A stretch of DNA of 64,000 bases from Tenggerimyces flavus. Lineage in GTDB: Bacteria; Actinomycetota; Actinomycetes; Propionibacteriales; Actinopolymorphaceae. The notes beneath the pieces are model-generated. The model was not told where the DNA came from. It ran no database searches and saw only the letters and a list, made by a program, of their open reading frames with translations. Both the position numbers and the translations under genes were made by a program. Below are positions 1 through 64,000 of the stretch, one piece after another; the stretch's first letter is position 1; every line of letters starts with the position of its first letter. Location of the stretch: contig NZ_JAFBCM010000001.1 in the NCBI RefSeq assembly GCF_016907715.1, positions 3,968,001 through 4,032,000 on the forward strand. The letters are read 5' to 3'.

Positions 1-172
1 CTCAACTCCCCCCACGAGAGCCTGCCTCGATGGTAGATCCGCACGCACCGAAAACGGCTCGCAATTCACCAACATCCCTTGAGATCCTGAACCCCAAGAG
101 GCCACAGAGCTCGACGTCGATCAAGAGGAGGTGCGCCGTGCTCTAGCTACCCACGTAGACAGGAGCACCGCG

Positions 173-466
173 ATGCCGACTCGCAAACTGCTTTACCGCA
201 GGCGTTTCCTCAACCGCCCGCGTCATCACACAGGTGCGCACGTGATCGCCCGCGTCGAGCTGGTGCAGTACAAGAAGAGCCCGTGGTACGTCGACAGCAG
301 CCTGCGACTCGCCGACTGCTACCGCGTGATCGAGCTCGACTTCGAGATCCGCAACAAGACCGATGTGAAGAACGCGCTACACAAGGCGAAACTGCTCCGC
401 GACCTGCTCGACGACTTCACCAAGTCGCTCGAGGACGCCGTCGAGCAGTGGGAGAACAAGCGCTGA
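173..466 (+). CDS. Small hypothetical protein (97 aa)
   Basis: I do not recognise this protein. The ATG at 173 was chosen because AGGAG (161-165) sits seven bases ahead of it; GTG at 242 is an alternative and would leave a 74-residue protein. The N-terminus is very basic. The C-terminal half is charged and predicted helical, including IELDFEIRNKTDVKNALHK. There is no signal peptide or membrane segment, so the product is probably cytoplasmic. The gene converges on the HtrA-like protease gene and the two are separated by a strong hairpin. Bases 1-172 upstream hold no gene I can support. The coding call rests on length and codon pattern only. Confidence 0.5.
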   Translation: MPTRKLLYRRRFLNRPRHHTGAHVIARVELVQYKKSPWYVDSSLRLADCYRVIELDFEIRNKTDVKNALHKAKLLRDLLDDFTKSLEDAVEQWENKR

Positions 467-476
467 GCAACGAAGG

Positions 477-519
477 AACGGGCCCCGTCTCGCCGAGGGG
501 GTGCGAGAAGGGGCCCGTT
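477..519. terminator. Bidirectional hairpin terminator
   Basis: Two perfect 10-base arms (AACGGGCCCC at 477-486, GGGGCCCGTT at 510-519) continue inward, past one mismatch, into TCTCGC (488-493) pairing with GCGAGA (503-508). The loop is short. The hairpin lies between two convergent genes. No T-run follows, as is usual in GC-rich actinomycetes. Confidence 0.75.
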
Positions 520-569
520 CGGTAACACCGCGCGCGGCGGGAGAGGTCCACGCGCGCCTCATCACACGT

Positions 570-1460
570 TCAGTCGATCAGGCCATCCGCGATCGACGTC
601 GCCCGGTCGATCGGGATCGCGAAGCCGATCCCGATGTTCCCGCCGGACTGCCGGCCCAGCGTCGCGATCGCCGTGTTCACACCGACGACCTGCCCCGCGG
701 AGTTGACCAACGGCCCGCCGGAGTTGCCGGGGTTGATCGCCGCGTCGGTCTGGATCACGGTCTGCCGTCGGCCGCTGTCGCCGATCGACGCCTGCCGCGA
801 CACCGTACTCACGATGCCGGCGGTGACAGTTCCTTCCAAGCCCAGGGGCGATCCGACCGCCAACACCGTCTCGCCGACCCGCAGCTGGGACGACCGGCCC
901 AGCGTCGCCGGACGCAGGTTCGACGCCGACGTGCGCAGCACCGCGATGTCGTTCGCCGAGTCCGTGCCCACGATGGTGGCGGAGACCGTACGTTGGTCGG
1001 CCAACACCAGGCTCACCGACGAGGCATTCTCCACCACATGGGCGTTCGTCAGCACGTTTCCCGCGCTGTCCAGAACGAAGCCCGACCCCGTCGCCTGACC
1101 CCGCGACGAGCGAGCCCGCACCGAGACCACGCTCGGCAGCACGGCGGTGGCGGCGTCGGCGACGGAGCCAGGAGCGGTACGTGGAGCGGTGACCTGCGGC
1201 AGCTCCACCGCCCTGTCAACCGGAGCTTGCCCGTCCCGTCCGAGCACCGCCGCTGAGGCCGCTCCGCCAACCCCGCCGGCAAGAACGGCCAGCGCGATCG
1301 TTCCGAGAAAGGCCCGCCGCGAGCGTGGCGGGGCATCAACCACGCCCGCGGGGGTCGAGGGCGCCGGCCATTCCGGCGTCGGGGAAGGAGGCGGAACGGC
1401 GTGCCGCGGCGGCGCGAGGAAGTCCGGACCGCGAACCGGTGTTCCGAGGTGCTGGCTCAT
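570..1460 (-). CDS. Trypsin-like serine protease (HtrA/DegP-type, no PDZ)
   Basis: This is a membrane-anchored S1C-type serine protease of 296 aa. It has a Pro-rich cytoplasmic N-terminus, one membrane anchor (AFLGTIALAVLAGGVGG) and an extracytoplasmic trypsin fold. The triad is visible as His in TNAHVV, Asp in ANDIAVL and Ser in GNSGGPL. The protein stops soon after the protease domain and has no PDZ domain, unlike classical DegP. The start ATG at 1460 has GGAGGA directly upstream. It is the last gene of a five-gene minus-strand operon, 17 bases after the VWA gene, so it probably acts in envelope quality control with the MoxR/VWA proteins. Confidence 0.88.
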   Translation of the reverse strand: MSQHLGTPVRGPDFLAPPRHAVPPPSPTPEWPAPSTPAGVVDAPPRSRRAFLGTIALAVLAGGVGGAASAAVLGRDGQAPVDRAVELPQVTAPRTAPGSVADAATAVLPSVVSVRARSSRGQATGSGFVLDSAGNVLTNAHVVENASSVSLVLADQRTVSATIVGTDSANDIAVLRTSASNLRPATLGRSSQLRVGETVLAVGSPLGLEGTVTAGIVSTVSRQASIGDSGRRQTVIQTDAAINPGNSGGPLVNSAGQVVGVNTAIATLGRQSGGNIGIGFAIPIDRATSIADGLID

Positions 1461-1477
1461 ATCTCCTCCATGGGATT

Positions 1478-2425
1478 TCACGGCAGCCGGGCGAACCACA
1501 GCAGCGAGAACAGCCCGGCAAGTACGGCGGCGGCCAACGCCACCCCGGCCACGATCGACGTGATCTCGCGCGGCTCGGTCGTCCAACCGATCGACGACTC
1601 GAGGTCGGCGTACACGCTGGAGAGCTCGTCACCACTTGCTGCCTGGTAGAACGATCCGCCCGTGTCCGCGGCAAGACCTTCCAGCGAAGCCTCGTCGGCC
1701 GGCACCGGCAACGAACGGCCTTCCAGCTCGATCGAGCCGTCCGGCGTGCCGAACGCGATCGTCGACACCGGCACGTTCGCCGTCCGAGCCGCGGCAGCCG
1801 CCTCCTCGATGGGCCGGCCACTGGTGTTCGCGCCGTCGGAGAGCAGGATGATCCGTGCGGGCGGCGGATCCTCGGCCGACTGCGCGTCGAGGCTCGAAAT
1901 GCTTTCCAGGCTGGAGAAAACAGCCTCGCCGATCGCCGTGCTCTCCGTGATCGAGAGCGTCTGCAACGCGGACGCGGTCGCCGCGTGGTCTGTCGTCGGC
2001 CGGGTCACAATCGTCGCCGTACGGGCGAACGACACCAGCCCGACGTTGAACTTCTCCGGCATGTTCTGCACGAAGTCAACCGCGGCTTGCTTCGCGACCT
2101 CCAGCCTGCTCGGCGAGACATCCGTCGCCATCATCGAGTTCGACACGTCGAACGCCACGATCACCGTCGCCCGTTCCCGCGGCACCCGCACCTCGGCGAC
2201 CGGACGAGCGATCGCCAACGTCAGAACGACAAGCGCCGCGAGGAACGCGAACGCCGGCAGGTGTCGCCGCCAGCCGGGCCGCGTCGGGGCGACCCGTTCG
2301 AGCATCGGCAGAGTCGCGAACCGCACCGCATAACGAGAACGGCGTCGCTGCGCGAACACGTACGCGACCGCGAGCGCGGCCGCGACCAACAGCAGCCAGA
2401 GCCACAGGGGTTGCTGAAACGTCAT
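1478..2425 (-). CDS. VWA-domain membrane protein
   Basis: A 315-aa protein with an N-terminal membrane segment (LWLWLLLVAAALAVAYVF), a second hydrophobic segment (HLPAFAFLAALVVLTLAI) and a von Willebrand factor A domain. The MIDAS motif is visible as DVSNSM, with a later Thr and Asp (LLSDGANTSG). A C-terminal hydrophobic segment (IVAGVALAAAVLAGLFSLLW) re-anchors it. The ATG at 2425 overlaps the DUF58 stop (ATGA), so translation is coupled. VWA proteins beside MoxR and DUF58 form a recurrent module thought to work as a metal-dependent chaperone or assembly system at the membrane (family knowledge). The substrate here is unknown. Confidence 0.87.
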   Translation of the reverse strand: MTFQQPLWLWLLLVAAALAVAYVFAQRRRSRYAVRFATLPMLERVAPTRPGWRRHLPAFAFLAALVVLTLAIARPVAEVRVPRERATVIVAFDVSNSMMATDVSPSRLEVAKQAAVDFVQNMPEKFNVGLVSFARTATIVTRPTTDHAATASALQTLSITESTAIGEAVFSSLESISSLDAQSAEDPPPARIILLSDGANTSGRPIEEAAAAARTANVPVSTIAFGTPDGSIELEGRSLPVPADEASLEGLAADTGGSFYQAASGDELSSVYADLESSIGWTTEPREITSIVAGVALAAAVLAGLFSLLWFARLP

Positions 2426-3387
2426 CGGACGTTGGTCCTTCCTCCGGGTGGCCGTCGCGCGGCGGATCGCCGCCGAGCGGCGGCGAATGAGGCGACGTCG
2501 CGCACCCAGTCGCGATCGGTACGAAGCAACAGATGGGCGGCACCGGCAGAACGGAACGCCGCCTTTGTGCGCTCCCGATGGGCGCGAGCCGCGGCCGCGT
2601 ACAGCGAACGGACCTTGCGCCGGCTGGTCTGCACCTCGCGGCGCCGCCCGGTCTCGGGGTCGACGAGCGTCAACAGGCCGACCTCGGGCAGGTCGAGCTC
2701 GCGCGGATCGACGACCTCGACCGCGATCACCTCGTGCCGCGCGGCCAACCGGCGCAGGGGAGTCGCCCACGACGGCGCCTCCGGGTCATCGCCCGGAGCC
2801 TCCAGGAAGTCCGAGGCGATGACCCGCAGGCCCGGCCGCGGATGGTCGCGATGCAGCCGCCCGATCGCCGCCGCCAGGTTGGTCGCCGGCTGTCCTGCTG
2901 GCGGGATGCGCGGCAGCGCGAGCAGCGTACGCAACGTGTTCCGCATCGCCGCACCGCCTGTGCGTGCGGGGATGCGGACGAGCTCGGACCCGTACGCGAC
3001 CCGCACACCGAGCCGGTTGCCCGGCCGGTCCGCGAGCAGGCCGACCGCCGCGACGATCGCGACCGCGAGGTCGCGCTTCTCCGCCAGCGCCGTGCCGAAG
3101 TCCATGCTCGCGGACCCGTCGACGAGCGCCCACGTCTCGAGCTCCCGCTCGGACAGCGGCGACCGGACGTGCGGCTCCAACGAGCGCGCCGTCACGTTCC
3201 AGTCCATCCGCCGTACGTCGTCCTGCCCGGGTTGGTACGGCCGCGCCTCGTTCGGCTCCGAACCCGGCCCCGAACGCAGCCCGGTGTAGTCGCCGTGCAT
3301 GAAGCCCTCGAGCCGCCGTCGAACCGCCAGCTCGAGTGACCGGAGCGCCCTCGACCTGTCGACGATGCTTGCCGGCTCGTGCTTCAT
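2422..3387 (-). CDS. DUF58 domain protein
   Basis: A 321-aa protein of the DUF58 family. The family signature is present: RPYQPGQDDVRRMDWNVTAR near residues 50-70, followed by a degenerate VWA-like fold with a DGSASM motif, which is MIDAS-like. There is no membrane segment. Its start overlaps the MoxR stop and its stop overlaps the VWA start, both as ATGA, so the three proteins are probably made in fixed ratio. DUF58 proteins nearly always accompany MoxR ATPases; the biochemical role is not established. The identity is secure and the function is unknown. Confidence 0.88.
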   Translation of the reverse strand: MKHEPASIVDRSRALRSLELAVRRRLEGFMHGDYTGLRSGPGSEPNEARPYQPGQDDVRRMDWNVTARSLEPHVRSPLSERELETWALVDGSASMDFGTALAEKRDLAVAIVAAVGLLADRPGNRLGVRVAYGSELVRIPARTGGAAMRNTLRTLLALPRIPPAGQPATNLAAAIGRLHRDHPRPGLRVIASDFLEAPGDDPEAPSWATPLRRLAARHEVIAVEVVDPRELDLPEVGLLTLVDPETGRRREVQTSRRKVRSLYAAAARAHRERTKAAFRSAGAAHLLLRTDRDWVRDVASFAAARRRSAARRPPGGRTNVR

Positions 3388-4457
3388 GCCGCCGACCCGT
3401 CCCGCTCGTCCGAGGGAACGATCCGCGGCTGGGCCACCGACGCGAGCACCCGCTCGACCACCGACCGCGGGTCGACGCCGTCGGCCAGCGCGTCGAACGT
3501 GAGCACCAACCGGTGCGCCATCACGTCCACCGCGACGTCCGCCACGTCGATCGGGAGTACGTAGTCTCGCCCACGCAGCAAGGCCAAAGCCCGCCCCGCG
3601 GCAACCAGACCGAGGGTGGCCCGAGGCGAAGCGCCGAACTCCACGAGCTCGGCGAGGTCGCCGATCCCGTACAGCGCGGGCTCCCGCGTCGCATGCACGA
3701 GCCGCACGACGTACTCCGCGACCGCGTTGTGCACGAAGACCTCGTCGGTCGCGTTCTGCAGGTCGGCCACCAGTTCCGGCGACAGCACCGCATGCGCGTG
3801 CGGCGGCCGGACACTCATCCGCTGCAGGATCGTGAGCTCCTCCAACGGCGTCGGGTAGCCGACCGTGATCTTCAACAGGAACCGGTCCCGCTGCGCCTCG
3901 GGCAGGGAGTACACGCCCTCAGACTCGACCGGGTTCTGCGTGGCGAGCACGAGGAACGGCGTGGGCAGCTGGTTCGTGACGCCGCCGATGCTGACCTGGT
4001 GCTCCGCCATCGCCTCGAGCAGCGCCGACTGCACCTTCGCCGGCGCGCGGTTGATCTCGTCGGCGAGTACGAGGTGGGCGAACACGGGGCCGAGCTCGAT
4101 GTCGAACGTCTCGGCCGACGGCCGCCAGATCCGCGTACCCATGATGTCGCCCGGCACGAGGTCCGGCGTGAACTGCAGCCGCGCGAACTTCCCGCCGATG
4201 ACCTCGGCGAGCGTCCGTACGGCCAGGGTCTTCGCCACGCCGGGAACACCCTCGAGCAGGCAGTGGCCGCGGGCGAGCAGCCCGACGAGCATGCGCTCGA
4301 CGAGATGGTCCTGCCCGACCACGACGCGCTTCACCTCGAACAGCGCGCGTTCCAGCAAGGCTGTCTCCGGGATGGGCTTGTCGGGACTGAGGTGGTGCGG
4401 CCGCTCCACACCGGCCGGAGCCGGTGCGGAGCTGAGCCGCGTGTCATTGACGGTCAC
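3384..4457 (-). CDS. MoxR-family AAA+ ATPase
   Basis: A 357-aa AAA+ ATPase of the MoxR class. The Walker A motif is slightly unusual (GVPGVAKT, with Val-Ala in place of the common Gly-Thr/Lys context). Walker B is LVLADEINRA and sensor 1 is ATQNP. The arginine-finger and lid region follows at PEAQRDRFL. MoxR proteins act as chaperones that insert cofactors or assemble complexes together with VWA proteins. The gene follows the small membrane protein with an ATGA overlap and precedes DUF58 in the same way. The length is normal for the family. Confidence 0.92.
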   Translation of the reverse strand: MTVNDTRLSSAPAPAGVERPHHLSPDKPIPETALLERALFEVKRVVVGQDHLVERMLVGLLARGHCLLEGVPGVAKTLAVRTLAEVIGGKFARLQFTPDLVPGDIMGTRIWRPSAETFDIELGPVFAHLVLADEINRAPAKVQSALLEAMAEHQVSIGGVTNQLPTPFLVLATQNPVESEGVYSLPEAQRDRFLLKITVGYPTPLEELTILQRMSVRPPHAHAVLSPELVADLQNATDEVFVHNAVAEYVVRLVHATREPALYGIGDLAELVEFGASPRATLGLVAAGRALALLRGRDYVLPIDVADVAVDVMAHRLVLTFDALADGVDPRSVVERVLASVAQPRIVPSDERDGSAA

Positions 4458-4789
4458 GCCCGGCCCGCAGCGTTGGAGCTGTTCGGGGACTCCGGCTGCG
4501 CCGGCGTCTCTTCGCCCTGGCCGCTACCGCCCTGGCCGTCCTTCTCCGGGCAGTCCCGGTCATCGCGCGGCTGGGTGCCCTCGGTGCCGTTGTCCGGGGT
4601 GGTGTCGGGCGTGGTCTCGGGAGCGGTGTCGCCGGCGGTCGAGCCTTCGATCTGGACGTACGCCGACTCGCCGGAGCCGTCGCCCGTCCCGCTGACCGCG
4701 TACGCCACGCCGCCGAGGGCCACGGCGCCAGCGGCGCCGGCCAGCCCGACCGCGAGGAGGATGCGGGTCCGTCGGGTGAGTTGTGCCAT
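4454..4789 (-). CDS. Small membrane protein leading the MoxR operon
   Basis: A 111-aa protein with one membrane segment (RILLAVGLAGAAGAVALGGV) and an acidic, Thr/Pro/Gly-rich low-complexity tail facing outward, with two repeats of the type DTTPDNGT. Start ATG 4789 has GGAAGGA about eight bases upstream. It is the first gene of the operon and overlaps MoxR by ATGA. I do not recognise a family. It could be a client or an envelope-side sensor of the MoxR/VWA machine (inference from position). The operon promoter must lie in 4790-4911, shared with the divergent two-component system. Confidence 0.75.
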   Translation of the reverse strand: MAQLTRRTRILLAVGLAGAAGAVALGGVAYAVSGTGDGSGESAYVQIEGSTAGDTAPETTPDTTPDNGTEGTQPRDDRDCPEKDGQGGSGQGEETPAQPESPNSSNAAGRA

Positions 4790-4911
4790 CGTCGAATTCC
4801 TTCCGAGGGGGAGGTGGAGCTCACTCACCACATCAAGAAGGCGCGAAAACGGTCGGAAACCAGATCGAAAGTTCGACGAAAGCCCAGGCCAGGGATCCGA
4901 CGCGGCGCCGT

Positions 4912-4917
4912 TACCTT
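4912..4917 (+). promoter_or_regulatory. -10 box TACCTT of leaderless response-regulator gene
   Basis: TACCTT ends six bases before the GTG start at 4924. Transcription would begin at or next to the start codon. No Shine-Dalgarno sequence is present. Confidence 0.5.
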
Positions 4918-4923
4918 AGGCAT

Positions 4924-5616
4924 GTGCGACTGCTCGTAGTGGAAGACGAAGAGGGTTTGGTCAGTGCGCTGCGCACTGGTCTGGCCAGGGCTGGCTATGC
5001 CGTGGACGCGGCCGGCACGGGTGCCGACGCGATCGAGAAGGTGGCGACCACGGCGTACGACCTGCTGATCCTCGACATCACGCTGCCGGACATGACTGGC
5101 CTGGAGATCTGCCGGAGGTTACGGCGCGGCGAGATCGAGGCCGCGTCGGGACGGGACCTCCGCGTGCTGATGCTGACCGCTCGAGCCTCGTTGGCCGATC
5201 GGGTCCGCGGCCTGGACGAGGGCGCGGACGACTACCTGACGAAGCCGTTCGCGCTCGTCGAGCTGCTCGCGCGCATCCGCGCGCTGCTGCGGCGCGACGT
5301 CACCGCCGGCTCCGCGGTGCTCGAGGTGGGCGGGCTGCTCCTCGACAGCGCGCGGCACGCGGCGGCGCGGGACGGGCGGGAGCTGTCGCTGACGCTGAAG
5401 GAGTTCGGCGTTCTGCGTTACCTGATGTCGCGACCCGGGCACGTGGTCTCGGCGGAGGAGCTGCTGGAACACGTGTGGGACGAGAACGCCGATCCGTTCA
5501 CTCAAAGCGTGCGCGTCACAGTGGGGACGCTGCGCCGCAAGCTCACGATCGACGGCGAGGACCCCTTGCTGGAGACCGTGATCGGCCGTGGATACCGGCT
5601 ACGGGTGGAGACATGA
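4924..5616 (+). CDS. OmpR-family response regulator
   Basis: A 230-aa regulator with an N-terminal receiver domain and a C-terminal winged helix. The acidic pocket is VVEDEE, the phospho-acceptor is Asp51 in LILDITLPDM, and the conserved Lys is in LTKPFALVEL. The OmpR DNA-binding domain starts near residue 130 (LTLKEFGVLRYLM) and ends with VIGRGYRL. The GTG start at 4924 was chosen because the receiver begins there and a -10 box lies just ahead. The stop overlaps the sensor kinase start (ATGA). It is divergent from the MoxR operon, which may be a target (inference). Confidence 0.92.
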   Translation: MRLLVVEDEEGLVSALRTGLARAGYAVDAAGTGADAIEKVATTAYDLLILDITLPDMTGLEICRRLRRGEIEAASGRDLRVLMLTARASLADRVRGLDEGADDYLTKPFALVELLARIRALLRRDVTAGSAVLEVGGLLLDSARHAAARDGRELSLTLKEFGVLRYLMSRPGHVVSAEELLEHVWDENADPFTQSVRVTVGTLRRKLTIDGEDPLLETVIGRGYRLRVET

Positions 5617-6887
5617 GACTGCGTTGGTTGCCGCCGTGGATGCAGACCATCCGCTTCCGGCTTACGGTGACGTACTCGGCGGTGCTGTTCGGCCTTGCCG
5701 TGTTGGTGGTTGGTGGCGTGTACCTCGCCGTACGCGCGAACACGACCGCGTCGCCGCAGCCGCTCGAACCGTTCACGGTGAGCAAGGCGTACAAGAAGGA
5801 CGGCCAATGGCACGTCAAGGAAGGCGAAGGCCAATCGTTCCAGGCCGCTGACATCGAGAACGTCGAAGCGTTCGTCAACTACCAGACGCTGGAGAAGCTC
5901 GGCACGTACTCGATCGCGGCGATCGGCGGACTGCTCGTCGCGAGCCTGGTGACCGGCTGGTGGCTGTCGGGTCGGGTGCTGCGTCCCATCCGCACCATCA
6001 CCGCGACCGCGCAGGAGATCACCGCGACGGACCTGTCGCGGCGGATCAACCTGCAAGGGCCGTGGGACGAACTGCGCCGGCTGTCCGACACCGTCGACGA
6101 CATGCTCGGTCGGCTCGAGGGCGCGTTCTCCTCCCAACGGCAGCTGGTCGACGATGCCTCGCACGAGTTGCGGAATCCGCTCGCGATCATCCAGGCGAAC
6201 GTCGACGCGGTCCTCGCGCACGACGACGCGACCCCCGAGGCGCGGCAGCAGGCGTCGTCGATCGTGAGTCGCGCGATCGCACGGATGACCAACCTGGTCG
6301 AGGATCTGCTCGCCTCCGCTCGGCGTTCGTCGCCCGCGTTCGTGGACGTCGACATGGACCTGGCGCAGATCGCGAACGAGGCCGCGGAGGAGTACACGCT
6401 GATCGCGGCGTCGCGCGACCTGCGACTCGTGCGGCGGCTGTCGCCCGGACCGACGGCGGCCGGGGATCCGCAGGCGTTACGCCGTGCGGTCGACAACCTG
6501 CTCTCGAACGCGGTGCGGATGGCGCCGGGGGAGACCCAGCTGGTCCTCGCGGTCGGCAGCAAGGCCGGCTGGGCCTGGATCGCCTTGCGGGACGAGGGTC
6601 CTGGGATCTCCGAGGAGGACCAGGAGCTGGTGTTCGACCGGTTCTTCCGTTCCGACCGTCGCCCCTCGGGCGGCAGCGGCCTCACCGGTGAGCGGCGGGC
6701 TGGCCTGGGGCTGGCGATCGTGCGGCAGATCGTCGAGAGCCACGGCGGTACGGTCGCCGTGCACTCGGCGGTGGGAGTGGGGAGCACGTTCGTGCTGTGG
6801 TTGCCGGACCGTTCGCTGGCCGACGCCCACCACCGGCTGGGTACGGTGCCGAGCGACGACCCGCTGGGACCGCGCGTCCTCGTGTAG
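5613..6887 (+). CDS. Sensor histidine kinase (HAMP)
   Basis: A 424-aa membrane histidine kinase. Transmembrane segments lie near residues 18-40 and 97-117 and enclose a short extracytoplasmic sensor of about 55 residues. A HAMP linker follows (about 120-170), then the phospho-acceptor H-box with His184 in DDASHELRNPLAI, the N-box DNLLSNAVRM and the G-boxes DEGPGI and GLGLAIVRQI. It autophosphorylates and passes phosphate to the co-transcribed regulator. ATG 5613 overlaps the regulator stop. The small sensor domain gives no clue to the ligand. Confidence 0.93.
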   Translation: MRLRWLPPWMQTIRFRLTVTYSAVLFGLAVLVVGGVYLAVRANTTASPQPLEPFTVSKAYKKDGQWHVKEGEGQSFQAADIENVEAFVNYQTLEKLGTYSIAAIGGLLVASLVTGWWLSGRVLRPIRTITATAQEITATDLSRRINLQGPWDELRRLSDTVDDMLGRLEGAFSSQRQLVDDASHELRNPLAIIQANVDAVLAHDDATPEARQQASSIVSRAIARMTNLVEDLLASARRSSPAFVDVDMDLAQIANEAAEEYTLIAASRDLRLVRRLSPGPTAAGDPQALRRAVDNLLSNAVRMAPGETQLVLAVGSKAGWAWIALRDEGPGISEEDQELVFDRFFRSDRRPSGGSGLTGERRAGLGLAIVRQIVESHGGTVAVHSAVGVGSTFVLWLPDRSLADAHHRLGTVPSDDPLGPRVLV

Positions 6888-6898
6888 CTTCTGGCGGC

Positions 6899-7282
6899 AT
6901 GACCTCGAGCATCTACAACGTCGCGTTCGACAGCGCCGATCCGTACGCGATCGCCTCGTTCTGGAGCGCGGTGACGGGACGACCGCTGGCCTCCGACGAC
7001 AACCCGGGTGACCCGGTCGCGACGGTCAAGCTGGAGAACGGCGTGACGCTGTACTTCGAGACCGTGCCCGAGGGGAAGACCGTCAAGAACCGCGTGCACC
7101 TGTGCATGCGCCCCGACCGGGGCAAGACCCGCGACGAGGAAGTCGAGCGCCTCCTCGCCCTCGGCGCCACCATCGTCGCCGACCGCCGGCGGATCGACGG
7201 CGACAGCAGGGGCTGGGTGGTGTTCGCCGACCCGGAGGGCAACGAGTTCGACATCCTCCACGAAGGCGTCGGCCGCGGCTAG
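6899..7282 (+). CDS. VOC/glyoxalase-like protein
   Basis: A 127-aa protein of the vicinal oxygen chelate superfamily. It has two beta-alpha-beta-beta-beta units: one beginning IYNVAFDSADPYAIASFW and one ending in the typical FADPEGNEFDIL. Such single-domain proteins include dioxygenases, antibiotic-binding proteins and stress proteins, and the sequence does not say which. TAGCTT (6885-6890), overlapping the kinase stop codon, lies eight bases before the ATG, so the gene may have its own leaderless transcript. A hairpin follows at 7295-7338. Confidence 0.82.
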   Translation: MTSSIYNVAFDSADPYAIASFWSAVTGRPLASDDNPGDPVATVKLENGVTLYFETVPEGKTVKNRVHLCMRPDRGKTRDEEVERLLALGATIVADRRRIDGDSRGWVVFADPEGNEFDILHEGVGRG

Positions 7283-7294
7283 CCACCGCTGGAG

Positions 7295-7338
7295 TTGTTG
7301 GACAGTCGTCGGCTTCTATCCCGAGAACTGTCCAACAA
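7295..7338. terminator. Hairpin terminator between convergent genes
   Basis: Perfect 12-base arms, TTGTTGGACAGT (7295-7306) and ACTGTCCAACAA (7327-7338), surround a 20-base loop in which TCGG (7309-7312) pairs with CCGA (7321-7324). It lies between two convergent genes and would serve both strands. Confidence 0.7.
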
Positions 7339-7360
7339 GTCGGCGCGCGCGGGGGTGGGG

Positions 7361-7825
7361 TCAGGCGGCGACGGCCAGGGAAGGCATGGCGCCGGTGGCG
7401 TGGTGGGTCGACGAGCTGCACCAGCCGTGTTCGGTGAGCAGGATCAGCTCGCCCGTCCACACGTCGAGGCGGTGGTCGGACAGGCGCCAGCCGGCGAGCC
7501 AGCGGCGGTCGTCGACGCAGAGCGACGGGGCGCCCTGGCGGATGACGACGGTGACGAACGAGTGCCGCGGCAGGCCCGCGGTGAGGCGCGGCCCGTACAG
7601 GCGGCGGGCGGCGGTCCGGATCAGCTTCGCGCAGTCACGGACATCGCCCGGTGCCGGCGACTGTTCGTAAACGATCGTGGTGTCGAGCAGCTGCTGGATC
7701 GTGTCCGGGTGTTCGACCAGGCCGACGACCACGAGGCCAGGGCGGAGCTCATGCCGGCGCGCCATGCCGTCCAGCGTGGCGGCCGGGTCTCGGAGCTCCC
7801 AGGGGTTGTGTCCCATGTCACACAT
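7361..7825 (-). CDS. Conserved hypothetical protein (154 aa)
   Basis: I cannot assign a function. The protein has a helical first half (LIRTAARRLYGPRLTAG) and a second half rich in short beta strands (HSFVTVVIRQGAPSLCVDD, then LDVWTGELILLTEHGW). The Trp pattern and the LILLTEHGW ending resemble small actinomycete proteins of unknown role (impression only). ATG 7825 or the in-frame ATG at 7816 could be the start; neither has a clear ribosome-binding site. There is no signal peptide or membrane segment. The upstream 100 bases contain an AT-rich patch (7848-7862) that could hold its promoter. Confidence 0.6.
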   Translation of the reverse strand: MCDMGHNPWELRDPAATLDGMARRHELRPGLVVVGLVEHPDTIQQLLDTTIVYEQSPAPGDVRDCAKLIRTAARRLYGPRLTAGLPRHSFVTVVIRQGAPSLCVDDRRWLAGWRLSDHRLDVWTGELILLTEHGWCSSSTHHATGAMPSLAVAA

Positions 7826-7925
7826 GGTGCATCATCCAGCGCGCGGATGGTAAGTAATTTCCAGAACTCGTGGCACTCCTGTAATGATTCAACGCTCACC
7901 GTGCGCGACCAGTGACGGAGTGTGG

Positions 7926-9107
7926 TCACGATCCCAGAACGGTGATCACCACGCGCCGGTTCTTCTGCCGGTTCGCCGCCGAGGTGTTCGGGACCGCCGG
8001 CGCCGCCTCGCCGAAGCCCTTCGTCGTGATCCGATCCGCTGGGAAACCCGCCGACTTCACCAGCCAGTCGGCGACCGAACGAGCCCGCCGTTCGGACAGC
8101 CGGAGCCCGTACGTCTCGTCGCCGCGGTCGTCGGTGTGCCCCTCGACCCGCAGCCGCGCGTTCGGCGACTTCGCCCTGATCTGCGCGGCGATGTCCCGCA
8201 GTGCCGCCTCCGCGTCGCGCCGGATCTCCGACTTGTCCGTGTCGAACAGCACGTTGCCCGGCGCGACGTACGACACCGTGCCCTCCCCAGTGAGCACGTC
8301 GACGTCCGACCGCCCTTCAAGCTTCCGCGACTCCAGCCGGCCGGGATCGACGTCGACGTCCGGCAACCGCACCGGCGGGATCCGTACGGTCTCCACCCGC
8401 ACGCTCGACTGGCTGCCGCCCGGTCGAGCCGCGCCGTTGCGGGCGATCCCCTTCCGTACCGCGCCCTTCCGGGTCACCGCGGGAAGCTCGCCGTCGTCCT
8501 CCACCTGGCACGCCTGCGGCGTGTAAGCCTCCGGCGCCGACGCGCCGGCAACGGACACCGCCGCGAACGTCTTCGCGGGTTGCGAGCCCGAAGCCGGCAG
8601 CACGCTTTCCGGGATCGTCACCGGTGGGATCGATGCCGCACTGATCCGCACCGCGCCGAGGCAGCCGCCCGGAGCGTCGTACGAAACGACGCACCCGGCA
8701 TCCACCACCTGCGACGGGATCGTGAACCCGGGCACCAGCGTCGCGCCATCGGGCCCGGTCACGGACGGAACAGTGACCGCCGCCACCACGATGTCGGGCA
8801 GGTCGCGAATGGTACGTCCCGGACCTTTCGCGCACGCGGTGTTCACTGTCGGACTCGGTGCAGGAGAGGCTGTGCCCGTTGTGGACGGCGAACCGCTTGG
8901 TGACATCGATGGGAGTGTCGGGCTCGCCGTGCCTACTGACCTGCCAGACTCTGTCGCTGTCGTTGAGGGCCCGCCCAAATCTTCACCCGACGAGCTGCTA
9001 CAAGCGGCCAATGTCACTGTGGCGGCAATTGCGGCTACACAATGCCACAAGGGGCGAGACTCGACGTTCACTGACCAAGTGTCACACGGAAGAATGTCCA
9101 GCTTCAC
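7926..9107 (-). CDS. OmpA-domain lipoprotein
   Basis: A 393-aa exported lipoprotein. The signal peptide ends in a lipobox (VTLAAC followed by SSS). A long middle region of about 200 residues lacks a known domain. The C-terminal OmpA/MotB-type domain is clear: NVLFDTDKSEIR, then VEGHTDDRGD, then LSERRARSVADWL. Such domains bind peptidoglycan. GTG 9107 is taken as start; GTG 9071 would give a shorter, more typical signal peptide. It is divergent from the exopolysaccharide cluster across about 217 bases, so it may anchor or organise that export apparatus (inference). Confidence 0.82.
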   Translation of the reverse strand: MKLDILPCDTWSVNVESRPLWHCVAAIAATVTLAACSSSSGEDLGGPSTTATESGRSVGTASPTLPSMSPSGSPSTTGTASPAPSPTVNTACAKGPGRTIRDLPDIVVAAVTVPSVTGPDGATLVPGFTIPSQVVDAGCVVSYDAPGGCLGAVRISAASIPPVTIPESVLPASGSQPAKTFAAVSVAGASAPEAYTPQACQVEDDGELPAVTRKGAVRKGIARNGAARPGGSQSSVRVETVRIPPVRLPDVDVDPGRLESRKLEGRSDVDVLTGEGTVSYVAPGNVLFDTDKSEIRRDAEAALRDIAAQIRAKSPNARLRVEGHTDDRGDETYGLRLSERRARSVADWLVKSAGFPADRITTKGFGEAAPAVPNTSAANRQKNRRVVITVLGS

Positions 9108-9324
9108 GGATTACGCGCAGATTAAGCATTGGTTAATCCGTCGATATCCATGAACTCGGGGTACGCCTCGACGATATTCTCTCGCGAGTCAGGCACGTTC
9201 GCCTGCGAGCGCCCCGGGGAGAGGTCGCTCGCACACACGACGCCGGTAGGGGTGGGGATCCCGTGAGTTTGACCAACGTGGGCGCGAGCATGCCCAAGCG
9301 CGCTCACCAGAGGGCGTGGTCGCG
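9108..9324. promoter_or_regulatory. Divergent promoter region of OmpA lipoprotein and exopolysaccharide cluster
   Basis: This 217-base gap is locally AT-rich. GGATTA (9108-9113) and TAATCC (9134-9139) form an inverted repeat, and AGATTA (9119-9124) reads TAATCT on the minus strand as a possible -10 box for the lipoprotein. No riboswitch could be recognised in the long leader before the glycosyltransferase. Confidence 0.4.
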
Positions 9325-10650
9325 ATGACCGTGCTCATGAGTCAGCCGAGCAACGGCTTCGGCTTCAGCGACATCGTGGAGTGGATCACGTCGATCTCCT
9401 TCTCCGGCGAGGATCTGTCGCACTGGCGGGCACTTGTCCCGCTCGCGGTCGCGGGGGTGGTCGTCTGGGCACTCTGGTTGTACAGGTTCACGCTGTCGAG
9501 GTTCGCGCATCCGACGGTGAACAACTTCGAGACGACCACCTCGGTCGTCGTCCCGTCGTACCACGAGGATCCGGACATCCTGCTGCGCTGCCTGCAGACC
9601 TGGCGCGCGCAGAAGCCGACCGAGATCATCGTCGTGCTGGACGTCGCCGACGAGGAGTGCTGGGAGCAGCTGGCCGCGCTGCAGGACCCGACCCTCAAGG
9701 TGATCATGTACAAGCACGCCGGCAAGCGCTCGGCGCTCGGCGTCGGAATTCGCGAAGCAATGGGAGAAGTCCTCGTTCTTACCGATTCCGACACCATGTG
9801 GCAGCCGGGTCTGCTAAAGGCGGTGCAACACCCGTTCGCCGATCCGTCGGTCGGTGCGGTCAGTACTCAGCAGAATGTGTACGAACGATCCACCAGCATT
9901 TGGCGACGCATTGCCGACTGGTTGGTGAACCTGCGGTACTACGACTACGTCCCCGCGATGGGACGGGCCGGCGCGGTCGCCTGCGTGTCCGGGCGAACGG
10001 GCGCCTACCGGCGCAGCGTCGTGCTCCCCGTGCTCGACAACCTGGAGAACGAGTTCTTCCTCGGCCGGCGCTGTGTCTCCGGTGACGACGGACGGCTGAC
10101 CTGGCTCGTGCTGGCCTCCGGCTACAAGACCGTGCACCAGTCGAACGCCCGCGCGCTGTCGATGTTCCCGGGCAAGTTCGCCGCGTTCGTCAAGCAGCGT
10201 GTGCGATGGAGCCGGAACTCCTACCGCTGCTACCTCACCGCCCTGTGGAAGGGCTGGCTGTGGCGCGTCCCGTTCGTCACGAAGGTGACCGTGCTGCAGA
10301 TCCTGCTCACGCCGGTGACGATGGGCATCACGATCGGCTACCTGGTGTTCAGCCGGCTGGAGATGGCCTGGCAGAGCATCGTGCTGGCGATCGCCTGGCT
10401 GATGATCGCGCGCGGCATCCGCGGCATCTCGCACCTGCGCAAGCACCCGTTCGAGATCCTGCTGCTCCCGGTCGTGACGATGACGGTCATCCTCATCGCG
10501 CTGCCGATCAAGCTGTACGCGTTCGTCACGATGAACAAGCAGGGTTGGCTGACGCGGTCCGAGAACACCATCGGTGGCGAGTCGCAGAACGCGGCGTCGC
10601 TGCACCGGCGCAGCCGGACCAAGGACCTGCAGACGGAGCCCGTCTCGTGA
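9325..10650 (+). CDS. Processive GT2 polysaccharide synthase
   Basis: A 441-aa membrane glycosyltransferase of the cellulose/hyaluronan/alginate synthase type. A membrane helix lies near residues 36-54, the GT-A domain starts at TTSVVVPSYHED, the DxD metal motif is TDSDT (Asp154, Asp156), the acceptor-site motif is GDD (253-255) and the processivity motif is QRVRW (291-295). Four or so membrane helices follow, forming the export channel. It should polymerise a nucleotide-sugar and extrude the chain. ATG 9325 was preferred over GTG 9316 because of the spacing to AGAGGG (9309-9314). The stop overlaps the next gene as GTGA. Confidence 0.88.
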   Translation: MTVLMSQPSNGFGFSDIVEWITSISFSGEDLSHWRALVPLAVAGVVVWALWLYRFTLSRFAHPTVNNFETTTSVVVPSYHEDPDILLRCLQTWRAQKPTEIIVVLDVADEECWEQLAALQDPTLKVIMYKHAGKRSALGVGIREAMGEVLVLTDSDTMWQPGLLKAVQHPFADPSVGAVSTQQNVYERSTSIWRRIADWLVNLRYYDYVPAMGRAGAVACVSGRTGAYRRSVVLPVLDNLENEFFLGRRCVSGDDGRLTWLVLASGYKTVHQSNARALSMFPGKFAAFVKQRVRWSRNSYRCYLTALWKGWLWRVPFVTKVTVLQILLTPVTMGITIGYLVFSRLEMAWQSIVLAIAWLMIARGIRGISHLRKHPFEILLLPVVTMTVILIALPIKLYAFVTMNKQGWLTRSENTIGGESQNAASLHRRSRTKDLQTEPVS

Positions 10651-12689
10651 CCACCCGCCGCCGCGTCTCGCGTGCCTTCACTCTGATCGTCGTCGTGCTG
10701 TTGGCCGGGCTGCTGGTCAACCAGGCAGCGTCGGCGACCATCCGTACGGACAAGACGCCGGAGTCCTCCTCGTCGCCCAAGGCGAAGAAGTCGCCGAAGC
10801 CGACGAAGTCCCCGACCAGCAAGGCGACCTCGACCCCGCCGCCGGACTCCAGCGAGTCCGAGGACCCGATCACGTCGGGCGGTACGTCGACGAGCCACGA
10901 GCGCGTCATCAAGGCCAAGCCGTACAACGGCGACCCGGAGAGCGAGGCAGCTCTGGTCGCGGACGAGGACCGCCGGCTGACCGAGATCCGTACGGTCGAC
11001 TCGTTGGCGCGCTGGAGCAAGACCGCGCTCAACACGCCGTACCGCCTCGCCACCGGCTCGGCGTACACGCTCGTGCTCACCCAGCGGAAGAAGCCGTACA
11101 CGGTCAAGGACCTGCTGGGGCTCGCGCCGCAGACGTTCCTCCGCCAACCCGACGGCTGGTATCTGCTGCAGGAGCACCTCGTGGTGCAGGCCGGCGCGAC
11201 GTTGAACCTGACGGCGTCCGGCGGCCTGAAGCTGCGACTCGCGAGCGACCCGGACGGTTTCGTCTCGATCGTCAACTACGGCGGCACGCTGAACATCCAA
11301 GGTGCACAGGGCAAACCCACGCAGATCGTCAGCTGGGACCGGGAGAGCGACAGCGCTGACCTGCTCACCGACGACGGGCGTGCGTACGTCCGTTCCATCG
11401 GCGGCCAGGTGCTGCTGCGGCACGCTCAGCTGACCGACCTCGGCTTCTGGAGCGGCCGGACCGGTGGTCTGTCACTGACCGGAACGGACCGCCCCAACAG
11501 CGGCCAGCTCGACAAGCTCGGCAAGACCATGGACGTCGGCAAGCGGGCGAAGCGCGAACGCGAGGCCGAGGAAGCGGCGAAGAAGAAGGACGAGAAGGAC
11601 GAGCCGTCCCTCGGCACCGCCGGCAAGTCCTCGCTCAGCGAGGTCCTGCCGTCCGGCGACCTCCCGCTCGACGTCGACATCGCCGACCCGGAGTACAGCT
11701 ACGTGTCGGCGTCGGTGCTGAGCACCACGATCAAGGGCAACGCGTTCGGCCTGTTCGTCGCGAGCGCGAACGGCCTCGAGGTGAAGGACAGCCGCTTCGA
11801 CAACAGCCTGGTCGACGGGCTGGTCATGCACCGGTACGTGCAGAACGCGGTCGTCGAGTCGGTGTCCGCGAGCGGCAACGCCGGCGACGGGTTCGTCCTC
11901 TCGCGGGCGACGACCGGCATCGTGATGTCGGAGATCCAGGCGAGCCGCAACCACCGCAACGGGCTCACGATGTCCGGCCTGCCGCTCGCCGACGGGCCGA
12001 GCGCGACGGGTTCGAGCCTCGGGAGCTACGGCAACAACAACGTCTCCAACAGCACGTTCGAGGAGAACGCGCGGTACGGCGTCGAGGTCATCGGCGGGCA
12101 GAACGTCGGTGTCAGCGCCAACGACCTGAACGGAGGCGACATGGGCGTCGTCGTCCGCGGCGGCGCCAAGGACGTCTCCGTGGTCGGCAACCGGGTCAGC
12201 CTCCCCGCCCGCCAGGGCATCGCGCTCCGCGACGGCGTCACCGGCGCGGTCGTGTCGGGCAACATCATCGACGGCGGCAACACCAGCGTGTACCTGCGGA
12301 ACGCGGTGGCGACGGTCAAGCGCAACACGCTGACCGACGCGACCATGCATGCGGTGACACTGGTCGGCGACGTAGGCTCGACAGAGGTGACCGGTAACAC
12401 GATCAGCGGCCGTGGGCCGAGCGCGATCGACGCCAAGCGGGCCGAGGACCTCAACATGCGACGCTGGGACAACGAGAACAGCTGGAACGACACCACGCCG
12501 TTCTTCGTGACCCTGAAGCGGTTCCTGCAGCCGCTGACGGCGATGTGGATCATCCTCGCCACGCTGTTGCTGTTCACGGCCGCGCGCGGTGCGCGCCGAG
12601 TGCGCAGGTTCATCCACCCGTACGCCGACAAGGCCGCGGTCACCAACGGCATCCCGCGGTCGGTGACCCAGGCCGGGGCTCGGTCGTGA
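10647..12689 (+). CDS. Membrane-anchored right-handed parallel beta-helix protein
   Basis: A 680-aa protein with an N-terminal signal-anchor (FTLIVVVLLAGLLVNQAASA), a Ser/Lys/Pro-rich linker (residues about 32-75), a charged coiled segment (KRAKREREAEEAAKKKDEKD) and a long parallel beta-helix. The helix is seen as repeating turns of the type VSGNIIDGGNTSVYL and VTGNTISGRG. A C-terminal membrane helix (MWIILATLLLFTAA) is followed by a basic tail. The fold is that of NosD, polysaccharide lyases and C5-epimerases. I do not see the DPHD epimerase motif. It overlaps the synthase gene (GTGA), so it probably binds, modifies or guides the nascent polymer outside the membrane. Confidence 0.8.
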   Translation: MTTRRRVSRAFTLIVVVLLAGLLVNQAASATIRTDKTPESSSSPKAKKSPKPTKSPTSKATSTPPPDSSESEDPITSGGTSTSHERVIKAKPYNGDPESEAALVADEDRRLTEIRTVDSLARWSKTALNTPYRLATGSAYTLVLTQRKKPYTVKDLLGLAPQTFLRQPDGWYLLQEHLVVQAGATLNLTASGGLKLRLASDPDGFVSIVNYGGTLNIQGAQGKPTQIVSWDRESDSADLLTDDGRAYVRSIGGQVLLRHAQLTDLGFWSGRTGGLSLTGTDRPNSGQLDKLGKTMDVGKRAKREREAEEAAKKKDEKDEPSLGTAGKSSLSEVLPSGDLPLDVDIADPEYSYVSASVLSTTIKGNAFGLFVASANGLEVKDSRFDNSLVDGLVMHRYVQNAVVESVSASGNAGDGFVLSRATTGIVMSEIQASRNHRNGLTMSGLPLADGPSATGSSLGSYGNNNVSNSTFEENARYGVEVIGGQNVGVSANDLNGGDMGVVVRGGAKDVSVVGNRVSLPARQGIALRDGVTGAVVSGNIIDGGNTSVYLRNAVATVKRNTLTDATMHAVTLVGDVGSTEVTGNTISGRGPSAIDAKRAEDLNMRRWDNENSWNDTTPFFVTLKRFLQPLTAMWIILATLLLFTAARGARRVRRFIHPYADKAAVTNGIPRSVTQAGARS

Positions 12690-13912
12690 CGCGACGAGAC
12701 TGGACGATCGCTGGAATCTCCGCCGCGGTGGTCGCGGTCCTCGCGCTCGTGATCGCCGCCATGGTGTGGCCGGATTCGCCGGATCCGCGCGCGGCCGGCA
12801 GCACGACCTCGACCGTGCCGGAGTCGCCGCTGCCGAACCCGTTGCTCACGACGTCGGCCGACCCCGAGCCTGAGGTCACCGACCCCGCGGCGAAGCCCGA
12901 CGACGAAAAGAAGGAAGAAGAGAAAGAGGAAGACGAGAAGGACAAGGAGAAGAAGCGGCCCGAGGACGCGGCGCTGCTCGCGGACGCGCCGGCCGCCGGC
13001 GAGGGGCAGCTGCCCGACTCGCAGCCGGTGACCTGTCCGCAGGCGACCGTCGAGGTGTCCGACGCGAACGGCCTGGCGAAGGCCCTCGAGGAGGCGCAGC
13101 CCGGAGCAGTCATCGGGCTGGCGGACGGGACGTACGGCGGCAAGTTCGTGACGTCGGCGTCGGGAACGCCGGAGCAGCCGATCTACTTGTGTGGTGGGGC
13201 AGGCGCCGTTCTCGACGGCGAGAACATCAAGGGCGGTTACGTCTTCCACCTCAACCAGGCGAAGCATTGGCGCCTGGTCGGGTTCACCGTCACCAACGGG
13301 CAGAAGGGTGTGATGGCCGACGGCACCGTGGGCTCGGTCATCCAGGGGTTGACCGTTCACACCATCGGTGACGAGGCGATCCACCTACGCAACTTCAGTA
13401 CCGACAATGTCGTTCTGCAGAACAAGATCAGCAAGACCGGCCTCCGCCGCGACAAGTTCGGCGAGGGCGTGTACATCGGTACGGCGGTCAGCAACTGGTG
13501 CACGAACACCGACTGCAAGCCGGACCGCAGCGACCGCAACGTCGTCAAGGGCAACGACATCCGCGAGGTCTCCTCCGAGGCGATCGACATCAAGGAGGCG
13601 ACCACCGGCGGGCTCGTCGAGGGCAACACGTTCGACGGCAAGTCCATCACCGGCGCGGACTCCTGGTTGGACATGAAGGGCAACAACTGGCTGGTCAGGG
13701 GCAACACCGGGACGAACTCGCCCCTGGACGGCTTCCAGACGCACCAGATCCTCAAGGGCTGGGGCGATCACAACGTGTTCACCCAGAACGTCGCGACGGT
13801 GAACGGTCCCGGCCACGGGTTCGCCCTCCGGCCGGCCGAGTCGAATGTCGTGAAGTGCGACAACCAGGTCTCCAATGCCGCCGAGGGCGTCAGCAACGAA
13901 CCCTGTCAGTGA
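12686..13912 (+). CDS. Membrane-anchored beta-helix protein, lyase/epimerase-like
   Basis: A 408-aa protein with an N-terminal membrane anchor (WTIAGISAAVVAVLALVIAA), a strongly charged Lys/Glu linker around residues 70-90, and a parallel beta-helix of about 280 residues. The domain opens with ANGLAKALEEAQPGAVIGLA and DGTYGG, a start typical of pectate/alginate/chondroitin lyase-like folds. Six Cys residues (in TCPQ, LCGG, NWCT, DCKP, KCDN, EPCQ) could form three disulfides. The GTG start overlaps the previous stop. It could trim or epimerise the polymer made by the GT2 synthase; the substrate is not readable from sequence. Confidence 0.78.
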   Translation: MTRRDWTIAGISAAVVAVLALVIAAMVWPDSPDPRAAGSTTSTVPESPLPNPLLTTSADPEPEVTDPAAKPDDEKKEEEKEEDEKDKEKKRPEDAALLADAPAAGEGQLPDSQPVTCPQATVEVSDANGLAKALEEAQPGAVIGLADGTYGGKFVTSASGTPEQPIYLCGGAGAVLDGENIKGGYVFHLNQAKHWRLVGFTVTNGQKGVMADGTVGSVIQGLTVHTIGDEAIHLRNFSTDNVVLQNKISKTGLRRDKFGEGVYIGTAVSNWCTNTDCKPDRSDRNVVKGNDIREVSSEAIDIKEATTGGLVEGNTFDGKSITGADSWLDMKGNNWLVRGNTGTNSPLDGFQTHQILKGWGDHNVFTQNVATVNGPGHGFALRPAESNVVKCDNQVSNAAEGVSNEPCQ

Positions 13913-14015
13913 ACCGTCCCGCTCGGTCGAGCGATACGGTAGGCGACCTTTGCAGCCTGAACTGTAACTCCCTGTAACCGCAAGTCGATGAACGAGCCGT
14001 TTGCTGGAGGATTGG

Positions 14016-15353
14016 ATGTCGACCACCGAGGGCGCGAAGCCCCGTCTCACCGTTCTCGGCACCGGGTATCTCGGTGCCACGCACGCGATCTGCATGGCCG
14101 TGTTGGGCTTCGAGGTCCTCGGGATGGATGTCGACGAGGCGAAGATCGAGACGCTCCGGTCCGGCCGCGTCCCGTTCTACGAGCCCGGGCTTCCGGAGAT
14201 GCTGCAGAAGGCGCTGGAGTCGGGGCGGCTGCGGTTCACCACGTCGTACGAGGAGGTCGCGGAGTTCGGCGACGTGCACTTCGTCTGCGTGGGAACGCCG
14301 CAGAGGAAGGGCTCGACGGCGGCGGACATGTCGTACGTGGACGCGGTGGTGTCCGGGCTCGCGCCGCACCTGGACCGGCGCGCGCTCATCGTCGGCAAGT
14401 CGACGGTCCCGGTCGGTACGGCGGCGCGGTTGACCTCGCTGGTGCAGTCGCTCGCGCCGGCGGGGACGGACATCGAGCTGGCGTGGAACCCGGAGTTCCT
14501 CCGCGAGGGCTTCGCGGTCGAGGACACGATGCGTCCTGACCGGCTGGTGTTCGGCGTGGCGTCGGACTGGGCGCGGGAGCGGCTGTCCGCCGCGTTCGCG
14601 CCGATGCTCGCCGCGGACGTTCCGCTGGTGGTGACGGATCTGCCGACGGCGGAGCTCGTGAAGGTGTCGGCGAACTCGTTCCTCGCCACGAAGATCTCGT
14701 TCATCAACGCGATGGCCGAGGTGTGTGAGGCGACCGGCGCGGACGTGCAGGATCTGGCGGCGGCGCTGGCGTACGACAACCGCATCGGCGGGCGCTTCCT
14801 GCGGCCGGGCCTCGGCTTCGGCGGCGGCTGCCTGCCGAAGGACATCCGCGCGTACATCCACCGCGCCGAGGAGCTCGGCGTCGGCCAGGCCGTCTCGTTC
14901 CTGCGCGAGGTGGACGCGATCAACCTGCGCCGCCGGGCCCGTACGGTCGACCTGATCCGCGCGCAGGCTGGGGGCTCGCTGGCCGGCGTGACCGTCTGCG
15001 CGCTCGGCGCGGCGTTCAAGCCGAACTCCGACGACATCCGCGACGCCCCGGCGTTGGACGTGGCGCGGCTGCTGCAGGAGGAGGGCGCGATCGTCCGCGT
15101 GTACGACCCGCAGGCGATGGACAACGCGCGGCGCGTTTACCCGGACCTGCACTACGCGTCCTCGGTCGCCGAAGCCGCCGCGGGTGCGCAGGTCGTGGCG
15201 CTGCTGACGGAGTGGGACCACTTCCGCGAGATCGACCCGGTCTGGCTGGGGGAACTGGTCGCGAAGAAGGCGATCGTCGATGGCCGGCACGCGCTCGACC
15301 AGTTCGCCTGGCGCGAGGCCGGCTGGGACTACAAGGCGCTCGGCCGCACCTGA
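14016..15353 (+). CDS. UDP-glucose/GDP-mannose 6-dehydrogenase family enzyme
   Basis: A 445-aa NAD-dependent sugar-nucleotide dehydrogenase, oxidising C6 of a UDP- or GDP-sugar to a uronate in two steps. The NAD site is LTVLGTGYLG (residues 11-20), the substrate lysine region is TAELVKVSANSFLATKISF, and the catalytic Cys272 is in GFGGGCLPKD. The C-terminal UDP-binding domain ends with the typical TEWDHFR. ATG 14016 has GGAGG five bases upstream. It follows the two beta-helix genes after 103 bases with a possible own promoter. It likely supplies the uronic-acid donor for the GT2 synthase. UDP-glucose is the commoner substrate of this family, but GDP-mannose cannot be excluded. Confidence 0.9.
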   Translation: MSTTEGAKPRLTVLGTGYLGATHAICMAVLGFEVLGMDVDEAKIETLRSGRVPFYEPGLPEMLQKALESGRLRFTTSYEEVAEFGDVHFVCVGTPQRKGSTAADMSYVDAVVSGLAPHLDRRALIVGKSTVPVGTAARLTSLVQSLAPAGTDIELAWNPEFLREGFAVEDTMRPDRLVFGVASDWARERLSAAFAPMLAADVPLVVTDLPTAELVKVSANSFLATKISFINAMAEVCEATGADVQDLAAALAYDNRIGGRFLRPGLGFGGGCLPKDIRAYIHRAEELGVGQAVSFLREVDAINLRRRARTVDLIRAQAGGSLAGVTVCALGAAFKPNSDDIRDAPALDVARLLQEEGAIVRVYDPQAMDNARRVYPDLHYASSVAEAAAGAQVVALLTEWDHFREIDPVWLGELVAKKAIVDGRHALDQFAWREAGWDYKALGRT

Positions 15354-15426
15354 GCTGCCGGGGGACCGTTTGGGTGAGGGGCACCCTGGTCCCATAGCCC
15401 GGCCCATCCACCATGTCCGATCAAAC

Positions 15427-15476
15427 TGTGGGGTTCTGGTCGCAACACGCCGGCGTGTCGCGACCAGAACCCCACA
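15427..15476. repeat. Near-perfect 50-base palindrome
   Basis: A 17-base arm starting TGTGGGGTTCTGGTCGC (15427-15443) pairs with 15460-15476. After a single mismatch, ACACGCC (15445-15451) pairs directly with GGCGTGT (15452-15458). The whole element forms a 24-bp stem with almost no loop. It lies downstream of the dehydrogenase gene, inside a gene-free 353-base stretch (15354-15706), and may be a REP-like element or a terminator. Confidence 0.8.
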
Positions 15477-15512
15477 CTTTCGCCAAGGGCGGAGGGTCCC
15501 CTCGCTCGAGGA

Positions 15513-15693
15513 GGTTCGGACGAGGGTGCCCCCGACCCAAGCAAAGGTGGTGGCGATGGTTGGGGTGAGGGGGCCCCTGGTCCCATAGGTTCGGACGAGG
15601 GTGCCCCCGACCCAGTCAAAGGTGGTGGCGATGGTTGGGGTGAGGGGCACCCTGGTCCCATAGGTTCGGACGAGGGTGCCCCCGACCCAGTCA
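15513..15693 (+). repeat. 75-bp tandem repeat, about 2.4 copies
   Basis: Units run 15513-15587, 15588-15662 and 15663-15693 (partial). Each unit contains AGGGTGCCCC and, about 36 bases later, its reverse complement GGGGCACCCT, so every unit can fold; in the first unit the right arm is mutated. The distal part of a unit also occurs at about 15370-15396, right after the dehydrogenase stop. I see no gene in 15354-15706. Confidence 0.85.
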
Positions 15694-15706
15694 GACGACG
15701 GGTGCG

Positions 15707-16567
15707 CTAGCGTGCGAGCCCCGCTCGAAGCTGGTCGAGCAGGTCTACTCGCCAGCGGTCCCGGTCGGGGTACTGGTCGTCGCGGTTCCAGCGCATCGCC
15801 GCGACGCCCGCCCACGTGAGGATCCGGAACTGGTGCACGAGGTCGAGGTCGGCGCCGGGATAGAGCTCGGCGACCTCCTCGGGGAGGTACGCGAGGTCGT
15901 ACTCGATCGGCCCGCGTTGGCAGGTCCCGAGGTCGATGAAGCGCGGGCCGGTGCTGGTGTTCAGCACATTCCCCGGGTGCGGCTCGCCGTGGAGCAGCTG
16001 CTCGGCCGTTCCCGCCTTCGCGATCCCCGCGGTCAGGGTGTCCTTGAGCAGCGCGCGGTCGCGCTCGGGGAGGTCCGGCGTACGTTCCCGGTCGTCCACC
16101 AGCGCGGTCCAGCCGTCGACGCGTTCGGTGACATGCGGCGCGTCCAGCTCGATCTGGCGCAGGCCGGTGTGGAGGCGGACGAGCGCGTCGACGTACTCCG
16201 CCGGCGCCAGGCCCGAGGTCCAGCCGAGCTGCTCGGGCGCCGGGCCGTCATGGTCGGCGACGACGGGCTCGTAGTACGTCCAGAACGTGATCGCGAAGCC
16301 GTCGCGGTCGTAGACGTCCGGCGCGCGGGGGTCGAGGCCGCCGATCGGGCTGTCGGTCGCGGCCAGGCGGCGGGCGACCTCCGCCTCGTACGCCATGCCG
16401 TCGTGCCAAGCGCCCGGTGCCACGCGGGCGAGCACGTCGCACGGATCCAGCCGCACGGCGATGCGGTCGGAGTTGTGCACGGCGACGGCGTCGCTGACGT
16501 CGAGGCCGAGCTCGGCGGCGGTCGTCGCGGCGGCGTCGACGGCGCGCCGGAGTACGGAGGGTTCCAT
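15707..16567 (-). CDS. Aminoglycoside phosphotransferase-fold kinase
   Basis: A 286-aa protein of the APH/choline-kinase-like superfamily. The catalytic loop reads HGEPHPGNVLN, where the usual Asp of HGDxxxxN is replaced by Glu, and the metal-binding Asp is in RFIDLGT. The N-lobe is short. Many such proteins phosphorylate small molecules other than aminoglycosides, so a resistance role is unproven. The ATG shares one base with the GntR stop (TGATG), so the gene is expressed as second gene behind its likely regulator. The palindrome and tandem repeats lie just beyond its stop. Confidence 0.75.
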   Translation of the reverse strand: MEPSVLRRAVDAAATTAAELGLDVSDAVAVHNSDRIAVRLDPCDVLARVAPGAWHDGMAYEAEVARRLAATDSPIGGLDPRAPDVYDRDGFAITFWTYYEPVVADHDGPAPEQLGWTSGLAPAEYVDALVRLHTGLRQIELDAPHVTERVDGWTALVDDRERTPDLPERDRALLKDTLTAGIAKAGTAEQLLHGEPHPGNVLNTSTGPRFIDLGTCQRGPIEYDLAYLPEEVAELYPGADLDLVHQFRILTWAGVAAMRWNRDDQYPDRDRWRVDLLDQLRAGLAR

Positions 16568-17343
16568 CAGGGGTTCGTCCTGCGGGCGCGGGCGAGGACC
16601 TCGTACCGATCGCCGCGGTAGAGCGACCGGTCCGACTCGAGCACCGCGCCCGCGGCGTCGCGGGTGACGCCCGCGATCAGCAGGCAGGGTTGGCCCGGCT
16701 CGATCTCCAGCAGTTCGGCGTCGTGCGGGTCGGCGATCACCGCCTGGATGTTCGCGTCGCTCGTCGCCGGTCGCACCGACCACTGCTCCTCGATCGTGTC
16801 GAACAGGGACCGGTCCGCCCAGTCGAGCAGTTCCAGGCCCGGGAAACGGGAGGCGGAGACGTCCGTACGTTCCAACGCCATCGGTACGCCGTCCGCCAGC
16901 CGCAGCCGGACCAGGTGGAGGACGGGCTCGCCCTCGTCGACCTCCATCCGGGCGGCCGTACGGGAGGTCGCCGGCTCCACCGTCGCCGACAGCACCCGCG
17001 AGCCCGGCGTCATCCCGCGCGCCCGCATGTCGCGGCTGAACGACGTCAGCAGGTCGGTGTGCGCGGGCGTCGGCTCCGCCACCACCGTGCCGTGGCCGTG
17101 CCGGCGGAACAGCACGCCGTCGGTCACCATCCGTTCGATCTCCTGCCGAACGGTCGTCCGCGAGATCCCGAAGTGGTCCGCCAGCACGCGCTCGGACGGC
17201 ATCAGCGCGCCGGGACCGCTGCGGTCGGCCAGCTCCTCGAGGATCTTGCGCAGCTGGTACCCCTTCGGCCGCCCCGACGCGATCTCGGTCGTCGTCAGCT
17301 TGCTGGGATCGATCTCGTGGCGGGTTCTGGGCATGACGCCCAT
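16567..17343 (-). CDS. GntR/HutC-family regulator (UTRA domain)
   Basis: A 258-aa regulator. The winged-helix GntR domain has the signature MPSERVLADHFGISRTTVRQ, and the C-terminal UTRA ligand-binding domain starts near LLTSFSRDMRARGMTPGSR. This is the HutC subfamily, whose ligands are often sugars, amino acids or histidine derivatives. ATG 17343 is taken as start; ATG 17334 and a longer reading to 17424 are possible, and none has a clear ribosome-binding site. It heads a two-gene operon with the phosphotransferase and is divergent from a gene of unknown function; either may be its target. Confidence 0.85.
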   Translation of the reverse strand: MGVMPRTRHEIDPSKLTTTEIASGRPKGYQLRKILEELADRSGPGALMPSERVLADHFGISRTTVRQEIERMVTDGVLFRRHGHGTVVAEPTPAHTDLLTSFSRDMRARGMTPGSRVLSATVEPATSRTAARMEVDEGEPVLHLVRLRLADGVPMALERTDVSASRFPGLELLDWADRSLFDTIEEQWSVRPATSDANIQAVIADPHDAELLEIEPGQPCLLIAGVTRDAAGAVLESDRSLYRGDRYEVLARARRTNP

Positions 17344-17438
17344 CTTGAACGACGCGGCGCCTTGGCGCTCCCCGTACCCCTCGGAGACACGCCAGGAGCT
17401 ATGGGCGTGGTGTCGGTGAACCATGTGATGCTGGGGCC

Positions 17439-18713
17439 ATGGGACGCCATGACGTGCTGCTGGCCCGGGTACCGGAGGAGCTGGCCGAGCACGCCCGCGC
17501 GGTGATCGACTGGATGGTCGGCGACGTCATCGAGTTCACCGAGGTCGGCCAGGCCGACGTGCAGCGGTTGCTCTGGATCGACCTGCCGTCGCGCTGGCCG
17601 ACGCCGTCGACGCAGTGGCTGCGGGTGGCGGAGGCGACCGCCTGGGTGTTCCAGCTGGCTGGGCGGCCTGGGCTGGCCGAGCTCGCGCGGTCTGACGAGA
17701 CCGCGGAGATCCTGGCGGCGTACGCGCGGTCTGTCGAGGACGGCCTGCTGGCCGCGAACGCCGCGTACGCGCGGACGGGGACCAACCCGCCCGACACCGA
17801 GCTGTTGACCTGGGGCCGGCGGCTGTCGGCGGCCGAGGGCAATGCGTACGACGAGCTGCAGCGGGTGCTCGAGGCGGCGGTGATCGCGGGGGAGTACACG
17901 CCGGGTGGGAGTGCTTGGCGGCAGAAGCAGCGCGCGCTGACCGAGCGGTGGCTGACGTCGCCGAGCCAGCTGTTCGAGGGCATGTTGCCCCTGGAGGTGA
18001 TCCACACCGAGCGCCGGGAGACCTGGTCGGAGACCGGCGAGCCGACGCGGATCGCGCTGCTCGGGCCGATCGCGGAGCTGTTGGTCGAGGCGCCGGAGGT
18101 GCCGGAGGACGAGCCGGCGACGTTGCGCTGGCTGCTCGGGCGTCTCGGCGACGGCGTACGCCTGACTCAGCGCGGCTACCTGCCGACCGAGCTGGTGCGG
18201 GCGGCGGACGAGAAGTTCGGCTGGAGCCCACCGGGGATGCGCGCGAGCACCGAGGCCAATCTGCAGCCGTTGCGGGAATTGCACGAGCTGGCCCGTTCGC
18301 AACGGCTGGTGACCAAGCGCCGCACGGACCTGCGCCTGTCGGCGCGCGGCCGGGCTCAGCTGCTGGAGTCGCCGCGGCTGTTCGAGACGGCGTCGGTGGC
18401 GTGGCTGGGGAGCCAGCTGTTCGAGGTCATGACCAACGAGATCCCGACGGCCATGCTGCTCGGCCACCCCGCGGACAGCCGGACCCTGTGCGCGGTGGCG
18501 TACGAAGCGGTGGCGCCCTCGTTCCGCGACCACGACGGCGAGCCGGTGCGGTTCTCCGACACCGAGTCGGTGGTGTGGAGCTGGATCCGCCGCGGCCTGG
18601 CGCTCGGCTTCGTCGAGGACCTGCCGAGGGATCTGCGGTACGCGCTCACCGACTCCGGCGAGGCCGCCGCGCTATGTGCGCTGCGGGCTCGCGCCCACGG
18701 TCCGCAGTCCTGA
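17439..18713 (+). CDS. Hypothetical protein (424 aa)
   Basis: I do not recognise a domain. The protein is largely helical, soluble and acidic, with many Trp and Leu residues. An N-terminal region of about 220 residues is followed by a winged-helix-like stretch (LHELARSQRLVTKRRTDLRLSARG, described here in part) near residues 275-300. There is no signal peptide. ATG 17439 begins a smooth open frame of actinomycete codon usage. It is divergent from the GntR regulator with 95 bases between, and converges on the YcaQ-like gene four bases after its stop. Confidence 0.7.
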   Translation: MGRHDVLLARVPEELAEHARAVIDWMVGDVIEFTEVGQADVQRLLWIDLPSRWPTPSTQWLRVAEATAWVFQLAGRPGLAELARSDETAEILAAYARSVEDGLLAANAAYARTGTNPPDTELLTWGRRLSAAEGNAYDELQRVLEAAVIAGEYTPGGSAWRQKQRALTERWLTSPSQLFEGMLPLEVIHTERRETWSETGEPTRIALLGPIAELLVEAPEVPEDEPATLRWLLGRLGDGVRLTQRGYLPTELVRAADEKFGWSPPGMRASTEANLQPLRELHELARSQRLVTKRRTDLRLSARGRAQLLESPRLFETASVAWLGSQLFEVMTNEIPTAMLLGHPADSRTLCAVAYEAVAPSFRDHDGEPVRFSDTESVVWSWIRRGLALGFVEDLPRDLRYALTDSGEAAALCALRARAHGPQS

Positions 18714-18717
18714 GCTT

Positions 18718-19950
18718 CTAGACCGCGCGGCGCAGGTCGCTCGCGAGGTTGCCTCGGTCCGCGACCTCGAGGTCGTCCAGCTCCAGCCAGCCCTGCAGGC
18801 GGCGGAGCTCCTCGGCGAGCTCCTTGGCGACATGCTTCGCGTTCTGTCCCGGCTCGGCGTACGCGCTCTGCACCATCAGCGTGCCGCGTTGGCGGTCGGC
18901 CTTGAGGTCGGTCCGGCCGACGAGGGTGTCGCCGAGCAGGAACGGCAGCACGTAGTAGCCGTACTGCCGCCGTTCGGCGGGCACGTACAGCTGCTGCGAG
19001 AGCGGGTTGGTGAAGCCGCAGAGCGCCTCGGCGGAGACGCGGATGAACGAGTCGAACGGGGTGAGCAGCGCCCGCGCGTTCACCTCGCGCGGCACCCGCG
19101 TGCCGGGGACGACGTAGCCGGGCTCCTTCCAGCCCTCGACCGCGATCTTCTCCAGCCGGCCTTCCTCGACGAGCTCGGCGATCCGCAGCTTCCAGTTCGG
19201 CCGCCTCCACCTGCCGTTCGGTGCGACGGTCAGCGTGCGGTGGCTGGGGGCCCAGAGACCGAGGTACGCGGCGACCATCTTCGCCGTGCCGACACCGACC
19301 GCCGCGGCCGCCAGGGCGAGCTGCTCGCGCTGCGCCTCCTCCGCCTCGACCTCGGGTGCGTCCAGGATCTCGCGGGGGATGACGCGCTCGGCGAGGTCGT
19401 AGAGCCTGGTGAACCCGCGCCGTCCGGCGACGGCGACGATGCCGCAGTCCAGCAGGTTCTCCAGCATGACCTTGCCGTCGTCCCAGTTCCACCACTGGCC
19501 CTTGCGGGGACGCGCGGTCGACAGTTCGGCGGCGGTCAGCGGGCCTCGTTCGACGACCTCGTCGTAGAGGGCGGCGATCAGGGCGTTGGTCGATCGCTTC
19601 GTTCCCCTCGGCCACGCGACCCAGTCCACCTCGCGGAGCGGCCAGGTGCGGTAGCGCTGCAACGGGTACAGCCGCATGGGCATCAGGCAGGCGGCGTGGC
19701 CCCAGGTCTCGAACAGCTCGCGGCGTACGTGGGTGAGCTCGTCGATCGCCGCCATCGGATACGGCCCGAGACGGGAGTAGACCGGGAGGTAGTGGGAGCG
19801 GACCAGCACGTTGATCGAGTCGAGCTGGAGGGCGAGGATCCGCAACGCGACCTTCCGGACCTGAGCCAGCGTGGCCTTCTTCACCGGCTCGCGCCCGAAG
19901 CCCTGCGCCACCAGGGCGACCCGACGGGCCTCGGCGAGCGACAGCTCCAT
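18718..19950 (-). CDS. YcaQ/AlkX-like DNA glycosylase (winged-helix family)
   Basis: A 410-aa protein of the HTH_42/YcaQ family, whose studied members unhook DNA interstrand crosslinks or excise bulky alkylated bases. The QxD catalytic motif is visible in LALQLDSINVLVRSHYLP near residues 40-55, followed by SRLGPY. Further winged-helix modules and a late Pro-Phe-Asp motif (LLTPFDSFI) complete the family pattern. The start ATG 19950 has TAGGGT eight bases upstream on the minus strand, so it is probably leaderless. In producer actinomycetes this family gives self-protection from genotoxins, but no such cluster is adjacent. Confidence 0.83.
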   Translation of the reverse strand: MELSLAEARRVALVAQGFGREPVKKATLAQVRKVALRILALQLDSINVLVRSHYLPVYSRLGPYPMAAIDELTHVRRELFETWGHAACLMPMRLYPLQRYRTWPLREVDWVAWPRGTKRSTNALIAALYDEVVERGPLTAAELSTARPRKGQWWNWDDGKVMLENLLDCGIVAVAGRRGFTRLYDLAERVIPREILDAPEVEAEEAQREQLALAAAAVGVGTAKMVAAYLGLWAPSHRTLTVAPNGRWRRPNWKLRIAELVEEGRLEKIAVEGWKEPGYVVPGTRVPREVNARALLTPFDSFIRVSAEALCGFTNPLSQQLYVPAERRQYGYYVLPFLLGDTLVGRTDLKADRQRGTLMVQSAYAEPGQNAKHVAKELAEELRRLQGWLELDDLEVADRGNLASDLRRAV

Positions 19951-19982
19951 GCCAGCCCACCCTAGCGTGACGCTGCCCGCTG

Positions 19983-20011
19983 TTGCCTCAGATACCATAG
20001 GGGGGTATGGT
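19983..20011 (+). promoter_or_regulatory. Promoter of copper operon (TTGCCT-17-TATGGT)
   Basis: TTGCCT (19983-19988) and TATGGT (20006-20011) are separated by 17 bases. The spacer is almost entirely filled by the first CsoR-like operator, so a bound repressor would block RNA polymerase. Confidence 0.6.
19992..20008. promoter_or_regulatory. CsoR-like copper operator 1
   Basis: ATACC at 19992-19996 and GGTAT at 20004-20008 form a dyad around a central A/G stretch. It matches the ATACCC...GGGTAT form known for actinobacterial CsoR repressors and sits between the -35 and -10 boxes. Confidence 0.6.
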
Positions 20012-20028
20012 CTGGATCGGAAGTTGTG

Positions 20029-20045
20029 ATACCCCTCGGGGGTAG
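20029..20045. promoter_or_regulatory. CsoR-like copper operator 2
   Basis: TACCCC-TCG-GGGGTA (20030-20044) is a perfect dyad within the expected 5' leader of the copper operon, 37 bases downstream of operator 1 and 13 bases before the ATG at 20058. No csoR gene is in the window. Confidence 0.65.
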
Positions 20046-20057
20046 ATTCGAGACGGG

Positions 20058-21026
20058 ATGGTGAACCGCATGCAGGCCGGCGTCAAGATCGGCGGGTTCG
20101 TGGTCGGGCTCGCGGCTATGTTCGGGGTCGCGTTCGCGGTGGGTTCCGCGGCGGCGCCTCCGGACAGCAAGACTGCCGCGCCGAAGCCCACGGTGACGCC
20201 GACCTCGGACGGGATGGCGGGGCACGGCGAGACCGAGCCGGCGGGCGAAGCCGAAGCCGAAGGCGAGGGCCACGGCGACGATGGGCACGGCGGAGCGGCC
20301 GAGGCCGCGACGTACGTCTCCGGCCTGGCCGCGACCGAGGCCGGCTTCACGCTGGTCCCGGCCCAGACGACCCTGACGCGCGGGCCTGCGGTGCCGTTCA
20401 CGTTCACCGTGACCGGCCCGACCGGCAAGCCCGTCACCGAGTACACCAAGTCGCACGAGAAGGACCTGCACCTCATCGTCGTCCGCCGCGACCTGTCCGG
20501 CTTCCAGCACGTCCACCCGACCCGCGCCGCCGACGGATCCTGGTCGGTCGACCTCGACCTGAGGACCGCCGGGAGCTGGCGCGTGTTCGCCGACTTCAAG
20601 CCAACCGCGACCGGCGAGACGACCACGCTCGGCACCGATGTCACGGTCGCCGGCGACTTCCGCCCAGTGCCGCTCCCGGCCGTCACGCCGAAGAGCACCC
20701 TCGAGGGCTACGACGTGTCGATCGCCGGCCACGCCGTCGCCGGCGAGGAGTCCACGTTGACGTTCACGCTCGCCAAGAACGGCAAGCAGCTCGCCGACCT
20801 GCAGCCCTACCTCGGCGCGTTCGGCCACCTCGTCTCGCTCCGCGCGAGCGACCTCGCCTACCTGCACACGCACCCCGCCGAAGAGGCGCACGCCGGGGAC
20901 ACGGGCGGGCCGGCGATCGAGTTCGCGACGACGTTCCCCACGCCCGGTACGTACCGGCTGTTCCTGGACTTCCAGCACGCCGGCCAGGTCCACACCGCGG
21001 AGTTCACCGTGGAGGTGACCAAGTGA
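20058..21026 (+). CDS. His-rich secreted/membrane-anchored copper-associated protein
   Basis: A 322-aa protein with an N-terminal signal-anchor ([20 protein letters not shown]), a His/Gly/Glu-rich linker ([16 protein letters not shown]) and two beta-sandwich-like repeats, each with a paired-His motif (FQHVHP near residue 153; YLHTHP near 275). These could bind copper outside the membrane. The gene lies directly behind the copper-type operators, and its stop overlaps the P-type ATPase start (GTGA). It likely buffers or delivers copper exported by that pump (inference). The family is common beside actinobacterial copper ATPases but is not well characterised. Confidence 0.75.
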
Positions 21027-23245
21027 GTACGTCCGTCGAACTCTCGATCGGCGGCATGACCTGCGCGTCGTGCGCCGCGCGGATCGAGAAGAAGCTGAAC
21101 AAGCTGGACGGCGTCGTCGCGACCGTCAACTACGCCACGGAGAAGGCGAAGGTGACCTACGACGACAAGGTCGGCACTGACCAGCTGATCGCCACGGTCG
21201 AGGCGACCGGCTACACCGCCGAGCTGCCCAAGCCGCCGGAAGCCGAGCCTGTCGCCGAAGAGGTCGACGAGCTGCGGCCGCTGCGCGACCGTTTGATCGC
21301 GTCGATCGTGCTCACCGTTCCGGTGATCGCGCTCGGCATGATTCCCGCGCTGCAGTTCACGTTCTGGCAGTGGCTGTCGTTGACGCTCGCAGCGCCGGTC
21401 GTGACCTGGGCCGCGTGGCCGTTCCACAAAGCCACGTTGACGAATCTCCGCCACGGCGCCGCGACGATGGACACGCTGATCTCGCTCGGCGTGGTGGCCG
21501 CGACGGCGTGGTCGGTGTACGCGCTGTTCTGGGGCGGTGCGGGCGAGCCGGGCATGAAGATGCCGTTCACGCTGATCCCTTCGCGCGGTACGGGCGAGGC
21601 CGAGATCTATCTCGAGGTCGCTGCCGGGGTCACCATGTTCATCCTGCTCGGGCGCTACCTGGAGGCACGGGCGAAGCGGCGTTCCGGCACGGCGTTGCGA
21701 ACGTTGCTGGACCTCGGCGCGAAGGACGTCGCGCTGCTGCGGAACGGCGACGAGAAGCGGGTGTCGATCTCGTCGCTGGTGGTGGGGGACGAGTTCGTCG
21801 TCCGTCCGGGCGAGAAGATCGCGACCGACGGCATCGTCGTCTCCGGCAACAGCGCGGTCGACCTGTCCATGTTGACAGGGGAGTCGGTGCCGGTCGAGGT
21901 CGGCGTCGACGATGCCGTCGTGGGCGCGACCGTCAACGCTGGTGGGCGATTGGTCGTACGAGCGACCCGGGTCGGCGCGGACACACAGCTCGCGCAGCTG
22001 GCGCGCCTGGTCGAGGACGCGCAGAACGGCAAGGCCGCCGTGCAGCGGCTCGCGGACCGGATCTCGGCGGTGTTCGTACCGATCGTGATCACCATTGCCG
22101 TGGCGACGCTCGGCTTCTGGCTCGGCAGTGGCGCTTCCCCGCAGGTCGCGTTGACCGCTGCCGTCGCGGCACTGATCATCGCCTGCCCGTGTGCGTTGGG
22201 ACTCGCGACGCCGACCGCGTTGCTGGTCGGTACGGGACGTGGCGCGCAGCTCGGCGTGCTGATCAAGGGTCCGGAGGTGCTGGAGTCGACGCGGCGTGTG
22301 GACACCGTCGTGCTGGACAAGACCGGAACGGTGACGAGCGGGCGGATGTCGCTGGTCGAGGTGCTGGTCGCGCCGGGGGAGTCGCGCGCGGAGGTGCTGC
22401 GGCTGGCCGGGGCGCTCGAGCACGCGAGTGAGCACCCGATCGCGCGGGCGGTCGCTTCGGCCGCGCTTTCGGAGGCCGGCACGTTGCCGGACGTCGAGGG
22501 CTTTCAGAACGTCGAGGGTCTCGGTGTGCAAGGTGTGGTTGACGGTCACGCCGTGATCGTCGGCCGGGTGCGGTTGTTGGAGGAGTGGAGCCAGCGGCTG
22601 CCGGCCGAGCTCGCGGCCGCGCACGCGGAGATCGAGGCGTCCGGTCGTACGGCGATCGCGGTCGGTTGGGACGGTCAGGCCCGCGCGGTGCTCGTCGTCT
22701 CGGACACGGTCAAGCCGACGTCCGCGCGGGCGGTCGCAGAGCTGCGCAAGCTGGGCTTGCGCCCGATCCTGCTGACCGGGGATAACGAAGCTTTGGCGCG
22801 CGCGGTCGCGGCGCAAGTCGGGATTGACGAGGTCGTCGCGGGGGTGCTGCCTGCCGACAAGGTCGACGTGATCAAGCGGCTGCAGACCGAGGGCCGGGTC
22901 GTCGCGATGGTCGGTGACGGGGTGAACGACGCCGCCGCGCTGGCTCAGGCGGACCTCGGACTCAGCATGGGCACGGGCACGGACGTCGCGATCGAGGCGA
23001 GCGACCTCACGCTCGTTCGCGGTGACCTGATGGCCGCGGTCGACGCGATTCGCCTGTCCAGGCACACGTTGCGGATCATCAAGGGCAACCTGTTCTGGGC
23101 GTTCGCGTACAACGTCGCCGCGCTGCCTCTCGCGGCCGCCGGCCTGTTGAACCCGTTGCTCGCCGGCGCGGCGATGGCGTTCAGCTCGGTGTTCGTGGTG
23201 ACGAACAGCCTGCGCCTGCGACGGTTCAGGTCGTCGGCTTCCTGA
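21023..23245 (+). CDS. copA: Copper-translocating P1B-type ATPase
   Basis: A 740-aa heavy-metal pump that expels Cu(I) at the cost of ATP. An N-terminal HMA domain has the metal site GMTCASC (Cys14, Cys17). The membrane metal site is CPC in ACPCALG, the phosphorylation site is DKTGTVTSG, the class-specific His-Pro is in EHPIARA, and the hinge is [13 protein letters not shown] with GMTCASC is typical of the CopA/CtpV group. The GTG start overlaps the His-rich protein stop, so both are under the CsoR-like operators. The 3' end overlaps the convergent methyltransferase gene by 20 bases. Confidence 0.94.
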
Positions 23246-24188
23246 GCTCAACCACGTAAGGGCTCTCGCGCGTCTTCGCGACCTCGAGGCCGGCGTCAAG
23301 GGCGAATTGACGGAACTCGTCGAGCGACCGGTTGCGGCCGCCGAGGAGGACGGCCTCGAGGGTGAGCTGGTCGGCCGCGTGCTCGTCCGGGGACACGCCT
23401 CCTCTGATGAGGACGCGGCCGTCGTCGTTCATCGCGGCGGCGCACCGCCGCAGGATCGCGACGACCTCCTCGTCCGGCCAGTCGTTGAGAATGCTCGCGA
23501 GCACGTAGCAGTCGGAACCCGCTGGCAGCTCGTCGAAGAAGCTCTGCGCGACGGCGGTGACGCGGTCGGCGACGCCGGCTGCTTCGAACAGCGCTTCCGA
23601 CTCCGCGACGGTCTGCGGAAGGTCGACGAGCGTGCCGTGCAGGTGCGGAGCGGCCTTGAGGATCTCGGCGAGCAGTCCGCCGGTCCCGCCGCCGACGTCG
23701 ACCACGGTGCGTACGGTCTCCCAGTCGGTGAGGCGTGGGTCGGGCGTGCCGTGCCCGACGGTGCCCATCAGCGCGTCGAAGGCGTGCCGGAGCTTGGGGT
23801 TCGCGTCGAGGTCCTCCCAGAACGGGCGGCCGAAACGTTCGGCGTACGCGGGTTTTCCGGTGCGGACGGCCTCGAGCAGGGTGCCCCAGGAGTGCGCGAA
23901 CCGGCCGCCGAGCCCGTCCAGATCGCTGCTCAGCTTGAGGCCCTCGTCGAGGAGTTGCTCGGCGGTGTCGTTCAACGCGAACTCGCCTGGCGCGGGCTCG
24001 TCGAACACGCCCTTCGCGACGAGGTGCCGCAGCACGCGGCGCAGGAACGTCGGGTCGCACTCGGCTTCCCGGGCGAGCTCCGTGACGTTCGACGTGCCGG
24101 CCTGGACGCGGTCGGCGATCCGCAGCGTGATCGCGACGTGCACGCACCACGGAGTCGTCAGGTCGAGCAGCTGCATCACGCTAGTCAT
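23226..24188 (-). CDS. SAM-dependent O-methyltransferase (class I, acetylserotonin-type)
   Basis: A 320-aa methyltransferase of the plant/polyketide O-methyltransferase family. An N-terminal winged-helix dimerisation domain ([20 protein letters not shown]) precedes the Rossmann fold with SAM motif [12 protein letters not shown] and motif LVDLPQTV. The catalytic region lies around [11 protein letters not shown], where the usual His of LHDW/LHNW is Asn, so base catalysis may differ. Its ATG (24188, with GGAGG upstream) overlaps the end of the SDR gene, so the two are co-translated. The substrate is unknown; relatives act on aromatic natural products. Confidence 0.87.
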
Positions 24189-24948
24189 CGCTGTCCTCCT
24201 CGGACCAGGAGCTGGCAGGGCCGGAGAGCGCGCCGCCCTCGACCGGGAGGGTGATCCCGCTGATCCAGCTCGCGTCGTCGGAGGCGAGGAACGCGACCGC
24301 GGCCGCGATGTCCGCGGGCTCCCCGACCCTGCGGAGTGGGTAGAGCCGCTGGGCGAGGTGACGCAGCATGTCCTCGCGGCCGTCCCAGTTGCGGGTACGG
24401 ATCGTGCCGGGCGCGACGACGTTGAAGCGGAGTCCGCGCGGACCGTACTGCTTGGTGAGGTTCTTGACGAGGTTCTGCAGGCCTGCCTTCGCGGTGGAGT
24501 ACGCGATGTCGCCGAACGCCGCGATGCCGTTGACCGAGCCGATCGAGACGACGTTGCCCTTGCCGCGCAGCAGCTGCGGGAGCGCGGCGCGGGTGCAGCG
24601 GACGGCGCCGAACAGGTTCAGGTCGAGCTGCTGTTGCCAGTGCGCGTCGTCGCCCTCGTCGAACGGGACGCCGCTGCCCTGCCCGGCGTTGTTGACGAGC
24701 ACGTCGAGTCCGCCGAGCTGCTCGACGGCGGTGCCGATCGCCGTACGGACGTCCTCGTCGTCGGTGACGTCGCAGCGGACCGCTTGTGCGCCCCCGCCCA
24801 GCTCGCTCGCCAGCGCTTCGGCGGCCGCGAGGTCGAGGTCGGCGAGCGCGACCCTGGCGCCCTCACCGGCCAACCGTTCCGCGATCGCCCGCCCGATCCC
24901 ATGAGCGGCCCCGGTGACGAGCGCCGCCTTCCCCTCGAACCTCAGCAT
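24181..24948 (-). CDS. Short-chain dehydrogenase/reductase
   Basis: A 255-aa classical SDR. The cofactor motif TGAAHGIG starts near residue 12, Asp in LADLDL suggests NAD(H) preference, NNAG marks the fold core and the YSTAK motif carries the catalytic Tyr and Lys after a Ser in SIGSVNG. The usual PGxIRT follows. It is the first gene of a pair with the O-methyltransferase, which suggests a small modification module for a secondary metabolite or xenobiotic (inference). Transcription is probably leaderless from TAGGCT, seven bases ahead of the ATG. Confidence 0.9.
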   Translation of the reverse strand: MLRFEGKAALVTGAAHGIGRAIAERLAGEGARVALADLDLAAAEALASELGGGAQAVRCDVTDDEDVRTAIGTAVEQLGGLDVLVNNAGQGSGVPFDEGDDAHWQQQLDLNLFGAVRCTRAALPQLLRGKGNVVSIGSVNGIAAFGDIAYSTAKAGLQNLVKNLTKQYGPRGLRFNVVAPGTIRTRNWDGREDMLRHLAQRLYPLRRVGEPADIAAAVAFLASDDASWISGITLPVEGGALSGPASSWSEEDSDD

Positions 24949-25002
24949 CCGGCACAGCCTAGAGGTGTGGACCTGTCGGTGGTCGGTCCTAACCTCGGGT
25001 GC
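24949..25002. promoter_or_regulatory. Back-to-back leaderless promoters
   Basis: On the minus strand TAGGCT (24961-24956) ends seven bases before the SDR ATG. On the plus strand TAACCT (24990-24995) ends seven bases before the GTG at 25003. The 54-base gap has no Shine-Dalgarno sequence on either side. Confidence 0.55.
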
Positions 25003-25752
25003 GTGAAGTACTCCGTGACGACCGGCGCGGCCGGATCGAGGCTCGACCCGGCCGGACTGGCGGCGCTCGCCGTGCGGGCGGAGGAGGCGGGCTGGGACGC
25101 GTTCTTCCTGGAGGACTACGTCGTCTACCAGGGCCAGCTCGACACTCCCACCTGGGATCCGTGGATCTGCCTCGCCGCGATGGCGGCGGCCACGAAGCGG
25201 ATCCGGCTCGGCACCACGGTCACGCCGGTGCCGCGGCGCCGGCCGTGGCAGCTCGCGCTCGAGGCGATCTCGGTGGACCGGCTGTCCGGCGGCCGGCTGA
25301 TCCTCGGCGTCGGTGCGGGCGACCCGTCGGACCCGTTCCTGGCGATGGAGTCGACCTCGCCGGCGGAGCTCGCCAAGCGGCTCGACGAGGGCGTGGCCAC
25401 GCTCGCCACGCTGCTGGCGGGGGACATGGTGAACGGGGCGCGGCTCGCGGCCCGCCCGGTGCAGCGGCCGCGGATCCCGTTGTGGGTGGGCGGCGACCTG
25501 CGCGTACCAGCCGTCCGGCGGCGAATCCTGCGCTGGGACGGCAGCGCCGCGTACGGGCTCAGCGTCGACGCGGTACGCGACCTGGTGGCCGACGCGCCGC
25601 CGGGGTTCGACGTCAAGATCGGCGGCGTCACCGATCTGGATGAGCTGGAGGATTACCGGGCGGCCGGGGCGACTTGGTGTGGTCGCTGGGTGTCGCCGAA
25701 TGAGCCGGATCAGCTCGAAGAGGTGATCAGGACGGGGCCGGTCCGCGGTTGA
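25003..25752 (+). CDS. LLM-class flavin/F420-dependent oxidoreductase
   Basis: A 249-aa TIM-barrel oxidoreductase of the luciferase-like superfamily. Seen are AGWDAFFLEDYV, the strand RIRLGTTVTPVPRRRP, the segment LSGGRLILGVGAGDP, and RIPLWVGGD. At 249 residues it is shorter than the usual 280-340. Such enzymes use FMN or coenzyme F420, the latter being typical of actinomycetes. GTG 25003 follows a -10 box directly; an upstream GTG at 24967 is possible. It is divergent from the SDR/methyltransferase pair and its end overlaps the sigma-factor gene by 26 bases in convergent orientation. Confidence 0.85.
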   Translation: MKYSVTTGAAGSRLDPAGLAALAVRAEEAGWDAFFLEDYVVYQGQLDTPTWDPWICLAAMAAATKRIRLGTTVTPVPRRRPWQLALEAISVDRLSGGRLILGVGAGDPSDPFLAMESTSPAELAKRLDEGVATLATLLAGDMVNGARLAARPVQRPRIPLWVGGDLRVPAVRRRILRWDGSAAYGLSVDAVRDLVADAPPGFDVKIGGVTDLDELEDYRAAGATWCGRWVSPNEPDQLEEVIRTGPVRG

Positions 25753-26953
25753 GGCGGGCGGCGCGCAGGACGAGGTAGTCGCGCTCGGGCAGGTTCGTGG
25801 TCCGCCCGGCTGCCGCCCGGTAGTGGCTGACCGCGGCGTCGGAGTCGCCGAGCAGCTCGTACAGGTGGCCGCGTACCGCGTCCAGCCGGTAGTGCGCCCC
25901 CAGCTGGGCGTCGACCGGGGCGAGCAGGTCGAGGCCGGCCTGCGGACCGTTGGCCATCGCTGTGGCGATCGCGCGGTTGAGCTCGACCATCGGGTTGCCG
26001 GTGAGCTTCGCCAACAAGCCATACAAGGCGAGAATCTGCGCCCAGTCGGTGTCCTCGGTCCGCGCGGCGGTGTCGTGTTGGGCCGCGATCGCGGCCTGGA
26101 GCTGGTACTCGCCGACCCGGCCGCCGGCCATCGCGGTGGCAGTGAGGCGCACGCCCTCGGCGATCTTCGCCCGGTCCCACAGCGAGCGGTCCTGCTCCTC
26201 GAGCGGAACGAGCCGCCCGACCTCGTCGGTCCGGGCGAGCCGGCGCGCGTCGGTGAGCAACATCAGCGCGAGCAGTCCGGTCACCTCGGGATCGTCCTGC
26301 AGCAACGCGTGCACGTTCCGCGTCAGCCGGATCGCCTCACCCGACAGGTCGGTCCGGTGCAGGGCGGACCCGATGCTGGTCGCATACCCCTCGTTGAAGA
26401 TCAGGTACAGCACCCGCAGCACCGACTCCAACCGTGCGGCGAACTCTGTCGAGTCCGGCGTCCCGAACGACGTTCCCGACGACTTGATCCGCTGCTTCGC
26501 CCGGCTCACCCGCTGCGCGAGCGTGGTCTCCGGGACGAGGAACGCGTTCGCGATCTCCGCCGTCGTCAGCCCGCCGACCGCCCGCAACGTCAGCGCGACC
26601 GCCGACGCCGGCGACAGCGACGGGTGGCAGCACATGAACAGCAGCTCGAGGGCGTCGTCGCGCTGCTCGGTCCTGCCCTGCGGCACCTCCCGCCACGCCT
26701 CGTTCACCTCGCGCCGTCGCCGCGCCTGGTTGCTGCGGTAGTGGTCGGTGAGCTTGCGGACAGCGGTCTGGATCAGCCAGCCGCGCGGGTTGTCCGGTCG
26801 CCCGTCCTTCGGCCAGTGCAGAACGGCGGCGAGCAACGCCTCCTGCACCGCGTCCTCGGCGGCGTCGAAGTCGCCGTACCGCCGGACGACGGCGCCGAGG
26901 ACCTGCGGCCCGAGCTCACGCAGCAGGTCCTCGATCGGCGCTTCGGCGCTCAC
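25727..26953 (-). CDS. ECF sigma factor, ECF42 type with C-terminal extension
   Basis: A 408-aa sigma factor. Region 2 (YGDFDAAEDAVQEALLAAVLHW) and region 4 (LTTAEIANAFLVPETTLAQRVSRAK) are followed by a conserved extension of about 230 residues that looks like helical TPR-type repeats. This architecture, with a DGPF gene directly upstream, is that of ECF42, which has no classical anti-sigma factor; the extension is thought to control activity. The start overlaps the DGPF stop by ATGA. The targets are probably this operon itself and similar DGPF genes. Confidence 0.9.
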   Translation of the reverse strand: MSAEAPIEDLLRELGPQVLGAVVRRYGDFDAAEDAVQEALLAAVLHWPKDGRPDNPRGWLIQTAVRKLTDHYRSNQARRRREVNEAWREVPQGRTEQRDDALELLFMCCHPSLSPASAVALTLRAVGGLTTAEIANAFLVPETTLAQRVSRAKQRIKSSGTSFGTPDSTEFAARLESVLRVLYLIFNEGYATSIGSALHRTDLSGEAIRLTRNVHALLQDDPEVTGLLALMLLTDARRLARTDEVGRLVPLEEQDRSLWDRAKIAEGVRLTATAMAGGRVGEYQLQAAIAAQHDTAARTEDTDWAQILALYGLLAKLTGNPMVELNRAIATAMANGPQAGLDLLAPVDAQLGAHYRLDAVRGHLYELLGDSDAAVSHYRAAAGRTTNLPERDYLVLRAARLNRGPAPS

Positions 26954-27354
26954 ACGTCCGTCCCGGGAATGCGGAACATCACCTGCCGGACCTCGATCGG
27001 CTGCCCCAACGGCACCCCGTTCGGCCCCGGCGCCGCGGACACCAGCGCCGCGATCTCGACCGCGCGGTCCTCGGTCTCGACGTCGACCAGCTGGTAGCCG
27101 GCGAGCAGTTCCTTGGCCTCGGGGAACGGGCCGTCGGTGACGACGGGCGCGTTCTGCCCGTCGGACTGGACGACCTTCGCGAGCTCAGGTCCGGTGAGCG
27201 CCTGCATCTCGACCAGCTCGCCGTTCTCGATCAGCTCCTGGTTCAGCGCACGCAGGTACTCCATGTGGGCATCGAGGTCGTTCGGGTCCCACTCGGCGAG
27301 CGGCGGGGCGTCGAGGTTCTCGTCGTACTTCGTCAGGATCAGGAAACGGGTCAT
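26950..27354 (-). CDS. DGPF/YCII-related protein
   Basis: A 134-aa protein with an alpha/beta ferredoxin-like fold of the YCII family. The defining motif is TDGPFPEAKELLAGYQLVDV, in the second half. DGPF proteins are partners and targets of ECF42 sigma factors; the biochemical role is unknown, although a His/Asp pair in relatives suggests an enzyme or ligand-binding protein. ATG 27354 has AAGGAC upstream. It lies between the PPOX protein (15-base gap) and the sigma factor (ATGA overlap), as a classical ECF42 operon. Confidence 0.9.
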   Translation of the reverse strand: MTRFLILTKYDENLDAPPLAEWDPNDLDAHMEYLRALNQELIENGELVEMQALTGPELAKVVQSDGQNAPVVTDGPFPEAKELLAGYQLVDVETEDRAVEIAALVSAAPGPNGVPLGQPIEVRQVMFRIPGTDV

Positions 27355-27368
27355 CGTCGTTCGTCCTT

Positions 27369-27875
27369 TCAGCCCTGCTGGGCTTCGGCCTTCTCGCGGA
27401 TCAGGTCCTCGACCGCCTTGGGGATGGTGGTCTCGAAGTCGAGCAGTTTGGCCCAGTGCAGCTCGATGCTGATCACGGCCATCTCGTCGTAGAGCGCCCG
27501 AACCCCGGCCTCCCACTCGGGGAAGGCCTCTTCCCCGACGTGTCGGCCGGCCTCGATGTAGAAGTCGGGAACGCCGTCGACGACCTCGACGGACGCGGTG
27601 CCGCGCAGCAGCAGGACCTTCGGCGGGTACCCGGTGGTGTCGATGGTGAGCGCGACCTTCGGGTCCTTCCGCAGCGCGGCGACCTTGGCGGCCTTCGGCA
27701 CCGTGGCGATCAGCACCCGCGCACCGTCCCAGGCGTACCCGATCGGCACGACCCGCGGCTCCCCGTCGACGTTGTTGTACGCGAACCGCGCGATGGCCAC
27801 CCCGTTCAGCAGTTGCTGCGCGTACGGCTTGTTCATGACCTCGGAGATCTCCTGCTGCGACATCGTCTTCGTCAT
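27369..27875 (-). CDS. Pyridoxamine 5'-phosphate oxidase-fold flavoprotein
   Basis: A 168-aa split-barrel protein of the PPOX/FMN-binding superfamily. The core runs from NGVAIARFAYNNVDGEPRVV through VLIATVPKAAKVAALRKDP to KVLLLRGTASVEVV. Such proteins bind FMN, F420 or heme and reduce or sequester small molecules. It is the first gene of the ECF42 operon. ATG 27875 opens the frame and a second ATG lies four codons in. Between it and the next gene upstream (27876-28107) I see no further gene, only the presumed divergent promoters. Confidence 0.82.
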   Translation of the reverse strand: MTKTMSQQEISEVMNKPYAQQLLNGVAIARFAYNNVDGEPRVVPIGYAWDGARVLIATVPKAAKVAALRKDPKVALTIDTTGYPPKVLLLRGTASVEVVDGVPDFYIEAGRHVGEEAFPEWEAGVRALYDEMAVISIELHWAKLLDFETTIPKAVEDLIREKAEAQQG

Positions 27876-28107
27876 CTCAGTTCTTGCCTCTCGTGCTCGG
27901 CACCCCTCGTGGGCGCCATTCGTGAGTCAGACGGAGCCGTTGCCAGGTCCTCGACATGGTCGACACGAATTCTGCTGGGAATCCTTGCGTGATCGACCGT
28001 GGACACATCGCCACCGCGCGGGCCACCGCGTTTCTCGCCCTGGCACTCGCCATGCGGCTGAGCTAAATCGTGGCGCGCCTGCCTGAGGGTGGAGTAGAAC
28101 GTCGAGA

Positions 28108-29397
28108 GTGAACGCGCTGCGCAGCCGTACGTATCGGCATCAGGACCTCGTCACGATCGAGCACCGGCTCGATGTCCCGCTCGACCACCACGCGCCGGAC
28201 GGGGAGCAGCTCGAGGTCTTCGCCCGCGAGCTCGTCAAGGTGGACAAGGCGGACGACAACCAGCCGCGGCTGCTGTTCCTGCAGGGCGGCCCCGGCGGCA
28301 AGAGCCCGCGGCCGGGCTCCGACGCGTGGGTCGAACGGGCGCTGCGGGACTACCGCGTCGTCCTGCTCGACCAGCGCGGCACCGGCCTGTCGACGCATGC
28401 GAACCGGCAGACGCTCGCCCGCCGCGGCGGTCCCGAGGAGCAGGCGGAGTACCTCCAGCACTTCCGCGCCGACGCGATCGTGCACGACTCCGAGGCGCTG
28501 CGCAAAGCGCTCGGCGGCGACACCCCGTGGACCCTGCTCGGCCAGAGCTACGGCGGCTTCTGCATCCTCACCTACCTCTCGTTCGCGCCGGCCGGGGTGA
28601 AGGAGGCGTTCGTCACCGGCGGGCTGCCGTCGCTCCAGGGCACGGCCGACGTGGTGTACGAGACGACGTACGACCACATGGTGGAGAAGAACGAGGCCTA
28701 CTTCGCCCTGCACCCCGACGACCGCGAGCTGTGCGCGCGGATCGTCCGGCACCTCACCGAGAACGACGTCCGGCTGCCCACCGGCGAGCGCTTCTCACCG
28801 CGCCGCTTCCAGACCGCCGGCCACGGACTCGGCATGCGCGGGGTCTTCGACGGCCTGCACTACGTGCTGGAGGAGGCGTTCCTCCCGGGCAGCGCCGGCG
28901 ACGAGCTGTCCGACACGTTCCTGCACGCGGTCGGCTCGGGGCTGAGCTTCGCCGAGGGCCCGCTCTACGCGGTGCTGCACGAGTCCATCTACCAGCACGG
29001 AGCGGCCAGCCGCTGGGCCGCCGAACGGGTCTACACCGAACGCAAGGAGTTCCACCTCGACGACGAGCGGCCGTTCCTGTTCACCGGCGAGGTGATCTAC
29101 CCGTTCTTCTTCGACGAGGATCCGGCGCTCGTTCCGCTGCGCGAGACCGCGAACCTCCTTGCGCACAAGGAAGACTGGCCCGCCCTGTACGACGTCGAGC
29201 AGCTCGCGCGCAACGAGGTGCCGGTGTTCGCCGCGGTGTACTACAACGACCTCTACGTACCCCGCGAGCTCTCCCTCGAGACCGCCAAGGCGGTCAAGCG
29301 GGTGACGCCGTGGATCACCAACGAGTACGAGCACGACGGCATCCGGGTGAGCGACGTGCTCGACAAGCTGTTCAAGCTCGCGAAGCAGACTCCGTAG
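28108..29397 (+). CDS. Alpha/beta hydrolase, prolyl aminopeptidase-like (S33)
   Basis: A 429-aa serine hydrolase. The oxyanion motif LQGGPGG and the nucleophile elbow GQSYGG are those of peptidase family S33 (proline iminopeptidase). The acid is Asp in VYYNDLYV and the base His is in EYEHDGIR. There is no signal peptide, so it acts in the cytoplasm, probably releasing N-terminal proline from short peptides. The GTG 28108 follows TAGAAC by seven bases, which suggests a leaderless transcript. The end overlaps the convergent NrtR gene by 26 bases. Confidence 0.87.
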   Translation: MNALRSRTYRHQDLVTIEHRLDVPLDHHAPDGEQLEVFARELVKVDKADDNQPRLLFLQGGPGGKSPRPGSDAWVERALRDYRVVLLDQRGTGLSTHANRQTLARRGGPEEQAEYLQHFRADAIVHDSEALRKALGGDTPWTLLGQSYGGFCILTYLSFAPAGVKEAFVTGGLPSLQGTADVVYETTYDHMVEKNEAYFALHPDDRELCARIVRHLTENDVRLPTGERFSPRRFQTAGHGLGMRGVFDGLHYVLEEAFLPGSAGDELSDTFLHAVGSGLSFAEGPLYAVLHESIYQHGAASRWAAERVYTERKEFHLDDERPFLFTGEVIYPFFFDEDPALVPLRETANLLAHKEDWPALYDVEQLARNEVPVFAAVYYNDLYVPRELSLETAKAVKRVTPWITNEYEHDGIRVSDVLDKLFKLAKQTP

Positions 29398-30097
29398 GCG
29401 GGGAAGGCGGAGCCGGGGGAGGAGTGGTCGCGGGCGGACGGAACACCGCGAACGGGTCGGTGATCTGGATGCTCGCGCGGGCGAAGCGGAACAGCGCTGC
29501 CGGACGGCCGCCGCTCGGACCCGGTGGCACGGTCTCGCCGGTCGGCTCGAGCTGCCCGCGCCGGGAGAGGACGCGCTGCAGGTTGGTCGCCGACACCCGG
29601 TAGCCGAGCGCCGCCGAGTAGACGTCGCGCAGCGCCGACACGGTGAACTCCGGCGCCGCGAGCGCGAACCCGACGTTCGTGTACGACAGCTTCGACCGGA
29701 GCCGGTCCCGGGCGCGCAGCACGACCGCCTGGTGGTCGAACGCGGTGTCCGGCAGCGCGTCGATCGGGAACCACGAGGTGTCGTCCGGGATCACCGGGTC
29801 GTTGTCGGAGCGCACCAGCGCGAGGAACGTGCTCGCGATCACCCGGTCGCCGGGCACCCGGTCCGGGGCGCTGAACACGGCCAGCTGCTCGACGTGGGAG
29901 AGCTGTCTGACGTCGACCTTCTCGGCGAGCTGGCGGCGTACGGACGCCTCGATGTCCTCGGTCGCGCCGAGCTGTCCGCCGGGGAGGGACCAGCGGCCGA
30001 CCTGCGGTTCTCGCGCCCGCCGCCAAAGCAGGACCTGCAGTGACCGGGACCGGACTTGGAGCACGGCGGCGAGAACCTCATGCCCCAATTCGCTCAC
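29372..30097 (-). CDS. nrtR: NrtR-type Nudix transcriptional regulator
   Basis: A 241-aa regulator with an N-terminal Nudix fold and a C-terminal winged helix. The Nudix box reads [21 protein letters not shown]: the catalytic REUxEE core is degenerate (RRQLAEK), as expected when the fold serves as an ADP-ribose sensor and not as a hydrolase. The winged helix covers about residues 150-215. A Pro-rich tail follows. It is divergent from nadA-nadB-nadC, the classical NrtR target. GTG 30097 lies six bases after TACTAT on the minus strand, so it is leaderless. Confidence 0.88.
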
Positions 30098-30103
30098 GCG
30101 GTG

Positions 30104-30109
30104 ATAGTA
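30104..30109 (-). promoter_or_regulatory. -10 box TACTAT of nrtR
   Basis: A near-consensus -10 hexamer ends six bases before the GTG start of nrtR. The NrtR-like dyad at 30119-30141 covers the region where the -35 box should be. Confidence 0.55.
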
Positions 30110-30118
30110 TCCATGGCA

Positions 30119-30141
30119 GTTTTCGATTCATAGACGAAAAC
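30119..30141. promoter_or_regulatory. Candidate NrtR operator
   Basis: GTTTTCG (30119-30125) and CGAAAAC (30135-30141) form a perfect dyad with a 9-base spacer, in the gap between nrtR and nadA. Its AT content stands out. Repression in both directions is plausible. Confidence 0.6.
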
Positions 30142-30173
30142 CTCGGCGTGGCGGGAAGAGCCCGCGATCGCAC

Positions 30174-30228
30174 GGGGTTAGGGGTGAGGAGGGGGCTCGA
30201 CGGGGAGCCCTGCCAAACCCCTTCGGGT
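30174..30228 (+). promoter_or_regulatory. Structured 5' leader of nadA with alternative hairpins
   Basis: GGGGTT (30174-30179) can pair with AACCCC (30216-30221), enclosing a GGGCTC/GAGCCC hairpin (30193-30198 with 30205-30210). Alternatively ACCC (30217-30220) pairs with GGGT (30225-30228) in a CTTC tetraloop. The two folds share bases and exclude each other. No known riboswitch class was recognised. Confidence 0.35.
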
Positions 30229-30243
30229 GAGGGAGAGCAGTCG

Positions 30244-31254
30244 ATGACCGCGGTGATCGAACGTACCTCTGGCGGCTACGTCGGGGTGGTGCCGGACGAG
30301 GCATGGCGGGAGGAGGTACGCCGGCTCGCCCGCGAACGCGACGCGGTGCTGCTCGCGCACAACTACCAGATCCCCGAGATCCAGGACATCGCCGACTTCA
30401 CCGGCGACTCGCTCGCGCTGAGCCGGATCGCGGCGACGAGCGACGCGTCCACGATCGTGTTCTGCGGCGTGCACTTCATGGCCGAGACCGCCAAGATCCT
30501 CAGCCCGGACAAGACCGTACTGATCCCGGACGCGCGGGCCGGCTGTTCGCTCGCCGACTCGATCGACGCCGACCAGCTGCGCGCGTGGAAGGCCGAGCAC
30601 CCGGGCGCGGTCGTGGTGTCGTACGTCAACACGACGGCCGAGGTGAAGGCCGAGACCGACATCTGCTGCACCTCGTCGAACGCGGTCGAGGTCGTCCAGT
30701 CGATCCCCGCCGACCAGGAGGTGCTGTTCCTCCCGGACATGTTCCTCGGCGCGCACGTTCGCCGGGTGACCGGACGCGAGAACCTGCACATCTGGGCGGG
30801 GGAGTGCCACGTCCACGCCGGCATCAACGGCGCCGAGCTCGCCGAGCGGGCCGCGGAGAACCCCGACGCCGACCTCTTCATCCACCCGGAGTGCGGCTGC
30901 GCCACGTCGGCGCTCTATCTCGCGGGCGCGGGTGCCGTGCCGGCCGACCGGGTGAAGATCTTGTCCACCGGCGGCATGCTCGACGAGGCCCGCGAGACCA
31001 AGTCCCGTTCGGTGCTGGTCGCGACCGAGATCGGGATGCTGCACCAGCTCCGCAAGGCCGCGCCGGGCGTCGACTTCCGCGCGGTGAACGAGCGCGCCTC
31101 CTGCCGCTACATGAAGATGATCACGCCCGCCGCCCTGCTGCGCTGCCTGCGCGACGGCGCGGACGAGGTGCACGTCGACCCGGCGATCGCGGCACGGGCT
31201 CGCGGCGCCGTGCAACGGATGGTGGAGATCGGTCAGCCTGGAGGCGGCGAATGA
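30244..31254 (+). CDS. nadA: Quinolinate synthase
   Basis: A 336-aa iron-sulfur enzyme that condenses iminoaspartate with dihydroxyacetone phosphate to quinolinate in de novo NAD synthesis. Family motifs are [20 protein letters not shown] (substrate site), [13 protein letters not shown], a Cys in [20 protein letters not shown] and SCRYMKM. Three Cys hold the [4Fe-4S] cluster. ATG 30244 follows GGGAG by about 10 bases; the frame is open further upstream, but that part is leader sequence. It overlaps nadB as ATGA and is under NrtR control. Confidence 0.95.
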
Positions 31255-32867
31255 CCTGGGAGGCGACCGCCGACCTCGTCGTGGTCGGCACCGGCGTGGC
31301 GGGCCTGACCGCCGCGACCGAGGCCAAGCGCCTCGGCCTGAACGTGCTGGTCGTGACCAAGGGTGTCGCGGACGACGGCAACACGCGCTGGGCTCAGGGC
31401 GGCATCGCGGTCGCGATGCCGGGCGAGGCGAGCCAGCACGACTCGATCCGCCAGCACATCGACGACACGCTCGTCGCCGGTGCCGGGCTGTGCGACGAGG
31501 ACGCGGTGACGACGATCCTCGTCGACGGGCCCGGTGCGGTGGCGCAGCTCCGGCACGAGGGCGCGGTCTTCGACCCCGGCCCGGACGGGCGGCTCGCCCG
31601 TACCCGCGAGGGCGGGCACACCGCGTTCCGCGTGATCCACGCCGGCGGTGACGCGACCGGCGCGGAGGTCGAACGAGCCCTGCTCGCGACCGCCCGGACG
31701 CACGAGGTGGCGGTGCTCGAGCAGACCGTCGCGCTCCAGCTCATGCTCACCTCAGCCGGCGCCTGCGCGGGTCTCGTCGTGCTGGACGAGTCCGGGATCG
31801 GGATGCTGCAGGCGCCTGCCGTACTGCTCGCGACGGGCGGCCTCGGGCAGCTCTACCAGGCGACCTCGAACCCCGACGTCGCGACCGCCGACGGCATCGC
31901 GCTCGCGCTGCGGGCGGGGGCGGAGGTTGCGGACCTGGAGTTCGTCCAGTTCCACCCCACCGTTCTCTACACCGGCGCGGGTGCGTACGGCCGCCGCCCG
32001 CTGGTGACCGAGGCCGTCCGCGGCGAGGGCGCGTTCCTCGTCGACGGCGCCGGCGCGCGGGTGATGGAAGGCGTGCACCCGCTCGCCGACCTGGCCCCGC
32101 GCGACGTGGTGTCGGCGGCGATCACCCGCCGGCTGCTGGACGCGCCCGGCGGCATCGACGACCACGTGTTCCTCGACTCCACCCACCTGACGCGACCGCA
32201 CTTCCAGGCGCGCTTCCCGACCGTGTTCGCCGCCTGCGCGGCGGCGGGCATCGACCCGTCGGTGGAGCCGATCCCGGTTGCCCCGGCCGCGCACTTCGGC
32301 TGTGGCGGCGTGGTGGCCTCGGTGGACGGACGTACGACGGTGTCGGGCCTGTACGCCGCAGGCGAGGTCGCGCGGACCGGTCTGCACGGCGCCAACCGGC
32401 TGGCCTCGAACAGCCTTCTCGAAGGCCTCGTGGTCGGCGGTCGAGCTGCCCGCGCGGTGGCGTCCGATCTCGCGACCGGGGCGATCGCCCACGTACGCCG
32501 GGCCGAGGCGCAACGGTGGCCCGTCGTACCGATCGCGGACCGCGCGGCCCTGCAGCAGGCGATGAGCCGGTATGCCGGGATCGGCCGCGACGCCGTCGGC
32601 CTCGCCGAGGTGGCCGCGGTGCTCGACAAGACCTCCGCGGTCGGCGCCCTGCGGTCCCGCCGGGACGTCGAGGATGCCGCGCTCGCGATGACCGCGCGGG
32701 TGCTGGCGTTGGCCGCGTCGGAGCGCGAGGAGTCGCGTGGCTGCCACGTTCGCCACGACTTCCCGTCGCGGGACGACGCGCGTTGGCGCACGACGATCGC
32801 CTACCGGGCGGACGACTCCGGCGCGCCGCACATGGTCTCCCGGTACGAGCTGGCGGGTGTCGCATGA
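31251..32867 (+). CDS. nadB: L-aspartate oxidase
   Basis: A 538-aa FAD enzyme that oxidises L-aspartate to iminoaspartate, the partner step to NadA. The FAD motif is [13 protein letters not shown] at the N-terminus, with the family motif [11 protein letters not shown], the active-site region LEFVQFHPT, a [13 protein letters not shown] segment, [10 protein letters not shown] and the second FAD-binding stretch [20 protein letters not shown]. The C-terminal helical domain is present. The gene is coupled on both sides by ATGA overlaps. Length and motifs are normal. Confidence 0.95.
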
Positions 32868-33754
32868 TCTCGCCCGCCACGCGCGCCGCGCTGGACAAGT
32901 CCGGCCTCGATGTCGACGACGTCCTCCGCGTCGTCAACACCGCCTTGACGGAAGACCTCCGCTACGGGCCGGACGCCACGACCGCGGCGACGGTGCCCGA
33001 AGACGCAGTCGCCGTTGCCGATCTGACGCCGCGCGCTCCGGGCGTACTGGCCGGAGGACCGGTCGCGCTCGCGGTGTTCGACCTGGTCGGCGACGGCCGG
33101 ATCGAGGTGGTGTCGCGGCTCGACGACGGCACCCACCTCACCGCGTACCAGCCCGCGCTGACCGTCCGCGGGCCGGTCCGCGCGCTGCTGACCGCGGAAC
33201 GGACGGCGCTCAACCTGCTCACCCACCTGTCCGGCGTCGCCACCGCGACCGCCGCATGGGTCGCCGCGGTGGAGGGGACGGGCTGCGCGATCCGCGACAC
33301 CCGCAAGACGCTGCCCGGGCTGCGCCTGCTGGAGAAGTACGCGGTCCGCTGCGGCGGTGGCGTCAACCACCGGCTCGGCCTCGGGGATGCCGTGCTGGTG
33401 AAGGACAACCACGTCGTCGCGGCGGGCTCGGTCGGCGCCGCGCTCGCCGCCGTCCGCGCGCGGGCGCCGGAGCTCCCGTGCGAGGTCGAGGTGACGACGC
33501 TCGACGAGCTCGACGCGATGCTCGCCGAACGTGCCGAGCTCGTGCTGCTCGACAACTTCACCCCCGCCGACTGCGCGGAGGCCGTCCGCCGCGTCCGCGC
33601 CGCCGGCGTGAAGACCCGCCTCGAGGCGTCCGGCGGCCTCACCCTCGACGTCGCCCGCGCCTACGCCGAGACCGGCGTCGACTACCTCGCCGTCGGCGCG
33701 CTCACCCATTCCGCCCCCGTCCTCGACCTCGGCATGGACCTGCGCGCGTCCTAG
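32864..33754 (+). CDS. nadC: Nicotinate-nucleotide pyrophosphorylase (quinolinate phosphoribosyltransferase)
   Basis: A 296-aa enzyme converting quinolinate and PRPP to nicotinate mononucleotide, CO2 and pyrophosphate. Clear motifs are ERTALNLLTHLSGVAT, RDTRKTLPGLRLLEKYAVRCGG (quinolinate and PRPP binding, given in part), VLVKDNH and LEASGGLTLD. The ATG overlaps the nadB stop, completing a nadA-nadB-nadC operon in pathway order. A stem-loop at 33855-33873 could end the transcript before the toxin-antitoxin pair. Confidence 0.95.
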   Translation: MISPATRAALDKSGLDVDDVLRVVNTALTEDLRYGPDATTAATVPEDAVAVADLTPRAPGVLAGGPVALAVFDLVGDGRIEVVSRLDDGTHLTAYQPALTVRGPVRALLTAERTALNLLTHLSGVATATAAWVAAVEGTGCAIRDTRKTLPGLRLLEKYAVRCGGGVNHRLGLGDAVLVKDNHVVAAGSVGAALAAVRARAPELPCEVEVTTLDELDAMLAERAELVLLDNFTPADCAEAVRRVRAAGVKTRLEASGGLTLDVARAYAETGVDYLAVGALTHSAPVLDLGMDLRAS

Positions 33755-33854
33755 CCGAGGCGGGGTGATGGTGCTCTCTCTGTGCAGTTGTCAAGGTGCG
33801 TAGCGTCAGGCGCTTGATGGCGACCATACCGATTCGAACGTGTATTCGCATGCT

Positions 33855-33873
33855 CGTTCGCCAGCGGCGAACG
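33855..33873. terminator. Stem-loop downstream of nadC
   Basis: CGTTCGCC (33855-33862) and GGCGAACG (33866-33873) enclose the loop AGC. There is no T-run. It could act as terminator for nadABC or as part of the antitoxin promoter region. Confidence 0.4.
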
Positions 33874-33878
33874 CGGCG

Positions 33879-33895
33879 CCATATCGTGGTATGGT
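33879..33895 (+). promoter_or_regulatory. Promoter/operator of the toxin-antitoxin pair
   Basis: TATGGT (33890-33895) ends six bases before the antitoxin ATG at 33902 and is a likely -10 box of a leaderless transcript. CCATA (33879-33883) and TATGG (33890-33894) form a dyad over it, a plausible autoregulatory operator. Confidence 0.5.
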
Positions 33896-33901
33896 GACGG
33901 T

Positions 33902-34174
33902 ATGGCATCCAGGAAGGTCACGATCACGATCTCCGAAGAGTTGCTGAAGCACGCCAAGGAGCTGGCGAAACGTGCTGGCATGCCGCTGTCTACGTGGATC
34001 GCCGGTGCGGCAGAGCATCGTGCTCGGACCGAAGACGGGCTCGCCGCGGTTGCCGAAATCGAGCGCGAGGAAGGGCCGATCACACCTGAGGAACGCGCGT
34101 GGGCGCGCGCGGAGCTGGCTCGGGTGGACGCCGAGATGCGGGGAGCGCTGGAGCCGGAGCGCCAAGCAGGATGA
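33902..34174 (+). CDS. Antitoxin, ribbon-helix-helix-like
   Basis: A 90-aa protein. The N-terminus (KVTITISEELLKHAKELAKR) has the beta strand and helix of ribbon-helix-helix DNA-binding antitoxins, followed by LSTWIAGAAEHRA. The acidic C-terminal half should wrap the toxin. Its stop overlaps the PIN-domain toxin start (ATGA), the normal antitoxin-first order of VapBC-like modules. It should bind the dyad over its own promoter. The family name (CopG/VapB class) is inferred from the pattern. Confidence 0.8.
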   Translation: MASRKVTITISEELLKHAKELAKRAGMPLSTWIAGAAEHRARTEDGLAAVAEIEREEGPITPEERAWARAELARVDAEMRGALEPERQAG

Positions 34175-34584
34175 GCGTTCCGATCGATACGACATCGCCA
34201 CTCGTGTACGACGCCGGTGCGCTCGTGGCCGCGGAGAAGGGCAGCCGCCGGTTGCTCCTCCTGCACACCGAGGCGCTCGCCAGCGGGCGGGAGATCACCG
34301 TGCCTTCGCCGGTGCTCGCGCAGGTCTGGCGTGGGGACTCGCGTCAAGCGCGCCTCGCGTGGGTGCTGCGAGGCTGCCAGATCGATCCGAGCGACGAGGA
34401 GATCGCCAAGCAGGCAGGCGTTCTCCTCGGTCGAAGCAGGACCCGCGATGCGATCGACGCGATCGTCGTGGCCACCGCGTGGAAGCGCCGCGCCGGTGTT
34501 GTGACGAGCGATCCGGGTGATCTGCGCAAGCTCATCGAGACCGTTGAGATGGATGGCCACCGGATCGCCATCGCGACGGTGTGA
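34171..34584 (+). CDS. PIN-domain toxin (VapC-like ribonuclease)
   Basis: A 137-aa PIN-domain protein. The first acidic residue is Asp14 in LVYDAGALVAAE and further acidic residues are in RTRDAIDAIVVATA and VTSDPGDL, matching the Mg-binding quartet. VapC toxins cut specific tRNA or rRNA sites. Translation is coupled to the antitoxin. The pair follows the NAD biosynthesis operon but probably has its own promoter. The AraC regulator gene converges on it with a 65-base gap. Confidence 0.83.
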   Translation: MSVPIDTTSPLVYDAGALVAAEKGSRRLLLLHTEALASGREITVPSPVLAQVWRGDSRQARLAWVLRGCQIDPSDEEIAKQAGVLLGRSRTRDAIDAIVVATAWKRRAGVVTSDPGDLRKLIETVEMDGHRIAIATV

Positions 34585-34649
34585 TGGCGACCGGCCCGCC
34601 AGCTGCGATGCGCGGCGGAGACGTGCCTGCGAGTGGTGGCGTGGAGCGG

Positions 34650-35603
34650 CTAGCTGCCTGTCGACTGGAAGGTCCGGCGGTACTGGGTGGGGGTCGTCGC
34701 GAGGTGGCGGGCGAAGTGTTGGCGGAGGGACAGCGCCGTGGTGAGGCCGCTGGCCTTCGCGACCTCGTCCACGGTCAGGTCCGTCGTCTCCAGCAGCTGA
34801 CGCGCCCGGTCCAGTCGCTGGTGGATGAGCCAGCGCAAGGGCGTGGTGCCCGTCTCTGAGCGGAAGCGGCGTAGCAGCGTCCGCGGGCTGACCATCGCGT
34901 GCTGGGCGATCTCCGCGAGCGAGACCTCCTCGCCGAGGCGGGTGCGCAGCCAGGTGAGGGTGGGTTCGAGCGACCCGTCGGCGGAGGTGCCCGCGTCGGC
35001 GTACGTCAGGTACTGCGCCTGGCCGCCGTCTCGATGCGGCGGCATCACGATCCGGCGCGCGACGTACGCGGCCTCGGCGGCGCCGTGGTCGCGGCGGACG
35101 AGGTGCAGGCACAGGTCGAGGCCGGCCGCCAACCCCGCCGCGGTGAGCACGTGGCCCTCGTCCACGAACAGCACCGCCGGGTCCACGCTGACCGAAGGAT
35201 GCAGCGCGGCGAGCCGCTCGCAGTGCGCCCAGTGCGTCGTCGCGCGCAAGCCGTCGAGCAGCCCCGCGGAAGCGAGAACGTACGCGCCGGTGCAGATCGA
35301 GGCGATCCGCGCACCCCGCGCCCGGGCGGCACGCAGGGCGGCGAGGACGGCGGGCGACGGTGTCTCCGCCAGGGAGGCCGGAACGATCACGGTGTCCGCC
35401 GACGCGACGGTGTCCAGCCCGTACGGCGCGACGACCTCGAAGACCGTGTCGAAGGAGGCCATCGCGGCGACGCGCCGGCGTTCGGCGCAGACCAGCACCT
35501 CATAAAGGGGACGGGCAGAGCGCGCCGAAGCGAAGACCTGGCAGGGGATCGCGAGCTCGAACGCGACCACCCCCGGCAGGGCGAGAACGGCGACCCGATG
35601 CAT
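34650..35603 (-). CDS. GlxA/FtrA-like AraC-family regulator
   Basis: A 317-aa regulator with an N-terminal DJ-1/PfpI-like domain and a C-terminal AraC DNA-binding domain. The nucleophile elbow of the DJ-1 domain is intact (SICTGAYVLASAGLLDG). The AraC part shows two helix-turn-helix units (SLAEIAQHAMVSPRTLLRRF and TVDEVAKASGLTTALSLRQH). It is divergent from a free-standing DJ-1 protein across 70 bases and is probably its regulator. The ligand is unknown. Confidence 0.9.
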   Translation of the reverse strand: MHRVAVLALPGVVAFELAIPCQVFASARSARPLYEVLVCAERRRVAAMASFDTVFEVVAPYGLDTVASADTVIVPASLAETPSPAVLAALRAARARGARIASICTGAYVLASAGLLDGLRATTHWAHCERLAALHPSVSVDPAVLFVDEGHVLTAAGLAAGLDLCLHLVRRDHGAAEAAYVARRIVMPPHRDGGQAQYLTYADAGTSADGSLEPTLTWLRTRLGEEVSLAEIAQHAMVSPRTLLRRFRSETGTTPLRWLIHQRLDRARQLLETTDLTVDEVAKASGLTTALSLRQHFARHLATTPTQYRRTFQSTGS

Positions 35604-35673
35604 GGCGAGAATCTATCGAAGTGTGTCAATAACGCCATTGGCCGCGACCGCCGGCGAAGGGGAGGGTGGCCGA

Positions 35674-36264
35674 ATGCGCGCACAGGTCTTGATGTACGAC
35701 GGCATCGCCGAGATGGACGCCCTCCTCCCGTTCGACATCCTCGCGAGAGCGAAGGCGATGGGCGTGGACGTCGAGCCCACCATGGTCACGGTCGACGGCC
35801 AGCAGGAGATTGCCGGCTGCTACGGCACGAGGTTCGGCGGACTCACGGCCTGGGATCCCGACAACGCCGACGCACTGATCGTCGCCGGCGGCTGGGACGT
35901 CGAGGTGATCGAGGCGAGCGAGCTGCCGGCGCAGGTCAAGGCGTTCAAGGAGCAAGCCGGCGACCGGCTGATCCTCGCCGGCGTCGACTCCGGCGCGCTG
36001 ATCTTCGGCGCGGCGGGCCTGCTCGAAGGCAGGCCAGCGACGACGTTCAAGCACGACTATGATTACCTCGCCAAGTGGACCGACGTCGTCGAGGCGCGGA
36101 TCGTCGACGACGGCGATATCGTCACCTCCGGCAGCGGCTGGCTCGCCGGCCTCGACCTCGCGCTCTACCTGTTGGCCGAGCGCTGGGACGCGAGGGAGGC
36201 CGCCGTGTGGATCGAGCAGCGCATCGGTCACGACCGCCGCGGCACCGTCTGGCGACGGACCTAA
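35674..36264 (+). CDS. DJ-1/PfpI-family protein lacking the catalytic Cys
   Basis: A 196-aa DJ-1 fold protein. The core starts MRAQVLMYDGIAEMDALLP and the elbow motif reads AGVDSGALIFGAAGLLEG, where the family's Cys (as in VCTGA) is Asp. Glutathione-independent glyoxalase or protease activity is therefore doubtful, and a binding or isonitrile-hydratase-like role is possible. ATG 35674 follows GGGGAGGG. It is divergent from the GlxA-like regulator, whose own DJ-1 domain keeps the Cys. A 130-bp family repeat begins 12 bases after its stop. Confidence 0.82.
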   Translation: MRAQVLMYDGIAEMDALLPFDILARAKAMGVDVEPTMVTVDGQQEIAGCYGTRFGGLTAWDPDNADALIVAGGWDVEVIEASELPAQVKAFKEQAGDRLILAGVDSGALIFGAAGLLEGRPATTFKHDYDYLAKWTDVVEARIVDDGDIVTSGSGWLAGLDLALYLLAERWDAREAAVWIEQRIGHDRRGTVWRRT

Positions 36265-36275
36265 GTAGGGGGTGT

Positions 36276-36397
36276 CATGGTCGCGCTCCGCGCGACGTGC
36301 CTAGCGCTTGAACGTGGCCCCTTCCCTCTGGCCGAAGGGCCACGTGGTCAGTCGGGTGCTGGTAGCACGGCCAGAGCGAAAGGACCACGGCGCTAGG
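36276..36397 (+). repeat. 130-bp palindromic repeat family, copy 1 (diverged)
   Basis: This copy shares CATGGTCGCGCT and the core arms GTGGCCCCTTCCCTCTGGCC (36314-36333) and GGCCAGAGCGAAAGGACCAC (36369-36388) with three other copies. Its outer stem is CCTAGCGC (36300-36307) with GCGCTAGG (36390-36397), a different sequence from the other copies but still paired. It lacks the flanking CTAG pair of copies 2-4. Confidence 0.8.
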
Positions 36398-36430
36398 CTT
36401 ACCCGTCGCCGGTACGAGGGGAGTAGCAAG

Positions 36431-36913
36431 GTGACGGATGAGCTGGACGCGCAGGCGCGGATCGACCAGTTGGCGTACGTGGCGAAGAACGACGCCAGCC
36501 AGGACCACCTGACCGCGCTCTGGTCGGCGACGTTCGAGCTCGAGCGCTGGTGGTTCGTGCAGCGCGGCGAGCCGGACAACCCGCACCCGTTCGTCGGCGT
36601 GTTCGACGACAAGCCGTTCCTACTCGGGTTCACCTCCGCCAAGCGGGCCAGGAACTTCGCGGTCTCCAACGGCTACGCGACCGCCGACGGCAGTGCGTTC
36701 GTGCTCGCGATGACGCCGGACGACGCCGTCGCCCAGTCTGCCGCGTGGGCGAACGAGGGCATCCACGCCCTGACGTTCGACCACGGCATCACGGGCTACT
36801 TCGCTCCGCTCGCCAACCTCGAGCCGATCCGCGCCCACGTCCGCGGCACCGCGCCGGAGTCGGAGGCGGAGGCGAACGGCGACCTGGCCCCCGACCCCGA
36901 CCCGGTCGTCTAG
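36431..36913 (+). CDS. Conserved hypothetical protein, possibly SseB-like (160 aa)
   Basis: A 160-aa soluble acidic protein. The GTG at 36431 follows GGGGAG by seven bases. The central part (FVGVFDDKPFLLGFTSAKRA, later VLAMTPDDAV and GYFAPLANLEPIRAHV) has the strand-helix rhythm of SseB/type III secretion-associated actinobacterial proteins; this is an impression, not an assignment. A TAGGCT box formed by the right edge of repeat copy 1 may serve as its promoter. The stop TAG at 36911 is part of the CTAG that opens repeat copy 2. Confidence 0.6.
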   Translation: MTDELDAQARIDQLAYVAKNDASQDHLTALWSATFELERWWFVQRGEPDNPHPFVGVFDDKPFLLGFTSAKRARNFAVSNGYATADGSAFVLAMTPDDAVAQSAAWANEGIHALTFDHGITGYFAPLANLEPIRAHVRGTAPESEAEANGDLAPDPDPVV

Positions 36914-37043
36914 TTGCATGGTCGCGCTGGCGCGCTCCGAGCCGGGTGCTGGAACGTGGCCCCTTCCCTCTGGCCGAGGGGCCACGTCGCCGGTGGGGTG
37001 CGGACCGTCCGGCCAGAGGGAAAGGACCACGGCACCCGGCTAG
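36910..37043 (+). repeat. 130-bp palindromic repeat family, copy 2
   Basis: CTAG at 36910-36913 and CTAG at 37040-37043 bound a 130-base period. The outer stem is GCCGGGTGC (36941-36949) with GCACCCGGC (37032-37040); the inner arms hold CCTTCCCTCTGGCC and GGCCAGAGGGAAAGG. The left CTAG supplies the stop of the upstream gene and the right CTAG supplies the stop of the convergent hemerythrin gene. Confidence 0.85.
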
Positions 37044-37489
37044 GCTGCCGCGTCCAGCGCGGGACCGAGCTCGGTCTCCTCATAGGAGAAGTGCGCCTCC
37101 AGCCGCGACGTCAACGTGGCGAGCTCGGCGGCCAGGTCGTCGGCGGACAGGTCCGAGACCAGTCGAGCGATCCGTTCGTTCAGCTCCAGCACGACCTGGT
37201 GCTCGGCCCGCAGCCGGTCGAGCATCGGCCCCAGCTCGGGCCGCTGAGGCTCGAGCTCGTCGAACGTGAGCTCCTCCCGGTCGTGATGCCCGTGCAGGTG
37301 CGAGCAGAACGTGAGGCAATGCCGCCGCAGCTGCTCGCCCAGCTCCGGCCGCGGGACCTCAACCCCCTCCGCATGTCCGGCGAGATAGTCGGAGACGCTC
37401 GAGTGAAGCGTCGCGAGCTCGGCCCGCAACCCGTCGTGGATCTGCTTGAGATGGTCGGTGATCGCCGTGCTCTGGTGGTATTCAGTCAT
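37040..37489 (-). CDS. Hemerythrin-like (HHE) protein
   Basis: A 149-aa four-helix-bundle protein that binds a di-iron centre. Likely ligands are His in QIHDGLRAEL, His and Glu in HLHGHHDREE, His in AEHQVVLEL and His and Glu in EAHFSYEETELG. Such proteins sense or store O2 or NO, or protect from oxidative stress. ATG 37489 was chosen by homology to the HHE start, dropping a 20-residue upstream reading. It is divergent from a MarR regulator, with a perfect 20-base dyad between them. The stop codon lies in repeat copy 2. Confidence 0.87.
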   Translation of the reverse strand: MTEYHQSTAITDHLKQIHDGLRAELATLHSSVSDYLAGHAEGVEVPRPELGEQLRRHCLTFCSHLHGHHDREELTFDELEPQRPELGPMLDRLRAEHQVVLELNERIARLVSDLSADDLAAELATLTSRLEAHFSYEETELGPALDAAA

Positions 37490-37506
37490 CGTCAACTCCG
37501 CGAGGT

Positions 37507-37526
37507 TAGCTTTGTCCGCAAAGCTA
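37507..37526. promoter_or_regulatory. MarR operator candidate
   Basis: TAGCTTTG (37507-37514) and CAAAGCTA (37519-37526) form a perfect dyad around TCCG in the 53-base gap between the hemerythrin and MarR genes. Spacing and symmetry fit a MarR dimer, acting on both genes. Confidence 0.65.
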
Positions 37527-37542
37527 TTTTGGAGACAAAGGT

Positions 37543-37989
37543 ATGTCAAGCGGTGTGAGTACCGACGACGCGATCCGGGCGATGCTGCTGCTCCTGCCGC
37601 GCATGATGGGCCGGCTCAAGCGGGTGTCCCAACCTCAGGCGCTGGACGACTTCGCGCTCGCGCCCCGGCATCGGTCGCTGCTGTCGTACCTGGTGTTCGA
37701 CGGCCCGCTCGGCGTGAACGAGCTGGCCCAGCGCCTCGAGGTGGCGCCCGCGACGGTGAGCCTGATGGTGAGCGACCTCAGCCGCCAGGGTGTGCTCGAG
37801 CGGCAGGAGGACCCGAACGACCGGCGCCGCGCGATCGTCTCGATCGCGCCAGCGCATCGGGAGGCGATCGAGGAGTGGCTCGCGGGGTTCGCGCACGCGT
37901 GGCGGGTGGCGTTCGACCCGCTCACGGCGGAGCAGCGTCAGCTGTTCGTGGACACCTTGCAGACCTACGCGCGCGAGATCGGCGACTGA
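37543..37989 (+). CDS. MarR-family transcriptional regulator
   Basis: A 148-aa winged-helix regulator. The recognition region LGVNELAQRLEVAPATVSLM and the wing EDPNDRRRAIVSI are typical of MarR. ATG 37543 has GGAG upstream. It is divergent from the hemerythrin gene, so the likely role is to repress that gene and itself until an oxidant or phenolic ligand binds (inference). No redox Cys is present in the body of the protein, so oxidation sensing is not obvious. Its 3' end overlaps nagA by 25 bases in convergent orientation. Confidence 0.88.
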   Translation: MSSGVSTDDAIRAMLLLLPRMMGRLKRVSQPQALDDFALAPRHRSLLSYLVFDGPLGVNELAQRLEVAPATVSLMVSDLSRQGVLERQEDPNDRRRAIVSIAPAHREAIEEWLAGFAHAWRVAFDPLTAEQRQLFVDTLQTYAREIGD

Positions 37990-39128
37990 CCACCGACGAG
38001 CACCTGCTCGACGGCCAGCGTCGGGTCGCCTGGCTGCCACCGGAACGTCACCAGGTCCGCGGGCGCGCCGACGCGCAGCACGCCCCGCCCGCCGCAGAAC
38101 CGCCCCGGCGACGAGGTCGCGAGCCGGACGGCCTGGCCGAGCGAGAACGGGCCGAGCCTCGCCACGTTCGCCACCCCGTCGGCGAGCGAACGAGCCGCGC
38201 CGGCGAGCATCCCCGTGGTGCCATGCTCCAGCCGGCCATCGGCCGTCAGCTCGACCGTCCCGCCGACCGGAGTCGAGTACGAGCCGGGTGGCGAACCTGC
38301 CAACGCGACAGCGTCCGACACGAGGAACGAGCGGTCCAGCGACTTCGCCCGCAGCATCGCGATCAACGTCTCGCGCGAGAGGTGATGTCCGTCCGCGATG
38401 AAGCCGGCGTTCAGTCGGTCGTCCGCCAGCTGAGCCCACAGGTAGTTCGGATGGCGGGGAAGTACGGTGTGCGAGCCGTTGCCCAGGTGCGTCGACAGGG
38501 TCGCCCCCGCGTCGCCCGCGGCGAGGATCTGCTCCGGCGTGGCGTGTGTGTGACCGATCGCCACGTGCACGCCACGCGAGGCCAGATCGGCAATGTAGGA
38601 AGACGATTCGGCGAAGTGCGGCGAGAGCGTGACCACGCCCACGAGATCGCCGCTCGTACGCTGCCACCGGACGAACTCCGCGACCGACGGTGCCCGGATA
38701 TGCTCCGAAGGATGGACGCCGCGCGGCCCGTCCTCACCGGACAGGTACGGACCCTCCACGTGCGCGTACGGAACGGCGTGCGCGACCAACGGGTCCGCCG
38801 CGCGCGCCGCGGCGATCGCCCGCAACGCCAGCACGATCTGTTCCTCTGACGCGGTGATCACCGTCGGAACGACCGTCGTCACACCGATGGAGAACAGCGC
38901 GTGCACCATCGCGACCACCGCGGCAGGGTCGGGCGCGCCGTTCACGTCGTGCCCGCAGAACCCGTTGACCTGCAAGTCGATCAGCCCCGGCGCCAGCCAC
39001 ACCTCCTCGGCCGCAGGCCCCGGGCCGATGGACGCGATCATCCCGTCGGTGACCAGGACGGCGACCGGGCGGCCCGTCGAAGGGTCGCGCCCGGTCAGCT
39101 CAGTCGAGCTCACTCGCGGAGTCCGCAT
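37965..39128 (-). CDS. nagA: N-acetylglucosamine-6-phosphate deacetylase
   Basis: A 387-aa amidohydrolase-fold enzyme that removes acetate from GlcNAc-6-P in amino-sugar and cell-wall recycling. Motifs are APGLIDLQVNGFCGHDV, HVEGPYLS (metal Glu), AIGHTHATPEQI (metal His), THLGNGSH and the catalytic Asp in FLVSDAVALAG. ATG 39128 is used and overlaps nagB by 29 bases; GTG 39113 is an alternative. Neither start has a clear ribosome-binding site, so translation is probably coupled to nagB. Confidence 0.92.
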   Translation of the reverse strand: MRTPRVSSTELTGRDPSTGRPVAVLVTDGMIASIGPGPAAEEVWLAPGLIDLQVNGFCGHDVNGAPDPAAVVAMVHALFSIGVTTVVPTVITASEEQIVLALRAIAAARAADPLVAHAVPYAHVEGPYLSGEDGPRGVHPSEHIRAPSVAEFVRWQRTSGDLVGVVTLSPHFAESSSYIADLASRGVHVAIGHTHATPEQILAAGDAGATLSTHLGNGSHTVLPRHPNYLWAQLADDRLNAGFIADGHHLSRETLIAMLRAKSLDRSFLVSDAVALAGSPPGSYSTPVGGTVELTADGRLEHGTTGMLAGAARSLADGVANVARLGPFSLGQAVRLATSSPGRFCGGRGVLRVGAPADLVTFRWQPGDPTLAVEQVLVGGQSPISRA

Positions 39129-39834
39129 CGAGATAGAGAGTGCAGTCGGCGTGCGTACGAAGGATGGTCGACGCGCAGTCCGTGGTGATCTCGTCGTGCA
39201 ACGTACGCCGCACCGCCGGGGCCTTCGCGACACCAGGCACCATGCAGAACAGCCGATCCGCGTCGAGCAGTCGCGGCACCGTCAGCGTGATCGCCTGCGA
39301 GGGCACCGCGTCGAACGTCGGGAAGTGACCCTCGTCAAGCTGCTGTTGACGCGACACCGAGTCGAGTGTGACGACCTTCACCGCAAGCGGATCCGCGAAG
39401 TCGACGTACGGCGGATCGTTGAACGCGATGTGCCCGTTCACGCCGATCCCCAAGCAGACAGCGTCAACGGGCGCCTCGGCGAGCAGGTCCGCGTACTCCT
39501 TCGACCGCGCGACCGGGTCGCCGTCGGTCCGCATCAGGTGAACAGATCCGACCGGCACGTGGTCGAAGATCACGCGCCGCAGCCAGTTGCCGAACCCCTG
39601 GGGCGCGTCCGCGGGCAGGCCGAGGTAGTCGTCCATGTGGAACGCGGTGATCCGCGACCAGTCGAGATCCGGCGCCTCGACGAGTGCCGACAGCGTCTCC
39701 TGCTGGCTCGGCGCGGCGGCGAAGACGACCCGGACGTTCGCCTTGCTGGCAAGGCGCTCCCGCAGGAACGCGGCGATGTCGGCGGCGGCCTCGCGGCCGA
39801 GGACCGCGCGGTCGGGGAAGCGGCGAACGTTCAC
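39100..39834 (-). CDS. nagB: Glucosamine-6-phosphate deaminase
   Basis: A 244-aa enzyme converting glucosamine-6-P to fructose-6-P and ammonia, downstream of NagA. Visible are FHMDDYLGLPADAPQGFGNW (catalytic Asp and substrate site), GIGVNGHIAFNDPP (general-base His) and VKVVTLD. The allosteric C-terminal tail of enterobacterial NagB is missing, as in other short forms. Its ATG overlaps the stop of an ECF sigma factor gene (ATGA), so the catabolic genes are translated with that regulator. Confidence 0.92.
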   Translation of the reverse strand: MNVRRFPDRAVLGREAAADIAAFLRERLASKANVRVVFAAAPSQQETLSALVEAPDLDWSRITAFHMDDYLGLPADAPQGFGNWLRRVIFDHVPVGSVHLMRTDGDPVARSKEYADLLAEAPVDAVCLGIGVNGHIAFNDPPYVDFADPLAVKVVTLDSVSRQQQLDEGHFPTFDAVPSQAITLTVPRLLDADRLFCMVPGVAKAPAVRRTLHDEITTDCASTILRTHADCTLYLDADSASELD

Positions 39835-40847
39835 TCGTCGAGCTCCATGGGTAGTCCGAAAACGGGGAACATGCTGGTGTCGATGAACGACGTCATCTCC
39901 ACGATGAGATCACCGTCGAAGCGGAGCAGACCGACGCCGAACGCGCGGAACACCGTGTCGCCGGGCGCGCGCCGGTAGCTCACGAACGCGGGCTGACGGT
40001 TGGCGAACGTCAGGTGCGAACGCCATTCGCCCATGTAGTGCGGCGAGTTCGGGTCGTAGCTGCCCGACGTGACGCCGACGACGTCGGCCTTGTTGTCGTA
40101 CCACATCGACAGCGGCGGCATCGTCGCGCGGACGTCGTCGGCGAGCAGCTCCGCCAGCGCGTTGATGTCGGAACGTTGGTGCGCATCCATGAACTTGCGC
40201 ACCGCCTCGCGCTGTCCGGCCGTGAGCTCGGACGTGACCGACCAGTCGGACCGCTGCGCGGGCAGCTGCTCCTTCAGCGTCGCCCGCGCACGTTGTAGGG
40301 CGCTGTTCGCCGACGGGACGGACAGCTCGAGCAGCGCCGCGGTGTCCTTCGCGGACCAGGCGAGCACGTCCCGCAGGATCAACGTCGCGCGCTGCTTCGG
40401 GGGCAGCAGCTGGAGTGCCGCGATGTACGCGATCTCGATCGTCTCCCGCGCGACCACCATCGCGTCCGGCGCGTCGCCAGGCGCAGCCAGGTCGAGCAGC
40501 TCGTCCGGGTAGGGCTGCAGCCAGGCGACGTCGGTGTTGAGCGGCAGGTCCGCCTCGGGACCGGAGGCCGGCATCAGCTGCGAGGGGAGCGCCCGGCGCT
40601 TCAGCCGGTCGAGCGCGTCGAGGCAGGCGTTCGTGGCGATCCGGTACAGCCACGTACGCAGCGACGCCCGCCCCTCGAAGTCCGCGCGACCCCGCCAGGC
40701 GCGCAGGAACGTCTCCTGGACGAGGTCCTCGGCCTCCTCGAACGACCCGAGCATCCGGTAGCAGTGCACCCGCAGCTCGTGTCGATGCGCGTCGACGAGT
40801 TGTTCGAACGTCGCCTCGTCGAGCCCGGTCAGTGTGCCTTCACCCAC
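39831..40847 (-). CDS. ECF sigma factor with C-terminal SnoaL/NTF2-like domain
   Basis: A 338-aa sigma factor. Region 2 (VHCYRMLGSFEEAEDLVQETF) and region 4 (AWSAKDTAALLELSVPSANSALQRA, in part) are followed by a SnoaL/NTF2-like domain of about 130 residues (KFMDAHQRSDINALAELLAD). Such fused domains replace an anti-sigma factor in SigG- and ECF41/56-type proteins. GTG 40847 follows TAGGTT by seven bases on the minus strand, so it is probably leaderless; a TTG three codons upstream is less likely. It is coupled to nagB, an unusual arrangement. Confidence 0.88.
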   Translation of the reverse strand: MGEGTLTGLDEATFEQLVDAHRHELRVHCYRMLGSFEEAEDLVQETFLRAWRGRADFEGRASLRTWLYRIATNACLDALDRLKRRALPSQLMPASGPEADLPLNTDVAWLQPYPDELLDLAAPGDAPDAMVVARETIEIAYIAALQLLPPKQRATLILRDVLAWSAKDTAALLELSVPSANSALQRARATLKEQLPAQRSDWSVTSELTAGQREAVRKFMDAHQRSDINALAELLADDVRATMPPLSMWYDNKADVVGVTSGSYDPNSPHYMGEWRSHLTFANRQPAFVSYRRAPGDTVFRAFGVGLLRFDGDLIVEMTSFIDTSMFPVFGLPMELDE

Positions 40848-40888
40848 GCGGGTCAACCTACCGACTCGCGCGAGCGAGCGGCGACGAC

Positions 40889-42499
40889 CTACCGGCCGAC
40901 CACCCGCTCGTGCGACGGCGCGCTCTCGTTCGAGAGGCGGTCCAGGCCGCTCACGGCGTAGGTGTAGAACTTGCCGGTTTCGGCCGTCGTGTCAACCCAC
41001 TCTTGCGTCGCCGACCCGTCCGACCGTACGTGCGCCAGCAGCCCGGAGGCGTCCTGGAAGTCGCACGACGACAGGTCCCGCTTGCCCTCGAACCGGTAGA
41101 TCGCGTACGACGTCGCCCGCTTGCTCGACTGCTGCGCGTCGATCCAGCGCAGCTCGACACCGTCCGCGGAACGGCGCGGCGCGATCAGCGCGGGCTGGCG
41201 CGGCGCCGCGCCACCGAGCTGCTCGGCCACCGGAGTGAACGCCGGCCGGCTGTAGTGGTCCGCCACCACGACGTCCATGCCGCCGAGCCGGTTCGCCCGG
41301 ACGTCCTTCGCCGAGAAGAAGATGTCGCCGACCACGGCCGGGTACGAGCGGTTCAGGAACAGGTGCTTCGACATCTCCGCCGGGTCACCCCAGCCGGGCA
41401 CCTGCGTCGTCGTTCCGGCCTTGTACGTCGCCTGCCCGATGATCAGCTGCACATCGGTCCCGGCGACCACGTCCGACCACCACGGCACGAGCTTCTGGTA
41501 GTCGGCGACCGTGAAGCCGATGTTCCAGTAGATCTGCGGGGTGATGTAGTCGAGCCAGCCCTCGCGCACCCACTTCTTGGTGTCCGCGCCGAGGTCGTCG
41601 TAGGTCTGCACGCCGCCCTGGGTGTCCGAGCCGGTCGGGTCCGTCGACTTGTTCCGCCAGATAGCGAAGGGGCTCACGCCGAACTTCACCCACGGCTTCG
41701 CCGCGTGGATCTTCTGGTCGAGCTCCTGCATGAGCAGGTCGATGTTGTTCCGCCGCCAGTCCAGCTTGGTGGCGAAGCCCGCGCCGTACTGCGCGTACGT
41801 CGCGTCGTCGGCGAACACCTGTCCGGCAACGGGATACGGGTAGAAGTAGTCGTCGAAGTGCACGCCGTCGATGTCGTACCGCTTGACCGCGTCCATGATC
41901 GCGTCCTCGACGAACGCGCGCACCGCCGGAATGCCCGGGTTGTAGTAGAGCTTCCCGCCGTACGGGAGGATCCACTCCGGGTGCACGCGGCCCGGGTGCG
42001 TCGGCACCAGCTGCGCTGGGTCGGTCTGCATGCTCACCCGGTACGGGTTGAACCAGGCGTGGAACTCCAGGTTGCGCTTGTGCGCCTCGGCGACGAAGAA
42101 CGCGAGCGGGTCGTAGCCCGGGTTCTGCCCCTGGGCGCCGGTGATCCACTGCGACCACGGCTCGTACGGCGACGGCCAGAACGCGTCCGCCGTCGGCCGC
42201 ACCTGGACGATCACCGCGTTGAACTTGCGCGCCACCGCCTCGTCCAGCCAGCGCGTGTACGCCGCCTTCTGGTCGGCGACCGGGAGCCCCGGCCTGGACG
42301 GCCAGTCGATGTTGACGACGGTCGCGATCCACATCGCCCGGAACTGCTCCTTGGGCACGTCCGGATCCGCCGCCGCGCAACTGCTGGTCATCTGTTCCGT
42401 TCTCACCGCTTGGGCGGGTGCGGCGAGAAGGGCCCCAGCCAGTCCGGCTGCCGCGAGCACGCACAGCGCCTTCGGCAGAAATCCACGCGGATTGGGCAT
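40889..42499 (-). CDS. Secreted GHL10-family glycoside hydrolase
   Basis: A 536-aa exported enzyme. The signal peptide ends AAPAQA; the TIM-barrel begins QFRAMWIATVVNIDWPSRPG and contains VIVQVRPTADAFWPS, FHAWFNPYRV, YDIDGVHFDDYFYPYP and WLDYITPQIYWN. These are motifs of the DUF187/GHL10 family, related to E. coli DigH, which cuts denuded peptidoglycan strands. A C-terminal fibronectin-type domain follows (about 430-536). ATG 42499 has GAAGGGA upstream. Placed beside nagA/nagB, it could feed cell-wall sugars into that pathway (inference). Confidence 0.88.
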   Translation of the reverse strand: MPNPRGFLPKALCVLAAAGLAGALLAAPAQAVRTEQMTSSCAAADPDVPKEQFRAMWIATVVNIDWPSRPGLPVADQKAAYTRWLDEAVARKFNAVIVQVRPTADAFWPSPYEPWSQWITGAQGQNPGYDPLAFFVAEAHKRNLEFHAWFNPYRVSMQTDPAQLVPTHPGRVHPEWILPYGGKLYYNPGIPAVRAFVEDAIMDAVKRYDIDGVHFDDYFYPYPVAGQVFADDATYAQYGAGFATKLDWRRNNIDLLMQELDQKIHAAKPWVKFGVSPFAIWRNKSTDPTGSDTQGGVQTYDDLGADTKKWVREGWLDYITPQIYWNIGFTVADYQKLVPWWSDVVAGTDVQLIIGQATYKAGTTTQVPGWGDPAEMSKHLFLNRSYPAVVGDIFFSAKDVRANRLGGMDVVVADHYSRPAFTPVAEQLGGAAPRQPALIAPRRSADGVELRWIDAQQSSKRATSYAIYRFEGKRDLSSCDFQDASGLLAHVRSDGSATQEWVDTTAETGKFYTYAVSGLDRLSNESAPSHERVVGR

Positions 42500-42555
42500 G
42501 GCTGGGTCCCTTCTCGTCAACGCTTGGCCGCCTCAGAGTAGTAGACGGAACATAT

Positions 42556-45500
42556 CTACGACACTGATTGCGCCACCACCTTGACCACATCGGCCTCAGC
42601 GCCGTCGGGAGCGTCCCGCTTCATCAGCAACAGACCGGTTTGCGAAGGCGAGGCCGCCGCGCCGCCGGCCGGTGCCGACACGCCGAGCGTCGTCCGTGCG
42701 CCTGCCGCGACCGTGAAGTCGTACAGCGACGGAACGAACCTTGGCGTGCTGGGGGTGAACGTCAGCCCCGCGATCTGGTCGGTGACCGCGTTCGTGAAGT
42801 ACGAGTCGACACCCTGCACGGTGTAGTCGAACGTCGTCGTCGGGGTGAGGCCAACCGCTGCCAACGGCACTGTCAAGATCGTGTTGGCAGAGTTCAGATC
42901 CGCGTCGGTGAAGAAGAACGCGTTCGCGGTCGTCGATCCGACCTGCTGGATCCACACGACGTTCCTGCCGTCGTACTGGCCGGTCGAGCCCACCGTCAGG
43001 TCGGCGTTGAACACCGTCCAGTCGGCGGTTCCGTCCCGGTTCGTGTCGAGCTGGATGCGGAACTGGCCAGGTGCGCTGGCGTGTTCGTGTTCGTTGAACG
43101 TGTTGACAGCGAACTGCATCACGTCCCCACCGGCGCGGACGCCGGTCGAGCGCAGGTCGACCACCGCGCGGTTCCCACCGGGCTTGGGCAGTTCGGCCTT
43201 CGGAATCCGCGGGCTCTGGCCCATGAGACCGAACACCGCGAGCTCGCCGGGCTGCCCGCTGCGGGTGACGTTCCGGATCTGCACCGAGGCAGCGCCGTTC
43301 CGCAGCCGCACGACCTCGTCGGCTTCGATGTCGGCGTTGCGGTGCGGGAGAACGTGCCACGGCAGGCTGATCTGCTCACCCTGGTGGGACAGCGTGAGAT
43401 AGCCGTCGTACTCGTTGCCGGCGAGCAGGCTGCCCGTCGCACCGTTCGGACCGCTGTCGAGACCCCAGTCCGGCAGCTTGTCGGCGTCGATCCGCATCGT
43501 CACGCGGAACGTCTTGGTGCGGTTGCCGGGAACGGTCACCGAGGCCGGCGTGTCGAGCTCGACGGCACCGTTCGCCTCGTCGTTCGCGTACCGGAACGAC
43601 GAACCGAGCTGGAACGTTCGCGACTGCGAGGAGTAGTTCCGTACCCGAACGGTCTTGCGTACAACGACATCGTCGTTCGCCGGCTGGAAGCCGAACGACA
43701 GACCGGCGGTGGGCTCGTCGTCGTCCCAGGCCGCGACCTTGGCGTCGGCCGCCGCGTCGACCCGGACCTCGCCGGCACCGACGCGGCTGATCTCCGCGAG
43801 CACACCCGGTTGGGTGACCGGGTTGATGAGGATGTCGGTGTCCGCGTTGTTCTGCAGGGCCGCCTTGATCTCGAGCGGATCGCGCTTCGGATAGGCCTGC
43901 CGGAGCAGTGCGGCCGAGCCGGCCACCATCGGAGCCGCCCCGGACGTGCCGCCGAACGCGGTTTCGCCCGTACCCGTTCCCGCTTCGGCCGAGACCGACG
44001 CACCGGGCGCACCGATGTCCGGCTTGATCTCCGTGGCGTAGTTCGGCCCGCGCGACGACGTCGCGACCATCGAGCCCTTCAGCGACACGGCGTCGGCCGG
44101 GTCGACCGCGGCGGTCACCGGTCCGGACGCCAGCGCTGCCTTGATCGTCGTGCCGTGCTCCTGGCCGATGATCAGCGTCTGCTGCGGGTCGAACGTCGCG
44201 GGTCCGCCGAAGGAGAACGACGGCGCCGCGCCGGGCGCGTTGTTCGCGACCAGCACGCCGATCGCGCCCGCGTCGGCGGCGTTGTCGACCTTGATGCTGA
44301 TCGAGCAGGTGCCGCGGTCGAGCAGCGCCACCTTGCCGGCGAAGAAGCCGGACGGGTACGCCTCGCAGCCGAGCTGGTCGGCCGCCGTGGCGCCGTACTT
44401 GACGTCGCCGGTGAAGCCGGTCGTGATCGGCGCCCAGTCGACGACGTTCGTGTTCTTGTGCACGTCACTGCCGATCCGCAGGACGAAGTGCCGCGCGCTC
44501 GGGACGTTCGTCTGCGCGGTGGCGATGATGCCGGGCGTCGAGCCGGGGGAGCCGGTGATGTACGGCTTGTCGCCGGAGTTGCCGGACGAGGTGACGACCA
44601 CCACGCCCAGCTCGATGGCGTTGGCGAGTGCGGCGGAGGAGTCGTCCTCGGGCTGCCCGTACGGCGAGCCGAGCGACAGGTTGACCACGTCCGCGGCGTC
44701 GCTGACGTCGCCGTCGCCGTTCGGGTCGAGCGCGAACTCGATGCCCTGCAGGATCGCGGGTCCGTCGCAGGAGCTGGAGACCGCGCTGCAGACCTTCGCC
44801 ATGTACAGCTTCGCGTCCGGCGCGACGCCGTTGTTGCCGGCGATGATCGAGGCGACATGGCTGCCGTGCCCGCCGGCACAGGGCGCGGCGATCGCGGACG
44901 TGCCGCAGTCGATCGGGTCGGGGTCGGGCTCGATCGGCCCGTTCGGCCACTTCTCGCCGACGAAGTCGAAGCCGCCGATCACCTTGCTGGTCGGGAACAA
45001 CCCGTCGGGTGTCGTGGTCTTGGGGTCGGTGACGGACGTGCCGTACGCGTCCGCATACGCCTGAGCCGTGCCTGCTCCGCCGAACCGAACGTGGGTGTAG
45101 TCGATGCCGCTGTCGAGTACGGCGACGCGGATCCCCTTGCCTGTCAAGGTGGGGTTGCGCTCGTGCAGGGCGGTCGCGCCGATGTACGGAACGGTCTCGG
45201 AGAGGTCGAGCTGGTAGTTGTACAGCCTTCGTACGGACTCGACCCCGGGGATCGCGGCGACCTCGTCCACTTTGGACGCGTCGATGGCGACGACGACCGA
45301 GTTGAGCGATTTCTGCAGCCTTGCGCGTTCTCTACCGCCGAGTCCCTTGATGGCCGAGCCGACCGTGGACTGCTTGGCCTTCAGGCCGTTGACGTACTGC
45401 TGCTGTTGCGACTTCGACAACGTGTTGCCGCTCGCGACGACCTGCTCGGCGAGCGAGGCGTCGGCGAGACCGACGGTGACGTTGACCGTTCCCTTGGCGG

Positions 45501-45681
45501 TACGCAGGCTCGGGTCGAGGTCGGCGGACTTGCCGAACGTCGCCGTCACCTTCCCGCCTGGGATGGCCAGCTGGTCACCCAGCGGCGGTGGCGCGCCGGC
45601 CGCGGTGGACGGCAGCAACGTCGCGCCCACCAGCGCGGCGATGGCGCCGCCCGCGAGCAGGCGGAACTTGGGTATGCGCAT
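42556..45681 (-). CDS. Large secreted subtilisin-like (S8) serine protease
   Basis: A 1041-aa exported protease. The signal peptide ends LLPSTAAGA; an I9-like propeptide follows, then the catalytic domain with Asp in VAVLDSGIDYTH, His in GHGSHVASIIAG and Ser in GTSGAAPMVAGSAA. Gly replaces the usual Met after GTS. A PA domain is inserted before the Ser (around GCEAYPSGFFAGKVALLDRG). About 400 residues of beta-rich domains form the C-terminus. Architecture is like Vpr/C5a-peptidase types. Start ATG 45681 lies downstream of a GGGGGG tract. It acts outside the cell on proteins. Confidence 0.92.
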   Translation of the reverse strand: MRIPKFRLLAGGAIAALVGATLLPSTAAGAPPPLGDQLAIPGGKVTATFGKSADLDPSLRTAKGTVNVTVGLADASLAEQVVASGNTLSKSQQQQYVNGLKAKQSTVGSAIKGLGGRERARLQKSLNSVVVAIDASKVDEVAAIPGVESVRRLYNYQLDLSETVPYIGATALHERNPTLTGKGIRVAVLDSGIDYTHVRFGGAGTAQAYADAYGTSVTDPKTTTPDGLFPTSKVIGGFDFVGEKWPNGPIEPDPDPIDCGTSAIAAPCAGGHGSHVASIIAGNNGVAPDAKLYMAKVCSAVSSSCDGPAILQGIEFALDPNGDGDVSDAADVVNLSLGSPYGQPEDDSSAALANAIELGVVVVTSSGNSGDKPYITGSPGSTPGIIATAQTNVPSARHFVLRIGSDVHKNTNVVDWAPITTGFTGDVKYGATAADQLGCEAYPSGFFAGKVALLDRGTCSISIKVDNAADAGAIGVLVANNAPGAAPSFSFGGPATFDPQQTLIIGQEHGTTIKAALASGPVTAAVDPADAVSLKGSMVATSSRGPNYATEIKPDIGAPGASVSAEAGTGTGETAFGGTSGAAPMVAGSAALLRQAYPKRDPLEIKAALQNNADTDILINPVTQPGVLAEISRVGAGEVRVDAAADAKVAAWDDDEPTAGLSFGFQPANDDVVVRKTVRVRNYSSQSRTFQLGSSFRYANDEANGAVELDTPASVTVPGNRTKTFRVTMRIDADKLPDWGLDSGPNGATGSLLAGNEYDGYLTLSHQGEQISLPWHVLPHRNADIEADEVVRLRNGAASVQIRNVTRSGQPGELAVFGLMGQSPRIPKAELPKPGGNRAVVDLRSTGVRAGGDVMQFAVNTFNEHEHASAPGQFRIQLDTNRDGTADWTVFNADLTVGSTGQYDGRNVVWIQQVGSTTANAFFFTDADLNSANTILTVPLAAVGLTPTTTFDYTVQGVDSYFTNAVTDQIAGLTFTPSTPRFVPSLYDFTVAAGARTTLGVSAPAGGAAASPSQTGLLLMKRDAPDGAEADVVKVVAQSVS

Positions 45682-45862
45682 GCGAGGCGATCCCCCCTCG
45701 GGCCGTGACACTGTCCCCTCCGGACAGCGTTCGCCCCCGTGGCAGCCGTCCCACCCCGAGCCGGCCGATTGGGCCAGAACGTAATGCGGACCACACTGCT
45801 GGTCAACGGTGCTGACCGTGAGTGGCGGTTCTAAGGCGCTCGACGGGGCATACTCGATCTTC

Positions 45863-46513
45863 GTGAGCGAAAAGGACTCCCAGGCCAACCGCGTCGTCGA
45901 TGCCCTCGTCCAGCACCTGCTGCGGGTAGGCGTGGACGGCGCCGGCAAGCTGCCGTCCGCGGCCGAGGTGGCGCGGCGTGCGTACGCGAAGACGGGCGAG
46001 ACCGAGGCGTCGATCGACCGGATCGTCTCCAACCACTCCCGGATGGCCGCCGGCGGCGGCTTCGTCACCGGGCTGGGCGGCTTCGTGACGCTCCCGGTCG
46101 CGCTGCCGGCGAACGTCCTCAGCTTCTACGTCCTGGCCACCCGAATGGTCGGCTCGATCGCCGCGGCGCGCGGGTACGACACGACGGCGGCGGACGTGCG
46201 GACGGCGATCCTGCTCACGCTGACGGGCTCGGACGCGACCGACCTGCTCGCCAAGGCGGGCGTGGCCCCTGTATCCGGCCGCGTCACCGCGATCGCGCTG
46301 CGCCGCGTGCCGCCGTCGTTGCTGATGGTCGTGAACAAGGGCGTGGCGTTCCGGATCGTGGTGAAGCTCGGCCAGAAGGGCCTGGCCCGCTTCGGGCGCG
46401 CGGTCCCGATCATCGGCGGCCTGATCGGCGGCGTGCTCGACGTGTTGCTGATCCGGCGGATCGCTCGGAAGGCGCGCGAGCAGTTCCCGAAGAACCCCGA
46501 GCTAGCCGGCTGA
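45863..46513 (+). CDS. EcsC-family protein
   Basis: A 216-aa protein of the EcsC family. It has two short hydrophobic, Gly-rich helices (GGGFVTGLGGFVTLPVALPA and VPIIGGLIGGVLDVLLI), suggesting membrane association. The function of EcsC proteins is not known. GTG 45863 follows CATACT by eight bases, so transcription may be leaderless; a longer reading from 45809 has no start signal. It is divergent from the S8 protease and converges on a TetR gene with a 12-base overlap. Confidence 0.75.
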   Translation: MSEKDSQANRVVDALVQHLLRVGVDGAGKLPSAAEVARRAYAKTGETEASIDRIVSNHSRMAAGGGFVTGLGGFVTLPVALPANVLSFYVLATRMVGSIAAARGYDTTAADVRTAILLTLTGSDATDLLAKAGVAPVSGRVTAIALRRVPPSLLMVVNKGVAFRIVVKLGQKGLARFGRAVPIIGGLIGGVLDVLLIRRIARKAREQFPKNPELAG

Positions 46514-47128
46514 CCGCGCCATTGCGCCTGCGACGACGATGTCCAGGCAGTCGCGGAACAGGTCGTCGACGGTGCGCGCCGGGCCGAAGTACTCGGTGAT
46601 GCTGGCCACCGTCATCGGGTGCTGCTCGGTGAACGCGTCGAGGTCGAAGCCGGTCACCTCGTTGCTCTCCGGCCGGGGGGACTGCTCGGCGAGGGTGTGA
46701 CCGACGGTGAAGTGCTCCACGGTCAGGACGATCAGGCGGGCCTGGTGCAGGGCGATGCCGCGGGCCGTGAGGGTGCCGATGGCGAGCTCGGACAGCGCCG
46801 CCATCTTCCTCGAGAAGTGCGCGGCGGAGATGATGCGCGCGCCGTCCTGGTGGGCGAGGAGCGCGCGGCGCAGGCGTACGGCGAGGTCGGTCAGCCAGTC
46901 CTGCCACGGCTGGTCCGCGGCCTGTGCTGGGAGCTTGGGGAACTCGTCGTCGAGGATGCGCTCGGCGATCGCGTTGACGAGCGCCGCCTTGTTCGGCAGG
47001 TGCCAGTAGAGGGACGGCTGCTTGACCTCCAGCCGCGCGGCGAGCTTGCGCAGCGTCACGCCCTCCAGGCCGTCGGCGTCCAGCAGCGCGACCGCTTCGG
47101 TGACGATCTTTTCCACATCCATGGCCAT
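46502..47128 (-). CDS. TetR regulator with tetracycline-repressor-type C-terminus
   Basis: A 208-aa repressor. The helix-turn-helix (TLRKLAARLEVKQPSLYWHL) resembles that of TetR itself, and the C-terminal domain (AHFSRKMAALSELAIGTLTA, EHFTVGHTLAEQSPR) is of the TetR_C_1 class. Two near-perfect tetO-like dyads lie in the gap to the divergent quinone reductase gene. It presumably represses both. The ligand may not be tetracycline, because no TetA pump or TetX is next to it; a quinone or aromatic inducer is more likely. Confidence 0.88.
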   Translation of the reverse strand: MAMDVEKIVTEAVALLDADGLEGVTLRKLAARLEVKQPSLYWHLPNKAALVNAIAERILDDEFPKLPAQAADQPWQDWLTDLAVRLRRALLAHQDGARIISAAHFSRKMAALSELAIGTLTARGIALHQARLIVLTVEHFTVGHTLAEQSPRPESNEVTGFDLDAFTEQHPMTVASITEYFGPARTVDDLFRDCLDIVVAGAMARSAG

Positions 47129-47136
47129 CGTTGCAG

Positions 47137-47151
47137 TCTATCGGTGATAGA
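47137..47151. promoter_or_regulatory. tetO-like operator 1
   Basis: TCTATC-GGT-GATAGA is a perfect dyad centred on 47144, nine bases from the TetR start. It closely resembles the half-sites of classical tet operators (CTATCA-TGATAG). Confidence 0.75.
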
Positions 47152-47155
47152 TTCT

Positions 47156-47172
47156 CCCTATCGCTGATAGGG
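47156..47172. promoter_or_regulatory. tetO-like operator 2
   Basis: CCCTATC-GCT-GATAGGG is a perfect dyad centred on 47164, exactly 20 bases from operator 1, and runs into the ribosome-binding site of the quinone reductase gene. Confidence 0.75.
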
Positions 47173-47181
47173 AGGCTTGTC

Positions 47182-48141
47182 ATGAAGGCTGCGGTGTTGC
47201 ACGAGGTGGGCGGGGTGCCTCGGTACGAGGACTTCCCGGACCCGGTGGCGGGCGAGGGCGAGGTGGTCATCGACGTGCGCGCGGTCGCTGTCGAGAACGT
47301 CGACAAGGCGATCGCGGCGGGTACGCACTACGCGAGTTCGCGGTACGTCGAGAAGCTGCCGGTGATCCCGGTGTTCGATGGCATCGGGGCGTTGCCGGAC
47401 GGGACGCTCGTGGGGTTCGGCGGCCCGCGGCTGCCGTACGGAGCGCTCGCGGAGAAGACGGTGGTGTCGCGGGAGGCGACCGTGCCGATGGCCGAAGGGC
47501 TCGATCCGGTCGCCGCGACCGTGCTGAGCTCGGCGATGACGGGCATGTCTATCCGGTCAGCTGGCGGGTTCGTTCCGGGCGAGACCGTGCTGGTGCAGGG
47601 CGGTACGGGCGTCGCCGGCCGGCTCGCGGTCCAGGTCGCGAAGCTGCTCGGGGCCGGGCGGGTCGTCGCGACCGGCCGCAACGCTGCGCAGTTGGAGGAG
47701 GTGCTCGCCCTCGGTGCGGACGCGGTGATCGACACGTCCTTGCCCGACGACGAGCTGGCGAAGGCGTACGCGGCCGCGTGTGGCGACGGGTACGACGTGG
47801 TGCTGGACTATCTCTGGGGACGGCCCACGGAGATTCTCCTTCGTGCGTTGACGCCTGACTCGTTCGCGCTCGCCAAGCCGACCCGGCTGATCCAGGTCGG
47901 CGAGCTGGCCGGGTCGACGATCGCCTTGTCCGGCGAGGCGTTGCGTACGTCCGGCGTGGAGATCTGCGGCGCGGCCAAGGGCTTCACCGCGGAGTCGATG
48001 GGCGAGGCTTTCGCGCAGATCGTCGAGTGGTCGCGGTCGGGCTCGCTCACGTTCTCGGTCGAACGCGTGCCGCTCAGCGACATCGAGGCCGCGTGGCAGC
48101 GGACCGACCTCGGTGGGAGGAGGCTGGTAGTCGTGCTCTAA
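47182..48141 (+). CDS. Zinc-independent alcohol dehydrogenase/quinone reductase (MDR family)
   Basis: A 319-aa medium-chain dehydrogenase of the quinone oxidoreductase type. The N-terminal GroES-like domain lacks the catalytic zinc Cys, and the NADPH site is VLVQGGTGVAGRLAVQVAKL (in part). It reduces quinones or enals with NADPH, probably for detoxification. ATG 47182 follows GGGAGG. Expression should be controlled by the divergent TetR through the two dyads. The last codon overlaps the convergent Vat gene. Confidence 0.9.
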   Translation: MKAAVLHEVGGVPRYEDFPDPVAGEGEVVIDVRAVAVENVDKAIAAGTHYASSRYVEKLPVIPVFDGIGALPDGTLVGFGGPRLPYGALAEKTVVSREATVPMAEGLDPVAATVLSSAMTGMSIRSAGGFVPGETVLVQGGTGVAGRLAVQVAKLLGAGRVVATGRNAAQLEEVLALGADAVIDTSLPDDELAKAYAAACGDGYDVVLDYLWGRPTEILLRALTPDSFALAKPTRLIQVGELAGSTIALSGEALRTSGVEICGAAKGFTAESMGEAFAQIVEWSRSGSLTFSVERVPLSDIEAAWQRTDLGGRRLVVVL

Positions 48142-48791
48142 CTCTTCCTGTGCTCGTTGGCGATCCGCTCGATCTCGGCGGGTGTGCCGGCCATGATCGT
48201 GCGGGCGTGCTGGGTGACGAGCTCGACCGGCCAGTCCCACCAGGCGGCGTCGAGTAGGCGCTCGACGTCGGCGTCGTCGAAGCGCTGCCTGATCGGCTTG
48301 GCGGGGTTGCCGCCGGCGACCGTGTACGGCGGGAGATCGCTGACCACGACCGAGCCGGCGGCCACGATCGCGCCGTCGCCGATGGTGACGCCGGGCATGA
48401 CCAGGCACTGGTAGCCGAGCCAGACGTCGTTGCCCACCACGGTGTCGCCGCGACTCGGAGCGGACATCACGATGTCCATCGTGTCGTCCTGCCAGGTACC
48501 GCCGAAGATCCCGAAGGGGAACGTCGAGACGCCACCGGTGAAGTGGTTCGCGCCGGCCATGATGAACCGTGTGCCGGACGCGATCGCGCAGTACTTGCCG
48601 ATGACGAGCTTCTCCGGCCCGTACGCGTAGAGCACGTTGCTGCTCTCGAAGTCCGTCGAGGCGTCGGGATCGTCGTAGTACGAGTAGTCGCCGACGAGGA
48701 TCTTCTCCGACGTGATCTGCGGCTTGAGGAATGCGACGCGGTCGACGCCCGCCATCGGATGCAGCTGGTCGGGGCTGGGGATGTTGGCCAT
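48138..48791 (-). CDS. Vat-family O-acetyltransferase (streptogramin A type)
   Basis: A 217-aa left-handed beta-helix acetyltransferase. Vat/Xat motifs are present: VGDYSYYDDPD, IGKYCAIASGT, MAGANHFTGGVSTFPFGIFG (His of ANH is the catalytic base), GDTVVGNDVWLGYQCLVMPG and AGGNPAKPIRQRFDD. The loop and the closing helix (LLDAAWWDWPVELV) match streptogramin A acetyltransferases. It would acetylate a hydroxyl of group A streptogramins. It is the second gene behind the ABC-F protein (14-base gap), so the operon gives two mechanisms against the same drug class. Confidence 0.9.
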   Translation of the reverse strand: MANIPSPDQLHPMAGVDRVAFLKPQITSEKILVGDYSYYDDPDASTDFESSNVLYAYGPEKLVIGKYCAIASGTRFIMAGANHFTGGVSTFPFGIFGGTWQDDTMDIVMSAPSRGDTVVGNDVWLGYQCLVMPGVTIGDGAIVAAGSVVVSDLPPYTVAGGNPAKPIRQRFDDADVERLLDAAWWDWPVELVTQHARTIMAGTPAEIERIANEHRKS

Positions 48792-48805
48792 TCGGTGTCG
48801 TCCTC

Positions 48806-50398
48806 TCAAGCGGCGGCGGCGAGGCGGCCGGCGCGCATCTCTCGTTGTGGGCCGGGGAAGCGGCGACGGAGCAGCCGGTCGTGGGTCACGACCACGACCG
48901 CGCCTTCGTACGTCTGCAGGGCGGCCTCCAGTTCCTCGACCAGGGCGGGGGAGAGGTGGTTGGTCGGTTCGTCGAGCAGCAGCAGGTCGACGTTCTCGTC
49001 GAGGACCCGCGCGAGCGCGAGCCGCCGGCGTTGGCCGACCGAGAGCGTGCCGACCGGTTTGCGCAGGTCTGCCGTACGGAACAGGCCGAATCTCAACAGG
49101 CGTTCGGCGAACTCCTCCCGCGTTCCCGGCCTGCCGCCGGCGAACGTCGCCAACGCCGACCTGCGGTCGTCGGTGAACTCGATCTGCTGGCCGAGGACGC
49201 CGATCGACGCATTCCGCTCGACCTCGCCGTCCTCCGGGACAAGCGTGCCCGCGAGCACCCGAAGCAAGGTCGTCTTGCCCGCGCCGTTCGGTCCGTGGAT
49301 CAGCAGCCGATCGCCGGCTTCCAGCGCAAGGTCGTCGACCTCGAGCCGTCCGGCGATGCGGAGCCCGTTCGCCTGCAGCAGTTGGCGGTCCGTCTTCTCG
49401 GCGGTCAGCTTCGCGGTGAACGCGAGCGGCTCCGGTGGCCTGGGTACGGGATCGGCGCGCAGCCGGCGGATCCGTTCCTCGGCATTGCGGACACGGCTGG
49501 AGACCTGGTGCTGTACGCGCTGTCCCATGCCGAAGTGGTCCATCTTGTTGCGGTCCTTGATCGGATGATTGTGGCCCACCCGCCGGGCGGTGGTCGCAGC
49601 ACGGAGCTCCTGCTGCGAAAGGTCGGCGCACCAGACCGCGTACGACTGCTCCCAGCGTTGCCGCTCGGCGGCCTTCTCCTTGAGGAATCCCTCGTATCCG
49701 TTGCCGTAGCGCTGGACCACATGGCGGTCGGCGTCGATCTCGAGCAACGCGGTCGCGACGCGTTCGAGGAACGTCCGGTCGTGCGAGACCGCCACGACCG
49801 TTCCACGATGTGCGCGCAGGTGGGTCTCGAGCCAGTCGAGGGCAGCGTCGTCGAGATGGTTGGTGGGCTCGTCGAGCAGCATCAGCTCCGACGCGGCGGC
49901 GATCAGGCAGGCGAGCGCGAGGCGGGACTGCTCGCCGCCGGAGAGCGTGTCCATGCTTCGCTCGTGGGGGAGGTCGCCGATACCGAGGCCGTGCATGGCC
50001 GCGGCGACGCGAGCGTCGGCGTCGTACCCGCCGCGCAGCTCGAACGCGGCGAGCAGCTCGGCGTACTCGTCGACCTGGTCCTCGCCGACCTCCTGGAGGC
50101 GACGTTCGATCGCCCGCAGGTCGGCGAGGGCGCTGTCGATCGCGCCTAGAACCGTGGTCTCGGGTGGCAGGTCGATGATCTGCGCGAGGTGGCCGACGCC
50201 GTCGGCGGCGACGAGCAGCTCGCCGTCGTCCGGTGGTTCCTGCCCGGCGATCAGCCGGAGCAGGGTGGACTTGCCGGCACCGTTCTCGCCGACGATGCCG
50301 ACGTGCTCGCCGGGGGTGATGGTGAGGGACACGTCGTCCAGAACGAGCCGATCGGCGTAGGACTTCGAGACGTGTCGCAAGGTGAGTTGGGATCGCAT
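48806..50398 (-). CDS. ABC-F ribosome-protection ATPase
   Basis: A 530-aa soluble protein with two ABC domains and no membrane part. Walker A motifs are GENGAGKST and GPNGAGKTT, signatures LSGGEQSRLALA and LSVGQRRRLALA, and Walker B motifs LLLDEPTNHLD/LS. The interdomain linker is basic and helical (DRNKMDHFGMGQRVQHQ region). It belongs with antibiotic-resistance ABC-F proteins that displace lincosamides, pleuromutilins or streptogramin A from the ribosome. ATG 50398 has GGGAG eight bases upstream; this site pairs with the leader ORF region. It is co-transcribed with Vat. Confidence 0.9.
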   Translation of the reverse strand: MRSQLTLRHVSKSYADRLVLDDVSLTITPGEHVGIVGENGAGKSTLLRLIAGQEPPDDGELLVAADGVGHLAQIIDLPPETTVLGAIDSALADLRAIERRLQEVGEDQVDEYAELLAAFELRGGYDADARVAAAMHGLGIGDLPHERSMDTLSGGEQSRLALACLIAAASELMLLDEPTNHLDDAALDWLETHLRAHRGTVVAVSHDRTFLERVATALLEIDADRHVVQRYGNGYEGFLKEKAAERQRWEQSYAVWCADLSQQELRAATTARRVGHNHPIKDRNKMDHFGMGQRVQHQVSSRVRNAEERIRRLRADPVPRPPEPLAFTAKLTAEKTDRQLLQANGLRIAGRLEVDDLALEAGDRLLIHGPNGAGKTTLLRVLAGTLVPEDGEVERNASIGVLGQQIEFTDDRRSALATFAGGRPGTREEFAERLLRFGLFRTADLRKPVGTLSVGQRRRLALARVLDENVDLLLLDEPTNHLSPALVEELEAALQTYEGAVVVVTHDRLLRRRFPGPQREMRAGRLAAAA

Positions 50399-50403
50399 AC
50401 GGA

Positions 50404-50489
50404 GAACTCCCGCGAGGCGTGCAGGGACAGGACTCGGGCCGCTGGTCAGCGGTCGAAGACCTTGCCCATCACGCACCTCCGGGAGCTCG
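50404..50489 (-). promoter_or_regulatory. Translational attenuator of the ABC-F gene
   Basis: In the minus-strand RNA, CTCCCG (50485-50480) pairs with CGGGAG (50412-50407), which contains the ABC-F Shine-Dalgarno site. Stacked next to it, GAGG pairs with CCTC and CGTG with CACG. The 5' arm includes the leader ORF's own ribosome-binding site. A compact CCGCTG/CAGCGG hairpin spans the leader stop codon. A ribosome stalled on the leader would free the ABC-F site. Confidence 0.6.
50446..50469 (-). CDS. Leader peptide MGKVFDR upstream of ABC-F
   Basis: A seven-codon ORF (Met-Gly-Lys-Val-Phe-Asp-Arg, stop TGA) has a strong GGAGG (50476-50480) six bases before its ATG. It lies 47 bases upstream of the ABC-F start, inside the 5' leader. 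The sequence between the two genes can hide the ABC-F ribosome-binding site. This layout is that of drug-induced attenuation of erm and ABC-F resistance genes. The peptide itself probably has no function beyond stalling. Confidence 0.7.
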   Translation of the reverse strand: MGKVFDR

Positions 50490-50514
50490 CTAATGCTACT
50501 CAAGTAGCGTTAGC
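50489..50514. promoter_or_regulatory. Palindromic operator with a -10 box on each strand
   Basis: GCTAATGCTACT (50489-50500) and AGTAGCGTTAGC (50503-50514) form a 26-base dyad with one mismatch. TAGCAT (50511-50516, plus) ends seven bases before the tetR ATG; TAGCAT on the minus strand (50498-50493) would start the ABC-F leader RNA near 50486. One bound TetR dimer would block both. Confidence 0.7.
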
Positions 50515-50523
50515 ATCTCACGC

Positions 50524-51132
50524 ATGGCGGACGAAGGCAAGTCGGTGGGGCGTCGGCCGGGTGGGCGGACCGCCCGGGTGCGCGAGGCGGTGATCGCGGC
50601 GACGTACGACGAACTGGCCGCGCGCGGGTACGCCGAGCTCACTGTCGAGCGCGTCGCGCAGCGGTCCGGCGTGCACAAGACGACGCTCTACCGGCGGTGG
50701 GGCGGCGTCGACGGGTTGCTGGCCGACGCGCTCGCGTGGTCGAGCGTCGAGCCGTGGGACGTACCGGACACGGGGACGTTGGACGGCGACCTGCGCCACC
50801 TCGGCGCGGTGCTGCTCGACGCGTTCACGCACCCGGAGACGCTGCGGCCGAGTGAGGCGGTGATCTTCGCGGCTGGCCAGTCGCCGCGTGCCGCCGAGGC
50901 GCTGACCGCGTTCTACCAGGCACGGCACGAGCAGGCCGCGGTGATCGTCTCGCGCGCCGTCACGCGAGGCGAGCTGCCGGAGGACACCGACGTGGTGGAG
51001 GTGATCCGCACGTTCTCGGCGCCGTTCTTCTACCGGTTGGTGATCACGCGCGAGCCGCTGGACGCGCGGATGGCGGAGGTGGCCGTCTCAACGGTGCTCG
51101 CGGCCGCTGCGGCAGGTGTGTTCCGTAGGTAG
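50524..51132 (+). CDS. TetR-family regulator of the ABC-F/Vat operon
   Basis: A 202-aa repressor with a basic N-terminus, the helix-turn-helix TVERVAQRSGVHKTTLYRRW, and a C-terminal domain of the TetR_C_16-like class. It is divergent from the ABC-F operon, with a 26-base palindrome covering both -10 boxes. It probably represses the resistance operon and itself. The transcript is likely leaderless (TAGCAT seven bases before ATG). Ribokinase follows ten bases after its stop but has its own -10 box. Confidence 0.88.
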   Translation: MADEGKSVGRRPGGRTARVREAVIAATYDELAARGYAELTVERVAQRSGVHKTTLYRRWGGVDGLLADALAWSSVEPWDVPDTGTLDGDLRHLGAVLLDAFTHPETLRPSEAVIFAAGQSPRAAEALTAFYQARHEQAAVIVSRAVTRGELPEDTDVVEVIRTFSAPFFYRLVITREPLDARMAEVAVSTVLAAAAAGVFRR

Positions 51133-51142
51133 GTTGTGCGGC

Positions 51143-52039
51143 ATGGCGCGTGCGCGGATTTGTGTGGTGGGCAGTGCGAACATGGACCTCGTCGTGTTCG
51201 CCGAACGTTCACCTTCGCTGGGGGAGACCGTCTCGGGGTCGCGGTTCGTGACGATCCCCGGTGGCAAGGGCGCGAACCAGGCGATCGCCGCGGCGCGCGC
51301 CGGCGGCTCGGTCCGGATGGTCGGCGCGGTCGGCGACGACACCCACGGCGACCAGATCGTCGAGGTCATGGAGTCCGCCGGGGTCGAGACGACGGGCGTG
51401 TCCCGCGAGTTGGACGTGTCGACCGGCACGGCGCACATCCTGGTGGAGGCCAGCGGCGACAACTCGATCGTGGTGGTGCCGGGGGCGAACGCCTCCGTGG
51501 AGCCGACTTCTCATCAGCTCGCGGGGCTGAACGGGGCGCAGTACGTGCTGCTCCAGCTGGAGCTGCCGCTGGCCGCGGTGGAGAAGGCCGCGGTGACGGC
51601 ACGTTCTCGCGGTGTCAAGGTTGTGTTGACGCCGGCGCCGGCGCAGGACCTGCCCGCTTCGTTGCTGGACGCGGTGGACATCCTGGTGCCGAACGAGCAC
51701 GAGGCTCGCGTGCTGGCCGCGCAGCACGACGTGATGTCGGCCGGCATCGAGCTGTTGGAGAAGGTGCCCGACGTGGTCGTGACGATGGGATCGCGCGGCT
51801 CGTTGTGGCTGTCCCGGTCCGGCGCGCGCGAACACGTTCCCGCCCGTTCGACGAAGGCTGTCGACACCACCGCCGCCGGCGACACGTTCGTCGGCGCCCT
51901 GGCTGTCGCGCTGGGAGAGGGCAAGCCGATGCGCGAGGCTCTCGAATGGGCCACCGCCGCGGCGGCCCTGTCGGTCGAACGCGAAGGGGCCAGCACCTCG
52001 ATGCCGACGCGCGACGAGATCACCGCCGCGCTGGCCTGA
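51143..52039 (+). CDS. rbsK: Ribokinase-family sugar kinase
   Basis: A 298-aa PfkB-fold kinase. N-terminal VVGSANMDLVVFAERSPSLG and IPGGKGANQAIAAARAG match the ribokinase PfkB-1 motif, and the C-terminal DTTAAGDTFVGALAVAL carries the catalytic Asp and anion hole. It should phosphorylate D-ribose or a related sugar. TAGGTT ends seven bases before ATG 51143, so it may be leaderless. No ribose transporter is next to it. Its end overlaps by 20 bases the convergent partner gene of the MNIO cassette. Confidence 0.9.
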   Translation: MARARICVVGSANMDLVVFAERSPSLGETVSGSRFVTIPGGKGANQAIAAARAGGSVRMVGAVGDDTHGDQIVEVMESAGVETTGVSRELDVSTGTAHILVEASGDNSIVVVPGANASVEPTSHQLAGLNGAQYVLLQLELPLAAVEKAAVTARSRGVKVVLTPAPAQDLPASLLDAVDILVPNEHEARVLAAQHDVMSAGIELLEKVPDVVVTMGSRGSLWLSRSGAREHVPARSTKAVDTTAAGDTFVGALAVALGEGKPMREALEWATAAAALSVEREGASTSMPTRDEITAALA

Positions 52040-52364
52040 GTCGGTCCCAGATTCTTCGTCGCGGCAGCTCTTTGTGCTCGGCCAGCCAGCTGCCGAAGCG
52101 GTCGGCGTCCGGGCGGGCGCGCGTGTGCTGGTCCTTCGGGTGCTCGGCGGCGTAGCGGTCGAACAGCTCGGCGAAGCGGTCGCCCACCTGCTCGAACAGG
52201 TCCGGGCGGAGGCGGCCGACGATCCTCCTGCGCTTGTTCCGCAGCGTGGTCGCCGCGGTATCGAGGTGCCGTGGATCGAAGCCTGGGGGTGCAGTGCCGC
52301 CCGCGAGCAGGGCACGGAGGAGCTGGGCCTGCTGTGCGGCGAGCCGCTCGCGAGCGGTGGTCAC
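52020..52364 (-). CDS. Small partner protein of the MNIO (DUF692) cassette
   Basis: A 114-aa basic helical protein. The GTG start overlaps the MNIO stop (GTGA). The stretch TTLRNKRRRIVGRLRPDLFE and the following RFAELFDRYAAEHP recall the core of DUF2063 partner proteins (RxxVYRNN...ALVGEERF...AHPP), which recruit precursor peptides to MNIO enzymes. That similarity is my reading and is not verified. It has no signal peptide. As third gene of the cassette it is probably the substrate-binding subunit. Confidence 0.65.
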   Translation of the reverse strand: MTTARERLAAQQAQLLRALLAGGTAPPGFDPRHLDTAATTLRNKRRRIVGRLRPDLFEQVGDRFAELFDRYAAEHPKDQHTRARPDADRFGSWLAEHKELPRRRIWDRLRPARR

Positions 52365-53161
52365 CGCTTCACCGCCGTGCGGATGGCCGCCAGCTCGGCG
52401 GTGAGCTCGGCGTCGGGCGGGTAGTCGTCGTCGCGTTCGAGCAGTACCCCGGGCGGATTCGTCCTGGACCGCAGCTCCGCGAGCAGGTCGAGCACCTGCG
52501 GGACGATCGGATGCGCGTGCGTGTCGTGGTAGAAGCCGTCCCGTTCGATGCCGCCGCCGACGTGGACGTACGCGAGCCGCTCCCACGGGATCTCGTCCAG
52601 GAACTCGGTCGGATCCGTGCCGAGGTTGCGCGCGTTCGCATACAGGTTGGCGACGTCGATGATCAGCAGGCAGCCGGTACGTTCGGTCAGCTCGTGCAGG
52701 AACTGGGCCTCGGTCAGCTCGTTGTCCGGCCACTCCAGCACCGCGGCGACGTTCTCCAGTGCGAACGGGACGCCTACGATGGACTGGGTCAGTTTGACAT
52801 TGTCCACAAGGACGTTCAGGGCATCGCGGGTACGGGGCAACGGCATCAGATGCCCGGAGTCGAGGCCGTCCGCGCGCACGAAGCACACGTGGTCGCTGGC
52901 GACCGGCGCGCCAAGCTCCTCGGCGACGGTGGCGAGGTGCTCGACGCGCCGGGTGTCGACCGGCTCGGCTCCGCCCAGCGAGAGTGAGACCGCGTGCGGG
53001 AGGACGGGCAACCCGAGCCCGGTGAGCGACTCGGGCAGCTGTCCGACGTGCAGGTTCTCGGCGACGACCTCGACCCAGTCCACCCCCGGCAGCCGGGGGA
53101 TGGACAGGTCGAGCTCGGGCCGCCAGCCGATGCCGACGCCGAGGTCAGCCCCCGCCGCCAC
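52361..53161 (-). CDS. MNIO (DUF692) multinuclear non-heme iron oxidase
   Basis: A 266-aa TIM-barrel enzyme of the DUF692 family (MbnB, TglH, bufferin relatives), which oxidise Cys or other residues in peptides using a di- or tri-iron centre. The start LGVGIGWRPEL and ligand motifs are present: His56 in PHAVSLSLGG, Asp90-His91 in SDHVCF, Glu136 in LENV, Asp169 in IIDVANLYAN, His200 in YVHVGG, Asp213-His215-His217 in DTHAHP and Glu242 in LLERDDD. GTG 53161 is chosen because the family begins just there; it overlaps the TIGR04222 gene's Gly/Cys tail by 17 bases. The tail is the likely substrate (inference). Confidence 0.87.
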   Translation of the reverse strand: MAAGADLGVGIGWRPELDLSIPRLPGVDWVEVVAENLHVGQLPESLTGLGLPVLPHAVSLSLGGAEPVDTRRVEHLATVAEELGAPVASDHVCFVRADGLDSGHLMPLPRTRDALNVLVDNVKLTQSIVGVPFALENVAAVLEWPDNELTEAQFLHELTERTGCLLIIDVANLYANARNLGTDPTEFLDEIPWERLAYVHVGGGIERDGFYHDTHAHPIVPQVLDLLAELRSRTNPPGVLLERDDDYPPDAELTAELAAIRTAVKR

Positions 53162-53999
53162 CACAGCCACCCCCACCGCCGCAGCCGCCTCCGCCAGCGC
53201 AGCCGGACCCACCACCGTCGTGGCCGCCACCGTGACCACCGTCGCCGCCTGAGCCGAAGAAGCCACCGCCGCCGGCGTTGGACGGGAACTCGAGTGCATG
53301 CCCGATGGTCTGGTCCGGGTACGCGCCGAGCCCAGCGAACGCCACCGCGCCGGTGGCGCCGAAGAGCAGCGCCGTCTGCTGTCGGCGCGCTTGGCTCAGG
53401 GCGACTCGTCCTTCGTTCGTGTTCTGTGCGGGTAGGTACCGCTTCGTCGCCTTGAGGCTGACCAGGCAGGCGACCACGTTGAGCACGATCAGCAACGGCG
53501 TCATCCCGATCGGGCGGCCCTGGACGAGCAGCGTGACCAGCATCGTGAAGCCGGCCGCGAGCAGCGCCACGTACATCCGAAACACCGTGCGGAAGACGTG
53601 GCGCGCCCTGCTCCTCGGTGCGACCAGGCCGCGGCGTTCGAGCTCGACGGCCAAGGCCTGGACGTGCGCCGAGAGCCTGACCCGCCGGACGATCGACCAT
53701 GTCGACTTGCCCGTCGCCGCGGCGACCACGGCCGCCTCCAGCGGGTCGGACGGCTTCTCGCCGGTGGCGAGAACCTTCCCGTCGCTGCTCGGCCGCAGGA
53801 CTCCGCGTTCGACCAGCCCGGCGATCGCGGTCTCGACCACGCGGATGTCGCCGCCGGCCAGGTAGGCGACTTCGTGGACGTTCAGCGGCCGCTCGAGGTC
53901 GACCGGCTGTCGCTTCGGCAGGTACGCGACGGCGATCCATCCGACGCAGACGACGACCGGCACCGCCAGTAGAGCTAGGTAGATCTCCCAAGGACTCAT
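53145..53999 (-). CDS. TIGR04222-type membrane protein with Gly/Cys tail
   Basis: A 284-aa membrane protein. Helices lie near residues 7-27, 143-160, 166-183 and 209-226. Between the first and second is a cytoplasmic winged-helix-like region (RPLNVHEVAYLAGGDIRVVE). The tail from residue 243 is almost pure Gly with His and Asp, and has Cys267, Cys273 and Cys279 at exact six-residue spacing, each separated by AGGGG or GGGGG. This fits the TIGR04222 family. Coupling to the MNIO gene suggests the tail is post-translationally modified. It is first in the three-gene operon. Confidence 0.85.
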   Translation of the reverse strand: MSPWEIYLALLAVPVVVCVGWIAVAYLPKRQPVDLERPLNVHEVAYLAGGDIRVVETAIAGLVERGVLRPSSDGKVLATGEKPSDPLEAAVVAAATGKSTWSIVRRVRLSAHVQALAVELERRGLVAPRSRARHVFRTVFRMYVALLAAGFTMLVTLLVQGRPIGMTPLLIVLNVVACLVSLKATKRYLPAQNTNEGRVALSQARRQQTALLFGATGAVAFAGLGAYPDQTIGHALEFPSNAGGGGFFGSGGDGGHGGGHDGGGSGCAGGGGCGGGGGCGGGGG

Positions 54000-54088
54000 C
54001 TCTGCCCTCCCTTACCTCCCCGTGTTGTCAGGAGCGTAAGGCCGGAGCCCGCTCAGTGCCGCGTTGTCTGGCCAGGCAACCTGCCTAC

Positions 54089-54769
54089 CTAGCGACGAAC
54101 GTGCTCAACCCGGGCGCCGAGGTCCTTGAAATGCTCGCGGACCGCCGCGCGCACGGTGTCGACGTCGCCAGAGCGGAGGGCGTCGACGATGCGGAGGTGG
54201 TCGGCGGCGATGCGTTCGCGGTCGACATACGGTGGTTCGAGCTCGGCCTCGACCTGGTGGTAGATGTCCCAGAACAGGTCGATCAGCTGTGCCGCGAGCT
54301 CATTCCCCGCCGACCGGTAGAGCGTCTGGTGGAAGCGGCGGTCGGCGTCGGCAAGCGTGCTCACCGAGCCCGTACGCATCGCCGCGGCGGCGGTCTCGAG
54401 GTCGGTGAGCAGCGCGTCGTCGACGGCCTTGACCACGTCGTCGAGGAGGCCGAGCTCCAGCAGCTCCCTCGTCTGCACCAGGTCGGCCAGCGCGGCCGGG
54501 TCGTCGCGGACCGAGAGCCGCGTACGGAACAACAGGCCCGGCGCGACCGCGGTCAGCGGTGCCTGGCCGACGAACGTTCCGTACCCGTGCCGGATCTCCA
54601 CGATCCCCAACGTGTGCAGCGCGCGCAGCGCCTCGCGGACGGAGTTGCGGCTGGCGCCCAGCGTCGCCACCAGCTGCGGCTCCGGCGGCATCGCCGCGCC
54701 CGTGGAGAGGCCGTGCTCGAAGATCAGATCGATGATGCGGCCCTCGAGCTGCCGACCGGAACTTGCCAT
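54089..54769 (-). CDS. GntR regulator, FadR/FCD type (NanR-like)
   Basis: A 226-aa regulator. The GntR winged helix (MPPEPQLVATLGASRNSVREAL, in part) is followed by an all-helical FCD domain with metal-binding His residues (RRFHQTLYRSAGNE and AADHLRIVDAL, AVREHF). FCD regulators bind organic acids or sugar acids; together with the neighbouring lyase and sialidase, sialic acid or a breakdown product is the probable ligand. ATG 54769 follows GAGGGCGGTGG. It is divergent from the lyase-sialidase operon. Confidence 0.88.
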   Translation of the reverse strand: MASSGRQLEGRIIDLIFEHGLSTGAAMPPEPQLVATLGASRNSVREALRALHTLGIVEIRHGYGTFVGQAPLTAVAPGLLFRTRLSVRDDPAALADLVQTRELLELGLLDDVVKAVDDALLTDLETAAAAMRTGSVSTLADADRRFHQTLYRSAGNELAAQLIDLFWDIYHQVEAELEPPYVDRERIAADHLRIVDALRSGDVDTVRAAVREHFKDLGARVEHVRR

Positions 54770-54845
54770 TCCACCGCCCTCAGGATCTTGCCCGCTTGTC
54801 ACTGGCGCCGGTCTCAGCGTACCGTCCAGGAACGGACATCCCACG

Positions 54846-54858
54846 TCCAATGTTTGGA
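54846..54858. promoter_or_regulatory. Dyad at the lyase-sialidase leader
   Basis: TCCAA-TGT-TTGGA is a perfect 13-base dyad directly overlapping the start of the GGAGGAGGAG ribosome-binding tract. GTCC-N6-GGAC at 54824-54837 is a second, weaker dyad. Either may bind the divergent FCD-type GntR. Confidence 0.45.
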
Positions 54859-54869
54859 GGAGGAGCGGC

Positions 54870-55802
54870 ATGCCCGTTCCGGCGCTGCCGGTCGTCCCCG
54901 CGGGAGTGATCCCGCCCGTCTGCACCCCCCTCACCGCTGACCGCGAGCTCGATGTCGCCTCGTTGGAGCGGCTCTGCGCGTTCCTGCTGTCGGCGGACGT
55001 CGCCGGGCTGTTCGTCGGCGGCTCGACGGGGGAGACGGCCTACCTGCCCGACGAACTGCGTGCGCGGGCGCTCGAGGTCGTGGTCGGTGTCGCTGCGGGT
55101 CAGGTGCCGGTGTTCGCGGGCGTCATCGACATGACGACGCCGCGTGTCGTGGAGCACGCCCGGGTGGCGGAGAAGCTGCGCGCGTCGGCGTTGGTCGCCA
55201 CCGCGCCGTTCTACGCGCCGACGCATCCGGCCGAGATCGCCGTCCACTTCCGCGAGCTCCGGGCCGCCGTCGACCTGCCGTTGCTCGCGTACGACATCCC
55301 TACCGCCGTGCATACGAAGCTTCCGACCGCGGTCGTGGCGTCGCTCGCCGCGGACGGGACGCTCGACGGGGTCAAGGACTCCAGCGGGTCGATCGACGGC
55401 ATGCGTGCGGTGCTCGCCGCTGTCGACCGGCCGGACTTCAGGGTGTTCACGGGATCGGAGACGCTCGCCGATCTTGCTTTGCTGGCTGGCGTTCACGGCA
55501 TCGTCCCGGGGCTCGGCAACGTCGATCCGCATGGGTACGTGCGGCTCTACTCGCTCGCTCTTGCGGGGGACTGGGCTGCCGCTACCGCCGAGCAGCGCCG
55601 GTTGACGCGGTTGTTCGGCCTGATCGACGTGGGCGACGCGGCGCGGATGGGCCGGTACTCGTCGGCCATCGGTGCGTTCAAGGCGGGTCTCGTGCATCGC
55701 GGGGTGATCGCGTCCGGAACGACAAGCCTGCCGATGATTCCGTTGAACGATGCGGAGCACGCCGCCGTGCGCGACTACCTCGTCGAGGCTGGACTGGTGT
55801 GA
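54870..55802 (+). CDS. N-acetylneuraminate lyase/dihydrodipicolinate synthase-family aldolase
   Basis: A 310-aa TIM-barrel Schiff-base aldolase. The pyruvate site is GGSTGETAYL, the helper Tyr is in LAYDIPTAVH (where most relatives have YNxP) and the Schiff-base Lys is in DGVKDSSGS. It should split a 2-keto-3-deoxy sugar acid such as N-acetylneuraminate to pyruvate. Because the next gene is a sialidase and the regulator is FCD-type, sialic acid is the best guess. ATG 54870 has GGAGGAGGAG upstream. The stop overlaps the sialidase start. Confidence 0.83.
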   Translation: MPVPALPVVPAGVIPPVCTPLTADRELDVASLERLCAFLLSADVAGLFVGGSTGETAYLPDELRARALEVVVGVAAGQVPVFAGVIDMTTPRVVEHARVAEKLRASALVATAPFYAPTHPAEIAVHFRELRAAVDLPLLAYDIPTAVHTKLPTAVVASLAADGTLDGVKDSSGSIDGMRAVLAAVDRPDFRVFTGSETLADLALLAGVHGIVPGLGNVDPHGYVRLYSLALAGDWAAATAEQRRLTRLFGLIDVGDAARMGRYSSAIGAFKAGLVHRGVIASGTTSLPMIPLNDAEHAAVRDYLVEAGLV

Positions 55803-56821
55803 GCGTCGACGTCTTCGTCGCCGGTGCTGAGGGCTACCACACGTTTCGGATCCCGGCCGTCGTTCGATCGTCTCTTGGCACGCTGCTCGCGTTCGCCGAG
55901 GGGCGGCGCGGTGGCGCTGGGGACGCGGGCGATATCGACCTCGTGCTGCGGCGTTCGTTCGACGGCGGTCGTACGTGGGGACCGCTGCTCGTCGTCAGCC
56001 GGCAGGGTGAGGACACGGTCGGAAACCCTGCTCCTGTGGTGGATCCGGCCACCGGCGACATCGTGCTGCTGTCGACGCGCAACGCTGGTTCGGCGACCGA
56101 GTCGGCTCTGCTCCGGGGCTCGGTGTCGGCTGCTGACAGCCGGCGGGTGCTGGTGCAACGCAGCCTTGACGACGGTGCTTCCTGGACATCACCTCGCGAC
56201 CTCACGGAGAGCGTGAAGCGTCCGGAGTGGTGCTGGTACGCGACCGGTCCCTGTCATGGAATCGCCTTGCACAGTGGGCGATTGCTCGTTCCGGCGAACC
56301 ACTCGGTGGGGACCGCGTACGGCGGGCACGTCCTGCTCAGCGACGACGGCGGGCACACCTGGCGGATCGGCGCGGTGGATTCCTCCAACGATGGTGTGAA
56401 CGCCAACGAGACTACGGTCGCGGAGCTGCCCGACGGGACGCTCTACTTCAACACGCGCAACCAGCACGGGTCTGCTGCTGGCACGCGGGCGCAGGCGACG
56501 AGCAGCGACGGTGGCGAGTCGTTCGACCGGCCGTACGCACCGCTTCCCGCTGTTGTTGGTCCGGTCGTGCAGGGTTCGGTGCTGGTCCACGAGTCTCGGC
56601 TGTTGCTGTCGCTGCCGAGTGACCCGGAGGCGCGCCGGGGGATGGCGGTCCGTTCCAGTGCGGATCGTGGCGCGACGTGGCGTACGGAGGTCGAGGTGTC
56701 CGACGCGCCGGCCGCGTACTCGGACCTGGTGGTCCTCGCGACCGGCCGCGTCGGACTGCTCTTCGAGACCGGAGGGGACGGTCCCTACGAGCGGATCGCG
56801 TTCGTGGAGCTGGCTATCTAG
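55799..56821 (+). CDS. Exo-alpha-sialidase (GH33), no signal peptide
   Basis: A 340-aa six-bladed beta-propeller. The FRIP motif (HTFRIPAV, Arg of the arginine triad) and five Asp-box-type repeats are visible: SFDGGRTW, SLDDGASW, SDDGGHTW, SSDGGESF and SADRGATW. A Tyr in AAYSDLVVL and Glu in NANETTVAEL fit the nucleophile and its partner. GTG 55799 overlaps the lyase stop. It begins directly with the propeller, so the enzyme appears cytoplasmic, unlike most bacterial sialidases; it may work on imported sialyl-oligosaccharides. The stop TAG lies in repeat copy 3. Confidence 0.88.
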   Translation: MSVDVFVAGAEGYHTFRIPAVVRSSLGTLLAFAEGRRGGAGDAGDIDLVLRRSFDGGRTWGPLLVVSRQGEDTVGNPAPVVDPATGDIVLLSTRNAGSATESALLRGSVSAADSRRVLVQRSLDDGASWTSPRDLTESVKRPEWCWYATGPCHGIALHSGRLLVPANHSVGTAYGGHVLLSDDGGHTWRIGAVDSSNDGVNANETTVAELPDGTLYFNTRNQHGSAAGTRAQATSSDGGESFDRPYAPLPAVVGPVVQGSVLVHESRLLLSLPSDPEARRGMAVRSSADRGATWRTEVEVSDAPAAYSDLVVLATGRVGLLFETGGDGPYERIAFVELAI

Positions 56822-56947
56822 TCGGGTGCCGTGGTCCTTTTCCTCTGGCCGGACGGTCCGCACCCAACCGGTGACGTGGCCCTTCGGCCAGAGGAAAGGG
56901 GCCACGTTCAAGCACCCGGCTCAGAGCGCGCCAGCGCGACCATGCGA
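56818..56947 (-). repeat. 130-bp palindromic repeat family, copy 3
   Basis: An exact 130-base period starts at the CTAG of the sialidase stop (56818-56821) and ends at CTAG 56948. The inner arms hold CCTCTGGCC and GGCCAGAGG. It is inverted with respect to copies 1 and 2. The 256-base gap 56822-57077 contains only copies 3 and 4. Confidence 0.88.
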
Positions 56948-57081
56948 CTAGCCGGGTGCCGTGGTCCTTTCCCTCTGGCCGGACGGTCCGCACCCGACCG
57001 GTGACGTGGCCCTTCGGCCAGGGGGAAGGGGCCACGTTCAAGCACCCGGCTCAGAGCGCGCCAGCGCGACCATGCGGCTAG
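56948..57081 (-). repeat. 130-bp palindromic repeat family, copy 4
   Basis: A tandem second copy, nearly identical to copy 3, runs from CTAG 56948-56951 to CTAG 57078-57081. The last CTAG contains the stop codon of the convergent amidohydrolase gene. Confidence 0.88.
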
Positions 57082-58076
57082 CTGGCGAGTTTCGCCTTGG
57101 TGGCTTCGACATCCATGCCGTGCAGACGGAGCAGGTTCTCGCCGAGGATCTTGCGCTTGGCCTGCTCGGTGAGCTGCGGATAGCCGTACCCGTCGCACAG
57201 GTCCTGCGGGATCTCGAAGTTCCAGAACGCCTCGAGGGCCCACTGGGGTTGCCAGATCGGTGCCTCCGAGCCGTACACGATCTTGTCCTCGCCGCACCAG
57301 AACAGCAGCTTGCCGAGGAGCTCGGCGAACAGTCGCGGCGCGCGGACGACGAAGTTGATCGAGGCGGCGAGGGAGGCGTGCAGGTTGGGGTAGCGGATCA
57401 GCTGCCAGCAGGTCTCGTCGATGAACGGCAAGCCGACATGGAAGATCACGAAGTTGATGTCGGGGAAGTTGGCGGCCGCGCCGTCCATGTCCCAGGTCTG
57501 CGTGTGCTCGATCGGCTGTGGGCCGAGCGGCACGCCCTTGTGGACGCCGATGAGGTTGATGCCGAGCTCCTGGATCCGTTCGAACACGGGGAACGCGACC
57601 TTCGCGTCGTCCATCCGCCAGGGCACGGGGCCGGCGTCCTCGTACCGGACGTTGTAGAACTTGAACGCCTTGGCGTTGTACTCCTCGACCTGCCGGGTGA
57701 CGTCGTCGAGCGCCTTCTTGCCCTCGAGCGGGTTGACCGTGCCCCAGAAGATGGTGCGGTCGGGATCACGCTGGGCGAGCTTGGCGCAGTCCTCCCAGGG
57801 CGACAGGCCGTCCTTGTAGAGGTCGGTCAGCGGGAGGGGCATCGCGACGAGCATGTCGGTGTCGGACTTCTGGTAGACCATCTCGCTGATCTCGTCGATG
57901 GTCCACTTGTGCAGGAACTCTTCCGGCGGCATGACCTTCTGGCCCTCGGGGGTGAGGGTGGCGTGGAAGGCGTAGAGGTGGTTGGAGAACATCTGGCCGG
58001 CCGAGCCGTACGCGTTGTCGCTTTCGAAGTTGAACGGGTGCGCGACACCGTCGAACACGAACGCATCGCCGATCAC
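57078..58076 (-). CDS. Amidohydrolase family 2 (TIM-barrel metal hydrolase/decarboxylase)
   Basis: A 332-aa metal-dependent enzyme of the amidohydrolase-2 (ACMS decarboxylase-like) group. Features are an N-terminal FDGVAHPFNFES, a middle GVHKGVP, a VIFHVGLPFIDE segment and a late YGSEAPIWQP, the position of the family's conserved metal-binding Asp region. The GTG start at 58076 follows AAGGAGG and overlaps the stop of the DUF59 gene. Such enzymes often decarboxylate or hydrolyse aromatic acids. The stop codon comes from the CTAG of repeat copy 4. Confidence 0.82.
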   Translation of the reverse strand: MIGDAFVFDGVAHPFNFESDNAYGSAGQMFSNHLYAFHATLTPEGQKVMPPEEFLHKWTIDEISEMVYQKSDTDMLVAMPLPLTDLYKDGLSPWEDCAKLAQRDPDRTIFWGTVNPLEGKKALDDVTRQVEEYNAKAFKFYNVRYEDAGPVPWRMDDAKVAFPVFERIQELGINLIGVHKGVPLGPQPIEHTQTWDMDGAAANFPDINFVIFHVGLPFIDETCWQLIRYPNLHASLAASINFVVRAPRLFAELLGKLLFWCGEDKIVYGSEAPIWQPQWALEAFWNFEIPQDLCDGYGYPQLTEQAKRKILGENLLRLHGMDVEATKAKLAS

Positions 58077-58453
58077 GGTTCCTCCTTCGCTGCGTTCAGG
58101 GTGGCGAGGTAGGCCGCTGGAGATCCGGCGGCGACGGGTGGGGGCAGGAAGCGGAGCTTGGTCTGTGCTTCTGTGGAGAGCCGGTCGGGGCTCCAGACGT
58201 GGTCCCAGACGATGCGTACCTCGGCCTTGTGCACGCCGGGGAGGGCGGCCACGGCGTCCTCGATGTCGGTCAGCACGTTGGCGGCGAACGGGCACCAGCC
58301 CGAGGTGAGCAGGAGGTCGACCTCGGCGACGCCGTCGGTGGACACGGTGGCCTTGTGAAGGAGGCCCATGTCGACGACGGAGATGCCCTTGTCCCGGCAA
58401 CACGGGTCGTAGACGGTGCGCAGGGCGCTTTCGATGGATTGGTCGACTTCCAC
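58073..58453 (-). CDS. MIP18/DUF59 metal-sulfur cluster assembly factor
   Basis: A 126-aa protein of the DUF59 family (SufT/PaaD-like). The motif VDMGLLHKATVSTDGVAEVD and the conserved Cys in TSGWCPFAANVLTDIEDAV fit. The family helps mature Fe-S or other metal enzymes. It is the first gene before an amidohydrolase (GTGA overlap), so it may deliver metal or a cluster to that enzyme. An extra CC pair (DPCCRDKG) lies near the N-terminus. GTG 58453 is the first plausible start; no strong ribosome-binding site is visible. Confidence 0.82.
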   Translation of the reverse strand: MEVDQSIESALRTVYDPCCRDKGISVVDMGLLHKATVSTDGVAEVDLLLTSGWCPFAANVLTDIEDAVAALPGVHKAEVRIVWDHVWSPDRLSTEAQTKLRFLPPPVAAGSPAAYLATLNAAKEEP

Positions 58454-58569
58454 TCTCCGAGTCTCGGCTCGGGGTCGGCGGTCCGGTAGTCCCTGGGTTT
58501 TCAGATGGTGAAACGGGCGGACTTGGTGATTACCATCGAATCGGCCGCGTGAGAGGGGAGGCTGGTGCG

Positions 58570-59319
58570 ATGAGCGACGAGATCCCCGAGGACTTCGTGC
58601 GGAGCGTGTCCCGGGCGCTGCGCATCCTCGAGGTGGTGGGGCGCGAGCCGGGTCTGCCGGTGAAGGCGGTCGCGCGGCGGGTGCAGCTGAACATCTCGAC
58701 GACCTATCACCTGATTCGGACGTTGGCGTACGAGGGCTATGTGGTGCGGCTGCCGAACGGGTGTTACGAGCTCGGGCAGGAGCTGCCGCGGCGGTTCCAT
58801 GAGCTGGTGGGCTCGCTGGCACGGCCGCGTCGGTCCTCGGAGGTGCTGCGGCACTTGCAGGCGGTGACGGGGTTGAGCGCGTACCTCGGGCGGTTCCGGG
58901 ACGGACGGGTGGTGATCGCGGAGGTTGTGGAGGGTGGCGGGTCGCCGTACCTGGAGGACTTCGAAGTGGGCTTGGAGATCTCCGCTCACGCGACGGCAGT
59001 GGGCAAGGCGCTGCTGGCCTCGATGCCACGCCCCGCGCGCCGCGCGTACCTGGCCGACCAGGGGTTGCGCCCGTTCACGGCGAACACGCTGACAGACCTG
59101 GTCGCGATCGAGTCCGAGCTGTCCTCGCTGCGGGCGGACGCGCCGGTGATCGAGCACGGCGAGTTCCGCGACAACGTGTCGTGCGCGGCGGGTTTGGTGA
59201 CGCGGTCCGAGCCCGACGACCCGTACTGGGCCGTGGTGATCTCGGTCTGGGGAGACGACGTCCGCCCCGAAATCTGCACCGAGTTGATGCGTGCCGCCCG
59301 AGACCTGGCAACCGCCTAG
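58570..59319 (+). CDS. IclR-family regulator
   Basis: A 249-aa regulator with the N-terminal winged helix (LPVKAVARRVQLNISTTYHL) and C-terminal IclR effector domain (SAHATAVGKALLASMP; FRDNVSCAAGLVTRSE). ATG 58570 follows AGGGGAGG. It is divergent from the DUF59/amidohydrolase pair and probably controls it in response to an aromatic acid or similar. Its stop codon shares a CTAG with the stop of the convergent TetR gene. Confidence 0.9.
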   Translation: MSDEIPEDFVRSVSRALRILEVVGREPGLPVKAVARRVQLNISTTYHLIRTLAYEGYVVRLPNGCYELGQELPRRFHELVGSLARPRRSSEVLRHLQAVTGLSAYLGRFRDGRVVIAEVVEGGGSPYLEDFEVGLEISAHATAVGKALLASMPRPARRAYLADQGLRPFTANTLTDLVAIESELSSLRADAPVIEHGEFRDNVSCAAGLVTRSEPDDPYWAVVISVWGDDVRPEICTELMRAARDLATA

Positions 59320-59888
59320 AGGCCAAGTGGAATGAGGATCGTGTCCACGACCTTGAGGCGGCGCGCCTTCGTCCAGCTGGTCGGGTTGTCGAGGTCGGCG
59401 AGGACGAGGCCGTTGATCAGGACGTTCACGGTGTCGATCACGGTGCTGGGTCGGGCGTTCGGGCGAGGCCTCATGGCTCGGACGAGGCGGACGAGCTGGT
59501 CGTCCCACCAGGTGTTGAACGCCTGCAGCCAGTAGTTCACCGTGGGCTCGGTCCGCGCCCCCAGGATGATCGCGAGCCAGACCCGGTACTCCTCCGTGGT
59601 CGTCCCGATCACCGCCCACTCCACCACGGCGCGCAGGGCGGCTCGGCGGTCCTTGTTGGCCAGCAGCGTGATCAGGTGCGCCCGCTGGCGCTCGATCTCG
59701 CCGCGTACCGCTTGGCCGATCAGCTCGTCCCGCCCATTCGTGTAGTACGTCACGGTCGACGTCGACGTGCCGATCCGCGCAGCCACCGCCCGGACCGTCA
59801 CCTCCTTGAACCCGTTCTCCGCGGCCATGCTCAGCACGGCGGCATGGATCATGTCCCGACGGGTGGCGTGATCGACTTCGCGTGGCAC
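59316..59888 (-). CDS. TetR-family regulator
   Basis: A 190-aa repressor with the helix-turn-helix TVRAVAARIGTSTSTVTYYT. The C-terminal ligand domain has many Trp and hydrophobic residues (EYRVWLAIILGA, NYWLQAFNTWWDDQ). It is divergent from an amine-oxidase gene across about 100 bases that hold three phased GTTTTAAAAC-type palindromes, which are its likely operators. The gene overlaps IclR by four bases at the ends. The ligand is unknown. Confidence 0.87.
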   Translation of the reverse strand: MPREVDHATRRDMIHAAVLSMAAENGFKEVTVRAVAARIGTSTSTVTYYTNGRDELIGQAVRGEIERQRAHLITLLANKDRRAALRAVVEWAVIGTTTEEYRVWLAIILGARTEPTVNYWLQAFNTWWDDQLVRLVRAMRPRPNARPSTVIDTVNVLINGLVLADLDNPTSWTKARRLKVVDTILIPLGL

Positions 59889-59897
59889 GTGCTCACT

Positions 59898-59970
59898 GTT
59901 GCAAACTACGGACGATCGTGCAACGTTTGTTTTAAAACACCCGTTTTAAAACGCGTGTTGTAAAACATGT
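59898..59970. promoter_or_regulatory. Phased palindromic operator array
   Basis: GTTTTAAAAC occurs at 59929-59938 and 59943-59952, and the variant GTTGTAAAAC at 59957-59966, an exact 14-base pitch. GTTGCA (59898-59903) and TGCAAC (59919-59924) form an outer inverted repeat. The block is strongly AT-rich in a GC-rich genome. Confidence 0.7.
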
Positions 59971-59989
59971 GTTGCACCAAGGGGGAGTC

Positions 59990-61348
59990 ATGCGGCGAGT
60001 CGACGTCGTGGTGGTGGGTGCCGGGTACGCGGGGCTGGCGGCGGCGCGGAGGCTGAGCCGGGCCGGGCTGGACGTGGTGGTGCTCGAGGCCGGCGACCGC
60101 GTGGGTGGACGAACGCAGACCGAACGGCTCGCCTCCGGCGGAGTCGTCGACCTCGGCGGGCAGTGGATGGCAGCGGCGCACACGAGGTTCGCCTCGCTGG
60201 CGGAGGAGTACGGTGCCGCCACGTTCGACGCCCCATCGACGGGCGCGAACCTGTTCCTCACCCACCGAGCCCGCCGCGCGTTCACCGGCGACTCCCTTCC
60301 CGTTGCACCACACGTCGCCGCCGCCCTCGGGTTCGCCCTGTGGCGCCTCGACCGGCAAGCCGCATCGATCGACGTCGAACGTCCGTGGGCAGCCAAGGAC
60401 GCGGACCGCCTGGACGCCACGACCGTCGACACCTGGCTCCGCCGCAACGTCCCCCTCAAGCAAGCGCGCAGGATCCTCGAGCTCCTCCTCGGCGACGAGC
60501 TCTCGGTCGAGGCCGGCAGCGTCTCCCTGCTCGCTCTCCTCGTCGCGACAAGGACGGCCGGCGGCGTGAAGGCGGGCCTGACAGCGGAGGCCGTCGCCAG
60601 GCTGTTCGTCGACGGCGCCACCGGCCCGGCAGAAGCGATCGCCGCCGAGCTCAACGATCCCGTCCAGCTGCAAGCACGTGTCGCGACCATCCGCCACGCA
60701 CGAGACCACCTCCAGGTCAGCGGACAGTTCGGAACGATCGAAGCCCACCGCGCCATCGTCGCCGTCCCGCCACCCCTCGCGGCAAGGATCGACTACGACC
60801 CGCCCCTGTCAGCAGCCCGCGATCAGCTCACCCAGCGGATGCCGATGGGCTCGGTGCTGAAGACGTTCGCCGTGTACGACCGACCGTTCTGGCGCGACGA
60901 CGGCCTCTCCGGCCAGGCCATCAACACGGCAGGCGCAGCGCCGGTCACCGCCGACGTCACCAGACCTGGCGGCCCAGGAGTGCTGTGCTCCCTGATCCCC
61001 GGCCGCGCAGCACAACGACTCGCCGACTTGCCAAGCAACGAGCGCCGCGCGGCGATCCTCGCCAGCCACGTCCGCGCCTTCGGCAACCGAGCAGCCAAGC
61101 CGATCGACTGGCGCGAGAAGTTCTGGGCGGACGACGAGTTCTGCCGCGGCGGGTATGCGGCGTACTTCCCGCCCGGCGTCCTCACCAGCGTCGGCGACCA
61201 GCTGAGACGACCCATCGGAAGGATCCACTGGGCCGGCACCGAGACCGCGACCGAGTGGGCCGGGTTCGTCGAGGGTGCGATCCGCTCCGGCGAGCGTGCC
61301 GCCGACGAGATCCGTGCCGCCGCCGGTGACGCCGCTAGAGTGACGTGA
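59990..61348 (+). CDS. FAD-dependent amine oxidase (monoamine oxidase-like)
   Basis: A 452-aa flavoprotein. The N-terminal FAD site VVVVGAGYAGLAAARRLSRAG is followed by LEAGDRVGGRTQTER and LGGQWM; the C-terminal flavin contact is IHWAGTETATEWAGFVEGAI. It is of the monoamine oxidase/putrescine oxidase group, oxidising amines to aldehydes with H2O2. ATG 59990 follows GGGGGAG. Expression is probably held by the divergent TetR at the phased palindromes. The stop overlaps the next gene by one base (TGATG). Confidence 0.88.
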   Translation: MRRVDVVVVGAGYAGLAAARRLSRAGLDVVVLEAGDRVGGRTQTERLASGGVVDLGGQWMAAAHTRFASLAEEYGAATFDAPSTGANLFLTHRARRAFTGDSLPVAPHVAAALGFALWRLDRQAASIDVERPWAAKDADRLDATTVDTWLRRNVPLKQARRILELLLGDELSVEAGSVSLLALLVATRTAGGVKAGLTAEAVARLFVDGATGPAEAIAAELNDPVQLQARVATIRHARDHLQVSGQFGTIEAHRAIVAVPPPLAARIDYDPPLSAARDQLTQRMPMGSVLKTFAVYDRPFWRDDGLSGQAINTAGAAPVTADVTRPGGPGVLCSLIPGRAAQRLADLPSNERRAAILASHVRAFGNRAAKPIDWREKFWADDEFCRGGYAAYFPPGVLTSVGDQLRRPIGRIHWAGTETATEWAGFVEGAIRSGERAADEIRAAAGDAARVT

Positions 61349-62205
61349 TGTCGGATTTGTACGCCCGCGCCATCGGACGAGGCAGCCCCAGCGTCCTCCT
61401 GGAGTGCGGCGTCGGACACCACTCGTCCTACTGGGGTGCCGTCCCCGATCGGATCGCGGCGTTCACCCAGGCGGTGTGCTACGACCGCCGCGGTCTCGGC
61501 CGCACCCCCCAACGTCGCGGGGACCTCACCATAAAGTCGTACCTCGCCGACGTGGCGACGGTCCTTCCGGACGGGCCGATGGTCTTGGTCGGCCATTCGT
61601 TCGGCGGGTTCCTCATCCGAACGATTGCCGCCGCCTGGCCCGAACAGGTCCAAGGGATGGTGTTCGTCGACAGCGCGACCGAGAACGAGTTGGACGGCCT
61701 ACCCGAGCGCATCGTCAAGCGGGACGCGCTCGGTCCCCAGCTGATGGCCGTCAACGCCGTGGTCGCCGGGCTCGGTCTCGGCCGGCTGCCATCGGTTCGG
61801 CGCCGAGTGACAGCCGACTACCCGAACTTCGCGCCGGCCCAGCTCGAGGCCATTGTCGAAGACCAGGCCAGCCCGCCCTACTGGCTCGCGAACCGCGCCG
61901 AGTTGCGGGCGTACGCGACGTTCCGTGACCACGTTCAGGGAGCGGTGCTCCCCGACGTTCCCCTCGTGTACATCACAGCAACCGGGTACGGGGAGAAGCT
62001 GACAAAGTCGACTTTCGCCATGTCAGCAACGGAGTTCGCGGACTTCCACACCAAGCGGCAACGCGCGGCCTTCGAGCAGCTCACCTCGCACACCGAGCAG
62101 CTCCTCGCGCCGACGAGCGGACATCTGGTCCAGCACGACCAGCCCGAGCTGATCGTCGGCGCGGTTGAACGACTCGTGGAGCTGGCGCGAACTCCACCCG
62201 CCTGA
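61348..62205 (+). CDS. Alpha/beta hydrolase
   Basis: A 285-aa hydrolase. The oxyanion and core strands are LLECGVGHHSSYW and AVCYDRRGLGRT; the nucleophile elbow is GHSFGG; the base His is in SGHLVQHDQPELI. The acid residue is probably the Asp in VFVDSATENE or nearby. The start ATG 61348 overlaps the amine oxidase stop, and TAGAGT six bases before it could give an additional leaderless transcript. It may process a product of the amine oxidase (inference). The substrate is unknown. Confidence 0.83.
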   Translation: MSDLYARAIGRGSPSVLLECGVGHHSSYWGAVPDRIAAFTQAVCYDRRGLGRTPQRRGDLTIKSYLADVATVLPDGPMVLVGHSFGGFLIRTIAAAWPEQVQGMVFVDSATENELDGLPERIVKRDALGPQLMAVNAVVAGLGLGRLPSVRRRVTADYPNFAPAQLEAIVEDQASPPYWLANRAELRAYATFRDHVQGAVLPDVPLVYITATGYGEKLTKSTFAMSATEFADFHTKRQRAAFEQLTSHTEQLLAPTSGHLVQHDQPELIVGAVERLVELARTPPA

Positions 62206-62266
62206 CAGGAGAACCCGCCGGACAGAAGGTCGCGAAAAGGACGCCGAGCGCTCTACCGTGGCAAAC

Positions 62267-62692
62267 ATGGACCACGACCCAAACGAGCACCATCGTCGCC
62301 AAGTTGGTCGGCCGCGAGTACTCCTGGGCATCGCGCTGGCCATCCTGCTCTCCGTCTTCCTGGGCGGAGCCCCCGCCAACGCGGCAACGATCGCGCCGGC
62401 AGCACTGCCGGACTGCGCGCTCGAGTCGTTGCCGCCCGAAGCCGCCGAGACCGTCGACCTGATCTACGACGGCGGCCCGTTCCCGTACCGCCAGGACGGG
62501 ACGGTCTTCCAGAATCGCGAACGCCTGTTGCCGATCGAGTCGACGGGCTACTACCGCGAGTACACCGTTCCCACGCCCGGATCCGACACGCGCGGGGCTC
62601 GCCGGCTCGTTGGCGGCGGGTTCGAGCCGACCGAGCCGGAAGACCTCTACTACACCCGCGACCACTATGCGTCGTTCTGTCACGTGGTCTGA
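62267..62692 (+). CDS. Secreted guanyl-specific ribonuclease (RNase Sa-like)
   Basis: A 141-aa secreted RNase. The signal peptide (VLLGIALAILLSVFLGGAPANA) ends near residue 39. The mature part closely follows Streptomyces RNase Sa: DGGPFPYRQDGTVFQNRE, YYREYTVPTPGS with catalytic Glu98, TRGARR (Arg109, Arg112 and Arg113) and DHYASF with His133. Cys50 and Cys138 probably form the disulfide. It cleaves RNA after G. No barstar-like inhibitor gene is adjacent. TACCGT (62254-62259) ends seven bases before the ATG, so the transcript is probably leaderless. Confidence 0.92.
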   Translation: MDHDPNEHHRRQVGRPRVLLGIALAILLSVFLGGAPANAATIAPAALPDCALESLPPEAAETVDLIYDGGPFPYRQDGTVFQNRERLLPIESTGYYREYTVPTPGSDTRGARRLVGGGFEPTEPEDLYYTRDHYASFCHVV

Positions 62693-63522
62693 GGAACCGC
62701 CGCGACCATCGCCCCGACGAGCCGCGCCACCCGCGGGTCGTCGGGGCGGCGGTGGATCGCGTAGTACGGAACGTCCGGCAGGTCGACGATCGGGAGCTGG
62801 ACGTGCTTGGTACGGACGCAGCCGTTCACGACCGCGGCGCCGACGCCGAGCCCGACGAAGTGCAGCAGCAACGGCCACCCCTCCGCCTCCACCGCGACCC
62901 GCCAGTCGACGCCGTGCAGCCATCGTTCGAGCAGTACGCGCAACGGGCGAGGCGCCGGCGGAACGATCAGCTCCAGCCCGTCGAGATCGCGCACCCGCAG
63001 TCGCCGCCGGCGCGCGAGCCGATGGTCCGCGCGTACGACCAGCGTCTGCGGGTACGCGGCGAGCAGCACGCACTCGAGATCGGTGGGGACCGCGTCCAGC
63101 ACCGCGACGCCGACGTGCGCACGCCCGTCGCGTACCCGGGCGAGCGTCTCCGGCCGGGAGGCGGTGACGAGTCGCAGGTCCTGCCGTTCGGCGGCGATCA
63201 CGTCGCCGAGCAGGTAGAGGTAGGCGCCCTGCCCGGCAGCGAGCACGAGTGGCTCGGCTGCATGGGTGCCGGTGAGCTCGCCGAGGAACTCGGTCAACTG
63301 ACGTTCGCGGTCGCGGGCGAATCGCGCCAACCGTTCGCCGTCCGCTGTGAGGACGAGGTGGTTGCCGGTACGCAGATACAGCGGCCGACCAACCGCCTCC
63401 GCCAGCTTGCGCACCTTGACATGCAACGCCGGTTGGGAAATGTGCAGCTCCTCCGCCGCGCGCGTGAAGTTGAGGTGATCCGCGAACACCCGGAACGCGG
63501 ACAGCGACTCGACCGGGAACAT
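62680..63522 (-). CDS. LysR-family regulator
   Basis: A 280-aa regulator. The N-terminal winged helix (LSAFRVFADHLNFTRAAEEL and HISQPALHVKVRKLAEAVG) is typical, followed by a LysR substrate-binding domain (LVLAAGQGAYLYLLGDVIAA; GVAVLDAVPTD; GVGAAVVNGC). It overlaps the RNase gene by 13 bases in convergent orientation and is divergent from the truncated gene at the window end, its likely target. The ligand is unknown. Confidence 0.9.
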   Translation of the reverse strand: MFPVESLSAFRVFADHLNFTRAAEELHISQPALHVKVRKLAEAVGRPLYLRTGNHLVLTADGERLARFARDRERQLTEFLGELTGTHAAEPLVLAAGQGAYLYLLGDVIAAERQDLRLVTASRPETLARVRDGRAHVGVAVLDAVPTDLECVLLAAYPQTLVVRADHRLARRRRLRVRDLDGLELIVPPAPRPLRVLLERWLHGVDWRVAVEAEGWPLLLHFVGLGVGAAVVNGCVRTKHVQLPIVDLPDVPYYAIHRRPDDPRVARLVGAMVAAVPQTT

Positions 63523-63591
63523 AACCCCAGACTATAGGTCCGAGATATCGAATAGTTCCGTACGAGAGGCAACGCACTGATCCTGGTGGAC

Positions 63592-64000
63592 ATGAACGAG
63601 CAAAGACTGGGGGTCGACTTCGGCCGAGTCATCAACGATGGTGCGTCGCATCCCGGCGGCGACGACACCGTGTTCCTGTCCGGCGGGCATGCCGAAGCGA
63701 TGCGTACGCCGGAGGTGCCGGGTGCGATGGAGGTCCTCACCGACCTCGTCGAGCGGTTCGACGGCAAGGTGTGGATCGTCTCGAAGTGCGGCGATCGCAT
63801 CCAGCGCCGCACGCTGGACTGGCTGGACCATCACCACCTCTACGAGACCACGGGAGTTCCGCGCGGCAACGTACGATTCTGCCGGCAACGGCCCGAGAAA
63901 GCCTTGCACTGCAGGGAACTCGGCATCACGTACTTCATCGACGACCGCGTCGACGTCCTCTCCCACCTGCGCGGCCTGGTGCCGAACCTCTACTTGTTCG
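63592..64000 (+). CDS. HAD-like protein (truncated by window end)
   Basis: The frame is open from ATG 63592 (GTG 63586 possible) to the last base, giving 136 residues with the 3' end missing. The product starts MNEQRLGVDFGRVINDGASH. The first motif DFGRV resembles HAD motif I with only the first Asp, then WIVSKCGDR (motif II-like) and YFIDDRVDVL (motif IV-like). It therefore looks like a HAD-superfamily phosphatase or nucleotidase relative. It is divergent from the LysR gene across 69 bases. Confidence 0.65.
   Translation, partial: MNEQRLGVDFGRVINDGASHPGGDDTVFLSGGHAEAMRTPEVPGAMEVLTDLVERFDGKVWIVSKCGDRIQRRTLDWLDHHHLYETTGVPRGNVRFCRQRPEKALHCRELGITYFIDDRVDVLSHLRGLVPNLYLF

Follow-up and report, generated by a model that had tools for sequence, protein, structure and literature searches.

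What is made by a cluster of four genes, some of whose products resemble parts of hyaluronan synthesis and others parts of alginate synthesis? The question is raised by a locus in the window analysed here, a 64,000 nt stretch of Tenggerimyces flavus DNA, for which an earlier note had proposed a uronate-type exopolysaccharide cluster. All four open frames were found at 9325-15353, in the order that it had given:

9325..10650, + strand: GT2 processive synthase P0001, 441 aa, hyaluronan synthase/NodC-like (Pfam, profile, AlphaFold model)
10647..10650, + strand: GTGA stop/start overlap of the synthase and AlgG-like genes (sequence)
10647..12689, + strand: P0002, 680 aa, predicted AlgG-fold right-handed beta-helix with a membrane segment at both termini (model, profile, hhalign, hydropathy)
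12686..12689, + strand: GTGA stop/start overlap of the AlgG-like and PL31-like genes (sequence)
12686..13912, + strand: P0003, 408 aa, putative beta-helix lyase of the PL31 type (PsAly-like) with an N-terminal membrane anchor (sequence match to 6kfn)
14016..15353, + strand: P0004, 445 aa, predicted UDP-glucose 6-dehydrogenase type (TIGR03026, TuaD, PDB matches)

The genes had been described as following one another with GTGA overlaps. This is true for two of the three junctions only, because the dehydrogenase gene begins 103 bases past the P0003 gene (end at 13912, start at 14016). The membrane anchors reported for the two beta-helix proteins were recovered by hydropathy, at residues 5-32 and 625-648 of P0002 and as a single N-terminal stretch, 4-32, in P0003. 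The Pfam scan of the four proteins likewise returned no PilZ (c-di-GMP) domain, in agreement with the earlier note, and a search of 9000-15800 yielded nothing that resembled a sigma-70 promoter or a terminator.

Seventy-nine named loci were gathered via the synthase, and 68 had at least 7 kb of downstream sequence; in the locus collection three loci are present twice, with different ids (L015/L025, L017/L023, L018/L024). Both beta-helix genes came next after the synthase in all 68, and the dehydrogenase gene was also downstream in 62, so that the grouping is more than chance. The four-gene neighbourhood is common to many soil actinobacteria. Among the six loci without a dehydrogenase gene directly downstream, one (L032) has a dehydrogenase gene just upstream and another (L039) has a 39%-identical dehydrogenase. 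Pairwise distances of the four proteins were correlated over 45 loci (r 0.73-0.89, versus at most 0.28 when permuted). Neighbour clustering revealed no fifth conserved gene; flanking families recurred in 14 of 85 loci at most. A divergent locus, L022, has a synthase and both beta-helix types, with no dehydrogenase nearby. No relatives of P0002 were found in viral contigs.

Co-occurrence was followed in 117 genomes of a single order. Beta-helix genes conserved without the synthase had been named as evidence that would speak against the proposal; the AlgG-like gene never occurred alone, being found in the same nine genomes as the synthase, whereas the PL31-type gene, present in 29 genomes, was without the synthase in 20 of them. 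Eight stand-alone PL31 places were inspected in seven genomes, including one (G036) that carries the operon as well. The six places with a match inside the scanned frame encode secreted or multidomain proteins, not the anchored operon type.

P0001 is predicted, from sequence and model, to be of the hyaluronan synthase (HAS) fold type and not Alg8-like. The synthase motifs pointed out earlier were located at 154-157 (DSDT), 253-255 (GDD) and 291-295 (QRVRW). The protein matched Pfam Glyco_tranf_2_3 at 1e-26, and its profile matched HAS chains at 2e-24. Its AlphaFold model aligned with CvHAS over 370 residues, in the synthase and membrane parts alike (Z 33.6, rmsd 2.9; Foldseek versus HAS, E 2.5e-21). 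Membership of the cellulose or chitin synthases was set aside, since the HAS structures score clearly higher than the best cellulose synthase (Z 26.9) and chitin synthase (Z 25.5). Identity was 31% to a NodC (150 bits) and 21% to a rhizobial glycosyltransferase in the Alg8 position (45 bits).

P0004 is predicted to be a dehydrogenase of the UDP-glucose type. It has three UDPG_MGDP_dh domains and matched TIGR03026 with 415 bits and TuaD with 366 bits. Its best PDB match was a UDP-glucose dehydrogenase (8e-100, 338 bits), against 3e-56 and 195 bits for a GDP-mannose dehydrogenase, and it was 30-33% identical to the AlgD-position enzymes of rhizobial alginate-type operons.

P0003 is a close relative of PsAly from Paenibacillus sp. 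FPU-7 (6kfn; 1e-44 with the single sequence, 7e-70 with a profile), and is thus a predicted lyase of the PL31 alginate lyase family. PsAly is reported to be an endolytic polymannuronate lyase with a catalytic Tyr and Lys and a cation bound by Glu, Glu and Asp, which meets the carboxyl group of the uronate substrate (PMC6796002). PsAly Tyr184 and Lys221 correspond to P0003 Tyr263 (96 of 96 rows) and Lys303 (95 of 96), and the first-cation residues, Glu260, Glu298 and Asp301 in P0003, were kept in 96 of 96; these rows include stand-alone or second copies. The residue-conservation rows comprise homologous frames at least 60% as long as the query that have a usable start and are not truncated at a locus end. 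The likeness to PsAly covers sequence, beta-helix, catalytic and first-cation residues, whereas the membrane anchor, a long linker and a gene encoded with a synthase are particular to P0003.

A structure comparison of the beta-helices, which the earlier note had suggested as a check, placed the P0002 model (mean pLDDT 82) nearest to AlgG, a periplasmic mannuronan C5-epimerase (4nk6). AlgG was the top of 681 aligned chains (Z 35.6, rmsd 2.4, 346 aligned), with AlgE6 (Z 32.1) and NosD (Z 29.1) among the other matches. The structure alignments of the analysis as a whole drew on 70 of 108 and 40 of 71 rows. The P0002 profile matched AlgG chains at 6e-7, and hhalign against rhizobial AlgG gave a probability of 97.8 (E 1e-12). 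The resemblance extends over the whole-domain fold and includes N-terminal sequence features. Unlike AlgG, P0002 has two membrane segments, one coil fewer by sequence and a long low-confidence insertion at about 283-350. The DPHD motif was absent from P0002 in the alignments to AlgG, and where the two His residues are aligned (His-to-His register), AlgG Tyr314 is matched by Asp, His or Asn. The NCBIfam AlgG equivalog model gave P0002 15.9 bits, versus a cut-off of 700, and had no match at E 0.001 in the genome to which the locus belongs. Of the earlier assignment of the beta-helices as epimerase or lyase, the lyase part stands for P0003, with its conserved catalytic residues, whereas P0002 has the predicted AlgG fold but, DPHD being missing, is no more than a candidate epimerase.

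In three of four HMMER alignments, His395 and Arg420 of P0002 paired with His319 and Arg345, the catalytic His and the carboxylate-binding Arg of AlgG (numbering checked against the D317A chain only). The remaining HMMER alignment and hhalign were one coil off. In a coil-by-coil score, coil 2 of P0002 fitted AlgG coil 2, but for coil 3, which bears His395, the best fit was the coil that carries Arg345 and not the one with DPHD. The one-coil slip in hhalign and the coil-by-coil score speaks against a plain match of the two pairs, whereas the range over which the two structures align, ending at 564 and 492, looks more like the His-to-His register, as reckoned from the range ends only. The invariant His and Arg of P0002 may replace the DPHD catalytic motif. 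The AlgG-like protein of L022 lacks both His395 and Arg420, and row L081 was scored as a miss at both sites, the bases being masked there.

We propose, with a probability of roughly 0.6, that the four genes form a complete, synthase-dependent system by which single-membrane actinobacteria make an extracellular polymer of uronic acid from UDP-glucuronic acid, with an AlgG-like handler and a dedicated lyase. The alginate/hyaluronan logic of the earlier note finds support in the HAS-type synthase, the UDP-glucose-type dehydrogenase, the PL31-type protein and the AlgG fold, from sequence and fold comparisons. P0004 would supply UDP-glucuronic acid, judging from homology, and P0001 would polymerise it, either by itself or together with another UDP-sugar, the chain leaving through its own membrane channel, as fold and motifs suggest. 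Tethered beside the synthase, P0002 would receive and shield the chain and perhaps epimerise some C5 positions, whereas P0003, also tethered, may do for chains stuck in the wall space what AlgL does with alginate, trimming or clearing them. In Pseudomonas, AlgG also has to be present if the chain is to get past the lyase (PMC4444821), which agrees with the pairing of an AlgG-like protein with a lyase. A first guess at the chain itself would be a beta-1,4-linked glucuronan. In two scanned stand-alone proteins a PL31 domain lies behind a GH5 cellulase domain, a hint of a beta-1,4-glucan-like uronate chain. We know of no PL31 activity on glucuronic acid polymers, and this counts against the proposal, as do the DPHD motif and Tyr314 equivalent missing from P0002, the six loci with no dehydrogenase gene directly downstream and the divergent locus L022.

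The alginate operon of Pseudomonas and Azotobacter contains algD, alg8, alg44, algK, algE, algG, algX and algL. As in that operon, a donor dehydrogenase, a GT2 synthase, an AlgG-fold protein and a lyase appear to be encoded together here. The synthase is however of the HAS rather than the Alg8 type, the dehydrogenase of the UDP-glucose type and the lyase of the PL31 rather than the AlgL type; no PilZ co-polymerase or outer-membrane parts were found in the locus, and the AlgG-like protein is tethered at both ends. The streptococcal hyaluronan operon, with its synthase gene hasA and UDP-glucose dehydrogenase gene hasB, shares with the present locus a HAS-fold synthase, a UDP-glucose-type dehydrogenase and a Gram-positive host. 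Here, in contrast, AlgG-like and lyase genes lie between the two, and to our knowledge such beta-helix proteins do not occur in has operons.

The alternative that survives best, possible though unlikely, is that a synthase of dual specificity joins glucuronic acid and an N-acetylhexosamine into a copolymer resembling hyaluronan or heparosan, for which the PL31-type protein would be a glycosaminoglycan lyase. The fold of P0001, nearest to the dual-specificity hyaluronan synthases, would suit it, as would the proximity to NodC, which uses UDP-GlcNAc, but the HAS signatures QQxRW and WGTR of the aligned HAS chains are replaced by QRVRW and GWLTR, with QR(V/I)RW and GWLTR in 71 of 71 synthase rows. 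In its favour, 11 of 40 PL31-type proteins weakly matched Pfam Chondroitinas_B (best 2e-5), whereas the polymannuronate lyase activity of PsAly, the nearest solved relative of P0003, and the GH5 association argue against such a substrate. A chain of neutral or amino sugars (chitin-like oligomer or cellulose-like glucan), with the dehydrogenase working in a different pathway, for example towards a wall polymer of the teichuronic type, is quite improbable: the dehydrogenase is kept in 62 of 68 loci with co-varying distances, and every one of the 68 has a neighbouring PL31-type gene whose active site is intact, although the six exceptions and the best named NCBIfam model of P0001, NodC (4e-43, far below the model cut-off), would fit. 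True alginate, for which the AlgG-like protein would epimerise a chain polymerised from GDP-mannuronate and the PL31-type lyase would cleave it, is very improbable and was dismissed on the dehydrogenase and synthase comparisons and the lack of DPHD, despite the preference of PsAly for polymannuronate and the AlgG fold of P0002.

If the proposed polyuronate reading is true, a widespread compact system would be added to Gram-positive bacteria. No earlier description of this mixture of hyaluronan and alginate parts was found in the literature searched, and a 2020 survey states that, among the synthase-dependent operons known at the time, the one for PNAG was the sole example characterised in Gram-positive Staphylococci (PMC7112194). 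P0002 would also be a testable candidate for a bacterial glucuronyl C5-epimerase, an enzyme that a 2015 review calls elusive but for one marine example (PMC4432689). For the alginate steps of brown algae, an actinobacterial origin has been proposed; it is also reported that a 2024 paper did not find it strongly supported for the GDP-mannose dehydrogenase, that brown algae have no Alg8 homologue and that lyase-bearing actinobacteria are not known for an alginate pathway (PMC11468063, PMC8307928). An actinobacterial unit of synthase, AlgG-like protein and lyase would bear on the origin of that machinery. A bolder and doubtful version has D-glucuronic and L-iduronic acid combined in a glycosaminoglycan-like polyuronate, P0001 as the enzyme that lays down the glucuronic acid chain, P0002 as a glucuronyl C5-epimerase with its site rebuilt on the invariant His395-Arg396/Arg420 after loss of the DPHD coil, and the actinobacterial stock as possible kin of the non-Alg8 polyuronate machinery whose acquisition by brown algae from actinobacteria has been proposed.

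In Actinoplanes missouriensis, the imp genes for the sporangium matrix form a different, GT4-rich cluster. With four genes, the present locus is of a size that makes expression and assay easy. In the related loci, 4-base overlaps were found at 28 of 62 synthase/AlgG-like junctions and at 33 of 71 AlgG-like/PL31-like junctions.

The genome is a single contig of 8.5 Mb, and the operon occupies consecutive open frames of one strand, next to a divergent gene:

7926-9107, minus strand, OmpA-domain protein, upstream of the operon and divergent from it, with relatives in 7 of 85 loci
9325-10650, plus strand, open frame, GT2 synthase P0001, 441 residues
10647-12689, plus strand, open frame, beta-helix protein P0002 (AlgG-like), 680 residues
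12686-13912, plus strand, open frame, beta-helix protein P0003 (PL31-type lyase), 408 residues
14016-15353, plus strand, open frame, NDP-sugar dehydrogenase P0004, 445 residues

The earlier note had described GTGA overlaps along the cluster; these were found at the first two junctions, and at the third, 103 bases separate the P0003 and P0004 genes. A two-component pair lies farther upstream than the OmpA-domain gene, and an APH-type kinase and a GntR regulator are encoded downstream, on the opposite strand. Directly past the dehydrogenase gene is a tandem repeat (15512-15693, period 75, 2.4 copies, 96% matches).

A profile search of genome contigs with P0001 yielded, for the best 80 of 211 relatives, 79 distinct named loci, in records titled Kribbella, Nakamurella, Nocardioides, Arthrobacter, Cellulomonas, Herbiconiux, Actinoplanes, Streptomyces, Pseudonocardia, Kineococcus, Actinomadura, Nonomuraea and others. 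Gene order was counted in the 68 loci with at least 7 kb past the synthase. The AlgG-like and PL31-type genes directly followed the synthase in all 68, and the dehydrogenase was also downstream in 62. For the remaining six, it was just upstream in L032, a 39%-identical dehydrogenase was upstream in L039, and none was found at L026, L040, L056 and L062. Among the 11 loci ending early, seven had the AlgG-like gene only, two had all genes and one had both beta-helix genes; at L096, no operon partner was found in the 135 bases left after the synthase. The AlgG-like gene was doubled in 26 of the 79 loci (order 2234 in 20, 22334 in six). Overlaps of 4 bases recurred in related loci, at 28 of 62 synthase/AlgG-like junctions and 33 of 71 AlgG-like/PL31 junctions. 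Pairwise distances of the four proteins were correlated over 45 loci (r between 0.73 and 0.89, versus no more than 0.28 after permutation), part of which could be explained by common species history alone. Since clustering of the flanking genes of 85 loci gave no recurring family in more than 14 of them, the unit consists of these four genes.

Two adjoining operon copies are present in Herbiconiux sp. SYSU D00978 (L032, 1930-14354). A divergent variant (L022, 6493-11170) has a 57% identical synthase, a 743-residue AlgG-like protein with a long tail and without His395/Arg420, and a divergent PL31-type gene; no dehydrogenase was found nearby. Records titled Vibrio cholerae 35D (L029, 67% G+C) and Stenotrophomonas maltophilia P13 (L096, 63% G+C) encode synthases 71-72% identical to P0001, and are probably mislabelled or contaminated assemblies.

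Pfam and NCBIfam placed P0001 among GT2 synthases, the top named model being NodC with a score well under its cut-off. Its solved relatives by profile were hyaluronan synthases (2e-24), and its AlphaFold model (mean pLDDT 84) matched the hyaluronan synthase structure CvHAS with Z 33.6; the best cellulose synthase reached 26.9 and yeast Chs1 25.5. P0001 is 31% identical to a NodC, but shares 21% identity with the enzyme occupying the Alg8 position in an alginate-type operon of Rhizobium. The motifs DSD(T), GDDGRLT, QR(V/I)RW and GWLTR were present in 71 of 71 aligned synthases. For P0004, the top PDB match was UDP-glucose dehydrogenase (338 bits, versus 195 for GDP-mannose dehydrogenase). It shares 30-33% identity with rhizobial AlgD-position enzymes, and past NPEFLREG it reads RPDRLVFG where these read PGAIVFG. 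Because these comparisons place P0004 nearer the UDP-glucose enzymes, the donor would be UDP-glucuronate.

Comparison of the beta-helices with AlgG, proposed in the earlier note, bore out the likeness for P0002. The nearest of 681 aligned chains to its model (mean pLDDT 82, core mostly above 95) was AlgG (Z 35.6, rmsd 2.4, 346 aligned), with AlgE6 (32.1) and NosD (29.1) lower. Profile search reached AlgG at 6e-7. With a set of four AlgG proteins from rhizobia, hhalign gave P0002 a probability of 97.8 (E 1e-12), and the PL31-type profile 2.9 with the same set. By its model, P0002 has the fold of AlgG, and it is a candidate catalyst. Asp238, Asp243, Arg245, Arg249, His568 and Pro658, the last behind the C-terminal membrane helix, were kept in 108 of 108 sequences, and His395 (106), Arg396 (106) and Arg420 (105) were near-invariant. 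In the HMMER alignments to three AlgG chains, His395/Arg420 stood opposite AlgG His319/Arg345, the catalytic histidine and the carboxylate arginine; the alignment to a fourth chain and that by hhalign were shifted by one coil, putting Arg396 opposite Arg345. The DPHD motif is absent from P0002, and scoring coil by coil favours a loss of the coil that bears it in AlgG. In AlgG, the catalytic His is part of DPHD, an Arg offsets the charge of the carboxylate and a water is bound by Tyr314; Pseudomonas mutants lacking AlgG yield lyase-cut oligomers instead of alginate (PMC4444821). Guiding and shielding the chain beside a lyase would therefore be a natural role for P0002 even without catalysis. 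Rhizobium megaplasmids (L112-L115) carry alginate-type operons with AlgD, Alg8 and AlgG positions; in three of them (L112, L114 and L115), the open frame that holds the AlgG region is some 1250 codons long.

P0003 matched PsAly of Paenibacillus sp. FPU-7 (6kfn) at 1e-44 as a single sequence and 7e-70 as a profile. PsAly is described as an endolytic polymannuronate lyase with catalytic Tyr184 and Lys221 (PMC6796002), classed as PL31 (PMC8286568). P0003 Tyr263 and Lys303 align with this pair; Glu260, Glu298 and Asp301 align with the cation residues, and Lys207, His233, Arg235, Asp329, Lys331 and His353 surround the site. All of these residues are conserved in 94 or more of the 96 aligned sequences. 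Mannuronate and glucuronate are arranged alike at C4 and C5, their difference being at C2; a glucuronate polymer may accordingly be a reasonable substrate. A PL31-like frame (33% identity, 7e-18) also occurs on a Rhizobium plasmid (L114, 19537-20475, minus strand), about 9 kb from an AlgG gene, and extends past the end of that plasmid stretch.

The analysis shows the homology of the operon parts, their order, their predicted fold and the retention of active-site residues. For the proposed system, we infer donor, product, epimerisation and complex topology as follows. UDP-glucuronate is likely formed, then polymerised and extruded by the HAS-like P0001; the chain would meet the doubly tethered P0002, to be shielded and perhaps epimerised, and the tethered P0003 would clear or size chains. 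Although every part has a known relative, we are aware of no system in which this four-gene set has been described. The literature search, with subscription papers mostly outside its scope, gave no cluster recognisable as this one, and the available text of a 2020 survey of synthase-dependent operons, covering alginate, cellulose, PNAG and Pel, does not mention the set among them (PMC7112194). Within the literature searched, this combination of known-type parts is apparently undescribed.

The earlier note had counted beta-helix genes conserved without the synthase against its reading. Among 117 genomes of the order Propionibacteriales, nine had the synthase (E 1e-80 or better), and these nine were also the ones with an AlgG-like gene, full or divergent, at E 3e-26 or better; four additional genomes gave only weak AlgG-like matches (E 1e-4 to 1e-3). 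PL31-type genes (E 1e-30 or better) occurred in 29, of which 20 were without synthase. Separation was thus seen for the PL31 type, whereas no AlgG-like gene without synthase was seen in the 117 genomes. Stand-alone PL31 genes were sampled at eight places in seven genomes, one of which (G036) also carries the operon; the matched stretch was inside the scanned frame at six, and outside at L107 and L111. They include a short secreted beta-helix protein (L110) and multidomain frames (L105, L106, L109). Given these places and the 20 synthase-free genomes, the PL31 family also exists apart from the synthase. In two Kribbella-group genomes (L104, 5571-7466; L108, 5919-7805), a GH5 cellulase domain precedes the PL31-type beta-helix, a fusion that hints at a beta-1,4-glucan-like uronate as substrate.

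Follow-up and report, generated by a model that had tools for sequence, protein, structure and literature searches.

A three-gene MNIO cassette of Tenggerimyces flavus whose putative substrate is a Gly/Cys tail on a resident membrane protein

The window, a 64,000-nucleotide stretch of the Tenggerimyces flavus genome, carries on its reverse strand a cassette of three overlapping genes between positions 52020 and 53999. These encode a 284-residue membrane protein (53145..53999) matching NCBIfam TIGR04222.1 at 118 bits against a cut-off of 43, an MNIO (DUF692) enzyme (52361..53176) matching PF05114 at 270.3 bits against a cut-off of 25, and a basic protein of 114 residues (52020..52364) with no direct Pfam match. 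The initial annotation had proposed all three genes, including the basic 114-residue product and the GTGA through which the third gene, starting with the GTG at 52364, overlaps the MNIO stop codon, and each of these points was borne out. Of the profile matches that it had anticipated, those to TIGR04222 and DUF692 lie above their cut-offs, and DUF2063 is recognized only in relatives of the third protein. An Rfam search of the window returned no match, and no dedicated protease was seen in the cassette.

The MNIO gene had further been described as beginning inside the coding sequence of the Gly-rich tail of the membrane protein. The ATG at 53299 was rejected as its start because the PF05114 match in the open reading frame from that codon opens only at residue 54, 2 bp past the TIGR04222 stop; in many Amycolatopsis loci the MNIO domain likewise starts 2 bp after this stop. 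Given where the domain opens, translation probably begins at one of the nearest start codons, the GTGs at 53161-53176, so that the gene would indeed start within the tail coding sequence, with an overlap of about 16-31 nt and not 155 nt.

The residues H102, H137, E182, D215, H246, D259, H261 and E288 of the MNIO (numbered on the open reading frame from 53299) are intact and are invariant in 71 relatives; by comparison with MbnB and TglH, we take the iron ligands to be among them. A Foldseek search with the model of a natural MNIO-partner fusion gave TglH, MbnB and 3bww as the best matches. With the BufB equivalog NF050167 the enzyme scores 192.9 bits, under the cut-off of 310. A distinct MNIO subfamily, matching PF05114 at ~370 bits, occurs without this type of partner (G269:C34:20832, G231:C22:83144 and G212:C1:4387705).

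DUF2063 is matched by 9/32 relatives of the 114-residue protein (best E 3.7e-5), and the corresponding domain is all-helical in the fusion model (whole-model mean pLDDT 92.9). A PDB sequence search with the partner profile gave only chance matches, none of them to NGO1945 (3dee) or TglI. The protein lies beside the MNIO in 132 of 135 MNIO loci, two of the three exceptions being cut by contig ends (L158 and L112) and the third lying near one (L072). Of the 135 loci, 64, mostly from Streptomyces, encode it as a fusion with the MNIO, and every partner match in 297 genomes adjoins an MNIO match. Linkage and the matches of its relatives mark it as an obligate DUF2063-like MNIO partner, near-universal in the surveyed group. 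It is DUF2063-like without a direct Pfam DUF2063 match, lacks an RRE and is encoded right after the MNIO, placing it among the PME-type 2 partners.

The closest relatives of the MNIO come from Amycolatopsis, with best segments 72-84% identical, and neither an MNIO nor a TIGR04222 protein above cut-off occurs in the seven remaining genomes of the window's family. The cassette was probably gained horizontally, its nearest relatives lying in Amycolatopsis. A neighbourhood shared by the window and the donors was looked for and rejected, as no flanking gene is common to the window and the Amycolatopsis loci and hemQ is absent from the window. Elsewhere hemQ, encoding a coproheme decarboxylase-like protein, is a near-constant neighbour of the module (L037-L116 and L117-L224), lying near it in 41/46 Streptomyces and 26/34 Pseudonocardiaceae named loci. 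A gene msrB is often near the module in Pseudonocardiaceae, and a peptidyl-tRNA-hydrolase-like gene in Streptomyces.

The AlphaFold2 model of the TIGR04222 protein (mean pLDDT 85.6) has three long transmembrane helices, at residues 3-25, 129-160 and 167-186, with a cytosolic helical or winged-helix-like region (residues 41-122) between the first two, short helices at residues 195-236 and a disordered Gly/Cys tail at residues 241-284. A fourth hydrophobic stretch (about residues 207-222) is broken in the model and only marginally hydrophobic, which makes the four helices originally assigned to this protein doubtful and three the probable number. Foldseek found no significant match for the model, and a PDB sequence search with the TIGR04222 profile returned only low-complexity and weak winged-helix matches.

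Cys residues occupy positions 18, 178, 267, 273 and 279 of the protein, the last three in the tail (53148..53279), which we regard as the putative MNIO substrate region from its sequence, tail statistics and co-conservation. The exact six-residue spacing claimed for Cys267, Cys273 and Cys279 is confirmed. In shuffle statistics on 120 non-redundant TIGR04222 tails, which ignore relatedness among the tails, the distance between Cys residues is mostly 4-9 with a mode of 6 (124/430 versus 31 in shuffles), CC or CxC occurs twice against about 122 expected, Cys-Gly is enriched (73% versus 48% by chance) and Ser precedes Cys more commonly than by chance. The 6-6 spacing of the window protein is therefore typical of the family. 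The regular phasing that had been noticed survives as the family mode and not as a fixed rule: it is a preference within a range of about 4-9, and perfectly regular spacing is seen in only 11/120 tails. The three 18-nt units encoding the window tail differ in their codons, including at synonymous positions, and so are not simple identical repeats; a simple slippage origin of the tail is disfavoured by these differences. Raw counts of the DNA pattern C-GGGG-C-GG were dropped as evidence since reading frames other than that of the tail also match it.

Our survey of TIGR04222 and PF05114 covered 297 genomes of the class; the TIGR04222 loci were fetched and their tails scored. An MNIO is present in 45/45 genomes with a Cys-tailed TIGR04222 protein (44 with an MNIO match plus G067, whose MNIO runs off a contig at L158), versus 18/43 surveyed genomes without such a tail. 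The initial annotation had made its proposal depend on this co-conservation of tail Cys and MNIO, and the proposal withstands the check. When the genes are placed on a tree of 108 TIGR04222 domains and G067 is taken to have an MNIO, the association of Cys tail and MNIO is stronger than independent evolution would give (50/0/32/26; simulation p 0.0015-0.0035), and the adjacency of the two has a p of 0.001 or below. The six Cys-tailed genes that do not adjoin an MNIO (L120, L122, L135, L198, L202 and L221) have one elsewhere in the genome. Cys-free Gly tails are MNIO-adjacent in 1/21 genes, and the Gly tails found without an MNIO are mostly Cys-free, many ending in ...GGGGD. Amycolatopsis usually has two Cys-tailed TIGR04222 genes before the MNIO, and in Labedaea rhizosphaerae four such genes stand in tandem upstream of a single MNIO (L069:2729-5957).

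We also fetched MNIO-partner loci not adjoining TIGR04222, and at 11 of these another protein bears the same Gly/Cys tail. The tailed proteins are single-transmembrane mini-proteins of about 83-119 residues (L228, L230, L231, L233, L235-L238 and L243) and a soluble protein of 452-476 residues without a transmembrane segment (L239/L256 and L241, 46% identical). On the MNIO tree these loci are dispersed in separate places among enzymes linked to TIGR04222, indicating that the scaffold changed while enzyme, partner and tail were kept. As unrelated proteins share this tail, what travels with the enzyme is the tail rather than the membrane protein. We tentatively suggest, at slightly less than even odds, that the Gly/Ser/Cys tail serves as a portable tag facing the cytosol, which one MNIO-partner pair modifies on several unrelated resident proteins; substrates bearing it would include TIGR04222 proteins, the mini-proteins, the soluble protein of about 450 residues and perhaps a DUF2207-type protein. 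The last is encoded at L249:1494-2774 (G283), has a long Ser/Gly/Cys end and lies distant from the MNIO-partner pair of its genome.

Taken together, co-conservation, linkage, natural fusions and the recurrence of the tail on unrelated scaffolds favour the core of the original proposal, that an MNIO with a small partner acts on the C-terminal tail Cys of a resident membrane protein. We put a probability of roughly 0.7 on the cassette being a module of the MNIO/RiPP kind in which the MNIO and its partner oxidatively modify these Cys. The MNIO and the DUF2063-like partner would oxidize Cys within a low-complexity Gly/Ser/Cys C-terminal tail, carried here by the TIGR04222 membrane protein and in other genomes by the single-transmembrane mini-proteins or the soluble protein, for all of which the tail would serve as a portable substrate tag. 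The tail would face the cytosol, where the enzyme is, and peptide export would then be unnecessary. We infer the tail Cys to be the residues modified; the product may, as a guess, be a thiooxazole-type or related Cys modification with a metal-binding or redox role at the membrane face.

The topology of the tail decides whether it functions outside the cell, as in metal buffering, or inside. In its simplest reading, charge bias places the TIGR04222 tail probably in the cytosol, on the same side as the enzyme: K/R density is 2.0-2.4 per 10 residues after the first and third transmembrane helices versus 0.5 in the loop between the second and third. This probable placement disagrees with the periplasmic reading of an in silico study of MNIO gene clusters (PMC12452194; Microb Genom 2025). 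Were the fourth hydrophobic segment to span the membrane, for which it is borderline in the window protein, the tail would lie outside, and after modification it could act there as a bufferin-like buffer of copper or other metals. We consider this alternative unlikely. It gains from the topology allowed by PMC12452194, from the copper binding of bufferins and oxazolins, and from the marginal hydrophobicity of segment 4 in the window protein, which some Amycolatopsis relatives exceed. However, segment 4 is non-hydrophobic in most TIGR04222 relatives, with a family median score of 4.0 versus about -0.6 to -1.5 for the three transmembrane helices, a home-made score whose scale values and position weights were set ad hoc, so that only the contrast between segments is usable. 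The charge bias puts the region after the third helix inside, and the tails on the other scaffolds are likewise predicted to be cytosolic, the mini-proteins having 0-1 K/R before their transmembrane segment and 4-7 in Arg-rich flanks after it. No copper or other metal-resistance family is found among the 25 most frequent neighbour families listed, making a metal-buffering role a guess.

A slightly less probable alternative, again unlikely, keeps the enzyme pair as a modification system and gives it another, unseen substrate, the Cys tail being merely associated with it through a role such as iron binding or membrane anchoring. Such a reading would accommodate the MNIO loci that lack a tail: 14/72 in the class sample have only a tailless TIGR04222 protein and 8 more have no tail-encoding reading frame at all, the 14 and some of the 8 forming a Streptomyces clade with the MNIO-partner fusion beside hemQ. 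It would also accommodate two MNIO-less genomes of one genus (G149 and G260) whose Gly/Cys tails sit on other membrane proteins. Against it, the Cys-tailed genes lie in MNIO genomes in 50/50 cases, the same tail turns up next to this enzyme pair on scaffolds unrelated to one another, and the loci that were examined showed no other conserved small precursor. A scan of the tailless Streptomyces loci for Gly/Ser/Cys windows found no Cys-rich substrate, and the Cys that are conserved in the tailless paralog sit in hydrophobic stretches. The tailless Streptomyces loci, the tails without an MNIO and one locus at which an MNIO adjoins a Cys-free Gly tail (L144) make the link between tail and MNIO strong and not absolute. 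That the Cys are functionless products of neutral drift in a Gly-repeat tail is very improbable: the tail is of low complexity and one substitution is enough to make a Cys codon of a Gly codon (GGC to TGC), but the co-conservation with the MNIO already speaks against drift, Cys-free tails dominate where the MNIO is absent, the tails avoid CC and CxC and prefer a spacing of 6 and Cys-Gly, and the tail units differ at synonymous positions.

Among the individual cases, an intact Streptomyces MNIO-partner fusion with no Cys tail nearby is found at L121, L123, L207, L209 and L210, and further Streptomyces fusion loci of this kind are L213, L216-L220, L222 and L224. The tails of the two MNIO-less genomes are located at the C-terminus of a DivIVA-domain membrane protein (L272:1491-2459, G149) and of a small membrane protein (L273:1171-1563, G260).

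Known MNIO enzymes belong to pathways for small peptide natural products. If the module does modify Cys of a resident protein, MNIO chemistry extends to ordinary protein modification, and a portable tag would make it a general system of post-translational protein modification as opposed to a pathway for secreted peptides. Its reach would be much of the Actinomycetota, Streptomyces and Amycolatopsis among them, and compact, testable constructs are offered by the tails that swap scaffolds and by the natural fusions of enzyme and partner.

The cassette resembles the bufferins and Buf_EGKCG oxazolins, which are made by an MNIO with a DUF2063-RRE partner, in having an enzyme of the BufB-like branch and candidate Cys followed by Gly. 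It differs from them in that there is no Sec signal peptide, the candidate substrate forms the tail end of a larger, polytopic membrane protein, the 114-residue partner has no RRE and no copper genes were seen nearby; the combination of a Sec-signal precursor with a DUF2063-RRE partner that defines bufferins is thus not found here. With TglHI (3-thiaglutamate) and MbnBC (methanobactin) the cassette shares the MNIO fold and a partner-dependent enzyme, but the substrates of those systems are small free peptides, whereas the putative substrate here is carried as a tail by a membrane protein or a soluble one. Precursors of the heterocycloanthracin type, with repeated Cys-Xaa-Xaa (PMC2674419), resemble the cassette in that a low-complexity C-terminal region of repeated Cys is the substrate for modification, here putatively. 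They are bacteriocins matured by a different enzyme system, which is not known to include an MNIO.

The closest precedent is PMC12452194, the one paper on this very pairing that a literature search turned up. In that study, TIGR04222 proteins make up 40% of the Cys proteins that lack a signal and are encoded ahead of MNIO genes; many have Cys in C-terminal Ser/Gly-rich regions, probably periplasmic, and subsets are likely MNIO substrates, a role that this in silico study predicts for Cys-tailed TIGR04222. The idea of the tail as an MNIO substrate is therefore already published. Small PME-type 2 partners were predicted there for at least 10% of the clusters with TIGR04222. These clusters agree with the present cassette in the C-proximal Cys within a Ser/Gly tail on TIGR04222, the MNIO and the small PME-type 2 partner, whose model A is a 115-residue Saccharothrix protein against 114 residues here. 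In contrast to those clusters, the partner here is practically universal, fusions are common, the tail is portable and it is probably cytosolic. The available portions of PMC12452194 mention no test of Cys-by-MNIO co-conservation, no MNIO-partner fusions and no tails on other scaffolds; what is new relative to them is the co-conservation test, the universality of the partner, the fusions, the portability of the tail and the challenge to its topology.
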